Below, piece after piece: positions 1 to 64,000 of a DNA stretch of 64,000 nucleotides. Source of the DNA: Hymenobacter cellulosilyticus (lineage in GTDB: Bacteria; Bacteroidota; Bacteroidia; Cytophagales; Hymenobacteraceae); assembly GCF_022919215.1 (NCBI RefSeq), contig NZ_CP095046.1, positions 913,501 through 977,500 on the forward strand, in the 5' to 3' direction. A program made the translations under genes and the position numbers. The notes beneath the pieces were generated by a model. The model was not told where the DNA came from. It worked only from the letters and a program-made list of their open reading frames with translations, and searched no databases. Within the stretch, counting starts at the first letter, position 1; the number at the start of each line of letters is the position of its first letter.

Positions 1-1854
1 ACGTCGGGCACGCTTGCCACCACGCCCGGCGCCCTGACCACGCCGAGTGGGCGGATTTTTATAGCGGGCCTGAACAGTACGCTTACCAAGCAGCAGTTTC
101 TGGCCAGACCCCTGAACACCTCCTTTCTGACGGTTCAATCGTTTAGGGTAGATGGCTGCGGCAATATTCACCTGGCGGGCCTCGATTCCAATTCGGCCTT
201 GCCAATCGTGAATCCATTGCCTAATAGCGGTTTGAGTGGGTTTTATACGACGACCCTGAACGCTACTTGCAGCACCCGCTTATTCGGTTCTTACTTTGGC
301 TTTTCACCCCAACACGTGCACTCCAACTCGCACCGGATTGACGAGCAAGGCCGGCTGTACCAGAGCTTCTGCACGAATAGCCCCTCCCCCACCACGGCCA
401 CAGCGTATTCTCGCGTTTCGCGTACCGGCGGCGGGCTAGATGTACTAGCACTTAAAATCGACCAGAACACTGGCGCGGGTACTTCGGTGCAGGCTGCCGT
501 GGCGGCTGTCGATTCGGCGTGCGCACCTGTACAGGTGGCCTTCGTCAACCAGACCGCAGGCAGCACCCGTTTCCGCTGGAATTTTGCCGATGGCTCCGCC
601 CAGGATACTTCCGCAGCCCCGGTGCACCTGTTTCAGACTCCCGGGACGTACCGGGTGCGGATGGTGGCACTGGGCACCGGCCTGGCATGTTCCCGCAACG
701 ATACGACCTACGTGACCGTGCGCGTGAAAGCCAAACCAACGGTGACCCTGCCCCGCGACCTGACCCTCTGCCCCGGGAGCTCCCTCACGCTGAATGCCAG
801 CACTCCCGGCACCACCTACCGCTGGAACACCGGCGCCACTACGGCCAGCATTGTGGTGCGGCAGCCCGGCAAGTACTCGGTAGTGGTCGATAACGGCCGC
901 TGCTCAGCCCGCGACAGTACCACCATCCGTCTGGGCAATTTGGTGCAGGCGGCCGTGGCGGCTGTCGATTCGGCGTGCGCACCTGTACAGGTGGCCTTCG
1001 TCAACAGGACCGCGGGCAGCACCCGTTTCCGCTGGAATTTTGCCGATGGTTCCGCCCAGGATACCTCCGCAGCCCCGGTGCACCTGTTTCAGACTCCCGG
1101 GACGTACCGGGTGCGGATGGTGGCACTGGGCACCGGCCTGGCGTGTTCCCGCAACGATACGACCTACGTGACCGTGCGCGTGAAAGCCAAACCAACGGTG
1201 ACCCTGCCCCGCGACCTGACCCTTTGCCCCGGAAGTTCCCTCACGCTCAACGCCAGCACCCCCGGCACCACCTACCGCTGGAACACCGGCGCCACCACGG
1301 CCAGCATTGTGGTGCGGCAGCCCGGCAAGTACTCGGTAGTGGTCGATAACGGCCGCTGCTCAGCCCGCGACAGTACTACCATCCGCCTGGTAGCTTCGCC
1401 TACCATCACCCCCGATACCATCGGCTGCATAGCGGGAAGCGTGGTGCTGACTACCAAAGCTGAGCCGGGCAGCACATACCTGTGGTCGACGCAGGCGACT
1501 ACGCCCAGCATTGTAGCTACCACTTCGGGGCGCTACACGGTACGCATCACGCAGGGCACCTGCGTAGAAGAAAAGGCCGTAACCGTGACGCTGCTGCGAC
1601 CGGTGTTGCCGCCCAACATCATCACCCCCAACGGCGACGGCCTAAATGATGTCTTCAAGCCCTCCAACGCTGCCTTGATAGAGCCTGGTACCCGCCTGCG
1701 CATCTTCAACCGCTGGGGCCGGCAGGTGTATACCACCGACGACTACCGCAACGACTGGGGCCCCGGCCAGCCCGATGGGACGTATTATTATACGCTGGAA
1801 AATCAGCGCTTTTGTACGCCCTACGTCAAAGGCTGGCTGGAAGTAGTGAAGTAA
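1..1854 (+). CDS. PKD-repeat surface protein with gliding-motility C-terminal (T9SS type B) domain, 5' partial
   Basis: Open in frame from base 1, so the N-terminus lies outside the window; 617 residues are visible. Residues about 1-160 resemble the tail of an SBBP/propeller-like region (ends DVLALKID). Two almost identical 150-residue blocks follow (about 163-312 and 315-464), each with a PKD-like unit (WNFADGS) and an Ig-like unit (YRWNTGATT), then a third, diverged Ig-like unit. Residues about 538-617 form the CHU_C/gliding-motility-associated C-terminal domain (ITPNGDGLNDVF, IFNRWGRQVY), the known sorting signal for type IX secretion. Inferred to be an exported adhesin-like protein; its ligand is unknown. 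Confidence 0.88.
   Translation, partial: TSGTLATTPGALTTPSGRIFIAGLNSTLTKQQFLARPLNTSFLTVQSFRVDGCGNIHLAGLDSNSALPIVNPLPNSGLSGFYTTTLNATCSTRLFGSYFGFSPQHVHSNSHRIDEQGRLYQSFCTNSPSPTTATAYSRVSRTGGGLDVLALKIDQNTGAGTSVQAAVAAVDSACAPVQVAFVNQTAGSTRFRWNFADGSAQDTSAAPVHLFQTPGTYRVRMVALGTGLACSRNDTTYVTVRVKAKPTVTLPRDLTLCPGSSLTLNASTPGTTYRWNTGATTASIVVRQPGKYSVVVDNGRCSARDSTTIRLGNLVQAAVAAVDSACAPVQVAFVNRTAGSTRFRWNFADGSAQDTSAAPVHLFQTPGTYRVRMVALGTGLACSRNDTTYVTVRVKAKPTVTLPRDLTLCPGSSLTLNASTPGTTYRWNTGATTASIVVRQPGKYSVVVDNGRCSARDSTTIRLVASPTITPDTIGCIAGSVVLTTKAEPGSTYLWSTQATTPSIVATTSGRYTVRITQGTCVEEKAVTVTLLRPVLPPNIITPNGDGLNDVFKPSNAALIEPGTRLRIFNRWGRQVYTTDDYRNDWGPGQPDGTYYYTLENQRFCTPYVKGWLEVVK
487..1392 (+). repeat. Two tandem 456-bp near-identical coding repeats
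   Basis: Bases 487-936 and 943-1392 align at a fixed offset of 456 bp (152 codons) with only scattered, mostly synonymous differences. Each copy encodes one PKD-like plus one Ig-like unit of the surface protein. The near-identity suggests recent duplication or gene conversion. Read collapse could hide further copies. Confidence 0.9.
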
Positions 1855-1887
1855 GCGGAAGGCGTGGCGTCTTCCGCCGGCCTTCCG

Positions 1888-1896
1888 TACTTTCGC
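1888..1896 (+). promoter_or_regulatory. Putative -7 box upstream of fumC
   Basis: TACTTTCGC resembles the Bacteroidota -7 element TAnnTTTG. It lies about 85 bp before the fumC start. No clear -33 TTG was identified. Confidence 0.35.
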
Positions 1897-1978
1897 AACA
1901 GCTAAGGCCTGCCATTCGGTGGACGAGCTGCTTCCAACCAGGCTTTAATAACCAGCAACCAACAACTTTCCTTCCCAC

Positions 1979-3380
1979 ATGCAATTCCGCACCGAGAAAG
2001 ACACCATGGGCACCGTGCAGGTGCCGGCCGACGCCTACTGGGGCGCCCAGACTCAGCGCTCTATCGAGAACTTCCAGATTGCGCAGGATATCAACCGCAT
2101 GCCCAAGGAAATCATCCGGGCGTTTGCCATTCTGAAGAAGGCTGCGGCCCTCACCAACCGCGACGCGGGCGTGTTGACCGCCGAAAAAGCGGAGCTGATT
2201 GGGAAAGTGTGCGACGAAATTCTGGCTGGCGAGCTGGCCGACGCCTTCCCGCTGGTGGTGTGGCAAACCGGCTCGGGCACGCAGTCGAACATGAACATGA
2301 ACGAGGTCATTGCCTACCGTGGCCACGTGCTGCAGGGCGGCAGCCTCGCCGACGAGAAGAAGGTGCTGGCCCGAACGACGACGTGAATAAGTCGCAGTCG
2401 TCGAACGACACCTTCCCGACGGCCATGCACATTGCCGCCTACCAGACGCTGGTGGAGGTAACCATCCCGGGCATTACCAAGCTGCGCGACACGCTGAAGC
2501 GCAAGTCGGAGGAGTTTATGCACATCGTCAAGATTGGCCGGACTCACCTCATGGACGCCACCCCGCTGACCGTAGGCCAGGAGTTTTCGGGCTATGCTTC
2601 CCAGCTCGACCACGGCCTGCGCGCTATCAACAACACCCTGGCTCACCTTTCGGAGCTGGCCCTGGGCGGCACCGCCGTGGGTACGGGCATCAACACGCCT
2701 CCTGGCTATTCCGAGGCCGTGGCCAAGCACATTGCCGACCTGACCGGCCTGCCCTTCATCACGGCCGAAAACAAGTTTGAGGCTCTGGCCGCCCACGACG
2801 CCATTGTGGAAGCCCACGGCGCTTTGAAAACCGTGGCTGCTTCGCTGATGAAGATTGCCAATGACATCCGCCTGCTGGCTTCGGGCCCCGCGCCGGCATC
2901 GGTGAGCTGTTCATTCCCGACAACGAGCCCGGCTCCAGCATCATGCCCGGCAAGGTAAACCCTACCCAGAGCGAGGCCATGACCATGGTAGCGGCGCAGG
3001 TAATGGGCAACGACGTAGCCATCAACATCGGCGGCATGAACGGCCACTTCGAGCTGAACGTCTTCAAGCCGGTTATGATTTACAACTTCCTGCACTCGGC
3101 CCGCCTCATCGGCGACGTGTGCGTGTCGTTCAATGACCGGTGCGCCGAGGGTATTCGCCCGCTGGAAGAAAACATCAAGAAGCACGTCGATTCGTCCTTG
3201 ATGCTGGTCACGGCCCTGAACCCCCACATCGGCTATTACAAAGCCGCCGAAATTGCCCAGACGGCCCACAAAAACGGCTCGACGCTGAAGGAAACGGCTT
3301 TGCAGCTCGGCTACCTCACCGAGGAGCAATTCAACGAGTGGCTGAAGCCCGAGGACATGGTTGGCGAGATTAAGAAGTAG
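1979..3380 (+). CDS. fumC: Class II fumarate hydratase (two apparent frameshifts)
   Basis: Interconverts fumarate and malate in the TCA cycle; cytoplasmic. The reading passes through three frames. The first ends at 2386, the second covers about 2390-2886 and the third runs to 3380. Adding one base in the GGCCC at 2368-2372 and one C in the CCCC run ending at 2889 restores a single protein of about 467 residues, the usual class II length. Family motifs are present: [34 protein letters not shown] and the superfamily signature [11 protein letters not shown]. Both breaks are best read as sequencing errors, not as a pseudogene, because all catalytic motifs survive. It stands alone, downstream of the surface protein. 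Confidence 0.93.
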
Positions 3381-3404
3381 TTTTCTTAATCTGACAATCT
3401 ATCA

Positions 3405-3517
3405 ATCGTCTGTCATCCTGAGCAAAGCGAAGGACCTTCTAGGATAAGAACGATACTCGTAACAACGATTCGTTCTAACGTAATAAGGTCCTTCGCAAGC
3501 TCAGGATGACAGACGAT
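3405..3517. repeat. REP-like palindromic intergenic element
   Basis: A perfect 19-bp inverted repeat (3405-3423 and 3499-3517) continues as an imperfect match into the GAAGGACCTT core, with a loop of about 50 bases. The core TCATCCTGAGC also occurs at 24655-24737 and in degenerate form at 47297. It follows fumC and can form a long stem, so it may also act as a terminator. It overlaps the upstream ATG (3506) of the next gene, which argues against that start. Confidence 0.75.
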
Positions 3518-3541
3518 TTTGGTTCTGCTTATTCCCACCTC

Positions 3542-4138
3542 ATGGACTGTTCCCGCTGCATCACGCTCGAAAACTCCCGCGTCCGGCTGCGGCCGTTGGA
3601 GTGTTCCGACTTTGAAGACCTGAAAGCCGTCATCTTCGACGACGAAATCTGGCGCTTTACCACCATACCCAACCCTAGCGACGCCGTGGGCCTGGCGGCT
3701 TACCTTACCCAGGCCGTGCAGGACCGGGAAAACCACCGCCGCTACCCCTTCGCCATCATCGATCGGCAGACGGGGCGGGTGGTGGGCAGCACCAGCTACG
3801 GCAGCTTTGCCTTGCCCGAAAAGCGGCTGGAAATCGGCTGGACGTGGATTGGTCGGGATTATCAGCGTACGGGCCTCAACCGCGCCGCCAAACACCTCTT
3901 GCTCAAATACGCCTTTGGGGAACTGGGCTGCGAGCGGGTGGAGCTGAAAACCGATGCCCGCAACTGGAAGTCGCGGGAGGCTATGCGCCGCATGGGTGCC
4001 ACCGAGGAAGGCGTGTTGCGCAGCCACATGTTTACCCAGGGCGGGCAGCGCCGCGACTCGGTCTATTTTAGTATCCTGAAACCGGAATGGGACCAGCTAC
4101 GGCTCACCGTGTTCCGTGAATTCGACGCCCGTGGCTGA
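3542..4138 (+). CDS. GNAT family N-acetyltransferase (RimJ/RimL type)
   Basis: Predicted acetyl-CoA-dependent N-acetyltransferase, about 198 residues. The N-terminal strand RVRLRPLECSDFEDL and the later region GWTWIGRDYQRTGLNRAAKHLLLKYAF match the GNAT acetyl-CoA-binding fold; ELKTDARNWKSREAMRRMGA is the usual C-terminal half of RimJ/RimL-like enzymes. ATG 3542 is preferred over 3506 because the upstream start sits inside the palindromic element. The end overlaps the start of dgkA, which suggests co-translation. The substrate cannot be told from sequence. Confidence 0.85.
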   Translation: MDCSRCITLENSRVRLRPLECSDFEDLKAVIFDDEIWRFTTIPNPSDAVGLAAYLTQAVQDRENHRRYPFAIIDRQTGRVVGSTSYGSFALPEKRLEIGWTWIGRDYQRTGLNRAAKHLLLKYAFGELGCERVELKTDARNWKSREAMRRMGATEEGVLRSHMFTQGGQRRDSVYFSILKPEWDQLRLTVFREFDARG

Positions 4139-4513
4139 GCCCCAGGACAGCCTGCTACGCCGCCGCATAGCCAGCTTCGGGCACGCCTTTCGGGGGTGGC
4201 TTCGGCCTTGCGCTCAGAAGTACACCTGCGCTTTCACGCTCTGGCTACGGTCATTGTTATTGGTTTGGGCTTCTACTTCCGAATTTCCGGCCTAGAATGG
4301 GCCCTAGTGGCGTTAGCCGTGGGCTCGGTCTGGTCGGCGGAGCTGGTCAATACCGCCATCGAGGCCGTTGTCGACCTCGTGTCGCCGGAGTACCACCTGC
4401 TGGCGGGCAAGGCCAAGGATGTAGCCGCCGGGGCGGTACTCGTGACGGCTGGTGCCGCGCTCGTAGTGGGGCTGCTCGTGTTTGGCCCCCGGGTATGGGC
4501 CTTGCTGGGCTAA
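4131..4513 (+). CDS. dgkA: Diacylglycerol kinase family protein (one frameshift)
   Basis: Small integral membrane kinase of the DgkA/undecaprenol kinase family, about 128 residues once repaired. From GTG 4131 (or GTG 4116) the frame reads LLRRRIASFGHAFRG and then breaks in the GGGGG run at 4192-4196. One extra G continues into VASALRSEVHLRFHA, then membrane helices around VIVIGLGFYF, and the family motif ELVNTAIEAVVDL containing the conserved NTAIE glutamate. The start overlaps the end of the acetyltransferase gene. Phosphorylates diacylglycerol or undecaprenol; in Bacteroidota the undecaprenol role is plausible but not shown. Confidence 0.85.
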
Positions 4514-4573
4514 GGCGGCAACCTCCCGGTTTAGTGTGCGTTCATTACATTCGCGCCCTCTAATCCTGTTGTC

Positions 4574-5041
4574 ATGCGTTTATTCCTGTCCCTTGCCGTT
4601 TCTTCTCTGGCTATCTGGCTGAGTACAGCCTGTGGCCGCGGCGTAGCCGTGAACACGCCTACCGACCCGCCCGTGAGCGGCAATGTAAACGGAAACGATA
4701 CGCCAAACCCGACCAGCACCAACACCACCGACCTGCGGGCCTCTGCCACGGCGGCCTTCGACACTACCGCCCGTCCCAAGTGGCTGGCCGACCGGATTCA
4801 GGCGCACCTGGCCGAGCCCAAAGCCAACCCAGGCGTCCAGATTTCGCGCTACACCTATAAAGGCCAAGTAGTGTACTATGAAACCCTGGGCTGCTGCGAC
4901 CAGTTCTCTAATGTGTACAACGCTAAGGGTAAGCTTATTTGCCACCCCGACGGGGGCCTGACCGGCAAAGGAGACGGACAGTGCCCTGACTTTGATAAAA
5001 ACAAAACCGGTGAAAGCCTGGTTTGGCGAGACCCGCGCTAA
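4574..5041 (+). CDS. Hypothetical lipoprotein with a CCDQ/PDGGxTGKGDG motif (DUF6970-like)
   Basis: 155 residues with an N-terminal signal (MRLFLSLAVSSLAIWL) and lipobox LSTAC, so predicted to be a membrane-anchored lipoprotein. A Thr/Asn/Pro-rich linker follows. The C-terminal half carries ETLGCCDQFSNVYN and ICHPDGGLTGKGDGQCPDF, a pattern found in a small domain common in Bacteroidota that I recall as DUF6970. Function is unknown. The pair of adjacent cysteines and the later cysteines could form disulfides. Monocistronic as far as can be seen. Confidence 0.75.
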   Translation: MRLFLSLAVSSLAIWLSTACGRGVAVNTPTDPPVSGNVNGNDTPNPTSTNTTDLRASATAAFDTTARPKWLADRIQAHLAEPKANPGVQISRYTYKGQVVYYETLGCCDQFSNVYNAKGKLICHPDGGLTGKGDGQCPDFDKNKTGESLVWRDPR

Positions 5042-5100
5042 GGGCCAAACGGACCGGCGTAGCCGCCTTTTTCCGCCATTGCATTCAATTCTTTACCATC

Positions 5101-5597
5101 ATGATTAACACCAACGAAAAGCTGGGGCCTACAACGTGTGGGCTAACGAAACCCTGCTGCGCCACCTCGACGGATTAGTAGCCGCGGGTCAGGAAATTCC
5201 GGCCGTTTGCCTGCGCCTGTTTAGCCACGTGCTCAATGCTCAGGCCATCTGGATTGCCCGCCTCTCGGACACGAAAAGCCCGGTGAAAGTATGGCAGGAG
5301 CATGATCTGGCCGGCTTGCACCAGCTGCACGCCCAAACCTCGGAGCATTTGCACCAGCTCATCAGCAGCGCCGACGAGGCCGAGCTGAGCCGCCTGATTT
5401 CGTACACCAACTCGGTGGGCGACGCCTACACCAGCCAAGTGTCGGACATCTTTACCCACGTGCCGGTGCACGCCAACTACCACCGGGCTCAGGTAGCCAC
5501 CCGCCTGCGCGAAAACGGCCTGGAACCCATCAACACCGACTTCATTACCTACTGCCGGGAGCTGTCGGCGGCCGGCAAGGAGCAGGTAAGCCTGTAG
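5101..5597 (+). CDS. DinB-like protein (one frameshift)
   Basis: From ATG 5101 the protein reads MINTNEKLG and then breaks in the GGGG run at 5123-5126. One extra G gives AYNVWANETLLRHLDGL and continues to the stop, about 165 residues in all. The helical layout with conserved histidines (LFSHVLNAQAIW, FTHVPVHANYHRAQVATRL) matches the DinB/YfiT-like four-helix metal-binding superfamily. Members include thiol transferases and DNA-damage-induced proteins of unknown role, so no specific function is assigned. Confidence 0.82.
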
Positions 5598-5622
5598 ATT
5601 ACCTGACCCACACCGGATACAT

Positions 5623-5655
5623 AGCCCTTTGGTCGTCAAACCGAAGGGCTTTTTG
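5623..5655 (+). terminator. Rho-independent terminator
   Basis: AGCCCTT (5623-5629) pairs with AAGGGCT (5644-5650), followed by a T tract. It lies 25 bp after the DinB-like gene and before the thioredoxin-like gene. Confidence 0.75.
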
Positions 5656-5691
5656 TTGGTTATACGCCATTCCCTTCTCCCTCTTTTTGAT

Positions 5692-6300
5692 ATGGCAACT
5701 CCCGTCTTAACGCCTGAGCGCCTGGCCGCCAGCTACTCCTACACCGCCTACCGCCACCTGATTGACGAGCTGCAGGCCGAGGGCAAAACCACTGGTCCGC
5801 AGCAGAGCGAGTTGCTGACCAACTACACCCGGCTGAACGTGCAGCGCATGAGCCGCATCGACAAAACCATTCAGCTGCTGCCCGAGCTGCGGGCGGCCGT
5901 AGCGGCCCTACCCCGGCGCTATGCCTGGCTGATTATCACCGAAGGCTGGTGCGGCGACGCGGCCCAGATTGTGCCCACGCTGGAAGCCGTGGCCCAGGCC
6001 TCGGGCGGCCACATCACGACCCACTACGTACTGCGCGACGAAAACCTGGACCTGATAGACCAGTACCTAACCAACGGGGGCCGCTCTATCCCGAAGCTCG
6101 TGGTGCTCGACGCCGAGACGCTGACGGAAGCAGCCAGTTGGGGACCTCGCCCGGAGCCAGCTCAGCACATGTTTCTGGAGCTAAAAAGTCAGAATCTGCC
6201 CTTTGAGGAGTTCAGCACCCAGCTCCATGCCTGGTACGCCAAAGACAAGACCCAAAGCACCCAGCAGGAGATTCTGCAGTTGGTGCAAGGATTGGCCTAA
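5692..6300 (+). CDS. Thioredoxin family protein
   Basis: About 202 residues, start ATG 5692 chosen because the upstream in-frame codons overlap the terminator of the previous gene. A thioredoxin-like fold is indicated by WLIITEGWCGDAAQIVPTLE, where WCGD replaces the usual WCxxC, and by the cis-Pro region RSIPKLVVLD. An N-terminal helical extension of about 80 residues precedes it. With a single cysteine in the motif it is unlikely to be a standard disulfide reductase. Cytoplasmic, no signal peptide. Confidence 0.82.
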   Translation: MATPVLTPERLAASYSYTAYRHLIDELQAEGKTTGPQQSELLTNYTRLNVQRMSRIDKTIQLLPELRAAVAALPRRYAWLIITEGWCGDAAQIVPTLEAVAQASGGHITTHYVLRDENLDLIDQYLTNGGRSIPKLVVLDAETLTEAASWGPRPEPAQHMFLELKSQNLPFEEFSTQLHAWYAKDKTQSTQQEILQLVQGLA

Positions 6301-6324
6301 GCTTGGCCGACGCCAATAAAAAAT

Positions 6325-6354
6325 CCCCTCAGTGACTGACTGAGGGGCTTTTTT
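6325..6354. terminator. Bidirectional terminator
   Basis: Stem CCCCTCAG (6325-6332) with CTGAGGGG, followed by a T tract at 6349-6354 and preceded by an A tract. It separates the convergent thioredoxin-like and DUF4382 genes. Confidence 0.85.
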
Positions 6355-6400
6355 GTTTAACAACAAGCACAGAAAACTCCGCGCTAGGCTGAAACCAGAC

Positions 6401-7243
6401 TTAGTTAACCAGGCTTACGCTCGGCACGTTGGTTTGCTGATTGTTGACCACCACAATGCCGGTACGGGTGGCTGGGCGGTAAGCGGGCTGATTGGCCGGG
6501 GCCGTGGTGGAGGGGAAATACTCCAGGCGGTACGTACCCGAGGGCAGGCTCTGCAGGCGGTAGGCGCCGGTAGCATCGGCGGAGGTGCTGAACGTGTCGG
6601 CGGGCGTGAGCGACGAGCGGATGGCCAGGACCTGGGGCAGGGCCGCGGCGGGCGTAACCTGCCCGTAGATGCCACCGGCAATTTCCTGGGCTACCAGGCG
6701 CACTACGGGCTTGAGCAGGTAACGCTCCTTCTTGTCGTTGCCGGGCTTCCAGTTGCCACGCTCCACAATGGACTTAGCCACGTCGAAGTCGAGCAGGAGT
6801 TGGTAGGTTTCACTTGCCCGGAGCGTTACTTTGTCCAGCTTCAGCTTCACGCCCGAAGTCTGGCCGCTGGGAGTTTTGAGCGTGTAGGTTTCTCCGTCGC
6901 GGGTAGTTACGGTGTTGTTGGGGCCCAGAATCAGGCGAATTTCCTTCAGGTCGCCGGGAGCAAAGTCGGTGCTGACCAGCAGGGCCGAGCGGCCGTTGAC
7001 GTAATCCAGGATATTGAGGGCCTGGGGCGTGAAAGCCAGCCGTTCCCAGCCGGTGGGGTCAGCTTCGTCCTTGAGGTGAACCTCAATCTGCTGCACATCC
7101 AGGTTCACGCGGCTGAAGTCGCCGGGAGCATCGGTGAGGCGCACCTCGAGCTTGGCCTGATTTTGCGCGTCGTTGTCTTTAGAACAGCCCGCAAAAGCCA
7201 GGCTGGCCAGGGCGGCTACGGAGAGGAGTTGGGGAAACTTCAT
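6401..7243 (-). CDS. DUF4382 domain lipoprotein
   Basis: 280 residues. The start at 7243 gives a lipoprotein signal (MKFPQLLSVAALASLAFAGC) with lipobox FAGC. Residues about 30-180 match DUF4382 (LEVRLTDAPGDFSRVNLDVQ, and LDKVTLRASETYQLLLDFD). The C-terminal 90 residues look like a carboxypeptidase-regulatory/Ig-like domain (ATGAYRLQSLPSGTYRLEYF). Envelope-anchored, function unknown. Monocistronic, closed by the terminator at 6325-6354. Confidence 0.87.
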   Translation of the reverse strand: MKFPQLLSVAALASLAFAGCSKDNDAQNQAKLEVRLTDAPGDFSRVNLDVQQIEVHLKDEADPTGWERLAFTPQALNILDYVNGRSALLVSTDFAPGDLKEIRLILGPNNTVTTRDGETYTLKTPSGQTSGVKLKLDKVTLRASETYQLLLDFDVAKSIVERGNWKPGNDKKERYLLKPVVRLVAQEIAGGIYGQVTPAAALPQVLAIRSSLTPADTFSTSADATGAYRLQSLPSGTYRLEYFPSTTAPANQPAYRPATRTGIVVVNNQQTNVPSVSLVN

Positions 7244-7452
7244 AACGGAGGTAGGTAAGAGTGGGAAGAGCAAAGTGGTGGGCTTGCAGGCAAACTCAAC
7301 AACTTCGTTTCTGACAAGAACCGGTCCGTTTTTATGCAAAACGCCTTGCTAATCTTCTATATTCATTAAAAAAGTTCTATAAAATTCCAGATATCAAGCT
7401 CTTCTGCTCAGTAGCGGTACTCACCATGAGCTTCTCCCAATTGGGTCAAGCA

Positions 7453-7485
7453 AAAGCCCCGGCCTTGAGCAAGACCGGGGCTTTT
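7453..7485 (-). terminator. Terminator of the AsmA-like gene
   Basis: AAAAGCCCCGG and CCGGGGCTTTT form a strong GC stem with an A/T flank on both sides. It lies 27 bp past the stop of the minus-strand AsmA-like gene. Confidence 0.8.
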
Positions 7486-7511
7486 GTAAGGATGATAAAG
7501 GAACAAGCTGC

Positions 7512-10500
7512 TTACTGGCCGCCTTTCGCAGTATCGGCCGGAGCCGGGTCGGGAGTTTTGGCAGCCGGCTTTTTAGGCTTGCCAAAGAGGTTGCCCAGCG
7601 TTTGGGTAGCCTGCGACTTCAGCTTAGCCTGGGCCTCCAGGCGCTTCTTCTCGATTTCCTGGCGGGCCTTTTCCTCCAGCTCCAGGCGCTTCCGGTCCAG
7701 CTCCTTGCGGGCACTGTCCTGGGCCACCTGGCTGCGGGCGGCCAGCTTGAGCTTGGCGTCGTCTACCTTGCTTTGCACCACACTCTGCACTAAGCCTTTG
7801 GCTACATCCTTGGCCTGGGTTTTCACGCTGCCCGTGGTCAGGGCTACCTGGGGCGAAGTCATCGTCCCCCGATTTTGAGGCCCAGCGTGACGCGCTCCGT
7901 GCCTTTGATATCCTGCACGCCCGTGAGCTGGGTGAGCTTGGCATTCAGGGCGTTGCCTACTTTACCGGTCGGCACGTCGAGGGCCATGACGTACTCCAGG
8001 GCCCCACCGATGTTGGAAGAGCCGCCGAGCGTACTTTTCACCTGCCCCACGGTAAAGTCGAAGGGCTTCACGATGAAGTTGCCGTTGATGAGCTCCGCAG
8101 CCACGTCCTTGTTGTTCACGGCAAAGCTCTTGAGTTCCTGCAACTGGGTCAGGGAGCTAATCTTGCTCAGTACCGGCGAGGCGCCCACCGCGGCCCGGAT
8201 TACCTCAAACAAGCCCTTGCCGGTTAGGGTGCTGTACACCGGCATCATGTCCTGGCCCATTTCCCCGCTCACGTTGAAGTTGGTGGAGAAGATGCCTTCC
8301 ACCTGCGAGGCCAGCGGCACGAGCTTCTTCACCGAGTTGAAGGCGTTGAAGGCGTTCTGGAAGTTAAGGTTCTTGATGTTAAGGCCCAGGTTGAACTTGG
8401 GGTGAGCCAAGTCCTTGCTGGTGTAGCCGCCGGTAGTAGCAAAGCTGGCACCCAGCGTGTTAAATGTCAGCCCGTTGAGGTTCACGCCCTGGTCTCGCAC
8501 GGCCAGGGTGCCCTTCATGTTGTCGAGCTTGAGGTTGTCGTATACCACCTGGCCCACGTTGGCGTTCAGGGTCAGGTCGAAGAACTTGGGAATTTCGAGC
8601 ACCCCATCGGCCTGGGTGGGCGTGGCGGGAGCTTTGGCAACCGTAGCAGCGCCGGCGCTGGGCTTGCCGCTCACATTGTCCACCATCCACTCGTTCACGT
8701 TGAAGCGGCGCGAATTCACGTTCAGGTTGCCGCGCAGGCTCTGGCCGGGCGTAAACATATAGCCCATGTAGTTGGAAATCGTGCCCGAGGCCGCAATGTC
8801 CGACGAACCCACGAAACCGGTCATGTCGCGCAATACAATCTGGTCGTTGTTGAACGTGGCCGTGGCTTTGGTCACTTTCACCCCCTGGGGCAAGTCGGGG
8901 CTTTTGTAAGTCACGTTTTGGGCGTTCACCGTGCCCGAGGCCACCACGCTCTGGTAGCGGCCGGCTTCGATGTCGGCCATCTTGCCCTTGGCGGCCACGT
9001 TGCCGTTCAGACGGCCCGTCACAGTCATGCCTTCCAGCGGGAAAATCTTGGTCAGCTTGGTCAAATCCACAATACCCCGGATGTCGGCGTCGAAGATGGG
9101 CTTGTCGATATTCTGAGCGGCCACGCGGCCTTCGAGCGGCTCACCATCGAGCAGCATCCGAAACTGCGGGATGTCGATGCGGGTGTCATTGACCTGCCCA
9201 GTAGCATTTACTACCGTGCCGTTCAGCGTCAGGTTCTCAATCGGGGCCGGAAACTGCTTGCTCTTTACGTAGCCGTTGGTCAGGTTCATCTTGGCATTTA
9301 CCACCGGCATCTGGGTTTTAGAATACGTGCCTTTGCCGGTAGCGTCCACGAATAGCTTGCCGCGCAGGGTCAAGTCCTGCACCGGGTACACCTTCATCAT
9401 TTCGGCCAGGTCTACGTTGGCTTTCACTCGGCCGTCAATCTTCATCGGCTCCAGCCCGTCCACGATGACGTTGCCATCCACCGGGTTTTTGCCCAGGTCC
9501 AGGTGAAACTGTTTCACGTTGACTTTCACGTTGTTGGTAAAGCCCGAGGGGTTGTCCACGTTCATGTCCACGTTGATGTTGCGGGCCGCCTGCGGCAGTT
9601 GCGGGTAGTGAAACATGCCGTTCTTGATCTGCAGATTCACTCCGTAGCCCGGCATCTTCAGCTCGTTCTGCACGCCCTTGAAGTAGCCGTCGAAGGCTAC
9701 TTTGCCCTCGGCTTCCACGTCCTTAAACTGCTCGGTATACACGCCCGGCACCAAACTCAGAATGTTCTTGAAGTCGGTTTCCAGGGCCTTGAAGGTCAGG
9801 TCGTAGGTAATGTCGGTGGCGTTGGGCAAGCCGATGCTACCCTGGAACGAGGCCGGGAAATCGTTGAGCTGCACCTTGTTGTCTTTGAAGGTAAACAGCA
9901 TCTTACCCAGGTCCATGGCCAGGGTCACGTCGGCCGTCAGCTTCTTCTTCGAAACGTATTCGGTGCCGGCGTAAGTCATGGAAAGCTGCTCGGCCGTCGT
10001 TTGGCTTACCATGTCGAAGATGTTGCTGGCAAAGTCGCCCGAGCCCGAGTGGTTCAGCCCCCGCATCTCCATGCTGAAGGGAATGGTGCGGTCCTCGTAG
10101 CGTAGGTGCCCGTCGTTTACTTTCCATCCTTTAATAGCCAGGCTCACCTGGGAAGTATCCTGGCCCTGGGCCGCCGCGGCCGAATCCGAAATCATAATGT
10201 CCCAGTTGGCCCGGCCGCTTTTCAGTACTTTGGCGCTGATGTCGGGCTGGTCGAGCTCAATCGACCTAATCTTAATCTGCTCCCCACGCACCACGCTCAT
10301 CAAATCCATACCCACCCGGAAAGCGGGCAAGTAGGCCAGCGTATCGCGGGCAAACGAGTCCTTGCCAATCACGCGAAGCTGGTCGATGCTCAAAGCCAGG
10401 TCCGGAAACGTGCGGAACAAGCTCAGGCTGACATTGCCCGGGTCGTATTCCACTTTGGCATTCACGCGCTGGGCCAGTTGCTTGTCCAGGGCCTGCTTGA

Positions 10501-10588
10501 TTTTATCTTTAAATAAGATGGGCGTCAGGGCTACGGCTGCCACCAGCACGACCAGGAAGATCAGTAAGCCTAAAAAAAACTTGCGCAT
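7512..10588 (-). CDS. AsmA-like envelope protein (one frameshift)
   Basis: Very large protein, about 1025 residues after repair. ATG 10588 gives a cytoplasmic tip and one membrane helix (KFFLGLLIFLVVLVAAVALT), followed by the AsmA N-terminal domain and long repetitive beta-strand segments typical of AsmA/TamB-type bridges. The frame stops at 7859, but adding one base in the C run at 7866-7870 joins KIGG to TMTSPQVALTTGSV, exactly where AsmA proteins continue. The tail is a basic, Ala-rich coiled coil (RKELDRKRLELEEKARQEI). AsmA-like proteins are thought to carry lipids to, or maintain, the outer membrane. That role is inferred here. Confidence 0.87.
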
Positions 10589-10648
10589 ATGAGTAAGGAA
10601 AAAACGAAGAAGGAGTCGGAGCGAAGCCGCAGTATACTCAGCTATTGA

Positions 10649-10656
10649 CAAAAGTA
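10649..10656 (-). promoter_or_regulatory. -7 promoter box of the AsmA-like gene
   Basis: On the minus strand TACTTTTG fits TAnnTTTG exactly. It lies about 60 bp upstream of the AsmA-like start codon. Confidence 0.5.
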
Positions 10657-10841
10657 GTGCAGAACTTACCGCCGGTTGGGCCCTGGGTCCGTAGTTTTCA
10701 GTAAATAGAGGGTAGCGCCACCGTCCCGACCACTACCATAAGCAACCTGCGTAGAAGATGGATAATTTTAACTGTTTAGTTCCAGCGCCCGGCAGCGGGC
10801 ATGTACGAAAACAGATGCGTAACGCGTTAAGGAAGTTGCTT

Positions 10842-11914
10842 ATGCGGACGTATCGTGTTTCTTCGGCGCGGGTTATAGGGTACCACCAGGGGCGGTGGCA
10901 GCCGCTGGCGGCTATAATGCTGGTGGCAGGCTGCGCTATGGCTGGCTCCGGGGCAGCCCAGGCCCAGGACTTGTACTTTGCCCAGCCCTACGCTACGCGC
11001 CTGCATACCAATCCGGCTTTTACCGGCCTGCTCGACGACTACAGCCTCACGCTCAGCTACCGCAACCAGTTCCCGACCCTGGCCGGCACGTTCCAAACCA
11101 GCCAGCTCGCCGCCGACTACCGTTTCCAGGACCAGACCAGTGCTGTGGGTGTGCTCCTGAACGTGGACCGCACTGGCAGTATTGGGTATACCCGTATTGA
11201 AGCGGGGAGCACCTACGCCTACCACGCCCGCCTCACGCCCCAGCTTAGCGTCAGCGCTGGTGCCCAGGCCAGCTACGGTAACCAGCGCATCAGCTACAAC
11301 AACCTCGTCTTCGGCGACCAAATCGACAACAACGGCACCGTGCAGGGTGGTACTCGCGAAGCTCTGGACTATGCTCCGGTCAGTTACCTTACGCTGGGTA
11401 CCGGCCTGCTAGTATATGGGGAGCGGTTCTGGTTCGGTCTGGCCGGGCATCACCTCAACCAGCCCGACCTGGGTTTCCGGACCCAAACCAAACTCCCCCT
11501 CCGATTGAACTTAAACGGGGGCTACAAGCATTACTTCGTGCGCAGTACCGTGAAGCAACAATACCGCGAAATCAGCCTTTCTCCTACCTTAAGCTACACC
11601 CGGCAGGGTGGCAGCCAGCGGGCCGAAGCCGGCCTCTACGCCGTGCTGACGCCCATCACGCTGGGCCTCCTCTACCGGGGGTGCCGCTGCCGGGTTCGCA
11701 GCAGCCCCAACAGATCCTGACGGCCCTCGCCGGGCTCAGTGTGGGGGCATTTCGGCTCGGTTATAGCTACGATGCAAGTCTGAGCGCGCTAAGTGCGGAT
11801 TTGGGTGGGGCGCACGAGGTATCGTTGAGCCTGCGACAGTTCGATTCGCTGGAAGCGGCCTGGCGCCGGTTGAAACGGCGTAATTACCCGTCAATTCCTT
11901 GCCCAGCGTTCTAA
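10842..11914 (+). CDS. PorP/SprF family type IX secretion membrane protein (one frameshift)
   Basis: Outer-membrane beta-barrel of the PorP/SprF family, which supports type IX secretion and gliding adhesin export. A signal peptide ends at GAAQAQ and is followed by the family opening DLYFAQPYATRLHTNPAFTG. Later strands include NNLVFGDQID and FWFGLAGHHLNQPD. The frame breaks in GGGGG at 11677-11681; one extra G continues as VPLPGSQQPQQILTALAG and closes with RLGYSYDASLS, a typical last-strand motif. About 357 residues from ATG 10842; ATG 10758 and 10815 are possible earlier starts. It directly precedes gldJ, which supports a role in gliding or secretion. Confidence 0.87.
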
Positions 11915-11982
11915 ATTTTCGTATTATTGCATCCAAATTGCCTTGCCTAAATCATTTTCTCTCAGGTAGTTTCAACTTGATC

Positions 11983-13236
11983 ATGAATTTTTCCAAGTAC
12001 CTGCGTTTTGCGGTCGTAGGAGCCTGCGCGCTGGCTTCCTGTAAGGGTGGCCCTCCCACAGCTACCAAGCCCGGTAAGTACAGCTCGACTACGGGCATTG
12101 AGTACAACACTGAAGAGGGCATGAAAGTGGCCGATTATCAGGGCATCCCTGAGGGTCCGGGCCTGGTGTTTATCGAAGGTGGCCGCACTGTCCTGGGTAC
12201 CCAGGAAGAGGACGTAACCATGTCGCACGACAACATCGAGCGGACCGTTACTATTGCTTCTTTCTACATGGATGAGGCCGAAGTGGCTAACATTCACTGG
12301 TTGGAGTATCTGCACTTTGTGCGCAAAGACTCGTCGGAGGAAATTTACCAGCGCGCCCTGCCCGACACAACCGTGTGGGCCCGGGAGCTGTCTTTCAACG
12401 ACCCTTACGTTGACTATTACCTGCGTTACCCCGGCTTCCGCTACTTCCCCGTAGTGGGCGTAAGCTGGCTGCAGGCCAACGATTACTGCACCTGGCGGAC
12501 CTCGAAAGTAAACGAGCGTCTGGCTATGGACTCTGATGATGGCGGAGGAAGCTCTAAAGGCGGTGGCTTGTTCGGCAAGAAGAAGAACAAAGACGGTGAT
12601 GCTGCGGAAGGTACTGATGCTGCTGGAGGCGTAAAAATCTCCATCGAGAACGGTAACACGCTGCCTAACTACCGTCTGCCTACTGAGGCCGAATGGGAAT
12701 ATGCTGCTCAGGCTCTGATTGGTACCCAGGAAGTTGGTAACGAAAACCAGGAAAATAAGCGGATTTATCCTTGGGATGGTCGTCAGGTGCGGAACCCCTA
12801 CGGCAAGAACATGGGTACCTTCCTGGCTAACTTCAAGCGCGGCCGCGGTGACTATGCCGGTATTGCTGGTAGCCTGAATGACGGCGCCATGATTACGGAG
12901 TACGTATACGCCTACCCACCAAACGACTATGGCCTGTACAACATGTCGGGTAACGTAAACGAATGGGTACAGGACATCTACCGTCCGCTGTCGTTCGAAG
13001 ACGTGGAAGACCTGAACCCCTTCCGTCGTAACGGCTTCTTGGACCCCTCCGAGAAATACGACAAGAAGAACTACCAGTCGCTGATCGACGACCACGTGCG
13101 GGTGTACAAAGGCGGCTCGTGGAAAGACGTAGCTTACTGGCTGTCGCCCGGTACGCGTCGTTTCATGGCTGAAGATTCGGCCACGGCAGCTATCGGCTTC
13201 CGTTGCGCTATGATCAACGCCGGCTCGAACAAGTAA
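11983..13236 (+). CDS. gldJ: Gliding motility lipoprotein GldJ
   Basis: 417 residues. Start ATG 11983 gives a lipoprotein signal with lipobox LASC. The body is a formylglycine-generating-enzyme-like (SUMF1) domain: PGLVFIEGGRTVLGTQEED, SFYMDEAEVANIHWLEYLHF, YPGFRYFPVVGVSWLQAND, RLPTEAEWEYAAQA, YNMSGNVNEWVQD and GGSWKD. These match GldJ more closely than GldK. A Gly/Lys-rich insert lies near residues 190-215. GldJ is an outer-membrane-associated gliding/T9SS lipoprotein. Codon choice differs from its neighbours (many GGT, CGT and GCT codons), which suggests high expression. Confidence 0.9.
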   Translation: MNFSKYLRFAVVGACALASCKGGPPTATKPGKYSSTTGIEYNTEEGMKVADYQGIPEGPGLVFIEGGRTVLGTQEEDVTMSHDNIERTVTIASFYMDEAEVANIHWLEYLHFVRKDSSEEIYQRALPDTTVWARELSFNDPYVDYYLRYPGFRYFPVVGVSWLQANDYCTWRTSKVNERLAMDSDDGGGSSKGGGLFGKKKNKDGDAAEGTDAAGGVKISIENGNTLPNYRLPTEAEWEYAAQALIGTQEVGNENQENKRIYPWDGRQVRNPYGKNMGTFLANFKRGRGDYAGIAGSLNDGAMITEYVYAYPPNDYGLYNMSGNVNEWVQDIYRPLSFEDVEDLNPFRRNGFLDPSEKYDKKNYQSLIDDHVRVYKGGSWKDVAYWLSPGTRRFMAEDSATAAIGFRCAMINAGSNK

Positions 13237-13286
13237 TCTGAGCTTCGGCTTCGACCGGGTATTTCAGACGATTACCTCAAATGCAG

Positions 13287-13319
13287 AAAGGCTACCCAAA
13301 CGGGTGGCCTTTCTTGTTT
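13287..13319 (+). terminator. Terminator of gldJ
   Basis: AAAGGC-TACCC pairs with GGGTG-GCCTTT, followed by TTCTTGTTT. About 50 bp after the gldJ stop. Confidence 0.8.
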
Positions 13320-13371
13320 ATGCCTTGCTCGGAATGTGCACGATACTAAGCGGGCAACACCGGGCCCTCCC

Positions 13372-13398
13372 AATAAAAAAACCTGAGTCAGTGCTCAG
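13372..13398 (-). terminator. Terminator overlapping the comF stop codon
   Basis: On the minus strand CTGAG-CACTGA-CTCAG is followed by seven T. The TGA in the loop is the stop of the frame-restored comF, so the hairpin and the end of the gene coincide. Confidence 0.7.
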
Positions 13399-14088
13399 CG
13401 CAGGCAATAGTGGCAATGCTGACGGCCCGGCACCCAGCCGCAAGTAATGCCGCGGCGCAGGCTTCGAGCGTGGCCCCGTGGTCAGCACATCATCAACTAC
13501 CAGCACATGCTTGCCTGTGACGGTGTGGGGCTCGGCTACTTCAAAGACTGTGGCTACGTTTTGCCAGCGCTGGGTGCGGTTCTTACGGGTTTGGGAATCG
13601 GTGTACTCGGTGCGCCGCAGGGTGGTAGCATGCCACGGCACGGCGAGGCCAGCCGCCAGCCCCTCGGCAAAACTGTCGGACTGGTTGAAGCCGCGCTGCG
13701 CCAGCTTGCGCTGGTGCAACGGGACGGGCACGATAAGATCGAACTCGGTGTGCAGGTCCTGGCTGGCAAGCTCTGCCCCGTACCAACGGCCCAGGGTTTG
13801 TCCAACTTCGCGCTGTCCTTGGTACTTGAGTTGATGCAACAAGTGCTGAACCCGGCCCCGGCGCAAAAAACGCAGGTAGCTCAGGGCGTGCGTCAACGGG
13901 ACTTTGCCCCAGAAGCGGCGGGCAAGAGGATTTTGACTGGCGGGCAGCTTATGATAGTCAGTGTAGGGGAGCTGCGCCCGACACTGCGTGCAGATATCGT
14001 CTTCACCCCGCATCAGGGACTGGGAACAGGCCAAGCAGGTCTGGGGAAAAACCAAAGCCGTCAAATCGACCAGGAAAGCAGGTAGCAT
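13388..14088 (-). CDS. comF: ComF family phosphoribosyltransferase-like protein (one frameshift)
   Basis: About 233 residues. An N-terminal zinc-finger-like part (CLACSQSL, CTQCRAQL) precedes a type I phosphoribosyltransferase fold with FDLIVPVPLHQRKLAQRGFN and the PRPP-binding motif VLVVDDVLTTG. The frame breaks in the CCCC at 13474-13477; one extra base gives ATLEACAAALLAAGCRAVSI and a stop at 13388, the normal ComF end. ComF proteins are linked to DNA uptake/competence, though many hosts are not known to be competent. Start ATG 14088. Confidence 0.88.
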
Positions 14089-14233
14089 AATAGAAGAAAT
14101 AAGGCAGGTAACAATAAAAGATAAGCCGGCAAAAGGTACGGATTTATCCGGCACCGCCACCGTAAAAAACGGTAGATGAGCCTACTAGCTAGGCAGCGCT
14201 GAAGAAGCAGCGGCAGCAGGCGACTTTTGTAGC

Positions 14234-14241
14234 TACTTTCG
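14234..14241 (+). promoter_or_regulatory. -7-like box of the CMD gene
   Basis: TACTTTCG, close to TAnnTTTG, lies 31 bp upstream of ATG 14272. Confidence 0.4.
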
Positions 14242-14271
14242 TGTTTATAGCCCAGATCTTACCCCTTTACC

Positions 14272-14649
14272 ATGAGCCAAGTCACGGAGTTTAATGAGTA
14301 CCGCCAGCGCATGAATGAGAAAATCATGGCGGCTGACAACAAGGTCATCAAGCGGTTTTTCAACCTCGATACCAACACCTACCAGGCCGGCGCCCTGGAC
14401 GTGAAAACCAAGGAAATGCTGGGCCTGGCCTGTTCCATGGTGCTGCGCTGCGACGACTGCATCAAGTACCACTTGGGCAAGTGCCACGAGGAAGGCCTCA
14501 ACGACGAGGAAATCTACGAGGTGTTTGCCATTGCCAACCTGATTGGGGGCAGCATCGTAATTCCGCACTTCCGCCGGGCCGTGGAGTACTGGGAAATACT
14601 CAAGGAGGAGGCTGGCCCGTTGGCGCCCCCACACCACCACGACGCGTAA
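14272..14649 (+). CDS. Carboxymuconolactone decarboxylase family protein (AhpD-like)
   Basis: 125 residues, all-helical AhpD-like fold. The segment LGLACSMVLRCDDCIKYH carries the CxxC (CDDC) plus His pattern of peroxidase-type members, so peroxidase or redox activity is more likely than lactone decarboxylation. Ends in a His-rich tail (PPHHHDA). The next gene starts 2 bp after its stop, forming a two-gene unit. Confidence 0.87.
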   Translation: MSQVTEFNEYRQRMNEKIMAADNKVIKRFFNLDTNTYQAGALDVKTKEMLGLACSMVLRCDDCIKYHLGKCHEEGLNDEEIYEVFAIANLIGGSIVIPHFRRAVEYWEILKEEAGPLAPPHHHDA

Positions 14650-14651
14650 CC

Positions 14652-15020
14652 ATGCCCCTGCACACGGACGAAACCGAAGCGCAGTTTGAGGCCCGCTGGT
14701 GGCAGCTCATGAATGAGATGCGCGCCCGGTTCGGTAAAAAGCCTGATTTGAATGCGCTGCTGCTGTTAATTGGTGTGCAGGAGCTGGGCCAGGGAGCCGG
14801 GCCTTTCACGAAAGAGCAGAAGCAGGACCTGATGCACATTGCCACCTGCCGGCTGTTCAGCCTGTCGGGGCACTACGAGCTCGACCATGTGGACGAGGAG
14901 GGCTGGCCGCACTACCGGCTGGTGCGGCCCGTGCCGTTTGCCAACCTGAAAGAGCAGGAGCGGATGCTCAAGTGGCACATGCTGGAGTATTTTGACGCTT
15001 TCATGAAGGAAGACGAGTAA
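14652..15020 (+). CDS. Conserved hypothetical protein
   Basis: 122 residues, acidic, no signal or membrane segment. No known domain is recognised. Segments such as ELGQGAGPFTKEQKQDLMH and GHYELDHVDEEGWPHYRLV look like a compact helical protein. It starts 2 bp after the CMD family gene, so the two are probably co-transcribed. Function is not assigned. Confidence 0.75.
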   Translation: MPLHTDETEAQFEARWWQLMNEMRARFGKKPDLNALLLLIGVQELGQGAGPFTKEQKQDLMHIATCRLFSLSGHYELDHVDEEGWPHYRLVRPVPFANLKEQERMLKWHMLEYFDAFMKEDE

Positions 15021-15090
15021 CCAGGCTCCGCTTGCCAAACAGGGCGTAACGCGTTGTTTGTAAACCGGACACGTACTCGCCTACCAACCT

Positions 15091-15098
15091 TATTTTTG
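15091..15098 (+). promoter_or_regulatory. -7 box abutting the exonuclease III start
   Basis: TATTTTTG fits TAnnTTTG and ends 3 bp before GTG 15102, which leaves almost no untranslated leader. Confidence 0.45.
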
Positions 15099-15101
15099 TC
15101 T

Positions 15102-15866
15102 GTGAAAATCATCACCTACAACGTCAATGGTTACCGCTCAGCTCTTAGCAAAGGCTTGCTGGACTGGGTAAAGGAAGCCAATCCGGACGTGCTGTGCCTG
15201 CAGGAAATCAAGGCGGGCACTGCGCCGCTGGACGTGGCCGGCTTCGAAGCGCTGGGCTATCAGGCTTATCTGTATCCGGCCCAGAAACCAGGCTATAGTG
15301 GCGTGGCTACGTTTACCAAAATAGCGCCGCTGCACGTGGCCTACGGCTGTGGCACGGAGTGCTACGACCTGGAAGGAAGGGTGCTGCGCCTGGATTTTGC
15401 CGATTGCTCGGTGCTGAACGTGTACATGCCTTCGGGCACGAGCAGTGAGGAGCGGCAGGCGTTTAAGGTGGAGTGGCTGCACTTTTTCCGCCGCTATATC
15501 GACCAAATAAAAGGAAGCGTACCGCCGCTGATTATTGGGGGCGACTACAACTGCTGCCAGACCGATATTGACCTGCACAATCCTAAAGCCAATCAGAAAA
15601 GCCCGGGCTTCACGCCGGAAGAGCGGGCTTGGTTTGCCGACTTTCTGGCCGACGGCTTCGTGGACTCCTTCCGCCATCACCACGGCGACGCCCCGGGGCA
15701 CTACTCGTGGTGGACGTTTCGAGCCGGAGCCCGGGCCCGTAACGTGGGCTGGCGTCTCGACCACCTCCTGGCAGACCAGACCCTGCAGCCACGCATTGCC
15801 GATGCCGGCCTGCTACCCGATGTAGTACACTCCGACCACTGCCCGGCTTTCGTGAAACTCAGTTAG
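15102..15866 (+). CDS. xth: Exodeoxyribonuclease III
   Basis: 254 residues from GTG 15102 (VKIITYNVNGYRSALSKG), the usual first strand of this enzyme. AP endonuclease and 3'-5' exonuclease of base excision repair, EEP fold. Catalytic motifs are visible: NVNG, DVLCLQEIKAG (metal-binding Glu), YSGVATFTK, IIGGDYNCC (Asp/Asn), WRLDHLLAD and the final SDHCPAF with the catalytic His. An earlier in-frame start at 15054 would overlap the promoter box and is unlikely. Convergent with the oxidoreductase gene downstream. Confidence 0.93.
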   Translation: MKIITYNVNGYRSALSKGLLDWVKEANPDVLCLQEIKAGTAPLDVAGFEALGYQAYLYPAQKPGYSGVATFTKIAPLHVAYGCGTECYDLEGRVLRLDFADCSVLNVYMPSGTSSEERQAFKVEWLHFFRRYIDQIKGSVPPLIIGGDYNCCQTDIDLHNPKANQKSPGFTPEERAWFADFLADGFVDSFRHHHGDAPGHYSWWTFRAGARARNVGWRLDHLLADQTLQPRIADAGLLPDVVHSDHCPAFVKLS

Positions 15867-15888
15867 CCAGCCTTTTTACATGCCAACC

Positions 15889-15925
15889 GGCCCCGGCTTT
15901 GCTCAACAGGAGCAGCGCCGGGGCC
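15889..15925. terminator. Hairpin between convergent genes
   Basis: GGCCCCGGC (15889-15897) pairs with GCCGGGGCC (15917-15925). The plus side is followed by AGTTATTTTA. Probable shared terminator. Confidence 0.6.
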
Positions 15926-15946
15926 AGTTATTTTAGTTGGCCACAG

Positions 15947-17209
15947 TTAAGAGGCCAGTAGGGCTTCCGCTACTTCCCGGCCCGTAGCCATAGCCGCGTT
16001 CAGGGACGGATAGGCGGTGTAGTCGCCGCAGCGGTACAGGTTTTGGGCCAGCTGCAAGGGCTGGTGCGGAGGCTGCCCGCCGGGGTACACAGGCAGGGCC
16101 TGGGGAATATGGTAGGTGCGCAGGTGCTGCCAGCGCCGGGCTTCAGGGCCAAACCAAATAGCCAGATCCTCGCGCAGATACGTCGTAAGCTCAGCCTCGT
16201 CCAGTCCCTGGCTGCCGTGGGTGCTGACGGAAATCAGTGTGCGGCCCGCCGGGGCATAGTCCGGCGCGACGTGGCTGGTAAAGGCCACATTGTGGGCCAG
16301 AGTGTTGGGCGCGGCGTTTATGCGCAGCAGCTTATCGGCCTTCACCGGCGACTGGTCGGCGGCAAAGTAGGTGCAGGTCGTGCGGCGCCAGGCGGTGGGA
16401 AAGCTGAGCCGGGACGTGGGCAACAGTCGGGCTGCTGCTTCGCCATCGGTGGCTACTACCACGGCCGCGGCTTGCAGGGTTTCGCCCGAGGCCAGCTGCA
16501 CGGTGTTGCCTTGAATGCTGGCAACGGGCGTTTGGAGCCGGATGCTGCCAACGGGCAGGCGGGCGGCCAGTTGTTCGGGAATCTGCTGTATGCCCAGGGC
16601 CGGAATGGCCGCGTCGCCTTCCACGAACTGCTTGAACACGAACTCGAAAAAGTTGCTGGCTGTGCTCAGGCCGCGGTCTAGGTACACCCCGCCGAAAAAG
16701 GGGCGGAAAAATGAGTCGATGATCTGCTCACTCCAGCCGTTTTGACGCAGATAGGTCAGCGTATCGGTCGAGGGAAAGTTGAGCAGTTCCTGGTTGGTGC
16801 TGGTCTTTACCCGCTTGGCCAGGGCCAGGATGCGCAGCTTATCGGCCAGGGTGCCAATGGGCGAAGTCAGGGCCGAAAAAGCGGCCAGGGGCTGATCCAG
16901 CGGATTCACCAGGGTCGTCTGCCGGCCGTCGGCCAGCCGGATGGCAGCTCCCGAGCGGAAGGCTTTCAGCTGCAAGACTCCATAATCCAGCAGGCGCTGC
17001 ACCTCGGGGTAGCGGGTCTGGAGCACCTGAAAGCCCCGATCAAGGCGGAAGCCTTCGGGCGTAACGTCGGTGCGCACCCGGCCGCCCACGGCATCGGCCG
17101 CCTCGAGGACCAGCACCGGCCGGCCCGCGCGGTGCAGATAGTTGGCGCAGGTGAGGCCGGCCATTCCGGCCCCGATAATGATGATAGGAGTAGCTGAAGT
17201 CTGGCTCAT
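15947..17209 (-). CDS. FAD-dependent amine oxidase/phytoene desaturase-like oxidoreductase
   Basis: 420 residues. The N-terminal dinucleotide-binding motif PIIIIGAGMAGLTCANYLHR is followed by VLVLEAADAVGGRVRTD, typical of the flavin-containing amine oxidase superfamily. The C-terminal FAD motif YRCGDYTAYPSLNAAMATG places it with protoporphyrinogen oxidase- and carotenoid-related enzymes. No signal peptide. The substrate is unknown and no pigment genes lie nearby. A weak -7 box (CATCTTTG) lies near 17295-17302. Confidence 0.87.
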   Translation of the reverse strand: MSQTSATPIIIIGAGMAGLTCANYLHRAGRPVLVLEAADAVGGRVRTDVTPEGFRLDRGFQVLQTRYPEVQRLLDYGVLQLKAFRSGAAIRLADGRQTTLVNPLDQPLAAFSALTSPIGTLADKLRILALAKRVKTSTNQELLNFPSTDTLTYLRQNGWSEQIIDSFFRPFFGGVYLDRGLSTASNFFEFVFKQFVEGDAAIPALGIQQIPEQLAARLPVGSIRLQTPVASIQGNTVQLASGETLQAAAVVVATDGEAAARLLPTSRLSFPTAWRRTTCTYFAADQSPVKADKLLRINAAPNTLAHNVAFTSHVAPDYAPAGRTLISVSTHGSQGLDEAELTTYLREDLAIWFGPEARRWQHLRTYHIPQALPVYPGGQPPHQPLQLAQNLYRCGDYTAYPSLNAAMATGREVAEALLAS

Positions 17210-17318
17210 AGCTCCCTCAACTGCCAGAGCCGGGGTAAGGTTGAGGTCAAAATCAGGCGGGCACTGCAGAACTGGCTTCCTTAGCCAACTAACACAAAGA
17301 TGATGAACGTTTTACAGG

Positions 17319-18005
17319 CTAAAATAGCGGCTTGCGGGGCTTCATCACCTTGCGGGTTTTCATGGTATAAAACTCCGCAATGCCGTTGCGGGCAAAGCTT
17401 ACGCGCCACACGCCCATGGCGTCGCCGAGCTTATAGCCCACGGCCTGATCCTGCGGGTACTGCTTTTTGATCAGGACATAGTCGGCAGCCGCAATGTCTT
17501 TCCCAACTTCCCCGTGGCAGCGCAGGCACTGGGCGTCGCTGAGCAGAATGGGCCGCTGATACTCAAACACATCTGCTGTGAGCCGTTTGATAAGCCGGGT
17601 CGTATCGGGGCGCAGCTCGGTAGCAGATAACGGGGCCTGATTCTGCGGGTTGCGGGGGCGAGACGAAAGCCGGCCCGGCGTAGCCAGTAGCACCAGGGCC
17701 AGCGAATCGGTGGAGGCGTAGGATTCGGGGCGGCAGTAAGGCAGGGCCGCTGCTACGCCGCCGGCCTGCAGTTGCTCAGCCAGCAGGCGGCGCAGTTCCC
17801 GGTCGGCCTGGCCGGTGAGCGAGTCGCCGGCCCAGCGGGTAGCCCGCAGAAAGTCGGCCGGCAGAATGCGCTTTACGGCCATATTTTCTAGGGTCGTGGC
17901 AATCTGCTTTCCGTTTTCGATGTGCTCAATCTGGTCGGGCCGGCAGCCGGCCAATAGGCTCAACGCCAGTACAGCGGAGAATAACGCGGGAAAAGCAGGA
18001 CGCAT
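17319..18005 (-). CDS. DUF3365 haem-binding lipoprotein
   Basis: 228 residues. Signal peptide with lipobox LLAGC, then a DUF3365 (Tll0287-like) sensor-type domain. The sequence AQCLRCHGEVG carries one c-type haem motif (CxxCH). A second cysteine region (LPYCRPESYAS) precedes it. Probably a periplasmic or outer-membrane-facing monohaem protein involved in redox or gas sensing or electron transfer; the partner is unknown. It lies downstream of thrC on the same strand, separated by a small hairpin near 18033-18050. Confidence 0.85.
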   Translation of the reverse strand: MRPAFPALFSAVLALSLLAGCRPDQIEHIENGKQIATTLENMAVKRILPADFLRATRWAGDSLTGQADRELRRLLAEQLQAGGVAAALPYCRPESYASTDSLALVLLATPGRLSSRPRNPQNQAPLSATELRPDTTRLIKRLTADVFEYQRPILLSDAQCLRCHGEVGKDIAAADYVLIKKQYPQDQAVGYKLGDAMGVWRVSFARNGIAEFYTMKTRKVMKPRKPLF

Positions 18006-18090
18006 AACGGCAGGAAAACAAGGAAAACAGCCTAGCCGGCATCTACCGGCTTTGGTAGTGCAAACAACGCAAAGAATCGGAAGTTGCCGG

Positions 18091-19386
18091 TTAGCGCGCC
18101 AGCAAATACTCCCGCAACGCCTCGTAGCGCGGCTCCAGCATAGTGCTTTGCTTGGGCTGCCGCATCAGCTCGTGCAACGAGTCGGGCAGGGCAATGGCTT
18201 GCCCGATTAGCGGCTCGACCACCTCCGGAAACTTCACCGGGTGGGCTGTTTCCAAAAACAAGCCGTGCTGCCCGGGCCGGGTGTGCAGGTAGTCATTCAG
18301 GGCGTGAAAGGCCACCGCGCCGTGCGGGTCGAGCATGTAGCCGGTTTGCTGGTACACCTGCTCGATGGTGGCACTAGTCGTTTCGTCGCTCACGGTGCAG
18401 CCGTGGATCAGGCCGCTGATGGTAGCGTGGCTTTGGGCAAACAGCTCCAGAATGCGGGTAAAGTTGCTAGGATTGCCCACGTCCATGGCGTTGGATAGGG
18501 TAGCCACGGCGGCCTTAGCGGCAAAGTCACCAGTGCGTAAGTAGCTGGCCACAGAGTCGTTGGCGTTGCAGGCGGCCACGAAGTGCGCTACCGGCAGCCC
18601 CGACACGTAGGCCAGCAGGCCGGCGCAGAGGTTGCCGAAGTTGCCACTGGGCACGGCCACCACCGGCGCCTCCGGGTGTTCCCACTGCTGCCAGGCGTAG
18701 ATGTAGTACAACTGCTGGGGCAGCCAGCGGGCCACGTTGATGGAGTTAGCCGAGGTCAGCGTCAAATGGCTCGTGACGGCGGCATCAGTAAAGGCCTGCT
18801 TCACCAGCTGCTGGCAGTCGTCGAAGTCGCCTTGCACTTCCAGGGCTGTAATGTTCTGCCCCAGGGCCGTGAGCTGCCGCTCCTGCACCGGGCTTACTTT
18901 GCCCGACGGATACAGAATAACCACGTCTACGCCTTCCACACCCAGAAACCCGTTGGCTACGGCCCCGCCGGTGTCGCCGGAAGTAGCTACCAGCACGGTT
19001 ACCTTCTTGGTTTGCTGCCGCGAGAAGTAGCCCAAGCAGCGGCTCATAAACCGAGCACCCACATCCTTAAATGCTAGCGTCGGGCCGTGGAACAACTCCA
19101 GGGCGGCAATTTGCCCGGTAACGGGTACCACCGGAAACGGGAAGTCTACGGTTTCAGCGCAGATGCGGGCCAGCTCGGCGGCGGGTATCGTGTCGCCCAC
19201 ATAGGGCTGCATCACCTGAAAGGCCAGCTCGGCTTTGGGCAAAGTTTTCAGGCTGGCCAGCAGCTCTGCGGAGAAGCGCGGAATGGTTTCGGGGAAGTAC
19301 AGGCCACCGTCGGGCGCCTGACCGGCAATGGTGGCGGCCCGGAAGTCGACATTCGGGGCCTGGTGCTTGAGGCTATAGTACTGCAT
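18091..19386 (-). CDS. thrC: Threonine synthase
   Basis: 431 residues. PLP enzyme converting O-phosphohomoserine to threonine. The PLP lysine motif is in GPTLAFKDVGARFM and the phosphate-binding loop in VATSGDTGGAVANG. The N-terminal YYSLKHQAPNVDFRAATIAG is typical of bacterial ThrC. It is the last gene of the thrABC operon and overlaps the 3' end of thrB by 14 bp, consistent with translational coupling. Confidence 0.95.
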   Translation of the reverse strand: MQYYSLKHQAPNVDFRAATIAGQAPDGGLYFPETIPRFSAELLASLKTLPKAELAFQVMQPYVGDTIPAAELARICAETVDFPFPVVPVTGQIAALELFHGPTLAFKDVGARFMSRCLGYFSRQQTKKVTVLVATSGDTGGAVANGFLGVEGVDVVILYPSGKVSPVQERQLTALGQNITALEVQGDFDDCQQLVKQAFTDAAVTSHLTLTSANSINVARWLPQQLYYIYAWQQWEHPEAPVVAVPSGNFGNLCAGLLAYVSGLPVAHFVAACNANDSVASYLRTGDFAAKAAVATLSNAMDVGNPSNFTRILELFAQSHATISGLIHGCTVSDETTSATIEQVYQQTGYMLDPHGAVAFHALNDYLHTRPGQHGLFLETAHPVKFPEVVEPLIGQAIALPDSLHELMRQPKQSTMLEPRYEALREYLLAR

Positions 19387-20329
19387 TGGAGTGAAGCTGC
19401 TGAGTCGGCACCACGCGCACCCCGCCGGGGCTGATGCGGGTAACGTAAGTATGAAAGTCGATGCCTAAATCGCTGTAAATCTGCTGCATGGCCTGGGCTA
19501 CGGCCTGGGCCGTTTCCTCGGTGCGGCTCAGCATGAAGATGGACGGGCCCGAGCCGGAAATGCCGCCGCCCAAAGCCCCGGCCAGCCGGCTCTGCTCTTT
19601 CACGGCCGCAAAGCCCGGAATCAGGATGCTGCGCACGGGCTCGATGATGACGTCTTCCAGGGAGCGGCCAATCAGGTCGTAGTCGCCCTTAAGCAGGCCC
19701 GCCACCAGCCCGCCCACGTTGCCCCATTGCCGGATGGCGTCTTTGAGCAAAACTTCCTTTTTGAGAATCTGGCGGGCATCGGAAGTCTTGACCTCAATCT
19801 GGGGATGGACCACTGTCACGTGCAGTTCAGGCGCGGGCAAAGTCACAATGTCGAGCTTGGGTTCGGTGGCCCGGATCAGCGTGACGCCCCCGTAGATGGC
19901 CGGCGCGATGTTGTCGGCGTGTTGCACGCCGGAGGCCACTTCCTCCCCGAACATGGCAAAGCGCACCAGCTCTTCCTGGCTGAATGGATTGCCCAGCAGC
20001 TCATTAGCCCCCACCACGGCCCCGGCCGCGCTGGCCGCACTGCTGCCGATGCCGCTGCCGGGCTTGATGTTTTTCTGAATGCGGACCTCGATGCCGGTGC
20101 CCGCCGGCGCTTCACGCAGCAAGGCCAACAGGGCCGCCCCGGCCACGTTGCGGGTAGGCTCGGTGGGCAGGTTATAGTCGTCCTCGTTGATGATGGTCAC
20201 GCCCGGCGTGTCGGTCAGGCGCAGGTGCATGGTGTCGGTGGGCGTGGCCAGGGCAAAGCCCAGCACGTCGAAGCCGCAGACCACGTTGGCCACGGTGGCC
20301 GGAGCCAGTACGGTTACAGAAGCAGACAT
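19373..20329 (-). CDS. thrB: Homoserine kinase
   Basis: 318 residues from ATG 20329. GHMP kinase that phosphorylates homoserine. Visible motifs are ATVANVVCGFDVLGFAL at the N-terminus, the ATP-binding loop KPGSGIGSSAASAAGAVVG, and GGGISGSGPSIFML near the C-terminus. It begins 28 bp after the thrA stop and overlaps thrC by 14 bp. Confidence 0.95.
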   Translation of the reverse strand: MSASVTVLAPATVANVVCGFDVLGFALATPTDTMHLRLTDTPGVTIINEDDYNLPTEPTRNVAGAALLALLREAPAGTGIEVRIQKNIKPGSGIGSSAASAAGAVVGANELLGNPFSQEELVRFAMFGEEVASGVQHADNIAPAIYGGVTLIRATEPKLDIVTLPAPELHVTVVHPQIEVKTSDARQILKKEVLLKDAIRQWGNVGGLVAGLLKGDYDLIGRSLEDVIIEPVRSILIPGFAAVKEQSRLAGALGGGISGSGPSIFMLSRTEETAQAVAQAMQQIYSDLGIDFHTYVTRISPGGVRVVPTQQLHSNAVL

Positions 20330-20357
20330 AAAGTGAAATTGAGCGTCTGAAGAAAAC

Positions 20358-22800
20358 TTAGCCCCGGGCCGTGCGGATGATGTCGGCAAATACGCCCGAA
20401 GCCGTTACCTCGGCCCCGGCCCCGGCGCCTTTGATAACCATGGGCTGCTCGGGGTATCGGTCGGTGTAGAACAGCACCGCGTTGTCTTTGCCGTGCAGGG
20501 CGTAGAAATCGTGGCCGGGTGCAATGGACTGCAATCCTACGCTGGCTTTACCGTCGGCGTAGCGGGCCACGAATTTGAGCTTCTTGCCCTGAGCAGCGGC
20601 GGCTTCGTAGAGGCTGCGGAAATGGTCTTCGTGCACGGCCAGCTGCTCGTAGAAGTCTTCCACGCTGCCCTGCATGCACGACTCGGGCAGGAAGGACACG
20701 TTCTGAATCTGCTCCATTTCCAGCTTTTCACCGGTTTCCCGGGCCAGAATCAAAATCTTGCGGGCCACGTCGGTGCCGCTGAGGTCGAGGCGGGGGTCGG
20801 GCTCGGTATACCCTTCGGCCTGGGCCTGGCGCACCACCTCGGCGAAGGGCCGCTTACCGTCGTAGTTATTGAATACGAAGTTGAGCGTGCCCGACAGTAC
20901 CGCCTCAATCCGGTTGACCACGTCGCCGCTGCGCAGCAGGTCGTTGAGCGTGCCAATGATGGGCAGGCCGGCACCCACGTTGGTTTCGAACAGAAAATCG
21001 GTATTGAACTCCTGGGCCAGCGACTTCAGTCGGGCGTAGTTCACGTACTCCGAGGCGCAGGCAATCTTGTTGCAGGCCACTACAGCCACACTTTTTTCCA
21101 GCAACGCTCCGTACACCTGGGCCACGTCGGCACTGGCTGTCACGTCCACAAACACGGCGTTGCGCAGGTTGCGGGCGTGAATGGCTTCGACCAGCGTAGG
21201 CAAGTGCAGCGGCTCGCCGTCGGCCAGGGCCTGCTTCCACTCACCGGGCTCCAGGCCGTGCTCGTGCAGGGCAAATTTGCTGCTGTTGGCCACGCCCACC
21301 ACCCGCACGTTGAGCTTGAGCTTTTCCTGGAGGTAGGCCTGCTGCCGGTCCAGCTGCTCCAGCAGCTTGCTGCCCACGTTGCCCACGCCCACCACAAACA
21401 GGTTGACCTGCTTGGCGGTGGCTTCGAAGAACGACTCGTGCAGCACGTTGATGGCCTTTTTCACGTCCTGGGCCCGAATCACGGTGGAAATGTTCTTCTC
21501 CGACGAGCCCTGGGCAATGGCCCGGATGTTGACCCCGTTGTTGCCCAGGGCCCCAAACATCCGGCCGCTGATGCCGGTGTGGTTTTTCATGTTCTCACCC
21601 ACCAGCGCCACAATGGCCAGGTCGGTTTCCAGGTGCAGCGGGTCCACTTTGCCCACGGCAATTTCGTAGGCAAACTCCTCGTCCACGGAGCGTTGGGCCG
21701 CCGCCGCGTCGCGGGCGTTGATGGCCACGCTGATGGAGTGCTCCGAGGAGCTCTGAGTTATCAGAATTACGTTGATTTTCTCCCGGGCCAGGGCTTCAAA
21801 CAGCCGCTTCGAAAAGCCCGGAATGCCCACCATGCCGCTGCCTTCGAGGCTAAGCAAGGCCAGCTGTGCAATGCTGGACAACCCGCGCACAATGTGGTTG
21901 TTGGCCGGCGGACTCACTTCCACCAGAGTGCCGTGGTCGGTGGGGCGAAGGTGTTCTTGATCCACAACGGAATGCCCTGGCTCATCACCGGCTGAATGGT
22001 GGGCGGGTAGAGCACCTTGGCCCGAAGTGCGACAGTTCCATGGCTTCCTGGTAGGAAATGCGCGGAATGGGCCGGGCGTGGGGCACCAGGCGCGGGTCGG
22101 CCGTCATCATGCCGCTCACGTCGGTCCAGATTTCCAGGCGGCTGGCGCCCAGGGCTCCAGCAAAAATGGCGGCCGTGTAGTCGGAGCCGCCGCGGCCCAG
22201 CGTGGTGGTAATGCCCTGTTCGTCGGCGGCAATAAAGCCCGGCACCAGGTATAAAGCTTCCGGTTGGCCGGCTACGAAGTCGTTGATGAGCTGATTGGTA
22301 GCGGCAAAGTCGACGGCGGCAAAGCCGTGCTGGGAATTGGTGCGGATCAGCTGGCGGCTATCCTGCCACTGGTGGGCTACCTGCCGGCCTTTGAGGCTGG
22401 CCGCCACGATTTGCGAGGAAAGCAGCTCCCCGAAGCTCATCACCCGGTCGAGGGTACGCACGCTCAGTTCCCGGAGCAGGAACACCCCGTCGCAGATGCT
22501 TTCCAGCTCGTTGCAGTGCTTCTTGACCAGGCTCAGCACGCTGCTCTGGCTTACCACCGGCACCAGCTCCCGGGCGGCTTCCATGTGGCGGCTTTCGATG
22601 TGGCGCAGGCGTTCCTTGTAGTCCTCCTGCCCGGTGGCAGCAAGGCGGCCGGCTTCAATCAGCGCGTCGGTAATGCCGCCCAGGGCCGATACTACCACGA
22701 TGGTGGTTTCCTGCTGGGCCGCGGCCGTTGCAATGTCAATAACCTTGGAAATGTTGGCCGCATTGGCCACCGACGTACCCCCGAATTTTAGAACCTGCAT
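20358..22800 (-). CDS. thrA: Bifunctional aspartate kinase/homoserine dehydrogenase I (two frameshifts)
   Basis: About 814 residues after repair, the normal ThrA size. The kinase domain starts MQVLKFGGTSVANA and includes FGELLSSQIVAASL and TTLGRGGSDYTAA. Two ACT domains follow, then homoserine dehydrogenase with FVVGVGNVGSKLLEQL, CNKIACAS and LSGTLNFVFNNYD. The frame breaks in GGCCC at 22019-22023 (one base restores FGAKVLYPPTIQPVMSQGIP) and in GGGG at 21942-21945 (one base restores FAPTDHGTLVE). Catalyses the first and third steps from aspartate to threonine. First gene of the operon, regulated by the leader at 22801-23040. Confidence 0.95.
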
Positions 22801-22826
22801 ACCGTTTAATGTAGAAAGAACACACG

Positions 22827-22875
22827 AAAAAGCCCGGGCGTGGAGGAATCCCCTGTGGGGTCCTCGGCTCGGGCT
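22827..22875 (-). terminator. Attenuator terminator of the thr operon
   Basis: On the minus strand AGCCCG (22875-22870) pairs with CGGGCT (22836-22831), with inner GAGGA/TCCTC and CCCC/GGGG pairing, then a T tract (22831-22827). It lies about 30 bp upstream of thrA and is the transcription stop arm of the attenuator. Confidence 0.8.
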
Positions 22876-22930
22876 GCAACTCTGAAAAGAAACGTTGGGA
22901 AAAAGAGGTAGGTGCAGCCCGGTTACCGGG
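22868..22930 (-). promoter_or_regulatory. thr attenuator antitermination segments
   Basis: Read on the minus strand: segment 1, CCCGG (22930-22926), in the last codons of the leader ORF; segment 2, CCGGGCTGCA starting right after the stop codon (from 22922 to 22913); segment 3, TGCAGCCCG (22878-22870); segment 4, CGGGCT (22836-22831). Segments 1:2 form a hairpin with the leader stop TAA in the loop, 2:3 share a perfect 9-bp pairing, and 3:4 form the terminator. This is the classical layout of ribosome-mediated attenuation. Confidence 0.75.
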
Positions 22931-23009
22931 TTGTTGTGACCATACCTGTGACTGTTGTAATGACAGTCAGGGCGCGGGAAAAAGCAGCTGTAGCGGTTGG
23001 CTGAAGCAT
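22923..23009 (-). CDS. thrL: thr operon leader peptide
   Basis: A 28-residue ORF whose C-terminal part reads TVITTVTGMVTTTR, with 7 Thr, 3 Val and 1 Ile in 13 residues just before the final Arg. Such regulatory runs are expected upstream of thrA, since ThrA products feed both threonine and isoleucine. The stop TAA sits in the loop of a CCCGG/CCGGG hairpin. No Shine-Dalgarno is visible, which is normal for this phylum. Start ATG 23009 lies 22 bp after a -7-like box. Translation of this peptide is inferred. Confidence 0.75.
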   Translation of the reverse strand: MLQPTATAAFSRALTVITTVTGMVTTTR

Positions 23010-23031
23010 CAGGCGCGTTGAATATTGAGCC

Positions 23032-23038
23032 CAAAGTA
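23032..23038 (-). promoter_or_regulatory. -7-like box of the thr leader
   Basis: On the minus strand TACTTTG, one base shorter than TAnnTTTG, lies 22 bp before the leader-peptide ATG. Confidence 0.35.
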
Positions 23039-23169
23039 GTGAATTATCCGGCCCGCGCAACGCCTTCCCCGCTTTAAAGCGTGTTAAATTTTTGCTCAGC
23101 CCGTCCAGCTTGCCACCCGCCGCCCCTCCGGCGCTGCTCGTCCAAAGCCCCTGACCGGCGCTGACCGCT

Positions 23170-23379
23170 ACTGTTCCTGCCCTCCTTGCCACCGCTCCTG
23201 CGATGGTTTCCACCGTCCCTGCGGTCATTGCCACCGTCTCTGCGATAATTCACACTGTCTCTGCGGTCATTGCCACATTCTCTGCGATGATTCACGCTGC
23301 CCCTGCGCCCGTTGCCGGCCTCTCTGCAATGATTCACACCGCCTCTGCGAAGGTTACCGGCCTCTCTCTAATGATTCAC
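23170..23379. repeat. Ten tandem 21-bp degenerate repeats
   Basis: Ten consecutive units of exactly 21 bp, with a shared core TCTGCG-N3-ATT and alternating ends CAC or GCC, giving a partial 42-bp period. No unit has lost length. The plus frame would encode heptads such as TVSAVIA and TFSAMIH, and the minus frame GNDRRDG-type heptads, but neither has a convincing start or family. It lies between the thr leader and the prfA promoter. The remainder of 23045-23510 shows no gene. Confidence 0.8.
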
Positions 23380-23514
23380 GCCGGAGTAGATGGTCTAGGG
23401 GTTTGGGACGCTGACTTCCGCCGCTTTGGCGGCTTGGCGCAGCCAATGTAGGGGCTACCCTATATTCTATCAGTTACCTGGAACGCGGGCCCGGGTTCAT
23501 CGTGTTTGTTTCCT

Positions 23515-23522
23515 TACCTTTG
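23515..23522 (+). promoter_or_regulatory. -7 promoter box of prfA
   Basis: TACCTTTG fits TAnnTTTG exactly and lies 29 bp upstream of ATG 23552. A TTTG at about 23505 is too close to be a standard -33 element. Confidence 0.55.
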
Positions 23523-23551
23523 CATAGCAAATACAATTCCCTGAAGGCAAG

Positions 23552-24621
23552 ATGCTAGATAAACTGGAGGCCATTCGCCAGCGCTACGAAGACGTAAACG
23601 AGCAGCTGATGCAGCCCGAGGCCATGAGCGACATGAAGCGCTACAAGACCTTGAATAAAGAGTATAAGGACCTCGGCAAAATCGTGACCGAGTACCGGAA
23701 TTATCAGCAGGTGCTCTCCAACATCGAGGGCGCCCGCGAAGTTATTGCCACCGAAAAGGACGAGGACTTCCGGCAGATGGCCAAAGACGAGCTCGAAACC
23801 CTGCTGCCCGAGCAGGAACGCCTCGAAACCGTCATCAAGGAGCTGCTGATTCCCAAAGACCCGAACGACTCGAAGGATATCATCATGGAAATCCGGGCCG
23901 GGGCCGGTGGCGACGAAGCGGCCATCTTCGCCGGCGACCTGCAGCGCATGTACATGCGCTTTGCTGAGCGCCAGGGCTGGAAGATGGAGCTCGTGGACGC
24001 TACCGAAGGCACTTCGGGTGGTTACAAGGAAATTATCCTGGCCGTAAAAGGCGAGGACGTGTACGGCAAGCTTAAGTTTGAGAGCGGCGTGCACCGCGTG
24101 CAGCGCGTGCCGGCCACCGAAACCCAGGGCCGCATTCACACCTCGGTGGCTTCCATCGTGGTAATGCCCGAGGCCGAGGAACTCGACGTACAGATTGACA
24201 TGAACGACGTGCGCAAGGACCTGTTTATGTCGTCGGGCCCCGGTGGTCAGTCGGTAAACACGACCTACTCGGCCGTGCGCCTCACCCACTTGCCCACCGG
24301 CCTGGTGGCCCAGTGCCAGGACCAGAAGTCGCAGCTCAAGAACTTCGACAAGGCCCTGCAGGTACTTCGCTCCCGCCTCTACGAAATTGAGCTGGCCAAA
24401 AAGAACGAAGCCGAAGGCGCCCAGCGCAAGAGCATGATTGGCGGCGGCGACCGGTCGGACAAAATCCGCACCTATAACTACCCCAGGGCCGCGTTACCGA
24501 CCATCGCATCGGCTACACGGTCTACAACCTGGCCAGCGTGATGGAAGGCAACATCGACGACTTCGTCGAGCAGCTGCGCATCGCCGAAAGCGCCGAGCGT
24601 CTGCAGGAAGGCGTGGCGTAA
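23552..24621 (+). CDS. prfA: Peptide chain release factor 1 (one frameshift)
   Basis: About 356 residues after repair. Recognises UAA and UAG stop codons and triggers peptide release. The catalytic GGQ is in [17 protein letters not shown], and the PAT-type stop-recognition region appears as [16 protein letters not shown]. The frame breaks in CCCC near 24481-24484; one extra C restores [19 protein letters not shown] and the normal C-terminus up to 24621. An intact release factor is essential, so a real disruption is very unlikely. Confidence 0.94.
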
Positions 24622-24654
24622 GCGCAATGCACTAAGCTGCCCTGTATTCCGTTT

Positions 24655-24737
24655 GTCATCCTGAGTTTGCGAAGGACCTTACTGCGCTAGAACACATTGT
24701 TCCACGGCTCTAAGGTTGTTTGCAAGCTCAGGATGAC
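24655..24737. repeat. REP-like palindromic element, second copy
   Basis: GTCATCCTGAG (24655-24665) and CTCAGGATGAC (24727-24737) form the outer stem, with a GAAGGACCTT-like inner part and a loop of about 40 bases. Same family as the element at 3405-3517. It follows prfA by about 35 bp. Confidence 0.75.
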
Positions 24738-24766
24738 CCGTTTTTACCCTGACCCATATCCTTGCT

Positions 24767-26255
24767 ATGCGCTTTCTGCTACCCTGCCTGCTCGTATTGT
24801 CGTGCCTGCTTACTGTGCTGCCGGGCTGTGAGCCGAAGGAAGACCTGTTTACCACCGACCCTGGTGCCAAGCTCGAATTCTCGGCCGATACAGTGCTGTT
24901 CGACACAGTTTTTACCCAGGTAGGCACAGTCACGAAACGCCTGTGGGTGTATAACCGCAACAGCCGGGCCGTGAAAGTGGAGCAGATCAGTGTGCTGAAC
25001 CCGGCCGTGTCGGAGTACTCCCTAATCGTAAACGGGGATGCTGGGCCAGTGGCCAACAACGTTGAAATCCGGGGCAAGGACAGCCTGCTGGTGCTAGTGC
25101 GGGCCAAGCTCGGGCCCGGCGGCGCCCAGCCCGAAGGCAAGCCTTTCCTGATTGCCGACCAGCTCCGGTTCAAGACCAACGGCAACGACCAGCAGGTAGA
25201 GCTGGTGGCGTACGGGCAGAACGCCTTTTTTCACCGGGGCGTGCTGGCCTGCAACGAGGTATGGCGCAAAGACAAGCCCCACGTGCTGCCCAGTTCGGTG
25301 CTGGTGCCTGCCGGCTGCGTGCTTACCATCGAGGCCGGAGCCCGGGTATACGCCCACGCCGGAGCCGCTATTATCGTGAAAGGCACGCTGCGGGTAAACC
25401 CCGACTATGCCCCTACCGGCCCCATCAAGCCCACCGACCCCAACATCGTGCGCTTCTCCGGCGACCGGCTCGAGCCTTTCTACAACGAAGTTCCCGGACA
25501 GTGGGCCGGGATTCAGTTCGACTCGGTCAGCAGCCGCAACAACCTGATTCGCTACGCCGAAATCAAGAATGCCGGCTTCGGTCTGCTCGTCTACAACCCG
25601 GGCAACCAGCAGCCCCGCCCCGGGTAACCGTCGAAAACACCATCATTAAGAACATTTCCGGCTCGAAGCTATCCTTTGCCAACGGCGGCCAAACCTTCGA
25701 TGGAGCCGGGGTGCTGAGCATTGCCGGCGAGTTTAACCTGACCAATTGCCTGTTTACCAACTGCGGCGAATATGCTATTCTCGGGTTGGCCGGGGCACCT
25801 TCAACCTGAATTTCTGCACCGTTGCCAACTTCACGCCCCTGTTCCGGCGCGAATCAGAGTCTCTGGCCTTCACGAATGAGCCAGCGGCAAAGTGGACCGC
25901 CCAGCCGATAGTAACGCGGATAGCTATTCGCAACTCCATTATCTGGGGCTCCATTCCGGATGAGTTGCTGTTTAGCAATGGCAATGACTACGCCGAGCTG
26001 ACCGTGCGCAACACCGTACTGCGCACTCAGCGCTACAAGACCGGCTTCGACACCAACGGTAACCTGATCAATAAAGACCCTAAGTTTAAGCGGCCCGCGG
26101 GCCAGTATGCTGACAAGTTCGACTACAGCCTCGATACGCTCTCCCAGGTGCTCGATAAGGCTCAGCCGTTTGGCGGCGTCGGCACGGACCTGCTCAACCG
26201 GCCCCGCAACTCAAGGACCCCCGACCCGGGAGCTTACGAGCGTCTAGACCCTTAA
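24767..26255 (+). CDS. Right-handed beta-helix lipoprotein (two frameshifts)
   Basis: About 496 residues after repair. Lipoprotein signal with lipobox LPGC, then an Ig-like domain (DTVFTQVGTVTKRLWVYN) and parallel beta-helix repeats (ENTIIKNISG, LTNCLFTNCG, IAIRNSIIWG). Frame breaks lie in CCCC at 25618-25621 (restored reading continues into VTVENTIIKN) and in GGG at 25783-25785 (restores AILGVGRGTFNLNFC). Probably an outer-membrane lipoprotein of carbohydrate- or surface-binding type. No catalytic residues were identified. Convergence of two breaks in one gene argues for sequencing error, since the frames resume at once. Confidence 0.83.
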
Positions 26256-26262
26256 TACTGCC

Positions 26263-26691
26263 ATGATCTGGATTCAGAAACGCCTGCGGATGCCGGCCGT
26301 GCGCCGCGGCTTCCACCTTATTACCGACGTGCTGGTGGCCGAATTGCCCGAGCTGGAACAGATTAAGATGGGCACCGTCCACTTTTTTATCCAGCACACC
26401 TCGGCCAGCCTGAGCATCAACGAAAACGCCGACCCCACCGTCCGCCACGATTTTGAGCAGTATTTCAACCGGGCCGTTCCGGAAAATGCTCCTTACTTCC
26501 AGCACACCCAGGAAGGCCCCGACGACATGCCGGCCCACCTGAAAGCCGCCACGCTGGGCACTTCCGTCTCCATCCCGATTACCAACGGGGAATTGGCCCT
26601 GGGTACCTGGCAGGGCGTGTATCTGGGAGAACACCGCAACCACGGCGGCCGCCGCTGGATAGTGGCCACCATCATGGGCACGGAAGGATAA
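26263..26691 (+). CDS. yjbQ: YjbQ family protein (UPF0047)
   Basis: 142 residues covering the whole UPF0047 fold. Motifs: GFHLITDVLVAELPEL, FFIQHTSASLSINENADPTV, GTSVSIPITNGELALGTWQG and YLGEHRNHGGRR. Some members show weak thiamine phosphate synthase activity; the physiological role is unclear. It starts 7 bp after the beta-helix gene, so they may share a transcript. Confidence 0.9.
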   Translation: MIWIQKRLRMPAVRRGFHLITDVLVAELPELEQIKMGTVHFFIQHTSASLSINENADPTVRHDFEQYFNRAVPENAPYFQHTQEGPDDMPAHLKAATLGTSVSIPITNGELALGTWQGVYLGEHRNHGGRRWIVATIMGTEG

Positions 26692-26772
26692 AATCCGTTA
26701 AAATAAAGCCGACCCGGGCAAGGCCAAGCAGTAAATATTTGCGTATGAGGCAATAAAGGCCTTTGTCGCGCT

Positions 26773-27348
26773 ATGTTTTCTGCTGTCCTGCTTCCTTCGG
26801 TCAAACTCGTCTCTGCCCTGGCAGTGTGCGTCGCGGTTAGCATGGGTCTGGAGCCTAATGGCAGCGCACAGGCCAGCCGCACGCAGACTGAGCCGCCTAC
26901 CTCGCCCAAGCGCCGCACGGTAGCCCGGCCTGGAGCGGCCAAAACCACCTGCGTTACGACCAACGACACATTGGCCGGTCAGCCTTTCGGTACCGAGCCC
27001 ACCGTCGGACAACTGTTGCAGGCCGGCGCCAGAGTCATTTCCCGCAAGTCGTTTGCCAACGTGCACGAGAAAGGCCAGACCGACACGATTCTGACGCTGC
27101 AGCACCAGGGCAACCAGTTCGAGTTCTACTGTATGCCCGAGCAGCGTCTGTTACGGCGCGCCGTTATTATCAACTTCACTCCTGCCTACGGGCAGCGCCT
27201 GCGCCAAACCCTGGATGCTTCTACGCGACAGAATGGTGGCTCTTGCGCCAAAGTGCAGATTCGGGATACTGAGCGTACCAACAACGTATCGGCTACTTTC
27301 TCGGCGGGCAAACCTTCGGTAGCTCACGTGGAGCCTTATCTGGATTAA
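26773..27348 (+). CDS. Hypothetical secreted protein
   Basis: 191 residues with an N-terminal hydrophobic signal-like segment (VKLVSALAVCVAVSMGL) and an Ala/Ser/Thr-rich linker. The mature part contains TDTILTLQHQGNQFEFYC and LLRRAVIINFTPAYGQRLR. No known domain is recognised. Probably periplasmic or exported. A convergent gene follows 10 bp later, with no obvious terminator between. Confidence 0.65.
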   Translation: MFSAVLLPSVKLVSALAVCVAVSMGLEPNGSAQASRTQTEPPTSPKRRTVARPGAAKTTCVTTNDTLAGQPFGTEPTVGQLLQAGARVISRKSFANVHEKGQTDTILTLQHQGNQFEFYCMPEQRLLRRAVIINFTPAYGQRLRQTLDASTRQNGGSCAKVQIRDTERTNNVSATFSAGKPSVAHVEPYLD

Positions 27349-27357
27349 GCAGCAAGA

Positions 27358-27881
27358 TTAGTAAGCCCGGCGCCAGCCGTAGTACCAGCCAACACCACTG
27401 TAAATAGCCAGCGTTAGGGCCAGGTAATAATCGGGTAAGGCAACCATTACCCAAGCACTAGGCAGGCATTCCCGGCACAAAAAGGACAGAAATGGGCTTA
27501 GCGCTCCTGCCCATATGATGCCTACCAGCCAAGCCGGCAGCCACTGGCTCTGCCGCAGCCGGCGCCACCAGAACAGCTGAGCCAGTAACAGCGGCAGCAC
27601 TCTTAGGACAGCAGCCCACCAATACGGGCCGGTATATAGGTTAACGAAGGTAAACCGCTCGGCCTCCCCTCAAAAAAGTAAAGCTGCCAGACCTTATTCA
27701 TGACAAGGAGTATGCTTATCAGCCCTCCTGCAGCCAGCAGGAGGTTAACACTCCGTAGTGCCGACCGGGCTTGGTCGCGGCGCGGGCCGGTGGCTAAAGC
27801 TAGCAGCACTGGTGCTACCAGGGCGTAACTGGTATCGTTAGACGCCAAAACTTGAGAGAGAAACTGCAGAATAGCTTCCAA
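27358..27881 (-). CDS. Hypothetical integral membrane protein (one frameshift)
   Basis: Two short ORFs (27603-27881 and 27358-27600) fuse when one G is added in the CCC run at 27615-27617, giving about 174 residues with continuous membrane character: SYALVAPVLLALATG, SVNLLLAAGGLISILLVMN, VLPLLLAQLFWWRRL, WLVGIIWAGALSPF and LALTLAIYSGVGWYYG. No family is recognised. It starts 6 bp after the lipoprotein gene upstream, so it is the third gene of the gpmI operon. Confidence 0.65.
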
Positions 27882-27887
27882 CCAAAC

Positions 27888-28456
27888 TTAAGGCAGCACG
27901 GTAACCGTTGCCGAGTAACGCAGCGTATCGAATAGAACCAGCTTCTGCACGCCCCGCACCCGGTAGGTTTTCAGTAGCCCATTTTGGTAGCTCAGCGCCA
28001 GAAACTTGCGCGAGAAAAACAGCGGGTTGTCCTGGGTCAGAGTCGCCTCAATGGTGCCCGAAGAAGTCCCGTCGCCGCTTACCCGTAACTGATCCACAAT
28101 GTTCTCAATGATGCCTTTGCGGCGGTATTCCTGAGCTCCATTTACCGGGCTGCCTATTGCTTCGTAGGCACCGCGCAGGGCAGGCTTATTGATGTCGGCT
28201 TGGTAGAAAATCTGTAGCTCCTTGCTCCAGTCGACCTTCTCCACCCGCGTGGTTTCCATCTGTCCGTCGCGCAGCATTACCTGTTTTTCCACGGCCGGCT
28301 GGCGCTGGGTGAGTTGGGCCGCCTGATTGTCCAGAAAGCCTTTTACGTCGAAATACAGCGGCTTACGGACTGGTTGGCCGGGCGGGCAGCCTCCTGCTGC
28401 TCACTACAGGACGTAGCGAGTAACAGGACGGCCGCGGCCCACCATGCTCTATGCAT
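27888..28456 (-). CDS. Hypothetical lipoprotein overlapping gpmI (one frameshift)
   Basis: ATG 28456 gives a lipoprotein signal with lipobox LATSC. The frame then breaks near 28363-28364, where adding one A (minus strand) joins the signal to KPLYFDVKGFLDNQAAQLT and the remaining ORF. About 189 residues. The mature part includes VDWSKELQIFYQADINKPA and SGTIEATLTQDNPLFFS. No domain is recognised. Its start overlaps the gpmI stop by 8 bp. This is the only break in the window that is not in a G/C run. Confidence 0.68.
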
Positions 28457-29999
28457 TCTGGGCGGTAATAACAGTGGGTTGCAGCAACGACACGCCAGTC
28501 ATATCAGCGGGCTGAGGTAGCCCCATCAACGCCAGCACGGTGGGGGCAATGTCGCCCAGCTTGCCGTCGGCCAGGGTACCTTGGTAATCGTTGTCGGCCA
28601 GAATGCAGGGCACCAGATTGGTGGTGTGGGCGGTGTTAGGCGTGCCGTCGGGGTTAATCATCATGTCGGCGTTGCCATGGTCGGCAATGACGATGCAGGC
28701 GTAGTTGCTCTCCAACGCGGCCGTTACCACGTCCCGGGCGCAGGTGTCCACGGTTTCCACGGCTTTCACGGCCGCTTCAAACACTCCGGTGTGGCCTACC
28801 ATGTCGGGATTAGCGAAGTTGAGCACCACGAAGTCAGCCGACTTGGCCTGCAGTTCGGGCACCAGGGCGTCGCGCAGCTCGTAGGCACTCATTTCGGGCT
28901 GCAAATCGTAGGTGGCAACCTTGGGTGAAGCGCGCATCAGGCGGGTTTCGCCCTCAAACTCCACTTCCCGCCCTCCGGAAAAGAAGAACGTAACGTGGGG
29001 GTACTTCTCGGTTTCGGCAATGCGAATCTGCTTCTTGCTGTTGGCTTCCAGCACCGCGCCCAACGTGTTTTCGAGGTTGTCTTTCTCGAAAATCGGGGTG
29101 ACGCCCACAAACGTAGCGTCGTAGTTGGTCATCGTCAGGTAGTGCAGGTTCAGCCGGTGCATGTTGAAGGCGTGGAAATCCTGCTGGGTCAAGGCCTGGG
29201 TGATTTCCCGGCCCCGGTCGGTGCGGAAGTTGAAGCAGATAACCACGTCGCCTTCCTGAATGGTAGCCAGCGGCAGCCCGTCGGCCCCAACTTTCACAAT
29301 CGGCTTCAAGAACTCATCCGTCACGCCTTCCTTATAGGAATCGAGCATGCTCTGAATGAGGTTCTGGGAGGGCGTGCCCTTGCCGTTTACCATTAGGTCG
29401 TAGGCTATTTTCACCCGTTCCCAGCGGTTGTCGCGGTCCATGGCGTAGTAGCGGCCCACCACGGAGGCAATTTTGGCTCCGCTGCGGGCCAGGCTTTGCT
29501 CCAGGTCATTCACGTAGTTCACGCCACCCTTGGGGTCGGTGTCGCGGCCGTCGGTGAAGGCGTGAATAAAGATCTTATGTACGTCGGCATCGTGGGCCAG
29601 CGTGCACAGGGCTTTGAGGTGCTCAATGTGGGAGTGCACCCCACCATCCGACAGCAGGCCGATGTAGTGCAGGTTGCGGCCCGTGGTGCGGGCGTATTCG
29701 AAAGCTTTTTCCAGCGCGGGCATCGAGCCCAGCTTCCGCTCCCGAATCGATTTGTTGATGCGCACTAGATCCTGGTACACTACCCGGCCGGCCCCGATGT
29801 TCATGTGGCCGACTTCCGAATTGCCCATCTGCCCGTCGGGCAGCCCCACGGCTTCGCCTGAGGCCTGAAGCTTACTGTGGGGAAAACGTTGAAACAGTGA
29901 GTCGACAAACGGAGTATTGGCCTTATCAATAGCCGATACTTCCGTGTTCTGAGCCAAACCCCACCCGTCCAAAATCACCAGCAATACCTGTTTATTCAT
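28449..29999 (-). CDS. gpmI: 2,3-bisphosphoglycerate-independent phosphoglycerate mutase
   Basis: 516 residues from ATG 29999. Interconverts 3- and 2-phosphoglycerate in glycolysis; Mn-dependent alkaline phosphatase fold. Motifs: LVILDGWGLAQN, PDGQMGNSEVGHMNIGAGR (catalytic Ser), HAFTDGRDTDPKGG, FNFRTDRGRE and VIADHGNADMM. The ORF extends 33 codons further upstream, but those codons cover the -7 box TATCTTTG. First gene of an operon with the overlapping lipoprotein gene. Confidence 0.95.
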   Translation of the reverse strand: MNKQVLLVILDGWGLAQNTEVSAIDKANTPFVDSLFQRFPHSKLQASGEAVGLPDGQMGNSEVGHMNIGAGRVVYQDLVRINKSIRERKLGSMPALEKAFEYARTTGRNLHYIGLLSDGGVHSHIEHLKALCTLAHDADVHKIFIHAFTDGRDTDPKGGVNYVNDLEQSLARSGAKIASVVGRYYAMDRDNRWERVKIAYDLMVNGKGTPSQNLIQSMLDSYKEGVTDEFLKPIVKVGADGLPLATIQEGDVVICFNFRTDRGREITQALTQQDFHAFNMHRLNLHYLTMTNYDATFVGVTPIFEKDNLENTLGAVLEANSKKQIRIAETEKYPHVTFFFSGGREVEFEGETRLMRASPKVATYDLQPEMSAYELRDALVPELQAKSADFVVLNFANPDMVGHTGVFEAAVKAVETVDTCARDVVTAALESNYACIVIADHGNADMMINPDGTPNTAHTTNLVPCILADNDYQGTLADGKLGDIAPTVLALMGLPQPADMTGVSLLQPTVITAQNA

Positions 30000-30004
30000 A
30001 GCGG

Positions 30005-30012
30005 CAAAGATA
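30005..30012 (-). promoter_or_regulatory. -7 box abutting gpmI start
   Basis: Minus-strand TATCTTTG fits the consensus and ends 5 bp before the gpmI ATG, leaving almost no leader. Confidence 0.5.
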
Positions 30013-30151
30013 AGGGCACGGGCGGGAACGTGCGCATTTTGTTGGTTTAGGTTAACTTGTAGCCGTGGCGAACGGCTGTGGGGACATTTTATGAACAATG
30101 CCTACTTGGCATAGTTTTAGCGAACTGTATGATACATTCCCTACTTATAGT

Positions 30152-30550
30152 ATGAAACGCAACATTTTTCAGGTTATTACCATCGTGTGGTTCTTGTTAC
30201 TATCTGTAACGGTACTGGCACAAGGTGAGGCCTTCACACCGGTTCGCAATGCCATCCGGAGTGGTTCTTCGCGGGAACTGTCCCAACATTTTGGCTCTAC
30301 CGTCGAGTTGAGCTTTGATGGTGATAAACAAAGCTACAGCGCCACACAGGCCGAATTTGTGATGAAGGACTTCTTCGCCAAAAACTCTCCTGCCGGTTTC
30401 GACTTTGTGCATTACGGAGGTAGTAACGAGGGAACTCCCTACGCGGTTGGCAAGTACGTAAGCAAAACCGGAGCCTACCGGATGTTCGTCAAGATGAAGT
30501 CGGTGCAGGGCAACCTGGTGATTGACACCATTGATTTCACCAAGGAATAG
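30152..30550 (+). CDS. DUF4783 domain secreted protein
   Basis: 132 residues from ATG 30152, which gives a clean signal peptide (VITIVWFLLLSVTVLAQG). The mature protein matches DUF4783, an NTF2-like fold: FTPVRNAIRSGSSRELSQHF, LSFDGDKQSYSATQAEFVM and YRMFVKMKSVQGN. Predicted periplasmic; function unknown. An earlier ATG at 30098 would bury the signal and is disfavoured. Confidence 0.85.
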   Translation: MKRNIFQVITIVWFLLLSVTVLAQGEAFTPVRNAIRSGSSRELSQHFGSTVELSFDGDKQSYSATQAEFVMKDFFAKNSPAGFDFVHYGGSNEGTPYAVGKYVSKTGAYRMFVKMKSVQGNLVIDTIDFTKE

Positions 30551-30651
30551 TTGGCCCACCGGGCTCCGCAGAGCTAAGAATTTGAGAAAAAGCTACTTAT
30601 TTAAACAGAACCGCAGCCTTTACGCCGCCAACTGTTTTTAAGGATTCTAGG

Positions 30652-30682
30652 AAAGGCCCCGGCGCAAGTCAGGGCCTTTTTC
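30652..30682 (+). terminator. Terminator of the DUF4783 gene
   Basis: AAAGGCCC (30652-30659) pairs with GGGCCTTT, followed by T residues. It sits immediately before the nadC promoter box. Confidence 0.8.
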
Positions 30683-30690
30683 TATTTTTG
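30683..30690 (+). promoter_or_regulatory. -7 box abutting nadC start
   Basis: TATTTTTG fits TAnnTTTG and ends 4 bp before GTG 30695. Confidence 0.5.
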
Positions 30691-30694
30691 CACC

Positions 30695-31555
30695 GTGCAA
30701 AACCCATCCTACCTGACCCCCGAAGCGCTTACCACCTTTATTCGCACGGCCCTGGCCGAAGATATCGGCGACGGCGACCATTCCACCCTGGCCGCCATTC
30801 CGGCCTATGCCCGCAACCGGGCCCATCTGCTGGTTAAAGGCGAAGGTATTCTGGCCGGCGTAGAGCTGGCCCACCTGATTTTCCGCGAAGTAGACGCCGA
30901 CCTGCAGGTAGAGCAGCGCCTCAACGACGGCCAAGAGGTAAAGCACGGCGACATTGCCTTCATCGTGGAAGGCCGCTCCCAGAGCATCCTGACGGCCGAG
31001 CGCCTGGTGCTCAACTGCATGCAGCGCATGAGTGCCATTGCAACCAAGACGGCCTACCTGACCAGCCTGATGGCCGGTACCAAGGCCAAGCTGCTCGACA
31101 CGCGCAAAACCACGCCCAACTTCCGCATCTGCGAAAAGTGGGCAGTATTAATCGGAGGCGGCGTCAATCACCGCTACGGCCTCTTCGACGGTATCATCCT
31201 CAAGGATAACCACGTCGACTATGCCGGGGGCATCCGACAGGCTGTTGAGGCCACCAAAGCGTATTTGGCGCGCACCAACCGGCAGCTACCCATTGTGGTC
31301 GAAACCCGCACGCTGGCTGAAGTGCAGCAGGTCATTGAAATCGGGGGCATCGAGCGGATTATGCTCGACAATATGCCGCCGGCCAAGCTGCGCGAAGCCG
31401 TGGATCTGATTGCCGGCCGCTTCCCAACCGAAGCCTCCGGTGGCATCACCGAGGATACCATTGCCGAAGTAGCCCAGACCGGGGTCGACTTCATTTCCGT
31501 CGGGGCTCTGACGCACTCCGTGAAAAGCCTTGACCTGAGCCTGAAAGCATTTTAA
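30695..31555 (+). CDS. nadC: Nicotinate-nucleotide pyrophosphorylase (carboxylating)
   Basis: 286 residues. Converts quinolinate and PRPP to nicotinate mononucleotide in de novo NAD synthesis. Motifs: EDIGDGDHSTLAAIP, LNCMQRMSAIATKTAYL, LLDTRKTTPNFRICEKWAV, GGGVNHRYGLFDGIILKDNH and IMLDNMPP. The GTG start follows the promoter box at once; no better ATG exists nearby. Other nad genes are not in the window. Confidence 0.95.
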   Translation: MQNPSYLTPEALTTFIRTALAEDIGDGDHSTLAAIPAYARNRAHLLVKGEGILAGVELAHLIFREVDADLQVEQRLNDGQEVKHGDIAFIVEGRSQSILTAERLVLNCMQRMSAIATKTAYLTSLMAGTKAKLLDTRKTTPNFRICEKWAVLIGGGVNHRYGLFDGIILKDNHVDYAGGIRQAVEATKAYLARTNRQLPIVVETRTLAEVQQVIEIGGIERIMLDNMPPAKLREAVDLIAGRFPTEASGGITEDTIAEVAQTGVDFISVGALTHSVKSLDLSLKAF

Positions 31556-31665
31556 TCTGTAAGGTACTGACCGTAAAAAGGTCGTGGGGGCCGTTTTACG
31601 AACCGAACTCACCCGGCCATTTTCTTACGCAGCACCGGCAGAACCCATTTTCCACATTACGCTAG

Positions 31666-32310
31666 ATGCAACAACCCAACCAACGCGGTGGCTACCGGCA
31701 AGCCCAGGGCCCGGCGCCCATGGCTATCCGCACCAAAAAATACCAGCTTGACACCGATACCTACACCCGCATGGCCATGGCCCAGGTGTGGCGCAAGGAA
31801 TGGTGGTATGCTCTGATTCCGCTGGCCATCGGCCTGCTGCCGGCCCTTATCTGGCCCTCGTGGTGGTGGCTGCTGGCCGCTGTTCTGCTCACGGTGCTTT
31901 TCGTGCTGCTGCGCTCAGCCCAGATTACGGGCGTGGCGCAGATGGAGCAAAGCAAGGCTCTGTTTGAGCGGATGCACTACGAAATCGACAACCGGCAGGT
32001 GATTCTGCGCCAGAGCGACACCAAGGGCATGGGCCTCACCTGGGACATGATCGGGCAGGCCCGCCGCGACAACGATGCCTACCTGCTGTGGCTGCAGCCC
32101 CCGGCCGCGGCCGACGAGCTGAAGGGCTTCAAGGGCTTCAAGGGCTGGATGGCCCGCACTTTCAACGTGCCGATTTTCCTGCACTTCCCGCTGCGCATCT
32201 TCAATTCGCCCAACGACATCAAGCTGTTTGACTCAATGCTGCGTCGCAAAAACCTGCTGCCGGCCCAATCTCCGGCCTCGCCCGCGCCTACGAGCCCAAC
32301 TTCCGCGTAA
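31666..32310 (+). CDS. YcxB-like domain membrane protein
   Basis: 214 residues. Two adjacent membrane segments (WYALIPLAIGLLPALIW, WWLLAAVLLTVLFVLL) lie near residues 48-85, followed by a YcxB-like cytoplasmic part (FERMHYEIDNRQVILRQSDTKG, WDMIGQARRDNDAYLLWL). A short tandem 9-bp repeat encodes KGFKGFKG. Function unknown. Pro/Ser/Ala-rich C-terminus. Confidence 0.75.
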   Translation: MQQPNQRGGYRQAQGPAPMAIRTKKYQLDTDTYTRMAMAQVWRKEWWYALIPLAIGLLPALIWPSWWWLLAAVLLTVLFVLLRSAQITGVAQMEQSKALFERMHYEIDNRQVILRQSDTKGMGLTWDMIGQARRDNDAYLLWLQPPAAADELKGFKGFKGWMARTFNVPIFLHFPLRIFNSPNDIKLFDSMLRRKNLLPAQSPASPAPTSPTSA

Positions 32311-32429
32311 CTTTGAGCCGTCCGCTCCGGTACAGTACTCTGGTACTAAGCAAGTGAGGCAACGGGTGGAGGTCCTTTGCCGGGGCTTGTTGCCTGCCAT
32401 AACGCTTAGCATTTCAACACTTTACGAAC

Positions 32430-32801
32430 ATGACTAAAAAACTTCTGCTCTCCGCCGTGGCCATGGCCACCCTGGCCCTGAACGCCTGCAGCAGCGAACC
32501 ATCGGACCTGCGTCCGGAGGCCAAAGTATCTCTGGATCAGGTAGCTCCTGGCACCCGCTCCAGCGACAATTTTGATATGGGCACGGCCCATGAGCCCAAC
32601 CAGGCCAAGGGTGGAGCCATTGCTGCCCCGATCAGCTCGAACGTAGAATTTGAGAAGGACCGCCATCCTGGTGCCGAAGCCGCCCGCTCGGCCAATGGGG
32701 AAGCGGAAGACCGCACCAAGTCGGAGCAGGCTGCTCCCGCGCCGGCCGAAACCCAGCACGACACCAACGAGAAGCCCGCTGAACAGATGAAAGAGGAGTA
32801 G
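32430..32801 (+). CDS. Hypothetical small lipoprotein
   Basis: 123 residues. Signal MTKKLLLSAVAMATLAL with lipobox LNAC, then a low-complexity, charged and Ala/Pro/Glu-rich tail with no recognisable domain. Likely a surface- or membrane-anchored disordered lipoprotein. Closed by the hairpin at 32824-32881. Confidence 0.72.
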   Translation: MTKKLLLSAVAMATLALNACSSEPSDLRPEAKVSLDQVAPGTRSSDNFDMGTAHEPNQAKGGAIAAPISSNVEFEKDRHPGAEAARSANGEAEDRTKSEQAAPAPAETQHDTNEKPAEQMKEE

Positions 32802-32823
32802 TACCCTCTTTATTATACACCGT

Positions 32824-32890
32824 CTGGCCCCAATGCCGGCGCTGCTGACCCTACGTCGGCGGCGACCGGGATTGGGGCCAGCGTATTTTT
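32824..32890 (+). terminator. Terminator-like long hairpin
   Basis: CTGGCCCCAAT-N-CCGG and CCGG-N-ATTGGGGCCAG pair over 16 bases with one mismatch (ends 32824 and 32881), followed by CGTATTTTTA. It closes the small lipoprotein gene. Confidence 0.65.
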
Positions 32891-33031
32891 ACAAACAAGC
32901 CAACCGCAGTGCCGTGGAGGCTGGCGCGGCCGAAAGTCGCGGGCTTTTTTGTAACATTGTTGCAAAATTACGCGTCTAGCCAGCTTGTTCCGCGCCGCAT
33001 GCTGCCTACCGCTCTGCTTACCCCTTCCCGA

Positions 33032-33771
33032 ATGCCACAACCCGTAGCCGAATGGTTTAGTACCTGGTTCGATTCGCCTTATTATCACCTGCTTTATCGG
33101 GACCGAAATCACACCGAAGCCCGGGTTTTCATCGACGAGCTGCTGACGCACCTGCACCCCAAGCCTACCACCCGCCTGCTGGACCTGGCCTGCGGCAAAG
33201 GGCGGCACGCCATTTACCTGAGCGAAAAGGGCTACGACGTAACCGGTGTGGACTTGTCGCCGGAAAGCATTGCGCACGCCCGGCAGTTTGAGCACGAGCA
33301 CCTGCACTTTCACGTGCACGACATGCGCGACGCCTTGCCCTACGGCCCGTTCGACTTCATCTTCAACCTGTTTACCAGCTTCGGCTACTTCGCCAACGAA
33401 ACCGAAAACGTGGTGGCCCTGCGCTCAGCGGCAGAAGCCCTGCGCCCCGGGGCAAGATGGTCATTGACTTCATGAACACCGAGCTGACGGTGCGGCAGCT
33501 AGTGGCCCGGGAAGAAAAAACCGTGGACGACATCACCTTTCACCTGCACCGCCACCTCGATAACGACTTTATCGTCAAAGATATCCGGTTCGTGGACCGC
33601 GACGGGCGGGAGCAGCACTACGAGGAACGGGTGCGGGCGCTGAGCCAGGCCCGGTTTGAGGAATATTTTCATATGGCGGGCCTACGCCTGGCCGAGGTGC
33701 TGGGCGACTACCACCTCGGCCCCTACGATGAGCAGACCAGCCCGCGGATGATTTTTGTCCTGAAGAAGTAG
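33032..33771 (+). CDS. Class I SAM-dependent methyltransferase (one frameshift)
   Basis: About 246 residues after repair. SAM-binding motif I is LLDLACGKGRHAIYLSEKG, followed by VTGVDLSPESIAHAR and the motif-IV-like FDFIFNLFTSFGYF. The frame breaks in GGGG at 33449-33452; one extra G gives LRPGGKMVIDFMNTE and the remaining 100 residues. Start ATG 33032 (MPQPVAEWF) is preferred; ATG 32999 is an alternative. The substrate is unknown. Confidence 0.85.
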
Positions 33772-33895
33772 GGTTACCTGAAGCGTTGACGGGCTACTGC
33801 TCGTAATGGCCTTCTCTCTAACGCAGAAGCATTCCTGGGCTCATTTTTAGCCTATTCCCTATTAGCCTATTACCCCACATTAGCACTGTACCTTC

Positions 33896-34633
33896 ATGTG
33901 GCTTGCCGTTTTTTTGTTGTTTTTGACTGTAATGGGGGCAGGGTGGCTTACCCGGCTGGTGCCCACGGCCCGCACCGTTTGGATGAAGCCTTTGCTGGCT
34001 TTCAGCGGCGCCTACCTGTTCACCCTGACCATCATGCACTTGCTGCCAGAAGCGCTGAGCCTGGGGCCGGAGTTTAGCCACCGCATTGGGTATTTTGTGC
34101 TGGCCGGGTTTTTCGGGCAGCTGCTGCTAGAGGTATTTTCCCAGGGCGTGGAGCACGGGCACGTGCATTACCATACGTCGCACGCCGGGCGGGTTCCGTT
34201 TCTGCTGTTGTTTTCGCTCGTGCTGCACTCCTTTCTGGAAGGCAGCATCCTGGTGAAGTCGCCGGAAGCAGCGGGGGTGGGCCAGAGTTTCTACGCTATT
34301 CTGGCCGGTATTGCCCTGCACCACGTGCCGGCCGCTTTTGCCCTGATGGCCGCCTTGTTGCTGCGACTCAACAGCTTTAAGCGCGCCTTCCCCTATCTGG
34401 TTATCTTCGCGCTGGCTGGACCAGCGGGCATTGTGGTAAGCAACTACGTGGTGCTGGAGCAACTACTGCAAGGGGGCTGGTACGCGGCCCTGCTGGGCCT
34501 GGTGGCCGGCAACTTTCTGCACGTATCTACCACCATTCTCTTCGAAACCAGCCCCGAGCACCACCTGAACCTGCCCAAGCTGGCGGCTACCGTAGCCGGC
34601 TGCGCCCTGGCGCTGGCCGTGGATCTAGTATAA
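33896..34633 (+). CDS. ZIP family metal transporter
   Basis: 245 residues with about eight membrane helices. Family hallmarks are the His-rich loop (EHGHVHYHTSHAG) between helices 3 and 4, HSFLEGSIL in helix 4 and LHHVPAAFALMAALL in helix 5, which carry the metal-binding His and Glu. Likely imports Zn or another divalent metal. A TACCTTCA promoter-like box touches the ATG. Convergent with cbpM; no terminator between them is obvious. Confidence 0.85.
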   Translation: MWLAVFLLFLTVMGAGWLTRLVPTARTVWMKPLLAFSGAYLFTLTIMHLLPEALSLGPEFSHRIGYFVLAGFFGQLLLEVFSQGVEHGHVHYHTSHAGRVPFLLLFSLVLHSFLEGSILVKSPEAAGVGQSFYAILAGIALHHVPAAFALMAALLLRLNSFKRAFPYLVIFALAGPAGIVVSNYVVLEQLLQGGWYAALLGLVAGNFLHVSTTILFETSPEHHLNLPKLAATVAGCALALAVDLV

Positions 34634-34642
34634 GGCAGCGCC

Positions 34643-34969
34643 TCAGAAGTCGGCCTCGATGATGGGGCCTGAGCCGCGCAAAAACCGCTCAAGCTGTGCG
34701 GCGCGGGCCGTTTGCTGGGCCAGCGCGTCCTGCAGGGCTACCAGTCGCCGCCGCATGGCTACGATGATGTCAATGGCCTCCTTGCTCATACCCAGGTCGT
34801 GGTGCAGGCGGGAAAGACGGGCTAGGTCGTCGGCTTCACCGTGGATGGCATCAGGCGTTTCAGCCTCTTGCAGCAGCCCCAGGTCGATGAACTCCCTTAC
34901 ATCGGCCTCGCTCAAACCGTAGTGGGCCGAGCACTCGAGCAGGGTAATAGTAATGAAGGTGGGTTCCAT
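34643..34969 (-). CDS. cbpM: Chaperone modulator CbpM
   Basis: 108 residues, MerR-like helical fold. Features typical of CbpM are the N-terminal HTH-like ECSAHYGLSEADVREFIDLG and the C-terminal coiled coil (RLVALQDALAQQTARAAQLE). In other bacteria CbpM binds the J domain of CbpA and restrains it. It begins 6 bp after cbpA, which supports the assignment. Confidence 0.82.
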   Translation of the reverse strand: MEPTFITITLLECSAHYGLSEADVREFIDLGLLQEAETPDAIHGEADDLARLSRLHHDLGMSKEAIDIIVAMRRRLVALQDALAQQTARAAQLERFLRGSGPIIEADF

Positions 34970-34975
34970 AACGCG

Positions 34976-35920
34976 TCACGATTCGTTGCGGAGGTCGGCC
35001 AGTTGTTGAATTAGTGCCTTTTCTTCATCGGTCAGGTTCAGGGGCAAAGTCAGGGTCAGGCGCAGGTACAGGTCGCCAAACTGCCCGGCCTGCTTATACA
35101 CCGGAAAACCTTTGCCGCGCAGCCGCAGGCGGGTGCCATTTGGGGTTTCGGGCTTGATCTTGATTTTGACCGGCCCCGAAAACGTGTCGACCACCTGCTC
35201 GCCGCCCAGCAGCGCCTTATAAATGCTCACGGGTACGTCCATGGTCAGGTCGGCACCGGTGCGGGTATAGCGCGCATCGGGCTGCAGGCGGATGGTGATG
35301 TAGAGCGAGCCGCTGGGTCCGCCGTTGCGGCCCGGGGCGCCCTGGTCACGCAGCCGGATAGTTTGCCCGTCTTCCACGCCGGGCTGGATATTGATGCGCA
35401 GCTTTTTCCCGTTCACGGTGAGGGTGCGGGGGCCGCCCTGATAGGCATCTTCCAGAGTAAGCTCCAACTCGGCCTGATAGTCCTGGCCGGCCGCGGGGCG
35501 GGGGTTGCCGCTGGCCCTACCGCCACCACCTCCGAAGATGGAGCTGAAGAAGTCAGAGAAATCGGCTCCGCCAAACGGGTCATTACTGCCGCCTCCACCG
35601 CCACCAAAGCCCTCGAAACCACCACCCTGGGTGTACTGCGACCAGTCGAACCCGCCCCCGGCCTGCCCACCGCGGCCAGCTCCGGCCTGCTGGTAGCGCT
35701 GCCAGTCGGCCCCGAGCTGGTCGTATTTGCGGCGCTTTTCCTCGTCGCTCAGAACTTCGTTGGCCTCGTTTACTTCCTTGAATTTACGCTCCGCATTCGG
35801 GTCGTTGGGATTTACGTCGGGATGATATTGGCGGGCCAGCTTGCGGTAAGCTTTCTTGATCTGGTCAGTTGTGGCGTTTTTCTCCACGCCCAAAACCTTG
35901 TAATAGTCTTTGTAATCCAT
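34976..35920 (-). CDS. cbpA: DnaJ-class co-chaperone CbpA
   Basis: 314 residues. J domain [20 protein letters not shown] with the HPD motif in [11 protein letters not shown], then a Gly/Phe-rich linker (residues about 80-150) without a zinc-finger domain, then the two C-terminal substrate-binding domains ([29 protein letters not shown]). The lack of the zinc finger separates CbpA from DnaJ. Works with Hsp70. First gene of cbpA-cbpM. Confidence 0.92.
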
Positions 35921-35938
35921 GATGGAAGATAGTGACGA

Positions 35939-36004
35939 CTTTGCAGTGGGCAGATTCCAACCTGGCCCGGGAGTGGTTCGGGTTGAAATCTGCCCACTGC
36001 AAAG
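35939..36004. repeat. 17-bp perfect inverted repeat
   Basis: Arms 35939-35955 and 35988-36004 are exactly complementary (core TTTGCAGTGGGCAG), with a 32-base loop that itself pairs partly. It fills the gap between the DUF3140 stop and cbpA and has no T tract on the minus strand. Confidence 0.85.
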
Positions 36005-36343
36005 CTACTTTTTCATCGGGTCGTGGCCCCAATTCATCAGCGAATAGCGCCAGCGGGAATGCTCTTTGTCGGCCTGCGGGCCCTGCGCCAGGTGGCGACT
36101 GATATACGCGTGTACTTTATGCATATGCGCTTCATCGTCGGCAGTAAGCTCGGTCTTGGGCTTGCCCAAAAGCTGAATAATCCGGCGGCCCGACTTGTGC
36201 CCGACGCTTTCACCGTCACCGTCGTCCTGCCCTACCGATTTGGATTCCTCCGTTGTAAGCCATTTCTCCAGTTCGGCAGGCGTCATATTGACCTGCTGGC
36301 GAAACTCAGTGTAAATGTCCTGGGGTGACGTTTGATTTGACAT
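36005..36343 (-). CDS. DUF3140 domain protein
   Basis: 112 residues from ATG 36343. Sequence matches the DUF3140 pattern: YTEFRQQVNMTPAELEKWL, SVGHKSGRRIIQLLGK and MHKVHAYISRHLAQG, ending SRWRYSLMNWGHDPMK. Family members are predicted DNA-binding or stress-related, without a proven role. Upstream of cbpA on the same strand, separated by a strong hairpin. Confidence 0.85.
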   Translation of the reverse strand: MSNQTSPQDIYTEFRQQVNMTPAELEKWLTTEESKSVGQDDGDGESVGHKSGRRIIQLLGKPKTELTADDEAHMHKVHAYISRHLAQGPQADKEHSRWRYSLMNWGHDPMKK

Positions 36344-36511
36344 AAGGTTGGGCTTAGAAGGCAGTAAATAGTAAATCGGCAAAACTGGTTGCTCTTTTTA
36401 ACGCCAACCAGGAAAAGATGGTTGTTGCGGAAGAGCCCGGAACTTTTGCCAGGATTTTGTATTTTACACTTCCGCTACCAAGCGCTCCTCTCTCACTTTA
36501 ATGATTCTCTC

Positions 36512-36925
36512 ATGAAGCTTCGTTTCTCCTTTTTGCTGACTCTCGGGCTAACCGTAGTTGGCGTGGCCGCCCAGGCCCAAACCAAAGTTGCGCCCCGCCG
36601 GGCAGTTGCCCCCAAGCCCAAAACCGTAGTACGGGAAGGTGTCACGATGAAAGACGGGGTGCTGATGCAGGAAGGCAAGGTGCTGCTGACCCAGCAGGGC
36701 CACACCACTGCTTTGACTGAGCCCGCGACCCTGACCAACGGCACCAAAATCATGGCTGATGGCACCGTAACCAAGCCCGACGGCAGTACCGTGACCCTGC
36801 AGGAAGGCGACATGATGTCGCTCAGTGGCCGCCTGACTACTAAAGCCATGAAAGCTGAGCAGGACAGCCTGATGATGATGGCTAAAAACGGCAAAGGCAA
36901 GATGAAGGCGAAGCGCAAGAACTAA
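36512..36925 (+). CDS. DUF6799 domain secreted protein
   Basis: 137 residues from ATG 36512, with a signal peptide ending AAQAQ. Two related units carry the pattern MKDGVLMQEGKVLLTQQG and NGTKIMADGTVTKPDGSTV, as in Bacteroidota DUF6799 proteins. The tail is very basic (KNGKGKMKAKRKN). Probably periplasmic; function unknown. Confidence 0.78.
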   Translation: MKLRFSFLLTLGLTVVGVAAQAQTKVAPRRAVAPKPKTVVREGVTMKDGVLMQEGKVLLTQQGHTTALTEPATLTNGTKIMADGTVTKPDGSTVTLQEGDMMSLSGRLTTKAMKAEQDSLMMMAKNGKGKMKAKRKN

Positions 36926-36946
36926 GCTTTCCAGCACTTACTCCCA

Positions 36947-36992
36947 AACTACAAAAGCTCCGACGCAGGCTGCGTCGGAGCTTTTGTAGTTT
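36947..36992. terminator. Strong bidirectional terminator
   Basis: A near-perfect palindrome of about 22 bp per arm (AAACTACAAAAGCTCCGACG and its complement), with T tracts in both directions, between the convergent DUF6799 gene and the 64-residue ORF. Confidence 0.9.
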
Positions 36993-37009
36993 GTAGGCAG
37001 GCCCAAAGG

Positions 37010-37204
37010 CTACAGGTGGGTGTAGTCCCGGAATATTTCGTGTACCTCGGCTTCGTCGCGGGCTTCCACTATTTCGTTGATAACGAACTGGATTTCAGCT
37101 TCGGTCCAGCCCTGAGCTTCGGCGGCCTTCACGAAAGCGCTGAGGTTGGTAAACCGGTCGGCCTCGGCGGGTTGGACCCATTTGACTTTTTTGCGGATGC
37201 GCAT
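37010..37204 (-). CDS. Small conserved-looking hypothetical protein
   Basis: 64 residues, basic N-terminus ([18 protein letters not shown]) and an acidic helical C-terminus ([16 protein letters not shown]). No domain is recognised. Plausible because it sits between rlpA (43 bp away) and the terminator at 36947-36992, on the same strand as rlpA. Confidence 0.6.
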
Positions 37205-37246
37205 ACGAGCAGCGGCTGGGTAAAGAGTGAGAAGATAATTCGGGTT

Positions 37247-37639
37247 CTAGCGTCGGCCTTTGGCCCGAACCACTTTAAGCTGCACGGGCGCCACGCCAGC
37301 ATCGACGATGTCTATTTTACGAGCTGCCTTGCGTGAAAGGTCAATTACACGGCCTTTCGCGTGGGGTCCCCGGTCAGTAACGGTTACTTTGACCGAGCGG
37401 TTGTTGCGCGGGTTCGTCACCTTGACCACGGTACCGAAGGGCAGGGTATTATGAGCCGCCGTAAGCTTGTTTGGCCGATACGTGGTGCCGCTGGCCGTTT
37501 TGCGGCCGTTGAACTTGTCGGCGTAGTAGGAAGCGCCACCCGACTGGGTAAAGGCATTCTTGCTACCGCCGCAGCTGCTAAGCAAAAGCAAACCAGCCAG
37601 CAGGCCAACGACAGAGGAACGAAGCAGAGCAACAGTCAT
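37247..37639 (-). CDS. rlpA: RlpA-like septal ring lytic transglycosylase
   Basis: 130 residues. Lipoprotein signal with lipobox LLSSC, then a double-psi beta-barrel domain: GGASYYADKFNGRKTASG, AAHNTLPFGTVVKVTN and TVTDRGPHAKGRVIDLS, including the conserved catalytic Asp. RlpA cleaves naked glycan strands in other bacteria. No SPOR domain. Lies 11 bp downstream of the GH25 lysozyme gene, forming a cell-wall pair. Confidence 0.9.
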   Translation of the reverse strand: MTVALLRSSVVGLLAGLLLLSSCGGSKNAFTQSGGASYYADKFNGRKTASGTTYRPNKLTAAHNTLPFGTVVKVTNPRNNRSVKVTVTDRGPHAKGRVIDLSRKAARKIDIVDAGVAPVQLKVVRAKGRR

Positions 37640-37650
37640 GAAAGCAGCGG

Positions 37651-38481
37651 TTAGTTGGATTTGCCGGAACGGGCAGCCGGAATGCGCAGGGCCAGCAGGC
37701 TCTCGAAATTACCCTGAAACACATTGAAGTCGACCGTGCCGCGGATTCCGGGAATGTAGGCTTCGTCGCTGTGCTGCCAGATAATCCACTTGTCGCGGGG
37801 CAATTTGGGGCTTTCGACCTCGTAATGGGCCAGCCAGAGCGGGTAGTCGTCGAAGTGCCCGGCCAGGTGGCGCTTATAAAAGCTGTAGTTGGAGTACAGA
37901 ATGGGTTTCACCCCGTAGTGGCGCTCTACCAGCCGCAGCCAGGTGCCCACGCCCCGCCGCATCACGGCTACGTCGTGAAACTCGGGTGCTTCCACATCCA
38001 GCACCGGCGGCAGGTCGCCGGCCTCCAGTGGTACGGTGCGGGTAAACAGGTTGGCTTGTTTGGCGCCGTCGTAGTTGGGCTGAAAGTAATGGTAAGCGCC
38101 GCGGTAAATACCCGCCGCCCGGGCGCCTTTCCAGTTGCGCTGAAAGCGGGAGTCGCGCAGGGTAACGCCCTCACTGGCTTTGATGAAAGCAAAGCGCACG
38201 TTGTGCTCGGCTACGGTCGCCCAGTCAACCTTGCCCTGGTACGAGGATACATCGATACCGTGCACCGAGTAGCCCGTCAGCAGTGGGGTTTTTTCGCGGC
38301 CCGTGAGGCTGCCGGCCCTGAAGCTGGCGTAGGCCCGGCGGGCGTAGCGGTGAATCTGGCGCTGGTAGCGCAGGTAGCCGGCCAAGCCCAGAATCCCTAT
38401 AGCCAGTACGGCCAGGCCCAGATAGCGGCGCCAGGAAGAAGCGCGGCGGCGCGAAGCAGGTCGTCGGGAAGGTTTATTCAT
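37651..38481 (-). CDS. GH25 family lysozyme
   Basis: 276 residues from ATG 38481 (or ATG 38493). One N-terminal membrane helix (LGLAVLAIGILGLAGYL), then a GH25 muramidase domain: VHGIDVSSYQGKVDW, FAFIKASEGVTLRD, GAYHYFQPNYDG, LPPVLDVEAPEF (catalytic Asp and Glu), KPILYSNYSFYK and the closing DFNVFQGN. Cleaves peptidoglycan glycan chains; probably anchored in the inner membrane facing the periplasm. Operon with rlpA. Confidence 0.9.
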   Translation of the reverse strand: MNKPSRRPASRRRASSWRRYLGLAVLAIGILGLAGYLRYQRQIHRYARRAYASFRAGSLTGREKTPLLTGYSVHGIDVSSYQGKVDWATVAEHNVRFAFIKASEGVTLRDSRFQRNWKGARAAGIYRGAYHYFQPNYDGAKQANLFTRTVPLEAGDLPPVLDVEAPEFHDVAVMRRGVGTWLRLVERHYGVKPILYSNYSFYKRHLAGHFDDYPLWLAHYEVESPKLPRDKWIIWQHSDEAYIPGIRGTVDFNVFQGNFESLLALRIPAARSGKSN

Positions 38482-38495
38482 GAGGGTCGCCATGC

Positions 38496-38503
38496 CAAAG
38501 GTA
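38496..38503 (-). promoter_or_regulatory. -7 box at the GH25 gene start
   Basis: Minus-strand TACCTTTG fits the consensus. It ends 2 bp before ATG 38493 and 14 bp before ATG 38481. Confidence 0.5.
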
Positions 38504-38636
38504 ACGAACAAGTTTAAGCCAATGATGTGCAAAAGCCGGCAAAAACCCATCTTCCCCGCCTCCCGGCTGCCGTTGGCTACGTAGATACAAGCGCTTTTCA
38601 GCACCTTTGTGGTTCCTGCTAAACGCCTTTTGCTTT

Positions 38637-38912
38637 ATGGCTCAGCCCAACCCCAACGAAGTTCGTGACGAATCCGGCCACCTCATTCGGGAGCTGCACG
38701 GCGTCACGCTGGCTCAGATTCTGGAGTATCTGGTAGCCCACTACGGCTGGCCGGGCCTCGACGAGCGAATCAAGGTTAACTGCTTCGCAGTCAATCCATC
38801 CGTAAAGTCCAGCCTGACGTTTCTGCGCCGTACGCCCTGGGCCCGAACTAAGGTGGAAGATTTGTACGTGCGGGCCCGCACGGCTGAAATTCTGGGCCGG
38901 CAGCTTCCGTAA
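38637..38912 (+). CDS. VF530 family DNA-binding protein
   Basis: 91 residues. Matches the VF530 family (DUF2132) along its length: [40 protein letters not shown] and [13 protein letters not shown]. The family fold binds DNA in vitro; the cellular role is unknown. A CACCTTTG box about 28 bp upstream is a possible promoter. Confidence 0.9.
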
Positions 38913-39020
38913 AGAACAGCGAGCTGCCGGGGCGGGAATAGTGGCTGAGTTTTCTGGTATAGTTCTTGGCTGGCCTTGGACAACACAAAGAAATCCTCTC
39001 TCACTCTCCCTCCTTTCAAC

Positions 39021-39461
39021 ATGAAAAACCGCACGCACAACTTCTTCAGCGCTCTGCTTTTCGCCGGCTTATTGGTTGCTGGCAGCTCCGTTCAGGCCCA
39101 GAACAATAGAATTGGAGGCGCGGTACAAAACGGTAACGGGGCCTACGTGCTGAAAACCGACCGGCAGGAATGCATGACGAATACCTTGCTGGGTCTGCCC
39201 ACACTGCCGGCTACGTCCTGCGTGACGATGACCCAGGAGAAGTTTATCGTAACGCCCAGCGGCAACTCCTCGGCCGTATGGCGCGGTATGGTTCCCGAAG
39301 GGCAGCGCCCGGCGCAGCGCGTGGTGTTCAACTCAACCTACGTTGAAGTATTCGAAGGGCCCACCAAAGGCCTGACCTACAACACGGTGGCTACCACGGA
39401 GCCTTCCGGAGCCGTCACCCTCACCTTTGACCGGAAGCCCAACGGCAAAGGCAAGAAATAG
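39021..39461 (+). CDS. Hypothetical secreted protein
   Basis: 146 residues with a signal peptide (MKNRTHNFFSALLFAGLLV, cleavage near VQAQ). The mature part has two cysteines (RQECMTNTLLG, PATSCVTMTQ) and ends in a basic tail. No domain is recognised. Probably periplasmic. Confidence 0.68.
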   Translation: MKNRTHNFFSALLFAGLLVAGSSVQAQNNRIGGAVQNGNGAYVLKTDRQECMTNTLLGLPTLPATSCVTMTQEKFIVTPSGNSSAVWRGMVPEGQRPAQRVVFNSTYVEVFEGPTKGLTYNTVATTEPSGAVTLTFDRKPNGKGKK

Positions 39462-39544
39462 TCGGCCTTACCCGTCAGACCAGTACCGCCCGTCGGCCAG
39501 TGGAATATCCGCTGGCCGACTTGTTTTTGTAGCTTAGGGCTGCA

Positions 39545-39868
39545 ATGGCTGAAATCAAACAAAAATCCGGGCCCGGGGAGCTACTGCTGGGCGCGGTCCT
39601 GTTCGTCGCGTTTGAAACCGCGGCCTATTACCTGCTGCGCTGGCTGACCTCAGGCCTGGGCATGGCCGACCAGTTTCAACCCGAAAACACCATCGTCAGC
39701 AACTGGGTAAAAACGGTGGTGTTTCTGCTGTTGTACCTGGTGCTGGTAGTCGCGGCCGTGCTGGTGCTCAGCAACCGGCTGCCGCGGCGTTACCGCGGGC
39801 AGGTGATGGGGTGGTTTTATCTGTCGCTACTGCTGGGTTTCGTGCTGCTGATTCCACTGTTTGGCTAG
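39545..39868 (+). CDS. Small integral membrane protein
   Basis: 107 residues with three hydrophobic segments: GELLLGAVLFVAFETAAYYL, VVFLLLYLVLVVAAVLVL and WFYLSLLLGFVLLIPLF. No family is recognised. Monocistronic, closed by the hairpin near 39896. Confidence 0.68.
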   Translation: MAEIKQKSGPGELLLGAVLFVAFETAAYYLLRWLTSGLGMADQFQPENTIVSNWVKTVVFLLLYLVLVVAAVLVLSNRLPRRYRGQVMGWFYLSLLLGFVLLIPLFG

Positions 39869-39887
39869 AAGCCAACTCAAGAAGGCA

Positions 39888-39915
39888 ATAAAAAAGCCAC
39901 TGCGGAGGCAGTGGC
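39888..39915. terminator. Terminator of the Hsp20 gene
   Basis: GCCACTGC and GCAGTGGC (39896-39915) form the stem. On the minus strand it is followed by six T, so it serves the hsp20 gene and also separates the convergent membrane protein gene. Confidence 0.8.
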
Positions 39916-39976
39916 CAAGTGGAACAATGGTGTCGGTCGGCCCCGACGGTATGAAGAATGCAGCAGGAGCAGATTC

Positions 39977-40360
39977 CTAGCGCTGCTTGATTTCAATTTC
40001 GCGTTTCTGGGCGGCAGCATCCTTGAAGGGGATGCGCACCTGCAGCTCACTGCCCTTGTGCACCGCGTCGATGCGGGTCAGGTCGAGATTGGCGGGCAGG
40101 TCCAGGCTCTGGGCAAACAGCGGAGCTGCTACCTGATCCTCGGGCGTGTGGCGATACTCGCAGTACACCGTCAGGCGGGAGTTGTCGAGCACTACGTGGA
40201 AGTTTTCGGGACGTACGGCCGGAATTGCCACCCGAATCACCACGCCCTGCTCGCGCTTATCCACACGCACTACCGCCTGGGCCGTGCCTCCACCTAACGT
40301 GTTGAGCAGGTCGAGCTGGGGGGCGATGTTGCGAATAAACTCTTTGCTAATCAGATTCAT
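39977..40360 (-). CDS. Hsp20/alpha-crystallin family small heat-shock protein
   Basis: 127 residues. The alpha-crystallin domain spans most of the protein: VRVDKREQGVVIRVAIPAV, ENFHVVLDNSRLTVYCEY and GSELQVRIPFKDA. Passive chaperone that holds unfolded proteins. The C-terminal IxI-type anchor is represented by EIEIKQ. No CIRCE-like element was seen upstream. Confidence 0.87.
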   Translation of the reverse strand: MNLISKEFIRNIAPQLDLLNTLGGGTAQAVVRVDKREQGVVIRVAIPAVRPENFHVVLDNSRLTVYCEYRHTPEDQVAAPLFAQSLDLPANLDLTRIDAVHKGSELQVRIPFKDAAAQKREIEIKQR

Positions 40361-40626
40361 GGCTAGTTTTCCTTTCTTGGTTGACTGCTTAAATACAAAC
40401 GCTGTACCAACCCGTTTTAAGCCACGTTAAGTAGCCAAAGCAGCCATATTGACCGCCGCAAGCTCCTCAATGCCTTATATTTCGGCCAATGTGGCATGCA
40501 TAATTGGCCGGACTTTCCGTGTGCTTGCCACCTTGACGTCGTTCAGTCTAGCAGTTGCTGGTCAATAGTCTTTTCCCAGACGCCGCTCGTATAGTTGACT
40601 TCCTTAGCTATTACCCGCCATTATAT

Positions 40627-41403
40627 ATGAAAGACTCCGCCTCCTTCGATTTGCTTACTGCCGATAGCAAAGCCCCTTCAAAAGTACATAAGGATGATAT
40701 TCAGCGCGAAACGGAGCGAATCCGGCAGGACCTGGTAGAGTTGCAGGACCGGCTCTACGCCGAAAACCGCCGTAGCGTGCTGGTTATTCTGCAGGGTATG
40801 GATGCCAGCGGGAAAGATGGGCTGATTCGTAAGGTATTCAGCGGGCTCAACCCCCAGGGCGTGCGGGTCCACGCCTTCAAGGAGCCGACTACCGAGGAGC
40901 TAGCCCACGACTTTCTGTGGCGGGTACATCAGCAGGTGCCGCGCCATGGCATGATACAGGTGTTCAACCGTTCCCACTACGAAGACGTGCTCATTACGCG
41001 GGTCGAGAAGCTCATCACCACGGAGGAAGCCCGCCGGCGCTTTACGGCCATCAATGCCTTCGAAAAGCTTCTGCAGCAGGCCGGTACTACGGTTCTGAAG
41101 TTTTACCTGCACGTATCGGAGCAGGAACAGCGCGAGCGGCTGCAGGAGCGCATCAGCGACCCGGCCAAGCAGTGGAAGTACGAGGCCGGCGACGAGACCA
41201 AGGCGCTGAAATGGCCCCTGTACCGGGCCGTGTACGAAGACGTGTTCCGCCACTGCAGCCCCGAAAGCTGCCCCTGGCACCTGGTACCCGCCGACCAGAA
41301 CTGGTACAAAGCCTACGTGGTAGCCAAAGCCCTACGCGACGCCCTGCGCGAAATGGACCCGCAATACCCAGTCAGCAAGCTGGAGCGGCCCAAACAGGTG
41401 TAA
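40627..41403 (+). CDS. ppk2: Polyphosphate kinase 2 family protein
   Basis: 258 residues from ATG 40627. Walker A is LVILQGMDASGKDGLIRKVF, followed by PQGVRVHAFKEPTTEELAHDF and the lid/Walker B region VFNRSHYEDVLITRVEK. Single-domain PPK2 enzymes use polyphosphate to phosphorylate nucleotides. Whether it prefers NMP or NDP cannot be told. The upstream gap (40361-40626) shows no other gene. Confidence 0.92.
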   Translation: MKDSASFDLLTADSKAPSKVHKDDIQRETERIRQDLVELQDRLYAENRRSVLVILQGMDASGKDGLIRKVFSGLNPQGVRVHAFKEPTTEELAHDFLWRVHQQVPRHGMIQVFNRSHYEDVLITRVEKLITTEEARRRFTAINAFEKLLQQAGTTVLKFYLHVSEQEQRERLQERISDPAKQWKYEAGDETKALKWPLYRAVYEDVFRHCSPESCPWHLVPADQNWYKAYVVAKALRDALREMDPQYPVSKLERPKQV

Positions 41404-41414
41404 GCCCACTACAG

Positions 41415-41440
41415 GCAGGCGTAGCGTGAGCCACGCCTGC
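41415..41440. terminator. Hairpin between convergent genes
   Basis: GCAGGCGT (41415-41422) pairs with ACGCCTGC (41433-41440), followed by GGATTTAATT. Probable weak terminator for ppk2 or for the oxidoreductase gene. Confidence 0.5.
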
Positions 41441-41454
41441 GGATTTAATTAAGC

Positions 41455-42483
41455 CTATAGCGCCCAGAGGTCGTCGGCTTGGGCCAGAATTTCATTTTGC
41501 CACAGCAGCTGCTCTTCCCGAATAGGATAGGGCTCACCGTGGCGAATGGTGTGGTACACGGCCTCGAACAAACCTGTGTAGTCGCCTTTCGCGGCAGGCA
41601 GAACCGTGGTCGTTTTCACGTCATTGCCGCCGGCAATAGTCAGGGTGCCGGCTTGGTCGGCGGGCTCCAGGCCGTACTCGGGGGCCAGGGGCGAGAGGCC
41701 AGCCAGCAGTTGGGCTTCCTGAACGTCGCTGCGGTTTTTGCGGAAGCTGCCCTGGGTGCCATGCACCACAAAGGCCGGCAACGGGTCGGCAATCAGCAGG
41801 CCGGATACTAAGGATACCGTGAAGCCCGAGTATAGCAGTTGGATGGAGAAGTAGTCGTCGACCTGGGTGCCCGTGCGGAAGCGGCCAGTGGTTTTGCGCG
41901 TTTTTAGGGGCTGACCGAAGAGGCTGATGGCCTGGTCAATCAGGTGGGGCCCCAGGTCGTATACCAAGCCGCTGCCGGGCAGGGGCGTTTCCTTGAACGG
42001 CTTGGGATTCAGCGTCGTCTTGAACCGGTCGTAGCGGAAGGTAACTTCCACCAGCCGGCCCAGCTGCCCGCTTTCGATAACATGCTTAACTAGCTGAAAG
42101 TCACTGTCCCAGCGGCGGTTCTGGTAAGCCAGTAGGTGCTTGCCCTGCTGCTGGGCCAGGCCCCACAGCTCCCGCACCTCATCGGGCGACGTGGCCACGG
42201 GCTTTTCCAGCAGCACGTGCTTGCCGGCCAGCAGGGCCTGGCGGGTGAAGTCGGCGTGGGTGTTGCTGGGCGTGTTTACGACCACCAGCTCCAGGCTGTC
42301 GTCGGCCAGCAAGGCTTCCACGCTGTCGTAGCTCACCACTTCAGGATACTGCTGCCGGGCTTCTTTGCGGCTACGCTCCGTCACGGCACTGAGCACAAAG
42401 CCGGGGTGGGTGGCAACAAAAGGGGCGTGAAAAACCTTGCCCGACATACCGTAGGCCAGCAGGCCCGTGCGAATCTGTGTCAT
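41455..42483 (-). CDS. Gfo/Idh/MocA family oxidoreductase
   Basis: 342 residues. N-terminal Rossmann motif GLLAYGMSGKVFHAPFVAT, then VNTPSNTHADFTRQALLAGK and the catalytic EKPVATSPDE lysine, with the C-terminal substrate domain (LVYDLGPHLIDQAISLFGQP). NAD(P)-dependent dehydrogenase acting on a sugar-like or related substrate; it resembles the E. coli YdgJ type. No sugar cluster is adjacent. Confidence 0.9.
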   Translation of the reverse strand: MTQIRTGLLAYGMSGKVFHAPFVATHPGFVLSAVTERSRKEARQQYPEVVSYDSVEALLADDSLELVVVNTPSNTHADFTRQALLAGKHVLLEKPVATSPDEVRELWGLAQQQGKHLLAYQNRRWDSDFQLVKHVIESGQLGRLVEVTFRYDRFKTTLNPKPFKETPLPGSGLVYDLGPHLIDQAISLFGQPLKTRKTTGRFRTGTQVDDYFSIQLLYSGFTVSLVSGLLIADPLPAFVVHGTQGSFRKNRSDVQEAQLLAGLSPLAPEYGLEPADQAGTLTIAGGNDVKTTTVLPAAKGDYTGLFEAVYHTIRHGEPYPIREEQLLWQNEILAQADDLWAL

Positions 42484-42659
42484 AGTTGAAGCGAAAAGCG
42501 GGGCTGGCCTTTGGCAGGACCCCGCAACGGACGCATGCGTTACGCCCGGCTGGTACCCGAAAGTACACGTGCCGGCCGGACTTTTACGCCGCTTATACGC
42601 TCAACTTCCCGCAAAGACAAAAACTGTCGGCAACTAAGCCTTGCAGGCAAACGCCAACC

Positions 42660-44432
42660 TTAGGCGCGGGCAAACCACTTCAGCCAGCTCCAGCCCTTGG
42701 AGTGCTGCTTGCTGAGCTGAGGTTCGGCCCCGTCGGTGGAGGCAGGCTTGGTAGCGGGCAAAGGCTTTTTGCCGGCAGCTTTGCTGACGTTGAGGCTCTT
42801 GGTCGAGCGGCTGGCTGCCGTTGCCTTTTTACCAGTAGAGCGGCTGCGCTTGGCCAACAAGGACGGTGCCGCAGGCGTGTGAAACTGCCAGGAGGGGTTG
42901 CCATCCAGGGCATACATGGCCTGCTGGCCGGTGGTGTCGTTCTGGAAATACTCCACCACCCGGGCGTAATACGTCTTGTTGGGCGCCAGATTTCGGATGG
43001 TCACGGTGCTGTCGGTGCCGGCGGCTACTACGTAGGTTCCCTTGCTCAGGGCCGAGCCGTGGCCAAAAGCAGCATCGGCGGCGTAGCTGGTGCCGTCGTG
43101 GGGCAGGGTTTCGACTGGGCTGCCCTCCCGCACTACCACGAGGCGACGGCTGCCGTTGCCGTTGGTCCAGCGTAGGGCGGCGGTGGTGGGCTGGGTGGCC
43201 GTGGCACGCAGGGTAGCGGCGTTCTGTGCCGGCGGGAAAAAGTCCTGTTCGGGCCACTCGGTGGCGCCTTCCACGCACTCCCAGCCCAGCTTTTCCAGGT
43301 CGTTCCAGAAACGGTTGGGGTTGGCGCGGCTGTTGAGCAGAATGGCCCAGGTGTAGCCGTCGGCCGTTTGGGCCACGCAGCTGGCCGTGCCTTCTAAGCT
43401 GCCGGTGTGCCAGTTCACCTTCTTGCTGACCATCCAACCCTTGGCATAGTGGCGGTTGTTTTCGGAAGGCTCCATCATCTGAGCCAGGGTTGTGGGCGCC
43501 AGCACGTCGGGCTGGGTGGGGTTGCCGTCGGTGGCCAGCATCAGACGTACCAGGTCCCGGGCCGTAAACAGCCAGCCGCCGTGTGCATTCATGGCCTCAA
43601 TGTTCCAGGTGCCGTAGGCGGCCGGCACTTCCTTGCCGGTGCCATAGCAAGACAGCCGGTGCTCTTTGCTGAAGTATTCGGCTTCCCGCTCGTTCTTGTT
43701 CGTCAGCAGGTTGCGGCCCAGGTGTGCTTCGTGAATTCCGGCCGGGGCCAGAATATGCTCCTGCACCCAGGCCTCGTAGGGCTGCCGGGTTATCTGCTCC
43801 AGAATCTTGCCCAGCACGAGGTAGCCTACGTTGGAATAGGCATAGCGGGCTCCGGGCTTGAAGTCGAGGCCCTTGCTGAGCAGAAAGCGCACCATGGTAG
43901 AGTCGCCCACCGGGTTGGGCACGCTCAGCGCGTCGGCCACGTGCAAGGGGAAGTCGATGGGGTCGGAGGTGTTGTAGCCGTCCACGCCGTTGTTGCGGTT
44001 CCAGCCGGCGCTGTGCTCCAGCAGCTGCTGCACCGTAATGTCGTAGATCCGCTCGTCCTGAATGGCGCCGGTGTAGTACGCCGACTGCAAATAGCCCTCG
44101 GGCCCAAAGGCCTTGTGCTGCAGATCAATGCGGCCTTCTTCTACCAGCTTCATAATGGCTGTGGCCGTCACCGGCTTCGACACGCTGGCCACCCGCAGCA
44201 GGTGGGATGGGCGCATGGGTTCGGTGCGGGCCAGGTCGGCGTAGCCGAAAGCCCGGCTGTAGACCAGCTTGCCCTGCCGGCTGATGGCTACCGAGGCGCC
44301 CGGAATTTTCCAGCGCTTCATAAACTGCTCAATGGCGGCGTCGCAGTGGGCCAGCTGCGGCGTAGAGGCCCCCGTTTGAGCTAGCGCGGGAAAAGCTAGC
44401 AGCCCTAGTAGCAGGGCCAGTATTTTCTTCAC
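42660..44432 (-). CDS. Serine hydrolase, beta-lactamase/class C PBP-like
   Basis: 590 residues from GTG 44432, which gives a signal peptide (VKKILALLLGLLAFPALAQ). The beta-lactamase-like domain has the SxxK motif in RVASVSKPVTATAIMKL, the Tyr motif YAYSNVGYLVLGKILEQ and the third motif WHTGSLEGT. After about residue 410 a fibronectin-like domain (TTAALRWTNGNGSRRLVVV) and a Lys/Ser-rich basic tail follow. Probably a periplasmic or exported esterase or peptidase; resistance is not implied. Confidence 0.85.
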   Translation of the reverse strand: MKKILALLLGLLAFPALAQTGASTPQLAHCDAAIEQFMKRWKIPGASVAISRQGKLVYSRAFGYADLARTEPMRPSHLLRVASVSKPVTATAIMKLVEEGRIDLQHKAFGPEGYLQSAYYTGAIQDERIYDITVQQLLEHSAGWNRNNGVDGYNTSDPIDFPLHVADALSVPNPVGDSTMVRFLLSKGLDFKPGARYAYSNVGYLVLGKILEQITRQPYEAWVQEHILAPAGIHEAHLGRNLLTNKNEREAEYFSKEHRLSCYGTGKEVPAAYGTWNIEAMNAHGGWLFTARDLVRLMLATDGNPTQPDVLAPTTLAQMMEPSENNRHYAKGWMVSKKVNWHTGSLEGTASCVAQTADGYTWAILLNSRANPNRFWNDLEKLGWECVEGATEWPEQDFFPPAQNAATLRATATQPTTAALRWTNGNGSRRLVVVREGSPVETLPHDGTSYAADAAFGHGSALSKGTYVVAAGTDSTVTIRNLAPNKTYYARVVEYFQNDTTGQQAMYALDGNPSWQFHTPAAPSLLAKRSRSTGKKATAASRSTKSLNVSKAAGKKPLPATKPASTDGAEPQLSKQHSKGWSWLKWFARA

Positions 44433-45015
44433 AAATCCAACTTGGCAAGTAACACGCTGAACCACCGGTTTGCGGACCGGATAGTCTTTCGACTGAACTA
44501 CAAGTTTATTGGATTATTTCGAAGAAATGGCAAGCTGTTAAAAAGAATAAATTGTAATTTTTGTAGTTAAACAGACGTTTTATGGGTTGGTATTTAGTCA
44601 ATAAGGTTTCTTGTTGTGATTTAGAAGGATGAAGCCGGAATAAGTTGAATATAATTATGGCGCTATGAGCAGCTTGCCCGACTCAAGCTATTGCTTCTCC
44701 CCTGCTGTACTGCTAGCCAGTCAAAATACCCACAAGTAGGTATTGCGGAAGCTCGTCAAAGGAAGCAATATTGGGTTGGGGCCAGGGCTGGGCTACAGGA
44801 GGTTCCTGCAAGCTTCTTGGGTTTGGTTTACGGTCCTTTTTCAGCAGAAAACCAGGTATATGGCGCCTCGGCGCCAGTTCCGGGCAAGTAGTGGTTGGGG
44901 TCATCTGGGCTCAACCCGCTTGTTTACAGGCGCGGGGCTTTGTCCCGTGCCTGTTTTTGTTGGCGGCTCCCGGCGAAATTTTCCGGCCGGGGTTCTTACT
45001 TGTAGCCTGGGCGCG
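44433..45015. other. Long intergenic gap with an AT-rich island and an orphan terminator
   Basis: No convincing gene. Bases about 44480-44670 are clearly AT-richer than the surroundings and contain TAATTTTTG (44555-44563), a -7-like sequence on the plus strand. Several short ORFs here lack any family resemblance. A terminator-like hairpin lies at 44926-44957, which leaves a possible small transcript between the two signals. Confidence 0.5.
44926..44957 (+). terminator. Orphan terminator-like hairpin
   Basis: ACAGG-CGCGGGG pairs imperfectly with CCCGTG-CCTGT, followed by TTTTTG. No recognised gene lies immediately upstream on the plus strand. Confidence 0.55.
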
Positions 45016-45023
45016 TAGCTTTG
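45016..45023 (+). promoter_or_regulatory. -7 promoter box
   Basis: TAGCTTTG fits TAnnTTTG, 17 bp before ATG 45041. Confidence 0.5.
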
Positions 45024-45040
45024 CCCGCTACCCGCCGCCC

Positions 45041-45454
45041 ATGCCTCTGCCTCCCGTTCCCGATTTTCTGACGCTCACCTTCCGTCCCGATCTGAATGTG
45101 CTGCTAGTGCGTTGGCAGCGCCTGATTTCGGTGGCGGAAATGCAGCAGGGCTACCTGGTTTTGCTGGAATACGCCGCCGAGCACGGCTGCCGGCACTGGC
45201 TGCTCGACGGCCGCCGGCGCTTCAATACTGACCGAGAAGGTGCCCAGTGGATGCTGAGCACATTTTTGCCCCAGCTCCAGCCCCGCCTGCACCAGCGTAC
45301 TTATCTGGCCTACTTGCTGGCTCCCGTAAACCTGCGCGACCAGGACGCCGACGCGGCTTTTCCGCCCGCGACCTACTTCGGGGGCAAGCCTTTTCTGGCC
45401 GAGCGGTTTGTGGAGGAAGGCGAGGCTGTGCGCTGGCTGCAGCAGCAACCCTAG
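45041..45454 (+). CDS. Hypothetical protein, paralogue of the 51728 gene (STAS-like guess)
   Basis: 137 residues from ATG 45041, supported by the promoter box 17 bp upstream; the longer in-frame extension is rejected. Shares with the protein at 51728-52159 the pattern RPDLN-x(5)-RW, GCRHWLLDGRRRFN, QWMLSTFLPQ, AYLLAP and EGEAVRWL. Alternating strands and helices, no signal peptide: a STAS/SpoIIAA-like cytoplasmic fold is possible but unproven. The pentapeptide-repeat gene follows 55 bp later. Confidence 0.72.
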   Translation: MPLPPVPDFLTLTFRPDLNVLLVRWQRLISVAEMQQGYLVLLEYAAEHGCRHWLLDGRRRFNTDREGAQWMLSTFLPQLQPRLHQRTYLAYLLAPVNLRDQDADAAFPPATYFGGKPFLAERFVEEGEAVRWLQQQP

Positions 45455-45509
45455 CCCGGCTTTTGCCCCGGTTACCCTTCCCTTTTATCTTCTGAACTAC
45501 CTTCTTGCT

Positions 45510-46115
45510 ATGAAGCAGCGTCGAGCGAAGCCGACCGGCCGGCCCACCGTATTTCCCGCCGAAAACCGTTTTGAGCGTTGGGACGCCCGTACGCTGGCAG
45601 CTCAGCCCGAAACCGAGTTTGAGCAGTGCCACTTTATCGGCTGCGACTTCTCCGGGGCCCAGTTCAGCCAGCTCCGGTTTGCCGACTGCCTGTTTGAGCG
45701 CTGCAATCTGTCATCGGCGGCCATGGCGGGGGCCAGCCTGCAGAACGTAGCGTTTACCGACTGCAAGTTGTCGGGAGTGCAGTTTGCGGCCTGCCGCGAC
45801 TTCCTGTTCGAAGTTCATTTCCAGGGCTGCCAGCTGCATTATGCCTCTTTCTTTGGCAAGAAGCTGCGCAACACCCGGTTTGTGACCTGCTCTCTGACCG
45901 ATGCTGACTTTACCAGTGCCGACCTGACCGACGCCGTGTTTCAGGACTGCACCCTGCGCGGCACCGTGTTCCGCAACACCCAGCTCGTGGGGGCCGACTT
46001 TACCACCGCCTCCGAGTTCAGCATCGACCCCGACGGCAACACCCTGACCAAGGCCCGCTTCACGCTGACAGGTCTGCTGGGCCTGGTTGGCAAGTATGGG
46101 ATAATCGTGGAATAA
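45510..46115 (+). CDS. Pentapeptide repeat protein
   Basis: 201 residues. A run of A(D/N)LxX-type pentapeptides from about residue 40 to 175 (CDFSGAQFSQLRFADC, ADFTSADLTDAVFQDC) forms a right-handed quadrilateral beta-helix. Members of the wider family include McbG/Qnr-like proteins that protect DNA gyrase, but nothing here points to that role. Cytoplasmic. Confidence 0.9.
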   Translation: MKQRRAKPTGRPTVFPAENRFERWDARTLAAQPETEFEQCHFIGCDFSGAQFSQLRFADCLFERCNLSSAAMAGASLQNVAFTDCKLSGVQFAACRDFLFEVHFQGCQLHYASFFGKKLRNTRFVTCSLTDADFTSADLTDAVFQDCTLRGTVFRNTQLVGADFTTASEFSIDPDGNTLTKARFTLTGLLGLVGKYGIIVE

Positions 46116-46188
46116 GCGCCGGACGAAGACGAATTGGCGGTGCGGCTAGCTGAGTAGCCAAAACCTGCGCCTCCCCAATTCGGTTTAA

Positions 46189-47282
<1,094 letters not shown>

Positions 47283-47360
47283 CTTCGGCGGGAGCTGTCA
47301 GCCTGAGCAGAGCGAAAGACCTTTCTCTGCGGACTGCCACCACTCTTACATAATAGCAAA

Positions 47361-47395
47361 AGCCCTTTACCAGCGCCGTGGTGGAGGGCTTTTTG
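47361..47395. terminator. Bidirectional terminator
   Basis: AGCCCT (47361-47366) pairs with AGGGCT (47385-47390), with A and T tracts on the two sides, between the convergent OYE and Nudix genes. A single degenerate REP-like arm lies just upstream at 47297. Confidence 0.75.
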
Positions 47396-47437
47396 CGTTG
47401 AATGGCGTTTGCCAAAGGGGGAGAACAGTATCCTTTG

Positions 47438-47839
47438 CTACTCAGCTATTTGCCCGGCCTCGCGCAGCCAGTCCAATATCAGCTGATCGACGGGTGACAC
47501 GCGGGGACGGTCCTGGTAGGTGAGCCACGTTACTTCCTCGATTTCGGCGGCGGGCTGCAGCGTACCCCGGTACTCGGCCGCGTAGCAGAGCATGCGCACC
47601 AGAATACCGGCGGCGTGGCCGTGGGCCTGGGCCTCGAAGGTGCCCAGGTAGCGCAGGCTGCCGGGCTCAAGCTCCACGGTCAGCTCCTCCCGGATTTCCC
47701 GAATCAGAGTTTGGGCATCGGTTTCGCCGGCTTCGCGCTTGCCACCGGGAAAATAGTAGCGGTCCTTGCCCCGGCTGCGGGTACTCAGCACCCGGCCTTC
47801 GTGCAGATGCAGCCAAGCTACTTTGTCGATGATGTTCAT
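47438..47839 (-). CDS. NUDIX hydrolase
   Basis: 133 residues from ATG 47839. Nudix box GKREAGETDAQTLIREIREE, with the REx-x-EE core intact and Thr-Val in place of the usual Gly-U at its end. FPGG before the box is typical. Hydrolyses nucleoside diphosphate-linked compounds; the exact substrate is unknown. Monocistronic. Confidence 0.88.
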   Translation of the reverse strand: MNIIDKVAWLHLHEGRVLSTRSRGKDRYYFPGGKREAGETDAQTLIREIREELTVELEPGSLRYLGTFEAQAHGHAAGILVRMLCYAAEYRGTLQPAAEIEEVTWLTYQDRPRVSPVDQLILDWLREAGQIAE

Positions 47840-48073
47840 GCGGGATACTGGAAAACGGCCAGGTACTATATAGGAGTGGCGGGCAAAGATAACCGCCGGC
47901 AATGCAGCCCTGCGCTGGCAACGCTGTCTTTGGCGCGACCTGCGCCAGCAGCCACCCAGTGGGCCGGTTTTGCCGGGAGTTGCAGCCTTGGTGCTTATCT
48001 TCCCGGAACCAAGCCGGGCTGCGGGTTGTCGCCCGGTTGAAGCTGCTCTTTTTCTGCCTTTCCTTTACTCTGC

Positions 48074-50225
48074 ATGATGACCAACAAAAACCAACTCTTA
48101 CTAGCCTTGGGTGCCCTGGGCACCGCCGCCGGCCTCACGCTGGCCGGCTGCGCTGCCAGCGGCCCGGCTTCCACGGCTGCTGCCACCACTACCCCCGACG
48201 CCACGGCTACCGCTACGGCCTCCACAACGACGACCGCAGCGCCCGGCTCCTTGCCCTCCGTGCCCGGCGTGGGCCTCGATGTGACGAACATCGACAAGTC
48301 GGTGTCGCCCTGCGACAACTTCTTCCAGTACGCTTCCGGCACCTGGCTTAAGAACAACCCGGTGCCCGCCGCCGAGTCGCGCTGGAGCTCCTGGAACCAG
48401 CTCATCAACCAGAACGAAACCGTGATGCGGCAAATTCTGGTGGAGGCTGCCGCCAACCGCTCGGCCGCCAAGGGCTCTAATGCCCAGAAAGTAGGCGACT
48501 TCTACGCCTCGGCCATGGATTCGATGGCTATTGAAAAAGCCGGTCTCAAATACCTCAAGCCCGAGTTGGACCGCATTGCCGGCATCAAGGACCTCAAAGG
48601 CCTGCAGGCTTCGCTGGCCCGCCAGCAGATGCTGCAAACCCGCTCGGTACTGGGCGTGGGCGTGCGCCAGGACCGCAAGAAAAGCACGGAGTATGCCGTC
48701 TATATGTCGCAGGGCGGCCTCACCCTCCCCGACCGCGACTACTACCTCAAGGACGATGCGCGCTCCAAGCAGATTCGCTCGGCCTACATGACCTACCTGA
48801 CCAACATGTTCAAGCAGCTCGGCGACAACGAAGCCACGGCTACCAAGAACGCGAATACCGTAGTGCGGCTCGAAACCCGGCTGGCTAAGGCTTCCAAGGA
48901 CCGCGTAGCCCTGCGCGACCCCTACGCCAACTACAACAAGATGACCGTGGCCGAGGCCAACAAGCAGTTCCCCAACCTGGGCGTAACCAGCCTGTTGCAG
49001 CAGCTCGGTCTGGGCTCGGCCAAGGAAGTAATTGTGGGTCAGCCCGAGTTCCTGAAAGAAGCCAGCACGGCCTTGCAGTCGGAGCCCCTGGGCGACTGGA
49101 AAACCTACCTGCGCTGGCACATGGTCAACTCGGCGGCTTCGGCTTTGCCCAAGGCCTACAACGACGAGTCGTTCCGCTTCACCCAGGCCTTGACCGGCGC
49201 CAAGGTGCAGCAGCCCCGCTGGAAGCGCATGCTGCGCGCCACCGACGCCACCCTGGGCGAAGCGTTCGGTCAGCTCTACGTGGACAAGGCCTTCTCGCCC
49301 GAAACCAAGCAGAAGGCTCTGGAAATGGTGAACAACATCAAGACGGCTATGGCTGAGCACATTCAGGGCCTCGACTGGATGAGCACCGCTACCAAGACCG
49401 AAGCCCTGAAAAAGCTGAATTCCTTCACCGTCAAAATCGGCTACCCGACAAGTGGAAGGACTACTCGGCCCTGAACATGTCGCGCGAGTCGTACCTGCAG
49501 AACGTGCTGGCCGCCCGCATGTGGGAGTATAAGGACAACGCTCAGAAATACGGCAAGCCGATTGACCGCGGCGAGTGGGGCATGACCCCGCCCACGGTGA
49601 ATGCCTACTACAACCCGGCCATGAACGAAATCGTGTTCCCGGCCGGCATCATGCAACCCCCGTTCTTCGACCCCAAGGCCGACGACGCGGTTAACTACGG
49701 CGGCATGGGCGCCGTTATCGGCCACGAAATTACCCACGGTTTCGACGACCAGGGCCGGCAGTCGGATGCGGAAGGCAACCTGCGCGACTGGTGGACCAAG
49801 GAAGACGCCGACAACTTCACCAAGCGCGCCAACATGGTAGGCGCCCAGTACTCAGCCTTCTCGCCCCTGGACTCGGTGTTTGTGAACGGCAAGCTGACCA
49901 TGGGTGAAAACCTGGCCGACTTCGGCGGTCTGGCCCTGGCTTACTCAGCCCTGGAAAAGCAGCTGCAGCAGAAGTACGGCTCGAACCCCCGCCCCAACTA
50001 CGACGGCTTCACGCCCGAGCAGCGCTTTTTCCTGAGCTGGGCCCAGGTGTGGCGTACCAACGCCCGCCCGAATACCTGCGCCAGCAGGTGCTCACCGACC
50101 CGCACTCCCCAGCTCAGTACCGCACCAACGGCCCGCTGCAGAACATGACGCAGTTCTATGAGGCCTTTGGCTGCAAGGATGGCAAAATGGTGCGCGCCGA
50201 AAACGAGCGGGCTAAAATCTGGTAA
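48074..50225 (+). CDS. M13 family zinc metallopeptidase (two frameshifts)
   Basis: About 717 residues after repair, the usual neprilysin/PepO length. Lipoprotein-type N-terminus (LTLAGC) and a Thr/Ala-rich linker precede the M13 domain starting DNFFQYASGTWLKNNPVPA. Zinc site: GHEITHGFDD and, 60 residues on, GENLADFGGL; the C-terminal KMVRAENERAKIW is the family end. Breaks lie in CCC at 49444-49446 (restores IGYPDKWKDYSALN) and 50067-50069 (restores ARPEYLRQQVLTDPHSPAQY). Oligopeptidase in the envelope. Confidence 0.93.
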
Positions 50226-50250
50226 GCTTTCCGGCTTCCTCAGTGCCCAG

Positions 50251-50285
50251 AAAGGCGCTCCGTATTGCACGGGGCGCCTTTTTTG
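50251..50285 (+). terminator. Terminator of the M13 peptidase gene
   Basis: AAGGCGC-T-CCG pairs with CGG-G-GCGCCTT, followed by a T tract, 26 bp after the stop. Confidence 0.8.
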
Positions 50286-50360
50286 TGCTTCAGCTTACAA
50301 GCCCAGGTTAACCGGGCAGGCCACGGCTGTCGTAGAACGGCCTACAGCAACCTGCCCGCC

Positions 50361-50617
50361 ATGCCCTGCACCCCCAGCTAGACCAGAAGCTCAGCAAGCT
50401 CTACGAGCCCTCCACCTCCATCGACGACGTGTTCAAGGGTCACGACATTACCTTCGTAACCAACGAGCATGGGGAACCGGTGCTGCTCTTCATCGGCAAG
50501 CGCCGGCCCGACGGCATCATTGCCGGGGAGCGGTACACCCGCACCATTAAGCGGCAGCCCGATGGCGTGGCGGTAAAGTCGAGCCACTGGGACCTGAAGG
50601 GCAAAACCCAACGCTGA
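50361..50617 (+). CDS. Small hypothetical protein (one frameshift)
   Basis: ATG 50361 is followed by a stop after six codons, but adding one C in CCC at 50364-50366 gives MPLHPQLDQKLSKLYEP and runs to 50617, about 85 residues. The body reads FKGHDITFVTNEHGEPVLLF and TRTIKRQPDGVAVKSSHWD. No domain is recognised. Cytoplasmic. The repaired start is inferred by analogy with the other breaks. Confidence 0.62.
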
Positions 50618-50702
50618 GCAGGTAGCAGAACAACGGACGGATAGCAGAGCAGAATTTTTATATTCAGCCCTGACTTTTCTGCTCATCCGTTATTCTACTG
50701 CC

Positions 50703-51676
50703 ATGGTATCTGTTTGCTCTCACTCCCGTTGGTTTGCCTGGCTTCTGGGTCTGATATTGCTACTATGCTCGACGGCGCAGCCCGCCGCAGCCCAAAAGAA
50801 AGCCGCCCTGGCCAATGGCACGCCCGCCATTACCACCACCGACGGCGTGAAGCTCTACACCAAAGTGGCGGGCAAGGGGGTGCCCTGTGTGTTTGTGCAC
50901 GGGGCCCCGGGGCGGGCAGCTACGGCATCGAAGCGTTGGCAGGCAAAACCCTGGAGCAAAGCTTCCAGATGATTTACCTGGACCAGCGCGGCAGCGGCCG
51001 TTCCGCCTCCGACCCGGCCAAGAACTACGCCATTGAGCGCCTGGTGCAGGACTTGGAGGATGTGCGCCAACAGCTTGGCCTGGAGAAGTGGGTGGTTATG
51101 TCGCACTCTTTTGGTGGTATTATTGCCACAGCCTACGCCAGCAAGTACCCCGAGCGGGTGCAGGGACTGGTGCTGGCAAACAGCATTTTGAACCTGCCCG
51201 CTTCCATGGAAAGCACGGCCACCAACGGCTACAAGCTGCTGCCCGAGGCCAGCCGTCCGCCCCTGGACCCGGCCGCTCCTCTACCCCAGCGCTTCGGCAT
51301 GGTGATGGGCCTGCTGGGGCAGCAAGGGCTGATGAATAAGTTTATGTACGCCAACGACTCCACTCCGGCCCACCTGAATCGGGCCATGAAGGGCGTGCCG
51401 GCCAACCGCGACTTTGCCACCACGCTGTTTCAGGGTCCCGCTATTCAGGGCTACGTGCAGGATATGACGCCGGGTACGGCCGCGCTGAAGATGCCGGTAC
51501 TGGTCATAGCGGGCCGCGACGACTACATGGTAGGCCCCGACCACCATAAGTCATTCCGGTTTCCCAGCCTGCAGGTGGTTGAGGTGCCCGGCAAGCATTA
51601 TTCCTTGCTTGAAAATCCTACCGAGGTCAAGCAGGCCTTGGCTGCTTTCGTGAAGAAGCTGCCCCGCAAAGCCTAG
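50703..51676 (+). CDS. Secreted alpha/beta hydrolase, proline iminopeptidase-like (one frameshift)
   Basis: About 324 residues after repair, with a signal peptide ending AAAQ. The oxyanion region VFVHGAPGAGSYGIEALAG appears once a G is added in GGGG at 50909-50912. Later motifs are IYLDQRGSGRSASDPAKNY and the nucleophile elbow VVMSHSFGGIIATAYASKYP; the acid and His are near VIAGRDDYMVGP and PGKHYSLLENP. Predicted peptidase or esterase in the periplasm. Substrate unknown. Confidence 0.87.
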
Positions 51677-51727
51677 GCAACCCGCGCGGCCGGAATGTGC
51701 GTATGTTGCGGCTCCCAAACCCTGCCC

Positions 51728-52159
51728 ATGAGCTCTGAACCGATTTCCGAACTGCTGCACCTGGTTTACCGCCCCGACCTTAACATCTTCGTGGGCCGCT
51801 GGGGCTACCAGCCTGAGATTGAACAGCTGCCAGCCGTGTATGAGGAGCTGCGGCGGCTGGGCGAGGAATCGGGCTGCCGCTTCTGGCTCCAGGATATCCG
51901 GCGCCGCAGCTTCAACGACCCGGCCACCACCCAGTGGCTACTCACCGATTTTTTCCCCGCCATAGGCCGCCGCTTGGGTGGGCAGCTGTGCGTAGCCTAT
52001 CTGGCCAGCCCCACGCTGAAAGAAGCCATAATGGCTGGCCCCAGCTTCCGCAGCCCCGAATTCTACGACCAGGAACCCTTCGTCGTGGCTTTTTTCGGCG
52101 ACGAGGGCGAGGCCATCAGCTGGCTCCACGAGCGGCAGCGCCGCGCAGGTCTGCGCTAA
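51728..52159 (+). CDS. Hypothetical protein, paralogue of the 45041 gene
   Basis: 143 residues. Shares RPDLN-x(5)-RW, GCRFWLQDIRRRSFN, QWLLTDFFP, AYLASP and EGEAISWL with the 45041-45454 protein, in the same order and spacing. No known motif or signal; a STAS-like fold is a guess. Its stop codon overlaps that of the convergent FMN reductase gene. Confidence 0.72.
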   Translation: MSSEPISELLHLVYRPDLNIFVGRWGYQPEIEQLPAVYEELRRLGEESGCRFWLQDIRRRSFNDPATTQWLLTDFFPAIGRRLGGQLCVAYLASPTLKEAIMAGPSFRSPEFYDQEPFVVAFFGDEGEAISWLHERQRRAGLR

Positions 52160-52692
52160 ACCGCCCGGCAGGCCCGTATCAGAGCGGCTACAGTTTCCCG
52201 CAGTTGCTGCCGGGTTGCCTCATCCGTCACTTCGCCGGCGGCATTAAGCTTGGTGCGCACTCCCGCAATCAGTAGGCTGGCGTCCTCCGCGATGCGCGTA
52301 TTCAGGGCCGTCAGCGTGAGCAGCAGGGATGCATGGGCTTTGTCGCCGCCCAGAAAGCTGGGCGAAGCACTCATAACAGCCACGGGCTTATGCGTCATAA
52401 GGGTAGTTGAAACCAGCCAGTCCAGGGCATTTTTAAAAGCGCCGGGCACTCCGTAGGCATATTCCGGCGTGCAGAATAGGATACCGTCGGCCATGGCCAA
52501 AGCCTGCCGCAACGTGATTACGGCCGGCGGCAGCGGGTCGGCATCCAGCTCCGGACTAAAGTGGGGCAGACCGGCCAGTCCCTCGTAGAAGCTGAACTGC
52601 ACATCGGCCGGAGCCAGGGCCGCAGCGGCCCGCAGCAGCTGACCGGTAGTGGATGCTGGGCGTAGGCTGCCGCCAAAAGCAAGAAGGTGCAT
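52156..52692 (-). CDS. NADPH-dependent FMN reductase
   Basis: 178 residues from ATG 52692. Flavodoxin-like fold: LAFGGSLRPASTTGQLLRAA, MADGILFCTPEYAYGVPGAFKNALDW and PVAVMSASPSFLGG, matching NAD(P)H-dependent FMN/quinone/azo reductases. Its stop codon (52156-52158) overlaps the stop of the convergent gene by two bases. Confidence 0.9.
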   Translation of the reverse strand: MHLLAFGGSLRPASTTGQLLRAAAALAPADVQFSFYEGLAGLPHFSPELDADPLPPAVITLRQALAMADGILFCTPEYAYGVPGAFKNALDWLVSTTLMTHKPVAVMSASPSFLGGDKAHASLLLTLTALNTRIAEDASLLIAGVRTKLNAAGEVTDEATRQQLRETVAALIRACRAV

Positions 52693-52856
52693 AAGAAACA
52701 GAAATGGCGAGCTGCGAAGTAACGCTAATTGGGAAAAGCAAACCCTACACTGCGGCAAGCAGTAGCGCCAGATAGAACCGAATACTGGGTATCTGTCTAT
52801 AAATAAACTGTTTGAAAAAATAAAGAGCAGTTTTAGCTAGTCCATTTACTCTTTAT

Positions 52857-52892
52857 TACGAAAATATCGTAGTATTACGAAAGATTCGTAAT
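52857..52892. promoter_or_regulatory. Two BlaI-type operator dyads
   Basis: TACGA-N5-TCGTA (52857-52871) and ATTACGAA-N3-TTCGTAAT (52874-52892) are perfect inverted repeats placed 7-40 bp before the blaI ATG. BlaI/MecI regulators bind such TA-rich dyads, so this is probably an autoregulated operator. Confidence 0.75.
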
Positions 52893-52898
52893 TGACTT

Positions 52899-53264
52899 AT
52901 GGAAAAGCTAACCCAACCCGAAGAAGAGGCCATGCAGGTGCTCTGGAAGCTCGACGGCGGCTTCACGAAAGACGTGCTGGAACTGTTGCCCGAGCCCCGG
53001 CCGCCCTACACCACGCTGGCCTCTACCATCCGCAATCTGGAGCGCAAAGGCTACCTGCGGGCCGAGAAGCTCGGCAACTCCTTCCGGTACTCTCCCCTCA
53101 TTAAGGCCGAAGACTACCGCAAGCGGTTTATGTCAGCCTTCGTGGGCGACTATTTCCGCAATTCCTACAAGGAGCTGGTGACGTTTTTTGCCAAGGAGCA
53201 GAAAATCAGCGCGGCCGAGTTGCAGGACATCATCCGCATGATTGAAAACGGCGAGGCCAAGTAA
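52899..53264 (+). CDS. blaI: BlaI/MecI/CopY family transcriptional repressor
   Basis: 121 residues. Winged-helix opening EKLTQPEEEAMQVLWKLDGG, recognition region PPYTTLASTIRNLERKGYL and a C-terminal dimerisation helix. Represses its own operon and is cleaved when the M56 partner senses a signal. Here it lies 2 bp upstream of the M56 gene, with two operator dyads in front. Confidence 0.93.
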   Translation: MEKLTQPEEEAMQVLWKLDGGFTKDVLELLPEPRPPYTTLASTIRNLERKGYLRAEKLGNSFRYSPLIKAEDYRKRFMSAFVGDYFRNSYKELVTFFAKEQKISAAELQDIIRMIENGEAK

Positions 53265-53266
53265 GC

Positions 53267-54577
53267 ATGCCGGCGCCCTTGCTTTATCTGTTGCAGGCCA
53301 ACGTGGCTTTGTTGCTGTTCAGTGTACTCTACTACGGCCTGCTGCGGCCCCTTACGTTCTATTCGCTCAACCGGGGCCTGTTGGTTTTTGCCCTGCTTTT
53401 CGCGGCCGGGTATCCGCTGGTAGACGTAACCTCGCTTCTCCCGCTAGAGAAGCAGGCTGGCCCCGGGCTGCCTGCTGCCGTGGCCGACTGGCACAGCATA
53501 GCCTTAGCCTGGACGCCTCGCGCCACCGCAGCTACCACCGTCGGGCGCTGCTTGCTGATCGGCTATGCTGCAGGTGCTGGGCTGTTGTTGGTCCGCTTAA
53601 GCTTGCAGTTGGCCGGGTTATACGGTGTGCATCGGCGCAGCCGGCCCGCGGTGGTAGCCGGGCAGGTGGTGCGGGCCGTGCCGGAGCCGGTCAGCGCGTT
53701 TTCCTTCTGGCAGACCATCTACCTGAACCCGCGGCAATACGAGCCCGATGAGCTGGCTGTGGTGCTGCGCCACGAGTTGGTGCACGTGCGGCAGTGGCAC
53801 ACGCTCGATACCCTGCTGGCTCACCTGGGCGTGGTGGTTTTCTGGTGCAACCCCGCCGCCTGGCTGCTCCGGCGCGCCATTGCCGAAAACCTGGAGTTTA
53901 CCACCGACCAACGCCTGCTGAGCTCGGGCCAGGTGGATAGCAAGCAATATCAATACAGCCTACTGCGGGCCAGCACGCGGGCAGTGGGTAATGCTTTAGT
54001 TAATCATTTTCATTTTTTAACCCTTAAAACCCGGATTGCCATGATGAACAAGCAACAATCGTCGCGGCTGCAGCTGGCCAAGTACCTGCTGCTCGCGCCC
54101 CTCACCCTAGGCTTGACCCTCACGTTTGCCGGCGCCAAAACGGCCCCAGCCACCACTGCCCTGCCGCAAACGGCCGCCGGTCTGCCCGCGGAGGCCGTGT
54201 ACTACATTGACGGCAAGCCCGCTACCAAAGCCGCCGTCGACCAGCTCAACCCCAATGACATTGCCAGCATGAATGCCCTGAAAGGCGAAAGTGTGGGGCA
54301 AGTATTGGGCACTACCGGTGCCACGGAGGCCATCCTGATTACGACCAAGCAGCATGAAAATGCCCCGGAAGTAGTGGCCCTGAACCGCAAGCTCAACGGC
54401 TTAGTGGACCTGACCGGCAAGCTGCTGCTCATCGGCGACAAGGAAGTAGGGCGGCCGGAGTTTCAGCGGCAGCTGGCAGCTCAAACCCAGCAGGTAACGC
54501 CCCTCAGCGCCAAGGATGCTCAGCAGCGCTTTGGGGCCCGCGGAAAAAACGGCGCGGTCATTATTGCGGCGCAATAG
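53267..54577 (+). CDS. BlaR1-like M56 family metallopeptidase with plug-like C-terminus
   Basis: 436 residues. Four membrane segments, with the zinc motif HELVH in VVLRHELVHVRQWHTLDTL. After a further membrane helix (LLLAPLTLGLTLTFAGA) comes a periplasmic part resembling a TonB receptor plug (AVYYIDGKPATKAAVDQLNP, and EAILITTK). No penicillin-binding domain is present, so the inducing signal is probably not a beta-lactam. Partner of BlaI. A GC hairpin (54591-54618) may end the operon. Confidence 0.88.
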   Translation: MPAPLLYLLQANVALLLFSVLYYGLLRPLTFYSLNRGLLVFALLFAAGYPLVDVTSLLPLEKQAGPGLPAAVADWHSIALAWTPRATAATTVGRCLLIGYAAGAGLLLVRLSLQLAGLYGVHRRSRPAVVAGQVVRAVPEPVSAFSFWQTIYLNPRQYEPDELAVVLRHELVHVRQWHTLDTLLAHLGVVVFWCNPAAWLLRRAIAENLEFTTDQRLLSSGQVDSKQYQYSLLRASTRAVGNALVNHFHFLTLKTRIAMMNKQQSSRLQLAKYLLLAPLTLGLTLTFAGAKTAPATTALPQTAAGLPAEAVYYIDGKPATKAAVDQLNPNDIASMNALKGESVGQVLGTTGATEAILITTKQHENAPEVVALNRKLNGLVDLTGKLLLIGDKEVGRPEFQRQLAAQTQQVTPLSAKDAQQRFGARGKNGAVIIAAQ

Positions 54578-54666
54578 TCAGAAACAGCCTGCCGCCCCAT
54601 CGGAGAGGGTTGGGCGGCGGGCCATTGTAAGTGAACGGATAGTTACGGAAGTATAGGATAACGTAT

Positions 54667-54709
54667 AAAAGCCAACGGGCAGCCCGTGTGAAACGGGCTG
54701 CCCGTTGGC
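54667..54709 (-). terminator. Terminator of aspA
   Basis: Seventeen-base arms (54671-54687 and 54693-54709), perfectly complementary (core CCAACGGGCAGCCCG). The minus strand ends in TTTTAT. Confidence 0.88.
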
Positions 54710-54729
54710 GCGTCGGAACCAGGCCGGTA

Positions 54730-56136
54730 CTACTGGATGAAGTGCGGGCGAATCAGGTTTTCGAAAGTGAAGATTTCGTCCCACTTATCCTGGCTCAACA
54801 AGTGCCGCTCGGTTACGGCCACGTCGTACACCGTCTTGCCGGTGCGCAGGGCTTCCTTGGCAATTTCGGCCGAGGTTTCGTAGCCCAGCACGGGGTTGAG
54901 CTGGGTCACGATGCCGATGCTGTTGCGCACGAGCTGCTCGGCGTGGGCCACGTTGGCCGTAATACCCAGCACGCATTTCTCGCGCAGGGTCCGGCAGGCA
55001 TTGGTCATGTAGGAAATGGACGTGAACAGGGCAAAGGAAATTACCGGCTCCATCACGTTGAGCTGCAACTGCCCGGCCTCAGCCGCCATGGTCACTGTCA
55101 GGTCGGCCCCGATGACGTAGAAAGCCGTCTGGTTTACCACTTCGGGTACCACCGGATTCACCTTGCCGGGCATGATGCTGGAGCCCGGCTGCAAGGGCGG
55201 CAGGTTGATTTCGTTGAAGCCCGTGCGCGGCCCCGAGGAAAGCAGGCGCAAATCGTTGCAGATCTTGGAGAGCTTCACGGCCGTGCGCTTGAGTACGCCC
55301 GAGAGCTGCACGTAGGCGCCGGTATCGTAGGTAGCCTCAATCAAGTCGCCGGCCAGCACCAGCTCCAGGCCCGTGATGGTGCGCAGGTGCTCGGTCACCA
55401 ACTCGGCGTAGCCATCCGGAGCATTTACCCGGGTACCGATGGCCGTGGCCCCCATGTTGATTTCACTGATGAGGCGGCGGCTGTCCTCGATGCGGAGCAG
55501 CTCCTCGCGCAGGTTGGTAGCAAAGGCCCGGAATTCGTCGCCCATGCTCATGGGTACGGCATCCTGCAGCTGGGTGCGGCCCATCTTGAGTACGTTGCGA
55601 AACTCGTCGCCTTTCTGGGCAAAGGCATCGGCCAGGTCGCCCAGGGTTTGCGCGTAGCCGACGAGCTTGTTGCTCAGCGCAATGCGGAAGGCGGTAGGAT
55701 AAGCGTCGTTGGTGCTCTGGGAGCAGTTGACGTGGTTGTTGGGGTGGCAGAACTCGTACTGGCCTTTCTCATGGCCCATCAGCTCCAGGGCCACGTTGGC
55801 AATAACCTCGTTGGCGTTCATGTTGACCGACGTACCAGCTCCGCCCTGAATCATGTCCGTCAGAAACTGTCCATCATATTCCCCAGAGGCTACCTTGTCG
55901 CAGGCGGCGGCAATGCAGTCGGCAATATTTGGGTCGAGCACACGCAGGTCCCGGTTGGCCAAGGCCGCGGCTTTCTTTACGTAGGCCAACGACTGTACAA
56001 ACAGCGGCTCGGTACGTAGTGGAATACCGGTGATGTTGAAGTTTTCCAGGGCCCGCAGGGTCTGGATGCCGTAGTACGCCTCGTTGGGAATGCTTCGCTC
56101 GCCAAGGAAGTCGTGTTCAAGCCGGGAATTTTTCAT
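54730..56136 (-). CDS. aspA: Aspartate ammonia-lyase
   Basis: 468 residues. Converts aspartate to fumarate and ammonia. Signature [20 protein letters not shown], the GAGTSVNMNANEVIAN stretch, CSQSTNDAYPTAFRIA and GRTQLQDAVPMSMGDEF. The N-terminal HDFLGERSIPNEAYYGIQT separates it from fumarase. Same superfamily as fumC at 1979-3380, but intact. Starts ATG 56136. Confidence 0.95.
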   Translation of the reverse strand: MKNSRLEHDFLGERSIPNEAYYGIQTLRALENFNITGIPLRTEPLFVQSLAYVKKAAALANRDLRVLDPNIADCIAAACDKVASGEYDGQFLTDMIQGGAGTSVNMNANEVIANVALELMGHEKGQYEFCHPNNHVNCSQSTNDAYPTAFRIALSNKLVGYAQTLGDLADAFAQKGDEFRNVLKMGRTQLQDAVPMSMGDEFRAFATNLREELLRIEDSRRLISEINMGATAIGTRVNAPDGYAELVTEHLRTITGLELVLAGDLIEATYDTGAYVQLSGVLKRTAVKLSKICNDLRLLSSGPRTGFNEINLPPLQPGSSIMPGKVNPVVPEVVNQTAFYVIGADLTVTMAAEAGQLQLNVMEPVISFALFTSISYMTNACRTLREKCVLGITANVAHAEQLVRNSIGIVTQLNPVLGYETSAEIAKEALRTGKTVYDVAVTERHLLSQDKWDEIFTFENLIRPHFIQ

Positions 56137-56297
56137 GGGAAGTACAATCAGGGGTAGGTTCCTTCTACGTAAGCAGAGGAGCTTGGGCGGGAAATAAGGT
56201 CAACAGGAAGTCGGTAAGGGACCACACCGAAAACACCGTGGTTACCAGGCCGCAAGTTCGGCATTTTTGCCTTCTTGCTTCCGCAGTAGCCGGTGGA

Positions 56298-57161
56298 CTA
56301 GCTCACCGGCACCACGCCTTTCTGCTCCCGATAAGCGGAGGGCGTGAGGCCGGTGAGGCGGCGAAACGTGCGGTTGAAGTGCGACAGGTTGTTAAACCCG
56401 CTGGCGTAGCTGACCTCCGTAATGGGTAAGTCCTGGAGCAACAGTAGCCGGGCGTGGCTGATGCGGTACTCCTGCAGAAAGTTGGTGAGCGTCTGGCTGG
56501 TCATCTTCTTGAAGTAGCGGCAAAACGCGGGCACCGACAGGTTGGCCACGTCGGCCAGCTCCTGCACCGTGATGGGCTCGGCAAAGTGCTCCTGAATGTA
56601 CTGGTAGATGCGGCCCAGACGCTTCTGCTCCTTCACCTGCACGCCCCCGGAAGTGCCCATGTGGGCGTGCAGCTCGGTCACGTCGGCGGCATCGGCCAGG
56701 GTGTAGAGTACCTGCAGCAGGGTGAGCAGCCGAATCGGGGCCGGCTGCTCCATCATCCGGCGCAGGGCGTCGCCCACGGCCGCCCGGGTTTCGGGCCCGA
56801 AAGACAACCCCTGGGCCGAGCGCACAAAGAGCTGCTGCACTGCTGCCAGCTCGGGCCGCTGCAGGAAGGTGTCGCCCAGGAAGTCGGCCCGCAGCTGTAC
56901 TACTACTTGCTCGAAGGGCCCGTGCTGCTCGTGACTGAAGCTCAGGTGAGGCAGGTTGGGGCCCATAAACAACAGCTCCCCGCCTTCGTAGCGCGACACG
57001 TGCTGCCCGATGTGGCGCCGCCCGCTGCCCTGCGGGATGTAGAGCAGCTCGTATTCGGGGTGGTAGTGCCACAGAATTCCTCCTTCCTCGGCCTCCGTGT
57101 AGTGCAGCAGCCGAAAGGAGCTGCCGGCCGTGGGCTGTATCTGTTCAAACTCGAGCTTCAT
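56298..57161 (-). CDS. AraC family transcriptional regulator
   Basis: 287 residues. An N-terminal cupin-like sensing half (WHYHPEYELLYIPQGSGRRH) and a C-terminal AraC DNA-binding half with two HTH motifs: TVQELADVANLSVPAFCRYF and ITEVSYASGFNNLSHFNRTF, ending RLTGLTPSAYR. Divergent from the MFS transporter gene, so it may control it. The effector is unknown. Confidence 0.92.
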   Translation of the reverse strand: MKLEFEQIQPTAGSSFRLLHYTEAEEGGILWHYHPEYELLYIPQGSGRRHIGQHVSRYEGGELLFMGPNLPHLSFSHEQHGPFEQVVVQLRADFLGDTFLQRPELAAVQQLFVRSAQGLSFGPETRAAVGDALRRMMEQPAPIRLLTLLQVLYTLADAADVTELHAHMGTSGGVQVKEQKRLGRIYQYIQEHFAEPITVQELADVANLSVPAFCRYFKKMTSQTLTNFLQEYRISHARLLLLQDLPITEVSYASGFNNLSHFNRTFRRLTGLTPSAYREQKGVVPVS

Positions 57162-57268
57162 ACTTTGTTAACCCAGAAATGCTTTGCGGAATCGATTTCG
57201 GAACAAAGTTAGGTAAAATAGTATTACAAATGGCTAATCAACGGGTAGTGAGAGCCTTACCTGCAACC

Positions 57269-57276
57269 TACCTTTG
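57269..57276 (+). promoter_or_regulatory. -7 promoter box of the MFS gene
   Basis: TACCTTTG fits the consensus exactly, in the divergent region between the AraC and MFS genes. Confidence 0.55.
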
Positions 57277-57296
57277 TCATCGTAATCTGCGAAGGT

Positions 57297-58525
57297 ATGC
57301 CACGTCTGCTGACTCCCGCCCAGAGGTGCCGGTTTCCCCAAACCGTGCCCGCTGGGCGGTAACACTGATTTTCTTTCTGCACGGATTGCTGTTTGCCAAC
57401 TGGGCCGCCCGTTTGCCCGAGCTGGAGCTCCGCTATGCCATTGAGCACCGGGAGTTGGGTCAGGTATTGTTCTGCAACGCCATGGGAGCCTGGGCGGCCA
57501 TGCCCCTGGCTAGTTGGCTGCTACCCAAGCTCGGCAGCAGCCGGATGACTACGGTTGGCGCCCTCTTGTTTTGTGCCTTCATCCCCGGCCTGGCCTTACT
57601 GGACAGCGTCGGCCAACTAATGACGCTGTTTCTGGCCTTGGGTGCCGCTACCGGCCTGCTGGATGTGGCCATGAACTCCCAGGCTATTCAGGTGGAGCAG
57701 CAGCACTCACGGCCCATTATGTCGTCGTTTCATGCAGCCTTCAGCTTGGGTGGCATGTTGGGTGCCGGAGCCGGGGCCCTAGGAGCCCACCAGGGTTGGA
57801 GTTACGCTACGCACTTGCTCAGCTTCTCGGCCGCGGGCATGCTGTTGGCCATAGGGGCTGCCACCCAGCTCTTGCCCGCCCCTGAATCGGTACGGGCTTC
57901 TACCGAAGCGGCCTTGGTTAAGCCGACGGGCTTTCGGTGGCCCAGCCGGTTGGTAGTCGGCCTGGGCATTGTGGCCTTTTGCTGCATGTTGGGTGAGGGT
58001 GCCATGGCCGACTGGAGCACCATTTACCTCGTGCAGGACACCCACGCCAGCTCGGCCCTGGCCCCGCTGGGCTACGCCGCCTTTTCCCTGGCTATGGCTA
58101 CGGGCCGCATTTTCGGCGATGCTGCAGCTTTGCGCTTTGGGTCCCAGCGCCTGGTAGTGGTTGGGGGCCTGCTGGCGCTGGCGGGGTTGCTGAGCATGCT
58201 CGTCGTACCCCTTACGGCCGTGGGAATTGGCGGGCTCTTTCTCATCGGGCTGGGCTTGTCCACGGTCATTCCCACGGTGTTTAGCGCCACCGGTCAGCAG
58301 CAGGAAATGTCGGCGGCTGCCGCCCTGGGCATGGTTTCCACTATCGGCTACGGCGGCTTTCTGCTGGGGCCGCCGGTTATCGGTTGGCTTGCCGATGCCC
58401 TGACTCTGCGCTGGGCGCTGGGCATCGTGGCGGGCCTGTTTGTGGTGCTGGTCGGAGTTGGGCTTACGCTTCGGCTGGCGGCCCGGTCCCAACCAGCTAA
58501 CCTGGAACCTGTCCTGGCCCGCTAA
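57297..58525 (+). CDS. MFS transporter (YbjJ-like)
   Basis: About 410 residues with twelve predicted membrane helices, e.g. WAVTLIFFLHGLLFANWAA, LFLALGAATGLLDVAMNSQA (a motif shared with YbjJ-type sugar-efflux-like MFS proteins) and FLIGLGLSTVIPTVFSATG. The start is uncertain. ATG 57297 follows the promoter box but needs one extra base (near AGG at 57325) to join the frame. GTG 57326 is in frame, and ATG 57230 is in frame but lies upstream of the box. Substrate unknown; possibly under the divergent AraC regulator. Confidence 0.82.
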
Positions 58526-58565
58526 TGCAACCCGACGGGTAGTATTCCTTTAACGTCTTCTCCCT

Positions 58566-58901
58566 ATGAAAACAGATAACTCATTTGCTGCCCGGCTGGC
58601 CCGGCCGGCCCCTCCGCCCACGCACGAGCTCAAAACCTGGCCCGCCTGCTTCGCGGCCGTCGAGTCGGGTACCAAGCCCTTCGACGTGCGCGAAAACGAC
58701 CGGAACTACCAGGTCGGCGATGTACTGCTGCTGCGCGAGTACGAGCCTGAAACTGAACAGTACAGTGGCCGCACCTTACTGCGGGCGGTTAGCTACGTAC
58801 TGCAAGGCGGCTCTTTTGGCCTGGAAGCTGGCTGGTGCGTGGTTGGCTTCGGAGCCCTGCCGCCTTTGCCGCCGGGCATCAACGATACGAAGCTCTGGTA
58901 G
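58566..58901 (+). CDS. DUF3850 (ASCH/PUA-like) protein
   Basis: 111 residues. The DUF3850 pattern covers the middle: HELKTWPACFAAVESGTKPF, DVRENDRNYQVGDVLLLREY and LQGGSFGLEAGWCVVGF. Such ASCH/PUA-like domains are thought to bind RNA or modified nucleotides. Function unproven. Confidence 0.88.
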   Translation: MKTDNSFAARLARPAPPPTHELKTWPACFAAVESGTKPFDVRENDRNYQVGDVLLLREYEPETEQYSGRTLLRAVSYVLQGGSFGLEAGWCVVGFGALPPLPPGINDTKLW

Positions 58902-58964
58902 CGTCCCACAACTTTACCTTTTTCCCTGCCCCAGAGGCAGTTTCTCCCACTTAATCTTTTGCGT

Positions 58965-59090
58965 ATGTATTTTCTGCCCGTATGGTACCTGACCACCGAA
59001 GACAGCCTGCGCGCGTTGCGCCACGCCAAGCTCTTCTGGCTTCGAACCTTTCCGTATTTTCTCAAAAGCAAAAAAGCCTGGTCGTATTAA
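58965..59090 (+). CDS. Possible 41-residue small protein overlapping a terminator
   Basis: ATG 58965 opens a 41-residue ORF (MYFLPVWYLTTEDSLRALRH, then AKLFWLRTFPYFLKSKKAWSY). The upstream sequence TAATCTTTTGCG is promoter-like. The last nine codons fall inside the hairpin at 59062-59109, as in genes ending within their own terminator. It is short and lacks a known family, so it is only a candidate. Confidence 0.4.
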   Translation: MYFLPVWYLTTEDSLRALRHAKLFWLRTFPYFLKSKKAWSY

Positions 59091-59109
59091 ACCAGGCTTT
59101 TTGCTTTTG
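59062..59109. terminator. Long bidirectional terminator
   Basis: CAAAAGC-AAAAAGCCTGGT pairs with ACCAGGCTTTTTGCTTTTG around a short loop. Both directions have T tracts. It separates the plus-strand genes from the LacI gene. Confidence 0.85.
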
Positions 59110-59125
59110 AGCAGAATAGTATTTG

Positions 59126-60172
59126 CTACACTTTGGTTTCCTGCAGCAAGTCTGAGCGCAACGACGACTCGCGGATCAGCAGATTAGGCTGCAGCACCAC
59201 CTGCCGGGGCGCTACTTTGGTAGGACCTTCGTTAATAAGATCCAGCAACATCTGTACGGCAGTGCGGCCCATTTCCTCGCAGCGCTGGTCTACCGAAGTA
59301 AGCATGGGCTCGGTCAGCGAGTCAAACAGTTCGTTGCTAAAGCCTGCCAGAGCTACGTCCTGCGGGATTCGCAGGCCCCGGCGCTTAATAATCTGCATAG
59401 CCCCTACCAGAGCCAGGTCATTGCAGGAAAACACCGCGTCGAGCTGTGGCGCCTGGTTGAGTAAGGACTCCATGCCCAGGCGCCCGTCCTGGATGCGCAG
59501 GTCGCTGAAATTCACCAGCATCGGGTCCACAGGGAGGCCGTTATGCTGCAAGGCATCAGCATAGCCCTGATAGCGGTTACGGCAAATATTCAGGTGCTGA
59601 GGTCCGCCGAGGTGGGCAATCTGCCGGCAACCTTGCTCAATAAGGTGGCAGACGGCTTCATAACCACCCTGATAGTCGTTCAATACCACTGCACTTACGT
59701 CCTTGCTCTCCACCACCCGGTCGAAGAGTACCATGGGAATATCCCGGCGGCGAATTTCCTCCAGATACCCAAAGTCGTGGGTCGAGAGCGACAGGGACAG
59801 CAGAATTCCGTCTACCTGGGCATTGAGGAGGGTTTCTACATTCTTCTGCTCCTGGGCGGCGTCTTCATTCGACTGGCAGATCATCACGTTGAAGCCGGCC
59901 TTGGTAGCCACCGTTTCAATACCCTTTACCACCAGGGCGAAAAACTGTCCATCAATGTGCGGCACTACTACGCCTAGGGTATTGCTACGGCCTTTGCGCA
60001 ATGCAGCGGCCAATTGGTTGGGCTGGTAGTTTAGTTGCCGGGCCAGTTCCCACACCCGCTTCTTGGTCGCGTCGCTGATGCGGCTATGGTCACTTAGCGC
60101 CCGCGACACTGTCGAAACGGATAAATTAAGCTGAGCAGCTAAATCGGATATGGAAGCGCGATGAGTAGACAC
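59126..60172 (-). CDS. LacI family transcriptional regulator
   Basis: 348 residues from GTG 60172 (an earlier in-frame start lies at 60205). N-terminal HTH SISDLAAQLNLSVSTVSRAL and hinge LNYQPNQLAAALRKG, then the periplasmic-binding-like domain (NTLGVVVPHIDGQFFALVV, DAVFSCNDLALVGAMQII, VALAGFSNELFDSLTEP). Binds a sugar or related effector and represses. A strong matching operator lies upstream at 60361-60388. The ligand is not evident; trehalose is one possibility given the nearby trehalase gene. Confidence 0.93.
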   Translation of the reverse strand: MSTHRASISDLAAQLNLSVSTVSRALSDHSRISDATKKRVWELARQLNYQPNQLAAALRKGRSNTLGVVVPHIDGQFFALVVKGIETVATKAGFNVMICQSNEDAAQEQKNVETLLNAQVDGILLSLSLSTHDFGYLEEIRRRDIPMVLFDRVVESKDVSAVVLNDYQGGYEAVCHLIEQGCRQIAHLGGPQHLNICRNRYQGYADALQHNGLPVDPMLVNFSDLRIQDGRLGMESLLNQAPQLDAVFSCNDLALVGAMQIIKRRGLRIPQDVALAGFSNELFDSLTEPMLTSVDQRCEEMGRTAVQMLLDLINEGPTKVAPRQVVLQPNLLIRESSLRSDLLQETKV

Positions 60173-60205
60173 AAGAGCAGGGAAATAGGCGGCAAGTTCG
60201 CACAA

Positions 60206-60534
60206 ATCAATTAACTGGCCTTCCTAAGATGTAGGATAACGCTTCAAGAACCACCGAAGCTAGGCACTAGTTCAGGCTCCGAAACCAAGTTCAGCGTTTA
60301 CCCAAGCCAGCACCCAGTCAGCAAGCTTGTTGGGAGGGGCAGCAAGATGAATATATGTGCACAATTGCGCAAACGTTTGCACAATTGTTTTCAACTTCCT
60401 ACATTCGAGCCGTTGAAAATAATTGTCGGCAGGCTCCGTGTCCAGGCTCTGAATTTCCTCCACTAAGTGAAATCAAAGCTAGGCCCTGTGCTTGCTCTTA
60501 GTCCATTGCCAGCCCCAATCGTCCGTATCAGTCC
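60206..60534. other. Intergenic region with LacI-type operator, no gene
   Basis: The only ORF (minus, 60272-60463) has no family resemblance and spans the operator, so it is not called. The region otherwise holds the 28-bp dyad at 60361-60388. Confidence 0.6.
60361..60388. promoter_or_regulatory. LacI-family operator
   Basis: A 28-bp inverted repeat with one mismatched pair, centred on GCAAACGTTTGC, flanked by ACAATTG and CAATTGT. A central CG with such arms is the LacI/PurR-family operator pattern. It lies about 190 bp upstream of the LacI start and 147 bp before the HTH gene. Confidence 0.8.
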
Positions 60535-61041
60535 ATGGGTCGTCATCGTCAATCCTTAAGCTTGTCCCGCAAGCAGCAAGCTTATCTCGCCGATTTTATC
60601 AACTCTGATATCCTCTCCAAGCAGCAGCGCAACCGTGCTCAGGTTCTGCAGCACTGGATGGCCGATTTGTCAGTTCAGGAATCCGGCGAGCTGCTGGGCC
60701 TGAGCATCGACCGGGTGTATAGCATGCGCCGGGCCTTTTCCCAGCAAGGCTTTAAGGACTATCTGCACGCGGTGCCGCGGTGCGGGGCTCCTAATAAGCT
60801 CACACCCAAGCTGGAAACCTTGCTGCGCCGCCTCACCCAGCAGGCCGAAGCCAAGGGCAAGCGTCTCACCCTGTCCCTGATTGCCAAGCGCGTCGTTGAG
60901 CTGGGTTACGCCGACCGGATTTGCACCGTAACTGTGCAGCGGGCCCTTAAACAGGTTAAAGGCACCAAGCTTACTGCTGCGGAGCAGCCTGCCTACGCTC
61001 TGGTGCAAAGCCCCCGTATCAACGAAGAGCAGGCGGCCTAG
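60535..61041 (+). CDS. IS630/homeodomain-like helix-turn-helix protein
   Basis: 168 residues. Two HTH parts resemble the N-terminal DNA-binding region of IS630-family transposases (VQESGELLGLSIDRVYSMRR, and LTLSLIAKRVVELGYADRI), but the DDE catalytic domain is absent and the sequence ends cleanly before its own terminator. No inverted repeats flank it. It could be a domesticated transposase fragment acting as a DNA-binding protein. Divergent from the LacI gene. Confidence 0.75.
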   Translation: MGRHRQSLSLSRKQQAYLADFINSDILSKQQRNRAQVLQHWMADLSVQESGELLGLSIDRVYSMRRAFSQQGFKDYLHAVPRCGAPNKLTPKLETLLRRLTQQAEAKGKRLTLSLIAKRVVELGYADRICTVTVQRALKQVKGTKLTAAEQPAYALVQSPRINEEQAA

Positions 61042-61064
61042 CCTTTTCCAGAGAATCTATTGTC

Positions 61065-61101
61065 AAGCCAGCGTCGAGCTTTGCCTCGGGCTGGCTTTTT
61101 G
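61065..61101 (+). terminator. Terminator of the HTH gene
   Basis: AAGCCAGC (61065-61072) pairs with GCTGGCTT, followed by TTTTG, 23 bp after the stop. Confidence 0.8.
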
Positions 61102-61239
61102 TTTTGTTCTGAAGGAGAAAGTAGGAAGAGGAGTCACGCCGTAACAGCGGTCAGGTACCTGAGTAGACCTGGTCTACTGACTATTGTCCAAAGAGGTGCT
61201 ATCTGCGTAGAGGAGTGCTTAGCTTATGTATTCCACACT

Positions 61240-62825
61240 ATGCGCAAACTGCTTCTTCCTGTAGCCTGGCTTTGTGTGTGCCTCCCGGCCGTAGTGAAGG
61301 CTCAGCCCAGTCCCCGGCAACTATTTCCGGGCTTGTTCGAGGCTGTGCAGCTGGGTAAGGTATTTCCCGACAACAAAACCTTTGTGGATGCCACGCCACT
61401 ACGGCCACCCGCCACGATTCTCGCGGCCTGGCAAACTGAAAAGCAACGCCCTGGCTTTAATCTGGGCCAGTTTGTGCAAGCCAATTTCCAATTGCCCGTT
61501 GCCAATGCTGCTGACTACCGTAGCAATGTAGCGCTGGGCATACGTCACCACCTCGACACTCTCTGGACCGTTCTGCAGCGCCCCGCCACCACTACTGTTC
61601 CCGCCTATTCATCCTTATTGCCGTTGCCTAAGCCGTACTTGGTTCCTGGTGGCCGTTTCCGGGAAGTATACTACTGGGATTCCTACTTCACCATGCTGGG
61701 TCTGCGGGAAGCCAACCGGCTGGACTTGGTACGCAACATGACTGACAATTTTGCCCACCTCATCAACCAGTACGGCTTTGTGCCCAATGGGAACCGCACG
61801 TACTACCTGACCCGCTCCCAGCCCCGTTCTTCTCACTCATGGTGGCGCTACTGGCTCAGGAGCAGGGCGACACAGTTTTACTGCGGTATCAGCCCCAACT
61901 GCTACGTGAATACGCCTACTGGATGCAAGGTGCCGACTCTTTGGCGCGTGGCCAGGCGACGCGCCGGGTAGTTCGACTACCCGACGGCTCCGTACTGAAC
62001 CGGTACTGGGACTCCAGTGCGGAACCTAGGGAAGAGTCCTATGCCGAAGATGTAGCGACGGCCCAAGCCAGTAATAGACCTGCAGCCGAAGTTTACCGGG
62101 ATATGCGTGCCGCCGCTGCTTCTGGCTGGGATTTCAGCACTCGCTGGTTTGGCCCGGCAAACACGTTGGCCAGCATTCGTACCACCGCGTTGATTCCCGT
62201 AGATTTGAACTGCCTACTGCTTTTTATGGAGCAAACAATTGCTCATACCTACTCTGCACAGCACAACAAGAGTCAGAATAAGCTTTGGAAGCAGAAGGTA
62301 GCCCGGCGCCGTCAAGCTTTACTGCACTACTGCTGGAACTCGCAGAAGGAGTGGTTCACTGATTTCGATTGGCAAAAAAACCAACCAACCGCGGTGAAAA
62401 CCCTGGCTGGCGTATTTCCACTGACCTTTGGCCTAGCTACTAAAAAGCAAGCTCAGCATATTGCCATTGGGCTGCAAAAGGACTTTTTACAAAAAGGAGG
62501 CTTACTGACTACGCTGGATAGGAGCGGTCAGCAATGGGATGCCCCAAATGCCTGGGCCCCCTTACAGTATATGGCTATTGATGGACTACACCGCTACCAC
62601 AAGACTCAACTTGCCGATACTATCACCTACCGGTGGATAAGACTTAACACAAAGGTGTTTCAGCAATCGGGCAAGCTATTAGAAAAGTATAATGTAGTCG
62701 ATACATCTCTCCTCGCTGGTGGAGGCGAATACCCCTTACAAGATGGTTTCGGTTGGACTAATGGAGTGCTGCTTAAGTTCCTTAATAGCCAAGGCAAACA
62801 CGTTAATAGAATCAAAAGGCATTAG
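61240..62825 (+). CDS. treA: Periplasmic trehalase, GH37 (one frameshift)
   Basis: About 528 residues after repair. Splits trehalose into two glucose units. A signal peptide ends VVKAQ. Trehalase signature 1 is PGGRFREVYYWDSYFTMLGL and signature 2 is QQWDAPNAWAPLQ; the C-terminal GGGEYPLQDGFGWTNGV is also typical. The frame breaks in CCCC at 61822-61825; one extra C restores SQPPFFSLMVALLAQEQGD. The downstream half looks less GC-rich than the 5' half. The nearby LacI regulator may respond to the same sugar. Confidence 0.92.
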
Positions 62826-62858
62826 TATCGTATCGCCTGTAAGTAGCCCAGTTCTCCT

Positions 62859-62890
62859 GAGCTAGTACAGCCACAGAGCTGTACTAGCTC
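62859..62890. terminator. Perfect 12-bp hairpin after trehalase
   Basis: GAGCTAGTACAG (62859-62870) and CTGTACTAGCTC (62879-62890) are exact complements with an 8-base loop. No T tract; possible terminator for the trehalase gene. Confidence 0.5.
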
Positions 62891-62939
62891 AAGGCAAATC
62901 AATGTATAAGGTTAGCCACCGAACCGCGGGCCAGGGGGC

Positions 62940-62983
62940 CTAAAACGCGACTGCCCCTCGCAGCACGAAGTCGCGAGGGGCAG
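62940..62983 (-). terminator. Terminator of the rRNA operon
   Basis: CTGCCCCTCGC (62951-62961) pairs with GCGAGGGGCAG (62973-62983). On the minus strand the stem is followed by TCGCGTTTTAGG, just after the 5S gene. Confidence 0.8.
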
Positions 62984-62997
62984 GGCTTGGAAAAAGG

Positions 62998-63108
62998 TTG
63001 GCGGCGACCGACTCTCCCGCCGGTGAAGGCAGTACCATAGGCGCTACGGGGCTTAACTGCTCTGTTCGGAATGGGAAGAGGTGAACACCCGTGCTAAAGC
63101 CACCATTA
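62998..63108 (-). rRNA. rrf: 5S ribosomal RNA
   Basis: The minus strand reads GGTGGCTTTAGCACGGGTG, then CCCATTCCGAACAGAGCAG, CGCCTATGGTACTGCC and GGGAGAGTCGGTCGCCGCC, the conserved order of a bacterial 5S rRNA. Boundaries are approximate by a few bases. About 90 bp separate it from the 3' end of 23S. Confidence 0.88.
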
Positions 63109-63196
63109 CTGGTGTCAGGATCACATGCTAGTGAAACTGTCAAATCGTTGACGCAGGAAACGGGTAAGAAGAAAAAGAAACAAAAGAGCTTGGTCT

Positions 63197-64000
<804 letters not shown>

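Follow-up and report, generated by a model that had tools for sequence, protein, structure and literature searches.

In the trpL leader of Escherichia coli, four RNA segments pair in alternative ways and the stop codon of the leader peptide lies between segments 1 and 2. A protector hairpin 1:2 is a feature of this trp-type scheme and is not taken here as defining all ribosome-mediated attenuators. In E. coli thrL, a Thr/Ile-rich leader peptide precedes thrA and the ribosome determines the choice between antiterminator and terminator; RF00506 (Thr_leader) is the Rfam family of this leader. To our knowledge, amino-acid control in Bacteroidota is little mapped. The Bacteroid-trp motif of this phylum precedes trp genes. 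It is listed among the cis-regulatory RNAs of this group (RF01692; Weinberg et al. 2010, PMC2864571). In Flavobacterium psychrophilum, amino-acid operons were reported to show strong signs of leader-peptide attenuation in their upstream regions, and conserved elements to precede pheA and hisG (PMC9723704), and leader-like short ORFs are mentioned for Bacteroides thetaiotaomicron (PMC7366714). In view of these three reports, attenuation in Bacteroidota is not new. However, the word threonine is absent from the main text of the F. psychrophilum paper, and its section on attenuation gives no architecture. A search of the open-licence literature, with subscription papers outside its scope, found no paper on a thr leader of Bacteroidota, and within that literature the leader family presented here looks undescribed.

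We analysed a window of 64,000 nucleotides from Hymenobacter cellulosilyticus. On the minus strand at 22801-23040 the sequence reads as a leader ORF, a stop-codon hairpin, an antiterminator and a terminator, followed by thrA. We consider this region to be a ribosome-mediated transcription attenuator of thrABC, built like the trp and thr leaders of E. coli, and give this reading a probability of about 0.9. The features are as follows, from 5' to 3'.

23058-23060, minus strand: candidate -33 TTG element, 19 nt 5' of the -7-like box (sequence)
23032-23038, minus strand: promoter-like box TACTTTG, 29 nt 5' of the leader ATG (box kept in relatives)
ATG at 23009, TAA at 22925-22923, minus strand: leader ORF of 28 codons plus TAA, encoding MLQPTATAAFSRALTVITTVTGMVTTTR
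22949-22969, minus strand: hairpin within the leader ORF (TGACTGT...ACAGTCA), possible pause hairpin (MFE fold)
22930-22918, minus strand: 1:2 hairpin CCCGG-TAA-CCGGG, with the stop codon as loop (sequence and relatives)
22921-22913, minus strand: segment 2, CGGGCTGCA, 5' arm of the antiterminator (sequence, pairing tests)
22878-22870, minus strand: segment 3, TGCAGCCCG, 3' arm of the antiterminator, overlapping the 5' arm of the terminator (sequence, pairing tests)
22875-22827, minus strand: intrinsic terminator AGCCCGAGC...GCCCGGGCT plus T run (sequence, fold, terminator scan)
21985-22800, minus strand: 5' part of thrA, aspartokinase half up to a frame break (NCBIfam NF006959 positions 1-262)
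20358-21965, minus strand: 3' part of thrA in another frame, rest of the aspartokinase and homoserine dehydrogenase half (NF006959 positions 287-814)
19373-20317, minus strand: thrB, homoserine kinase (NF002288 and TIGR00191, above cut-off)
18091-19386, minus strand: probable thrC, threonine synthase, the 431-aa ORF next in line (translation read)

The preliminary description had reported a 28-codon ORF ending in a Thr/Val/Ile-rich run with its stop codon in a CCCGG/CCGGG loop, a segment after the stop perfectly complementary to the region of the terminator 5' arm, and a terminator with T residues just before thrA, and all of these are present on the minus strand. The ORF contains nine Thr codons, and its C-terminal half is rich in Thr, Val and Ile. 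Segments 2 and 3 are complementary over their full length and form a 9-bp antiterminator; the joint 2:3/3:4 score of the window was reached by 0 of 200 dinucleotide shuffles. The terminator arms (22875-22867 and 22839-22831, the latter followed by TTTT) enclose the inner stems GAGGA/TCCTC and CCCC/GGGG, the T run ends at 22827, and the thrA ATG (22800) lies 26 nt farther on. Over 200 nt the leader folds with a z of -2.86, with 2/200 shuffles equally good. Generic scans returned no terminator, the terminator scan being restricted to loops of 3-8, and no sigma-70-type promoter, a type that differs from the Bacteroidota promoter. The TACTTTG box resembles the Bacteroidota -7 element, and the TTG would correspond to the -33 consensus; this TTG stands at equal spacing from the -7-like box in three relatives (L004, L005, L053). 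The only other copy of CGGGCTGCACCTA in its own genome (L002) has no leader in the roughly 400 bases around it.

We infer a promoter, leader translation, stalling, termination and a threonine response. Transcription would start just 3' of the box, near 23035, and a ribosome would translate the 28-codon leader. If Thr-tRNA is plentiful, the ribosome would reach the stop codon and cover segment 2, segment 3 would pair with segment 4, and the terminator would form and end transcription before thrA. If Thr-tRNA is scarce, and possibly Val- or Ile-tRNA too, the ribosome would stall on the Thr run, leaving segment 2 free to pair with segment 3, and the polymerase would continue into thrA. Like thrL, the leader has a Thr/Ile-rich peptide ahead of thrA and a predicted ribosome-dependent choice between antiterminator and terminator, but it is unmatched by RF00506, its peptide and helices are different, and no Shine-Dalgarno site is visible in it. 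With trpL it shares the four-segment logic and the position of the stop codon, whereas the amino acid is another one and the 1:2 hairpin is, in our model, too weak to outcompete 2:3. From Bacteroid-trp it differs in the genes concerned and in having no RF01692 match, either in the window or in 13 related loci.

Besides this locus we read the regions upstream of thrA in the genus. Among 61 genomes, 50 had a ThrA match at E 1e-49 or better; G036 (3.7e-49) was left out with just 97 bases upstream, and the remaining 10 had distant matches alone. Together with nine species from a family search and one (L150) from the best 80 of 584 matches in a named genome collection, this gave 60 Hymenobacter species, of which 27, H. 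elongatus (L149) and H. roseosalivarius (L151) among them, carry the leader before thrA and 33 do not. None of the 33 leaderless regions passes the Thr-leader cut-off and, by reading, the remaining parts of the leader are missing too. Loss in close relatives had been put forward as a counter-test in the preliminary description: absence does occur in more than half of the species, while the window's nearest relatives (L004, L005, L006, L053) have kept the leader. Since leaderless species fall in at least two separate groups of the ThrA tree, we read the absences as losses. Alignment upstream of thrA, proposed in the same place, bore out the expectation, as the Thr/Ile run and compensatory changes in 2:3 and 3:4 recur over the 27 species. 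A promoter-like box of its own, as claimed there, also recurs: TACTTT[GA] or TAGCTT[TA] stands 25-31 nt 5' of the leader ATG in all 27 leaders, as a raw count. Terminator-like sites were found in 25 of the 27, the window included, against 3.1 expected from shuffles, so that a terminator with a T run stands before the first structural gene in most of them; the rule used detects no such site in L006 or L022, and in L016 the site is a different hairpin.

The pairings were compared with a script that permits one mismatch. In all 27 leaders the best helices have 5-8 pairs for 1:2 and 7-13 pairs for 2:3, and the best 3:4 helix has at least 8 pairs in 25, with 3 pairs in L006 and 4 in L016. The joint 2:3/3:4 score was equalled by at most 4/200 shuffles in 25 leaders, by 15/200 in L006 and by 39/200 in L016. 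Antiterminator and terminator share a strand, and the sharing is weak in the latter two leaders. For covariation we used 25 leaders in register, giving 18 distinct rows, and 16 rows for 3:4, which lies in another register in L022 and L023. For 2:3, 80.8% of cells are paired and 19 are changed on both sides; the values are 88.3% and 16 for 3:4, and 88.9% and 5 for 1:2. Each paired percentage was reached by 0/500 shuffles, and the counts of cells changed on both sides by 0/500 (2:3), 0/500 (3:4) and 9/500 (1:2), in statistics that treat related species as independent, which they are not. Helices slid by one or two positions are 32-53% paired, and the true cell counts of 2:3 and 3:4 exceed those of every slid version. 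Counted instead as base pairs in which both sides change at least once (6 in 2:3, 3 in 3:4, 1 in 1:2), the result is not unusual, being reached in 65, 281 and 486 of 500 shuffles. The central 2:3 pair is mismatched in 9/25 in-register leaders, or 6/18 distinct rows. Overall, 2:3 and 3:4 covary while sharing a strand, as in the classical switch.

Could regulation rest mainly on the 1:2 stop-codon hairpin, a possibility also for terminatorless relatives, with the terminator adding basal control? Such hairpins are common in Thr leaders: at a cut-off score of 8 or more, the stop codon lies in a hairpin loop in 24/27 Hymenobacter leaders and in 60/78 other Thr leaders (64/84 with six second copies of Hymenobacter loci), compared with 64/545 stops of open frames of at least 200 codons and 7.4% of 2,202 leaders with shuffled downstream bases. 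Most Chitinophagaceae leaders moreover keep the stop hairpin in the absence of a terminator that passes our rule. The arms differ between groups at the same place (AACCC/GGGTT, ACGGG/CCCGT, CATGCCC/GGGCATG, CCCGC/GCGGG), which seems a better argument for the stop hairpin than the variation within the alignment A3 discussed below. The covariation of 2:3 and 3:4 on a common strand nevertheless speaks for the classical switch, and, because the 5' arm of 1:2 belongs to the reading frame, the need to keep Thr codons explains part of the conservation of this arm; we therefore find this alternative unlikely. The stop-in-loop geometry alone is not new, because E. coli trpL has the same arrangement.

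The leader ORF itself could be incidental, and the space that separates thrA from the divergent prfA no more than a plain terminator or a structured 5' UTR. A terminator-like hairpin is indeed there, and the 33 leaderless thrA genes of the genus could be cited in favour. But the codons argue otherwise. The peptides have 27-32 codons in the 22 leaders examined for this and end in, for example, TGMVTTTR, TGIITGITTR, TGTTVTTTR or TGIITG. Counted back from the stop, Thr is found at codon -2 in 27/27 leaders, at -3 in 24/27, at -4 in 15/27, at -6 in 21/27, at -7 in 15/27 and at -9 in 16/27. At codon -6 all four synonyms (ACA, ACC, ACG, ACT) occur, so a run of codons for the product amino acid is conserved by position and with synonymous codons. 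Near-fixed codons are found at -2 (ACC in 27/27) and -3 (ACA in 23/24), as expected where the coding strand doubles as a hairpin arm. In addition, segment 2 and its pairing with segment 3 covary, and the regions that lack the ORF lack the other leader parts as well. Taken together, these observations make an incidental ORF very improbable. A leader that binds a metabolite or a protein (a riboswitch or ThrRS-type autoregulation) and makes no use of the ORF would also place conserved structure ahead of a biosynthetic operon, but it is less credible still, as the conservation sits in the ORF and in simple helices with no aptamer-like core, and Rfam gave no match for the window leader at the gathering threshold and, at E up to 10 over 22780-23100, just four unrelated, sub-threshold families. 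RF00506 is absent from the matches at both levels, and no Rfam family matched in 13 related loci. As a ribosome-mediated attenuator, the locus offers a testable Thr switch with covariation support and no Rfam family.

We modelled the effect of ribosome position by folding the part of each leader that runs from 90 nt ahead of the last base of the stop codon to a point just beyond segment 3, holding a ribosome footprint (-18 to +12 relative to the A site) unpaired and reading out the mean probability of the 2:3 G-C pairs. Over the 27 leaders this probability is 0.75-1.00 when codon -3 occupies the A site, 0.21-1.00 for the last Thr codon (-2) and 0.00-0.49 for codon -1, and it does not exceed 0.03 for the stop. 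The series places the switch point between the Thr run and the stop, and the fall at the stop is in large part a product of the mask itself, because segment 2 begins beside the stop codon. In the partition-function model without a ribosome, 2:3 has a probability of 0.89-1.00 in the 27 leaders. An untranslated leader is therefore predicted to read through, unless folding kinetics decide otherwise, which is a departure from the textbook trp scheme. In this equilibrium model 1:2 does not beat 2:3 in the untranslated leader. The 1:2 hairpin thus appears too weak to prevent 2:3 at equilibrium, and protection by it would be a kinetic possibility only. Of the mutually exclusive 1:2, 2:3 and 3:4 pairings set out in the preliminary description, the shared strand of 2:3 and 3:4 stands, while exclusion of 2:3 by 1:2 does not hold at equilibrium.

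The hairpin within the ORF lies just 5' of the last Thr codons and has counterparts with changed pairs in L004 and L005. In the window it was matched by 13/300 shuffles, a modest result, and in 12/27 Hymenobacter leaders at most 15/300 shuffles were as good for this hairpin (P0). These data are suggestive only of a real element, possibly a polymerase pause site.

Set against other systems, the Hymenobacter leader is a switch of a familiar kind with good comparative support, at a site for which we found no record; the unusual part is its relatives without a clear terminator. The locus had been presented as a clear Bacteroidota example, which it is, although not an isolated one, as Thr leaders recur more widely in the class Bacteroidia. 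We gathered ThrA genes from the family, order, phylum and class and from the named genome collection (best 80 of 584 matches). Counting duplicates, an ORF with a Thr/Ile run above the cut-off was found in 111 of the 237 upstream regions, the collection part being these best 80 of 584. Many ThrA genes have no Thr leader; examples are three to eight from another genus of the family (L069-L076) and most of those from farther away in the phylum. The leaders outside Hymenobacter were sorted into types by eye. In the A-type, present in other genera of the family and some members of the class, the Thr/Ile run is followed by a GCCTTCC...GGAAGGC-like hairpin, and 13/16 have terminator-like sites where shuffles predict 0.0. 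A third group of eight leaders (L101, L108, L115-L117, L121, L122, L233) has the stop hairpin, weak in L233, and no C-type motif, with a terminator-like site in 1/8. Among the loci from other genera of the family (L077-L089), 11/13 have Thr/Ile leaders, most with CCTTCC/GGAAGG terminators, and L084 and L089 have none.

The C-type set of 51 leaders is made up of L093, L094, L120 and 48 of the 71 non-Hymenobacter loci among the best 80 of 584 (within L158-L223). Its records carry the names of genera of Chitinophagaceae or of unplaced Bacteroidetes. An arm such as GGGTTGT pairs with the last codons; the stop codon forms part of the loop in 49/51 and lies 3' of the hairpin in L203 and L218. After the hairpin follow CATAT (42/51), CATA (47/51) and GGGC (44/51), and GC(C/T) with GGGC in order in 44/51. 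Hymenobacter leaders share the stop-in-loop hairpin, but CATAT occurs within 80 nt after the stop in 0/27 of them and a terminator is present. Terminator-like sites were found in 3/51 C-type leaders against 1.1 expected, 48 of these 51 loci being from the best 80 of 584, and we use terminatorless for leaders with no terminator passing the rule used. Under a relaxed rule (a stem of 5 that includes one or more G-C pairs, and T at 5 of 6 positions), 10/51 have a weak, mostly A/T-rich hairpin with a T run, as in L199 and L218, a count uncorrected for chance. This terminatorless kind, 48 of 71 non-Hymenobacter loci among those best 80, asks how a leader peptide controls a gene without a terminator.

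In 46 C-type leaders the stretch from stop to thrA measures 82-124 nt and past the hairpin is unstructured (median MFE z 0.13). Its ratio of C over G is 1.53, compared with 0.87 in 16 leaderless relatives; the ratios of 1.46 in A-type and 1.45 in Hymenobacter leaders mean that the C bias is no proof of a Rho site. In the A3 alignment (47 rows) 94.3% of the cells of the stop hairpin are paired and five are changed on both sides, all at one pair, and RNAalifold found the stop hairpin alone, with one pair changed on both sides. As most A3 pairs hardly vary, sequence constraint and structure cannot be told apart there. Rfam gave no match in eight C-type loci (L158, L165, L182, L198, L208, L217, L120, L093).

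Three roles for C-type elements were considered and rejected. A C-type antiterminator was sought as a downstream complement of the 3' arm, which beat 96% of shuffles in just 2/51 leaders. A downstream promoter at CATAT is not indicated, as reading found no TAnnTTTG-like box 3' of the motif. For CATAT as a general element, the matches were centred on thrA or lay in open frames. With model R1, 18/20 genomes each yielded a single match at E 7.5e-8 or lower; by coordinates, all 18 lie just upstream of thrA, and among the 150 first-look candidates scored per genome no other fell below E 0.015. This is weak evidence of specificity, since the genomes had been picked for bearing a Thr leader before thrA, the alignment behind the model already contains most of the 18 matches, and the scoring covered only those 150 candidates per genome. 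A search with the CATAT pattern gave 11 matches in 8/16 genomes, of which 4 lie at thrA and 7 inside open frames of at least 182 codons; the reversed pattern gave 0.

Quick ThrA trees, with SH-aLRT support only, were built without rows whose start was unreadable (L005 and L185 in the first tree, L296 and L298 in the second). In both, Hymenobacter ThrA groups with that of the C-type Chitinophagaceae (SH-aLRT 99 and 98). The A-type-bearing genera of Hymenobacter's own family group with A-type genes of other families (SH-aLRT 99, second tree), and the ThrA rows available from L077-L089 belong to another lineage than Hymenobacter ThrA. Holding the family's ThrA together was rejected by the AU test (p 2e-29), for a group named after the tree had been seen. 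The architecture labels need 10 changes on the first tree and 13 on the second, against shuffled means of 51 and 46; the Thr leader architectures, of which the class has more than one, thus cluster on the ThrA tree. Exceptions in both trees are L093 and L094, which have the C-type motif and yet stand apart from the other C-type rows. Architecture follows the ThrA tree only in part, since on the first tree 4 changes are required for the C label and 3 for the stop-hairpin-only label. A likely history is transfer, or ancient paralogy, of thrA together with its leader.

By parsimony, the Hymenobacter terminator is probably derived, since stop-hairpin leaders outside the genus are mostly without terminators. 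A further step would be to derive the Hymenobacter attenuator, with its terminator, from an older Bacteroidota Thr leader that did without an intrinsic one. In such a leader, a ribosome on the Thr run or at the stop would set whether the stop hairpin forms, and so decide whether Rho or another factor ends transcription before thrA within the unstructured, C-rich, G-poor stretch of about 80-120 nt with CATAT...GGGC...GCYG. We regard this scenario as tentative and rather doubtful. Naming Rho as the factor is a guess, and the weak hairpins with T runs in 10/51 C-type leaders lower its odds. If the scenario were true, an amino-acid operon would be under leader-peptide attenuation that works through a non-intrinsic terminator and has an RNA motif of its own.

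The operon downstream of the leader deserves a comment of its own. The thrA product is a bifunctional aspartokinase/homoserine dehydrogenase I (NCBIfam), and the ORF at 18091-19386 is probably thrC. In this assembly thrA is divided between two frames, with the break at 21965-22020; it may be an assembly indel or a real break, and the operon of this copy may for that reason be non-functional or mis-assembled. Among the 61 genomes the open frame of thrA has 765-934 aa in most relatives, and that of G010 (L015) is short too, with 313 aa. The divergent neighbour is prfA (release factor 1) at 23552-24541, whose profile matches end at position 308 of 347 and 316 of 361, so prfA too seems to be frame-broken near its end. 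Between prfA and the leader lies a degenerate 21/42-bp tandem array (23175-23383). At 62996-64000, on the minus strand, a 5S rRNA and the 3' part of a 23S rRNA are cut by the end of the window.
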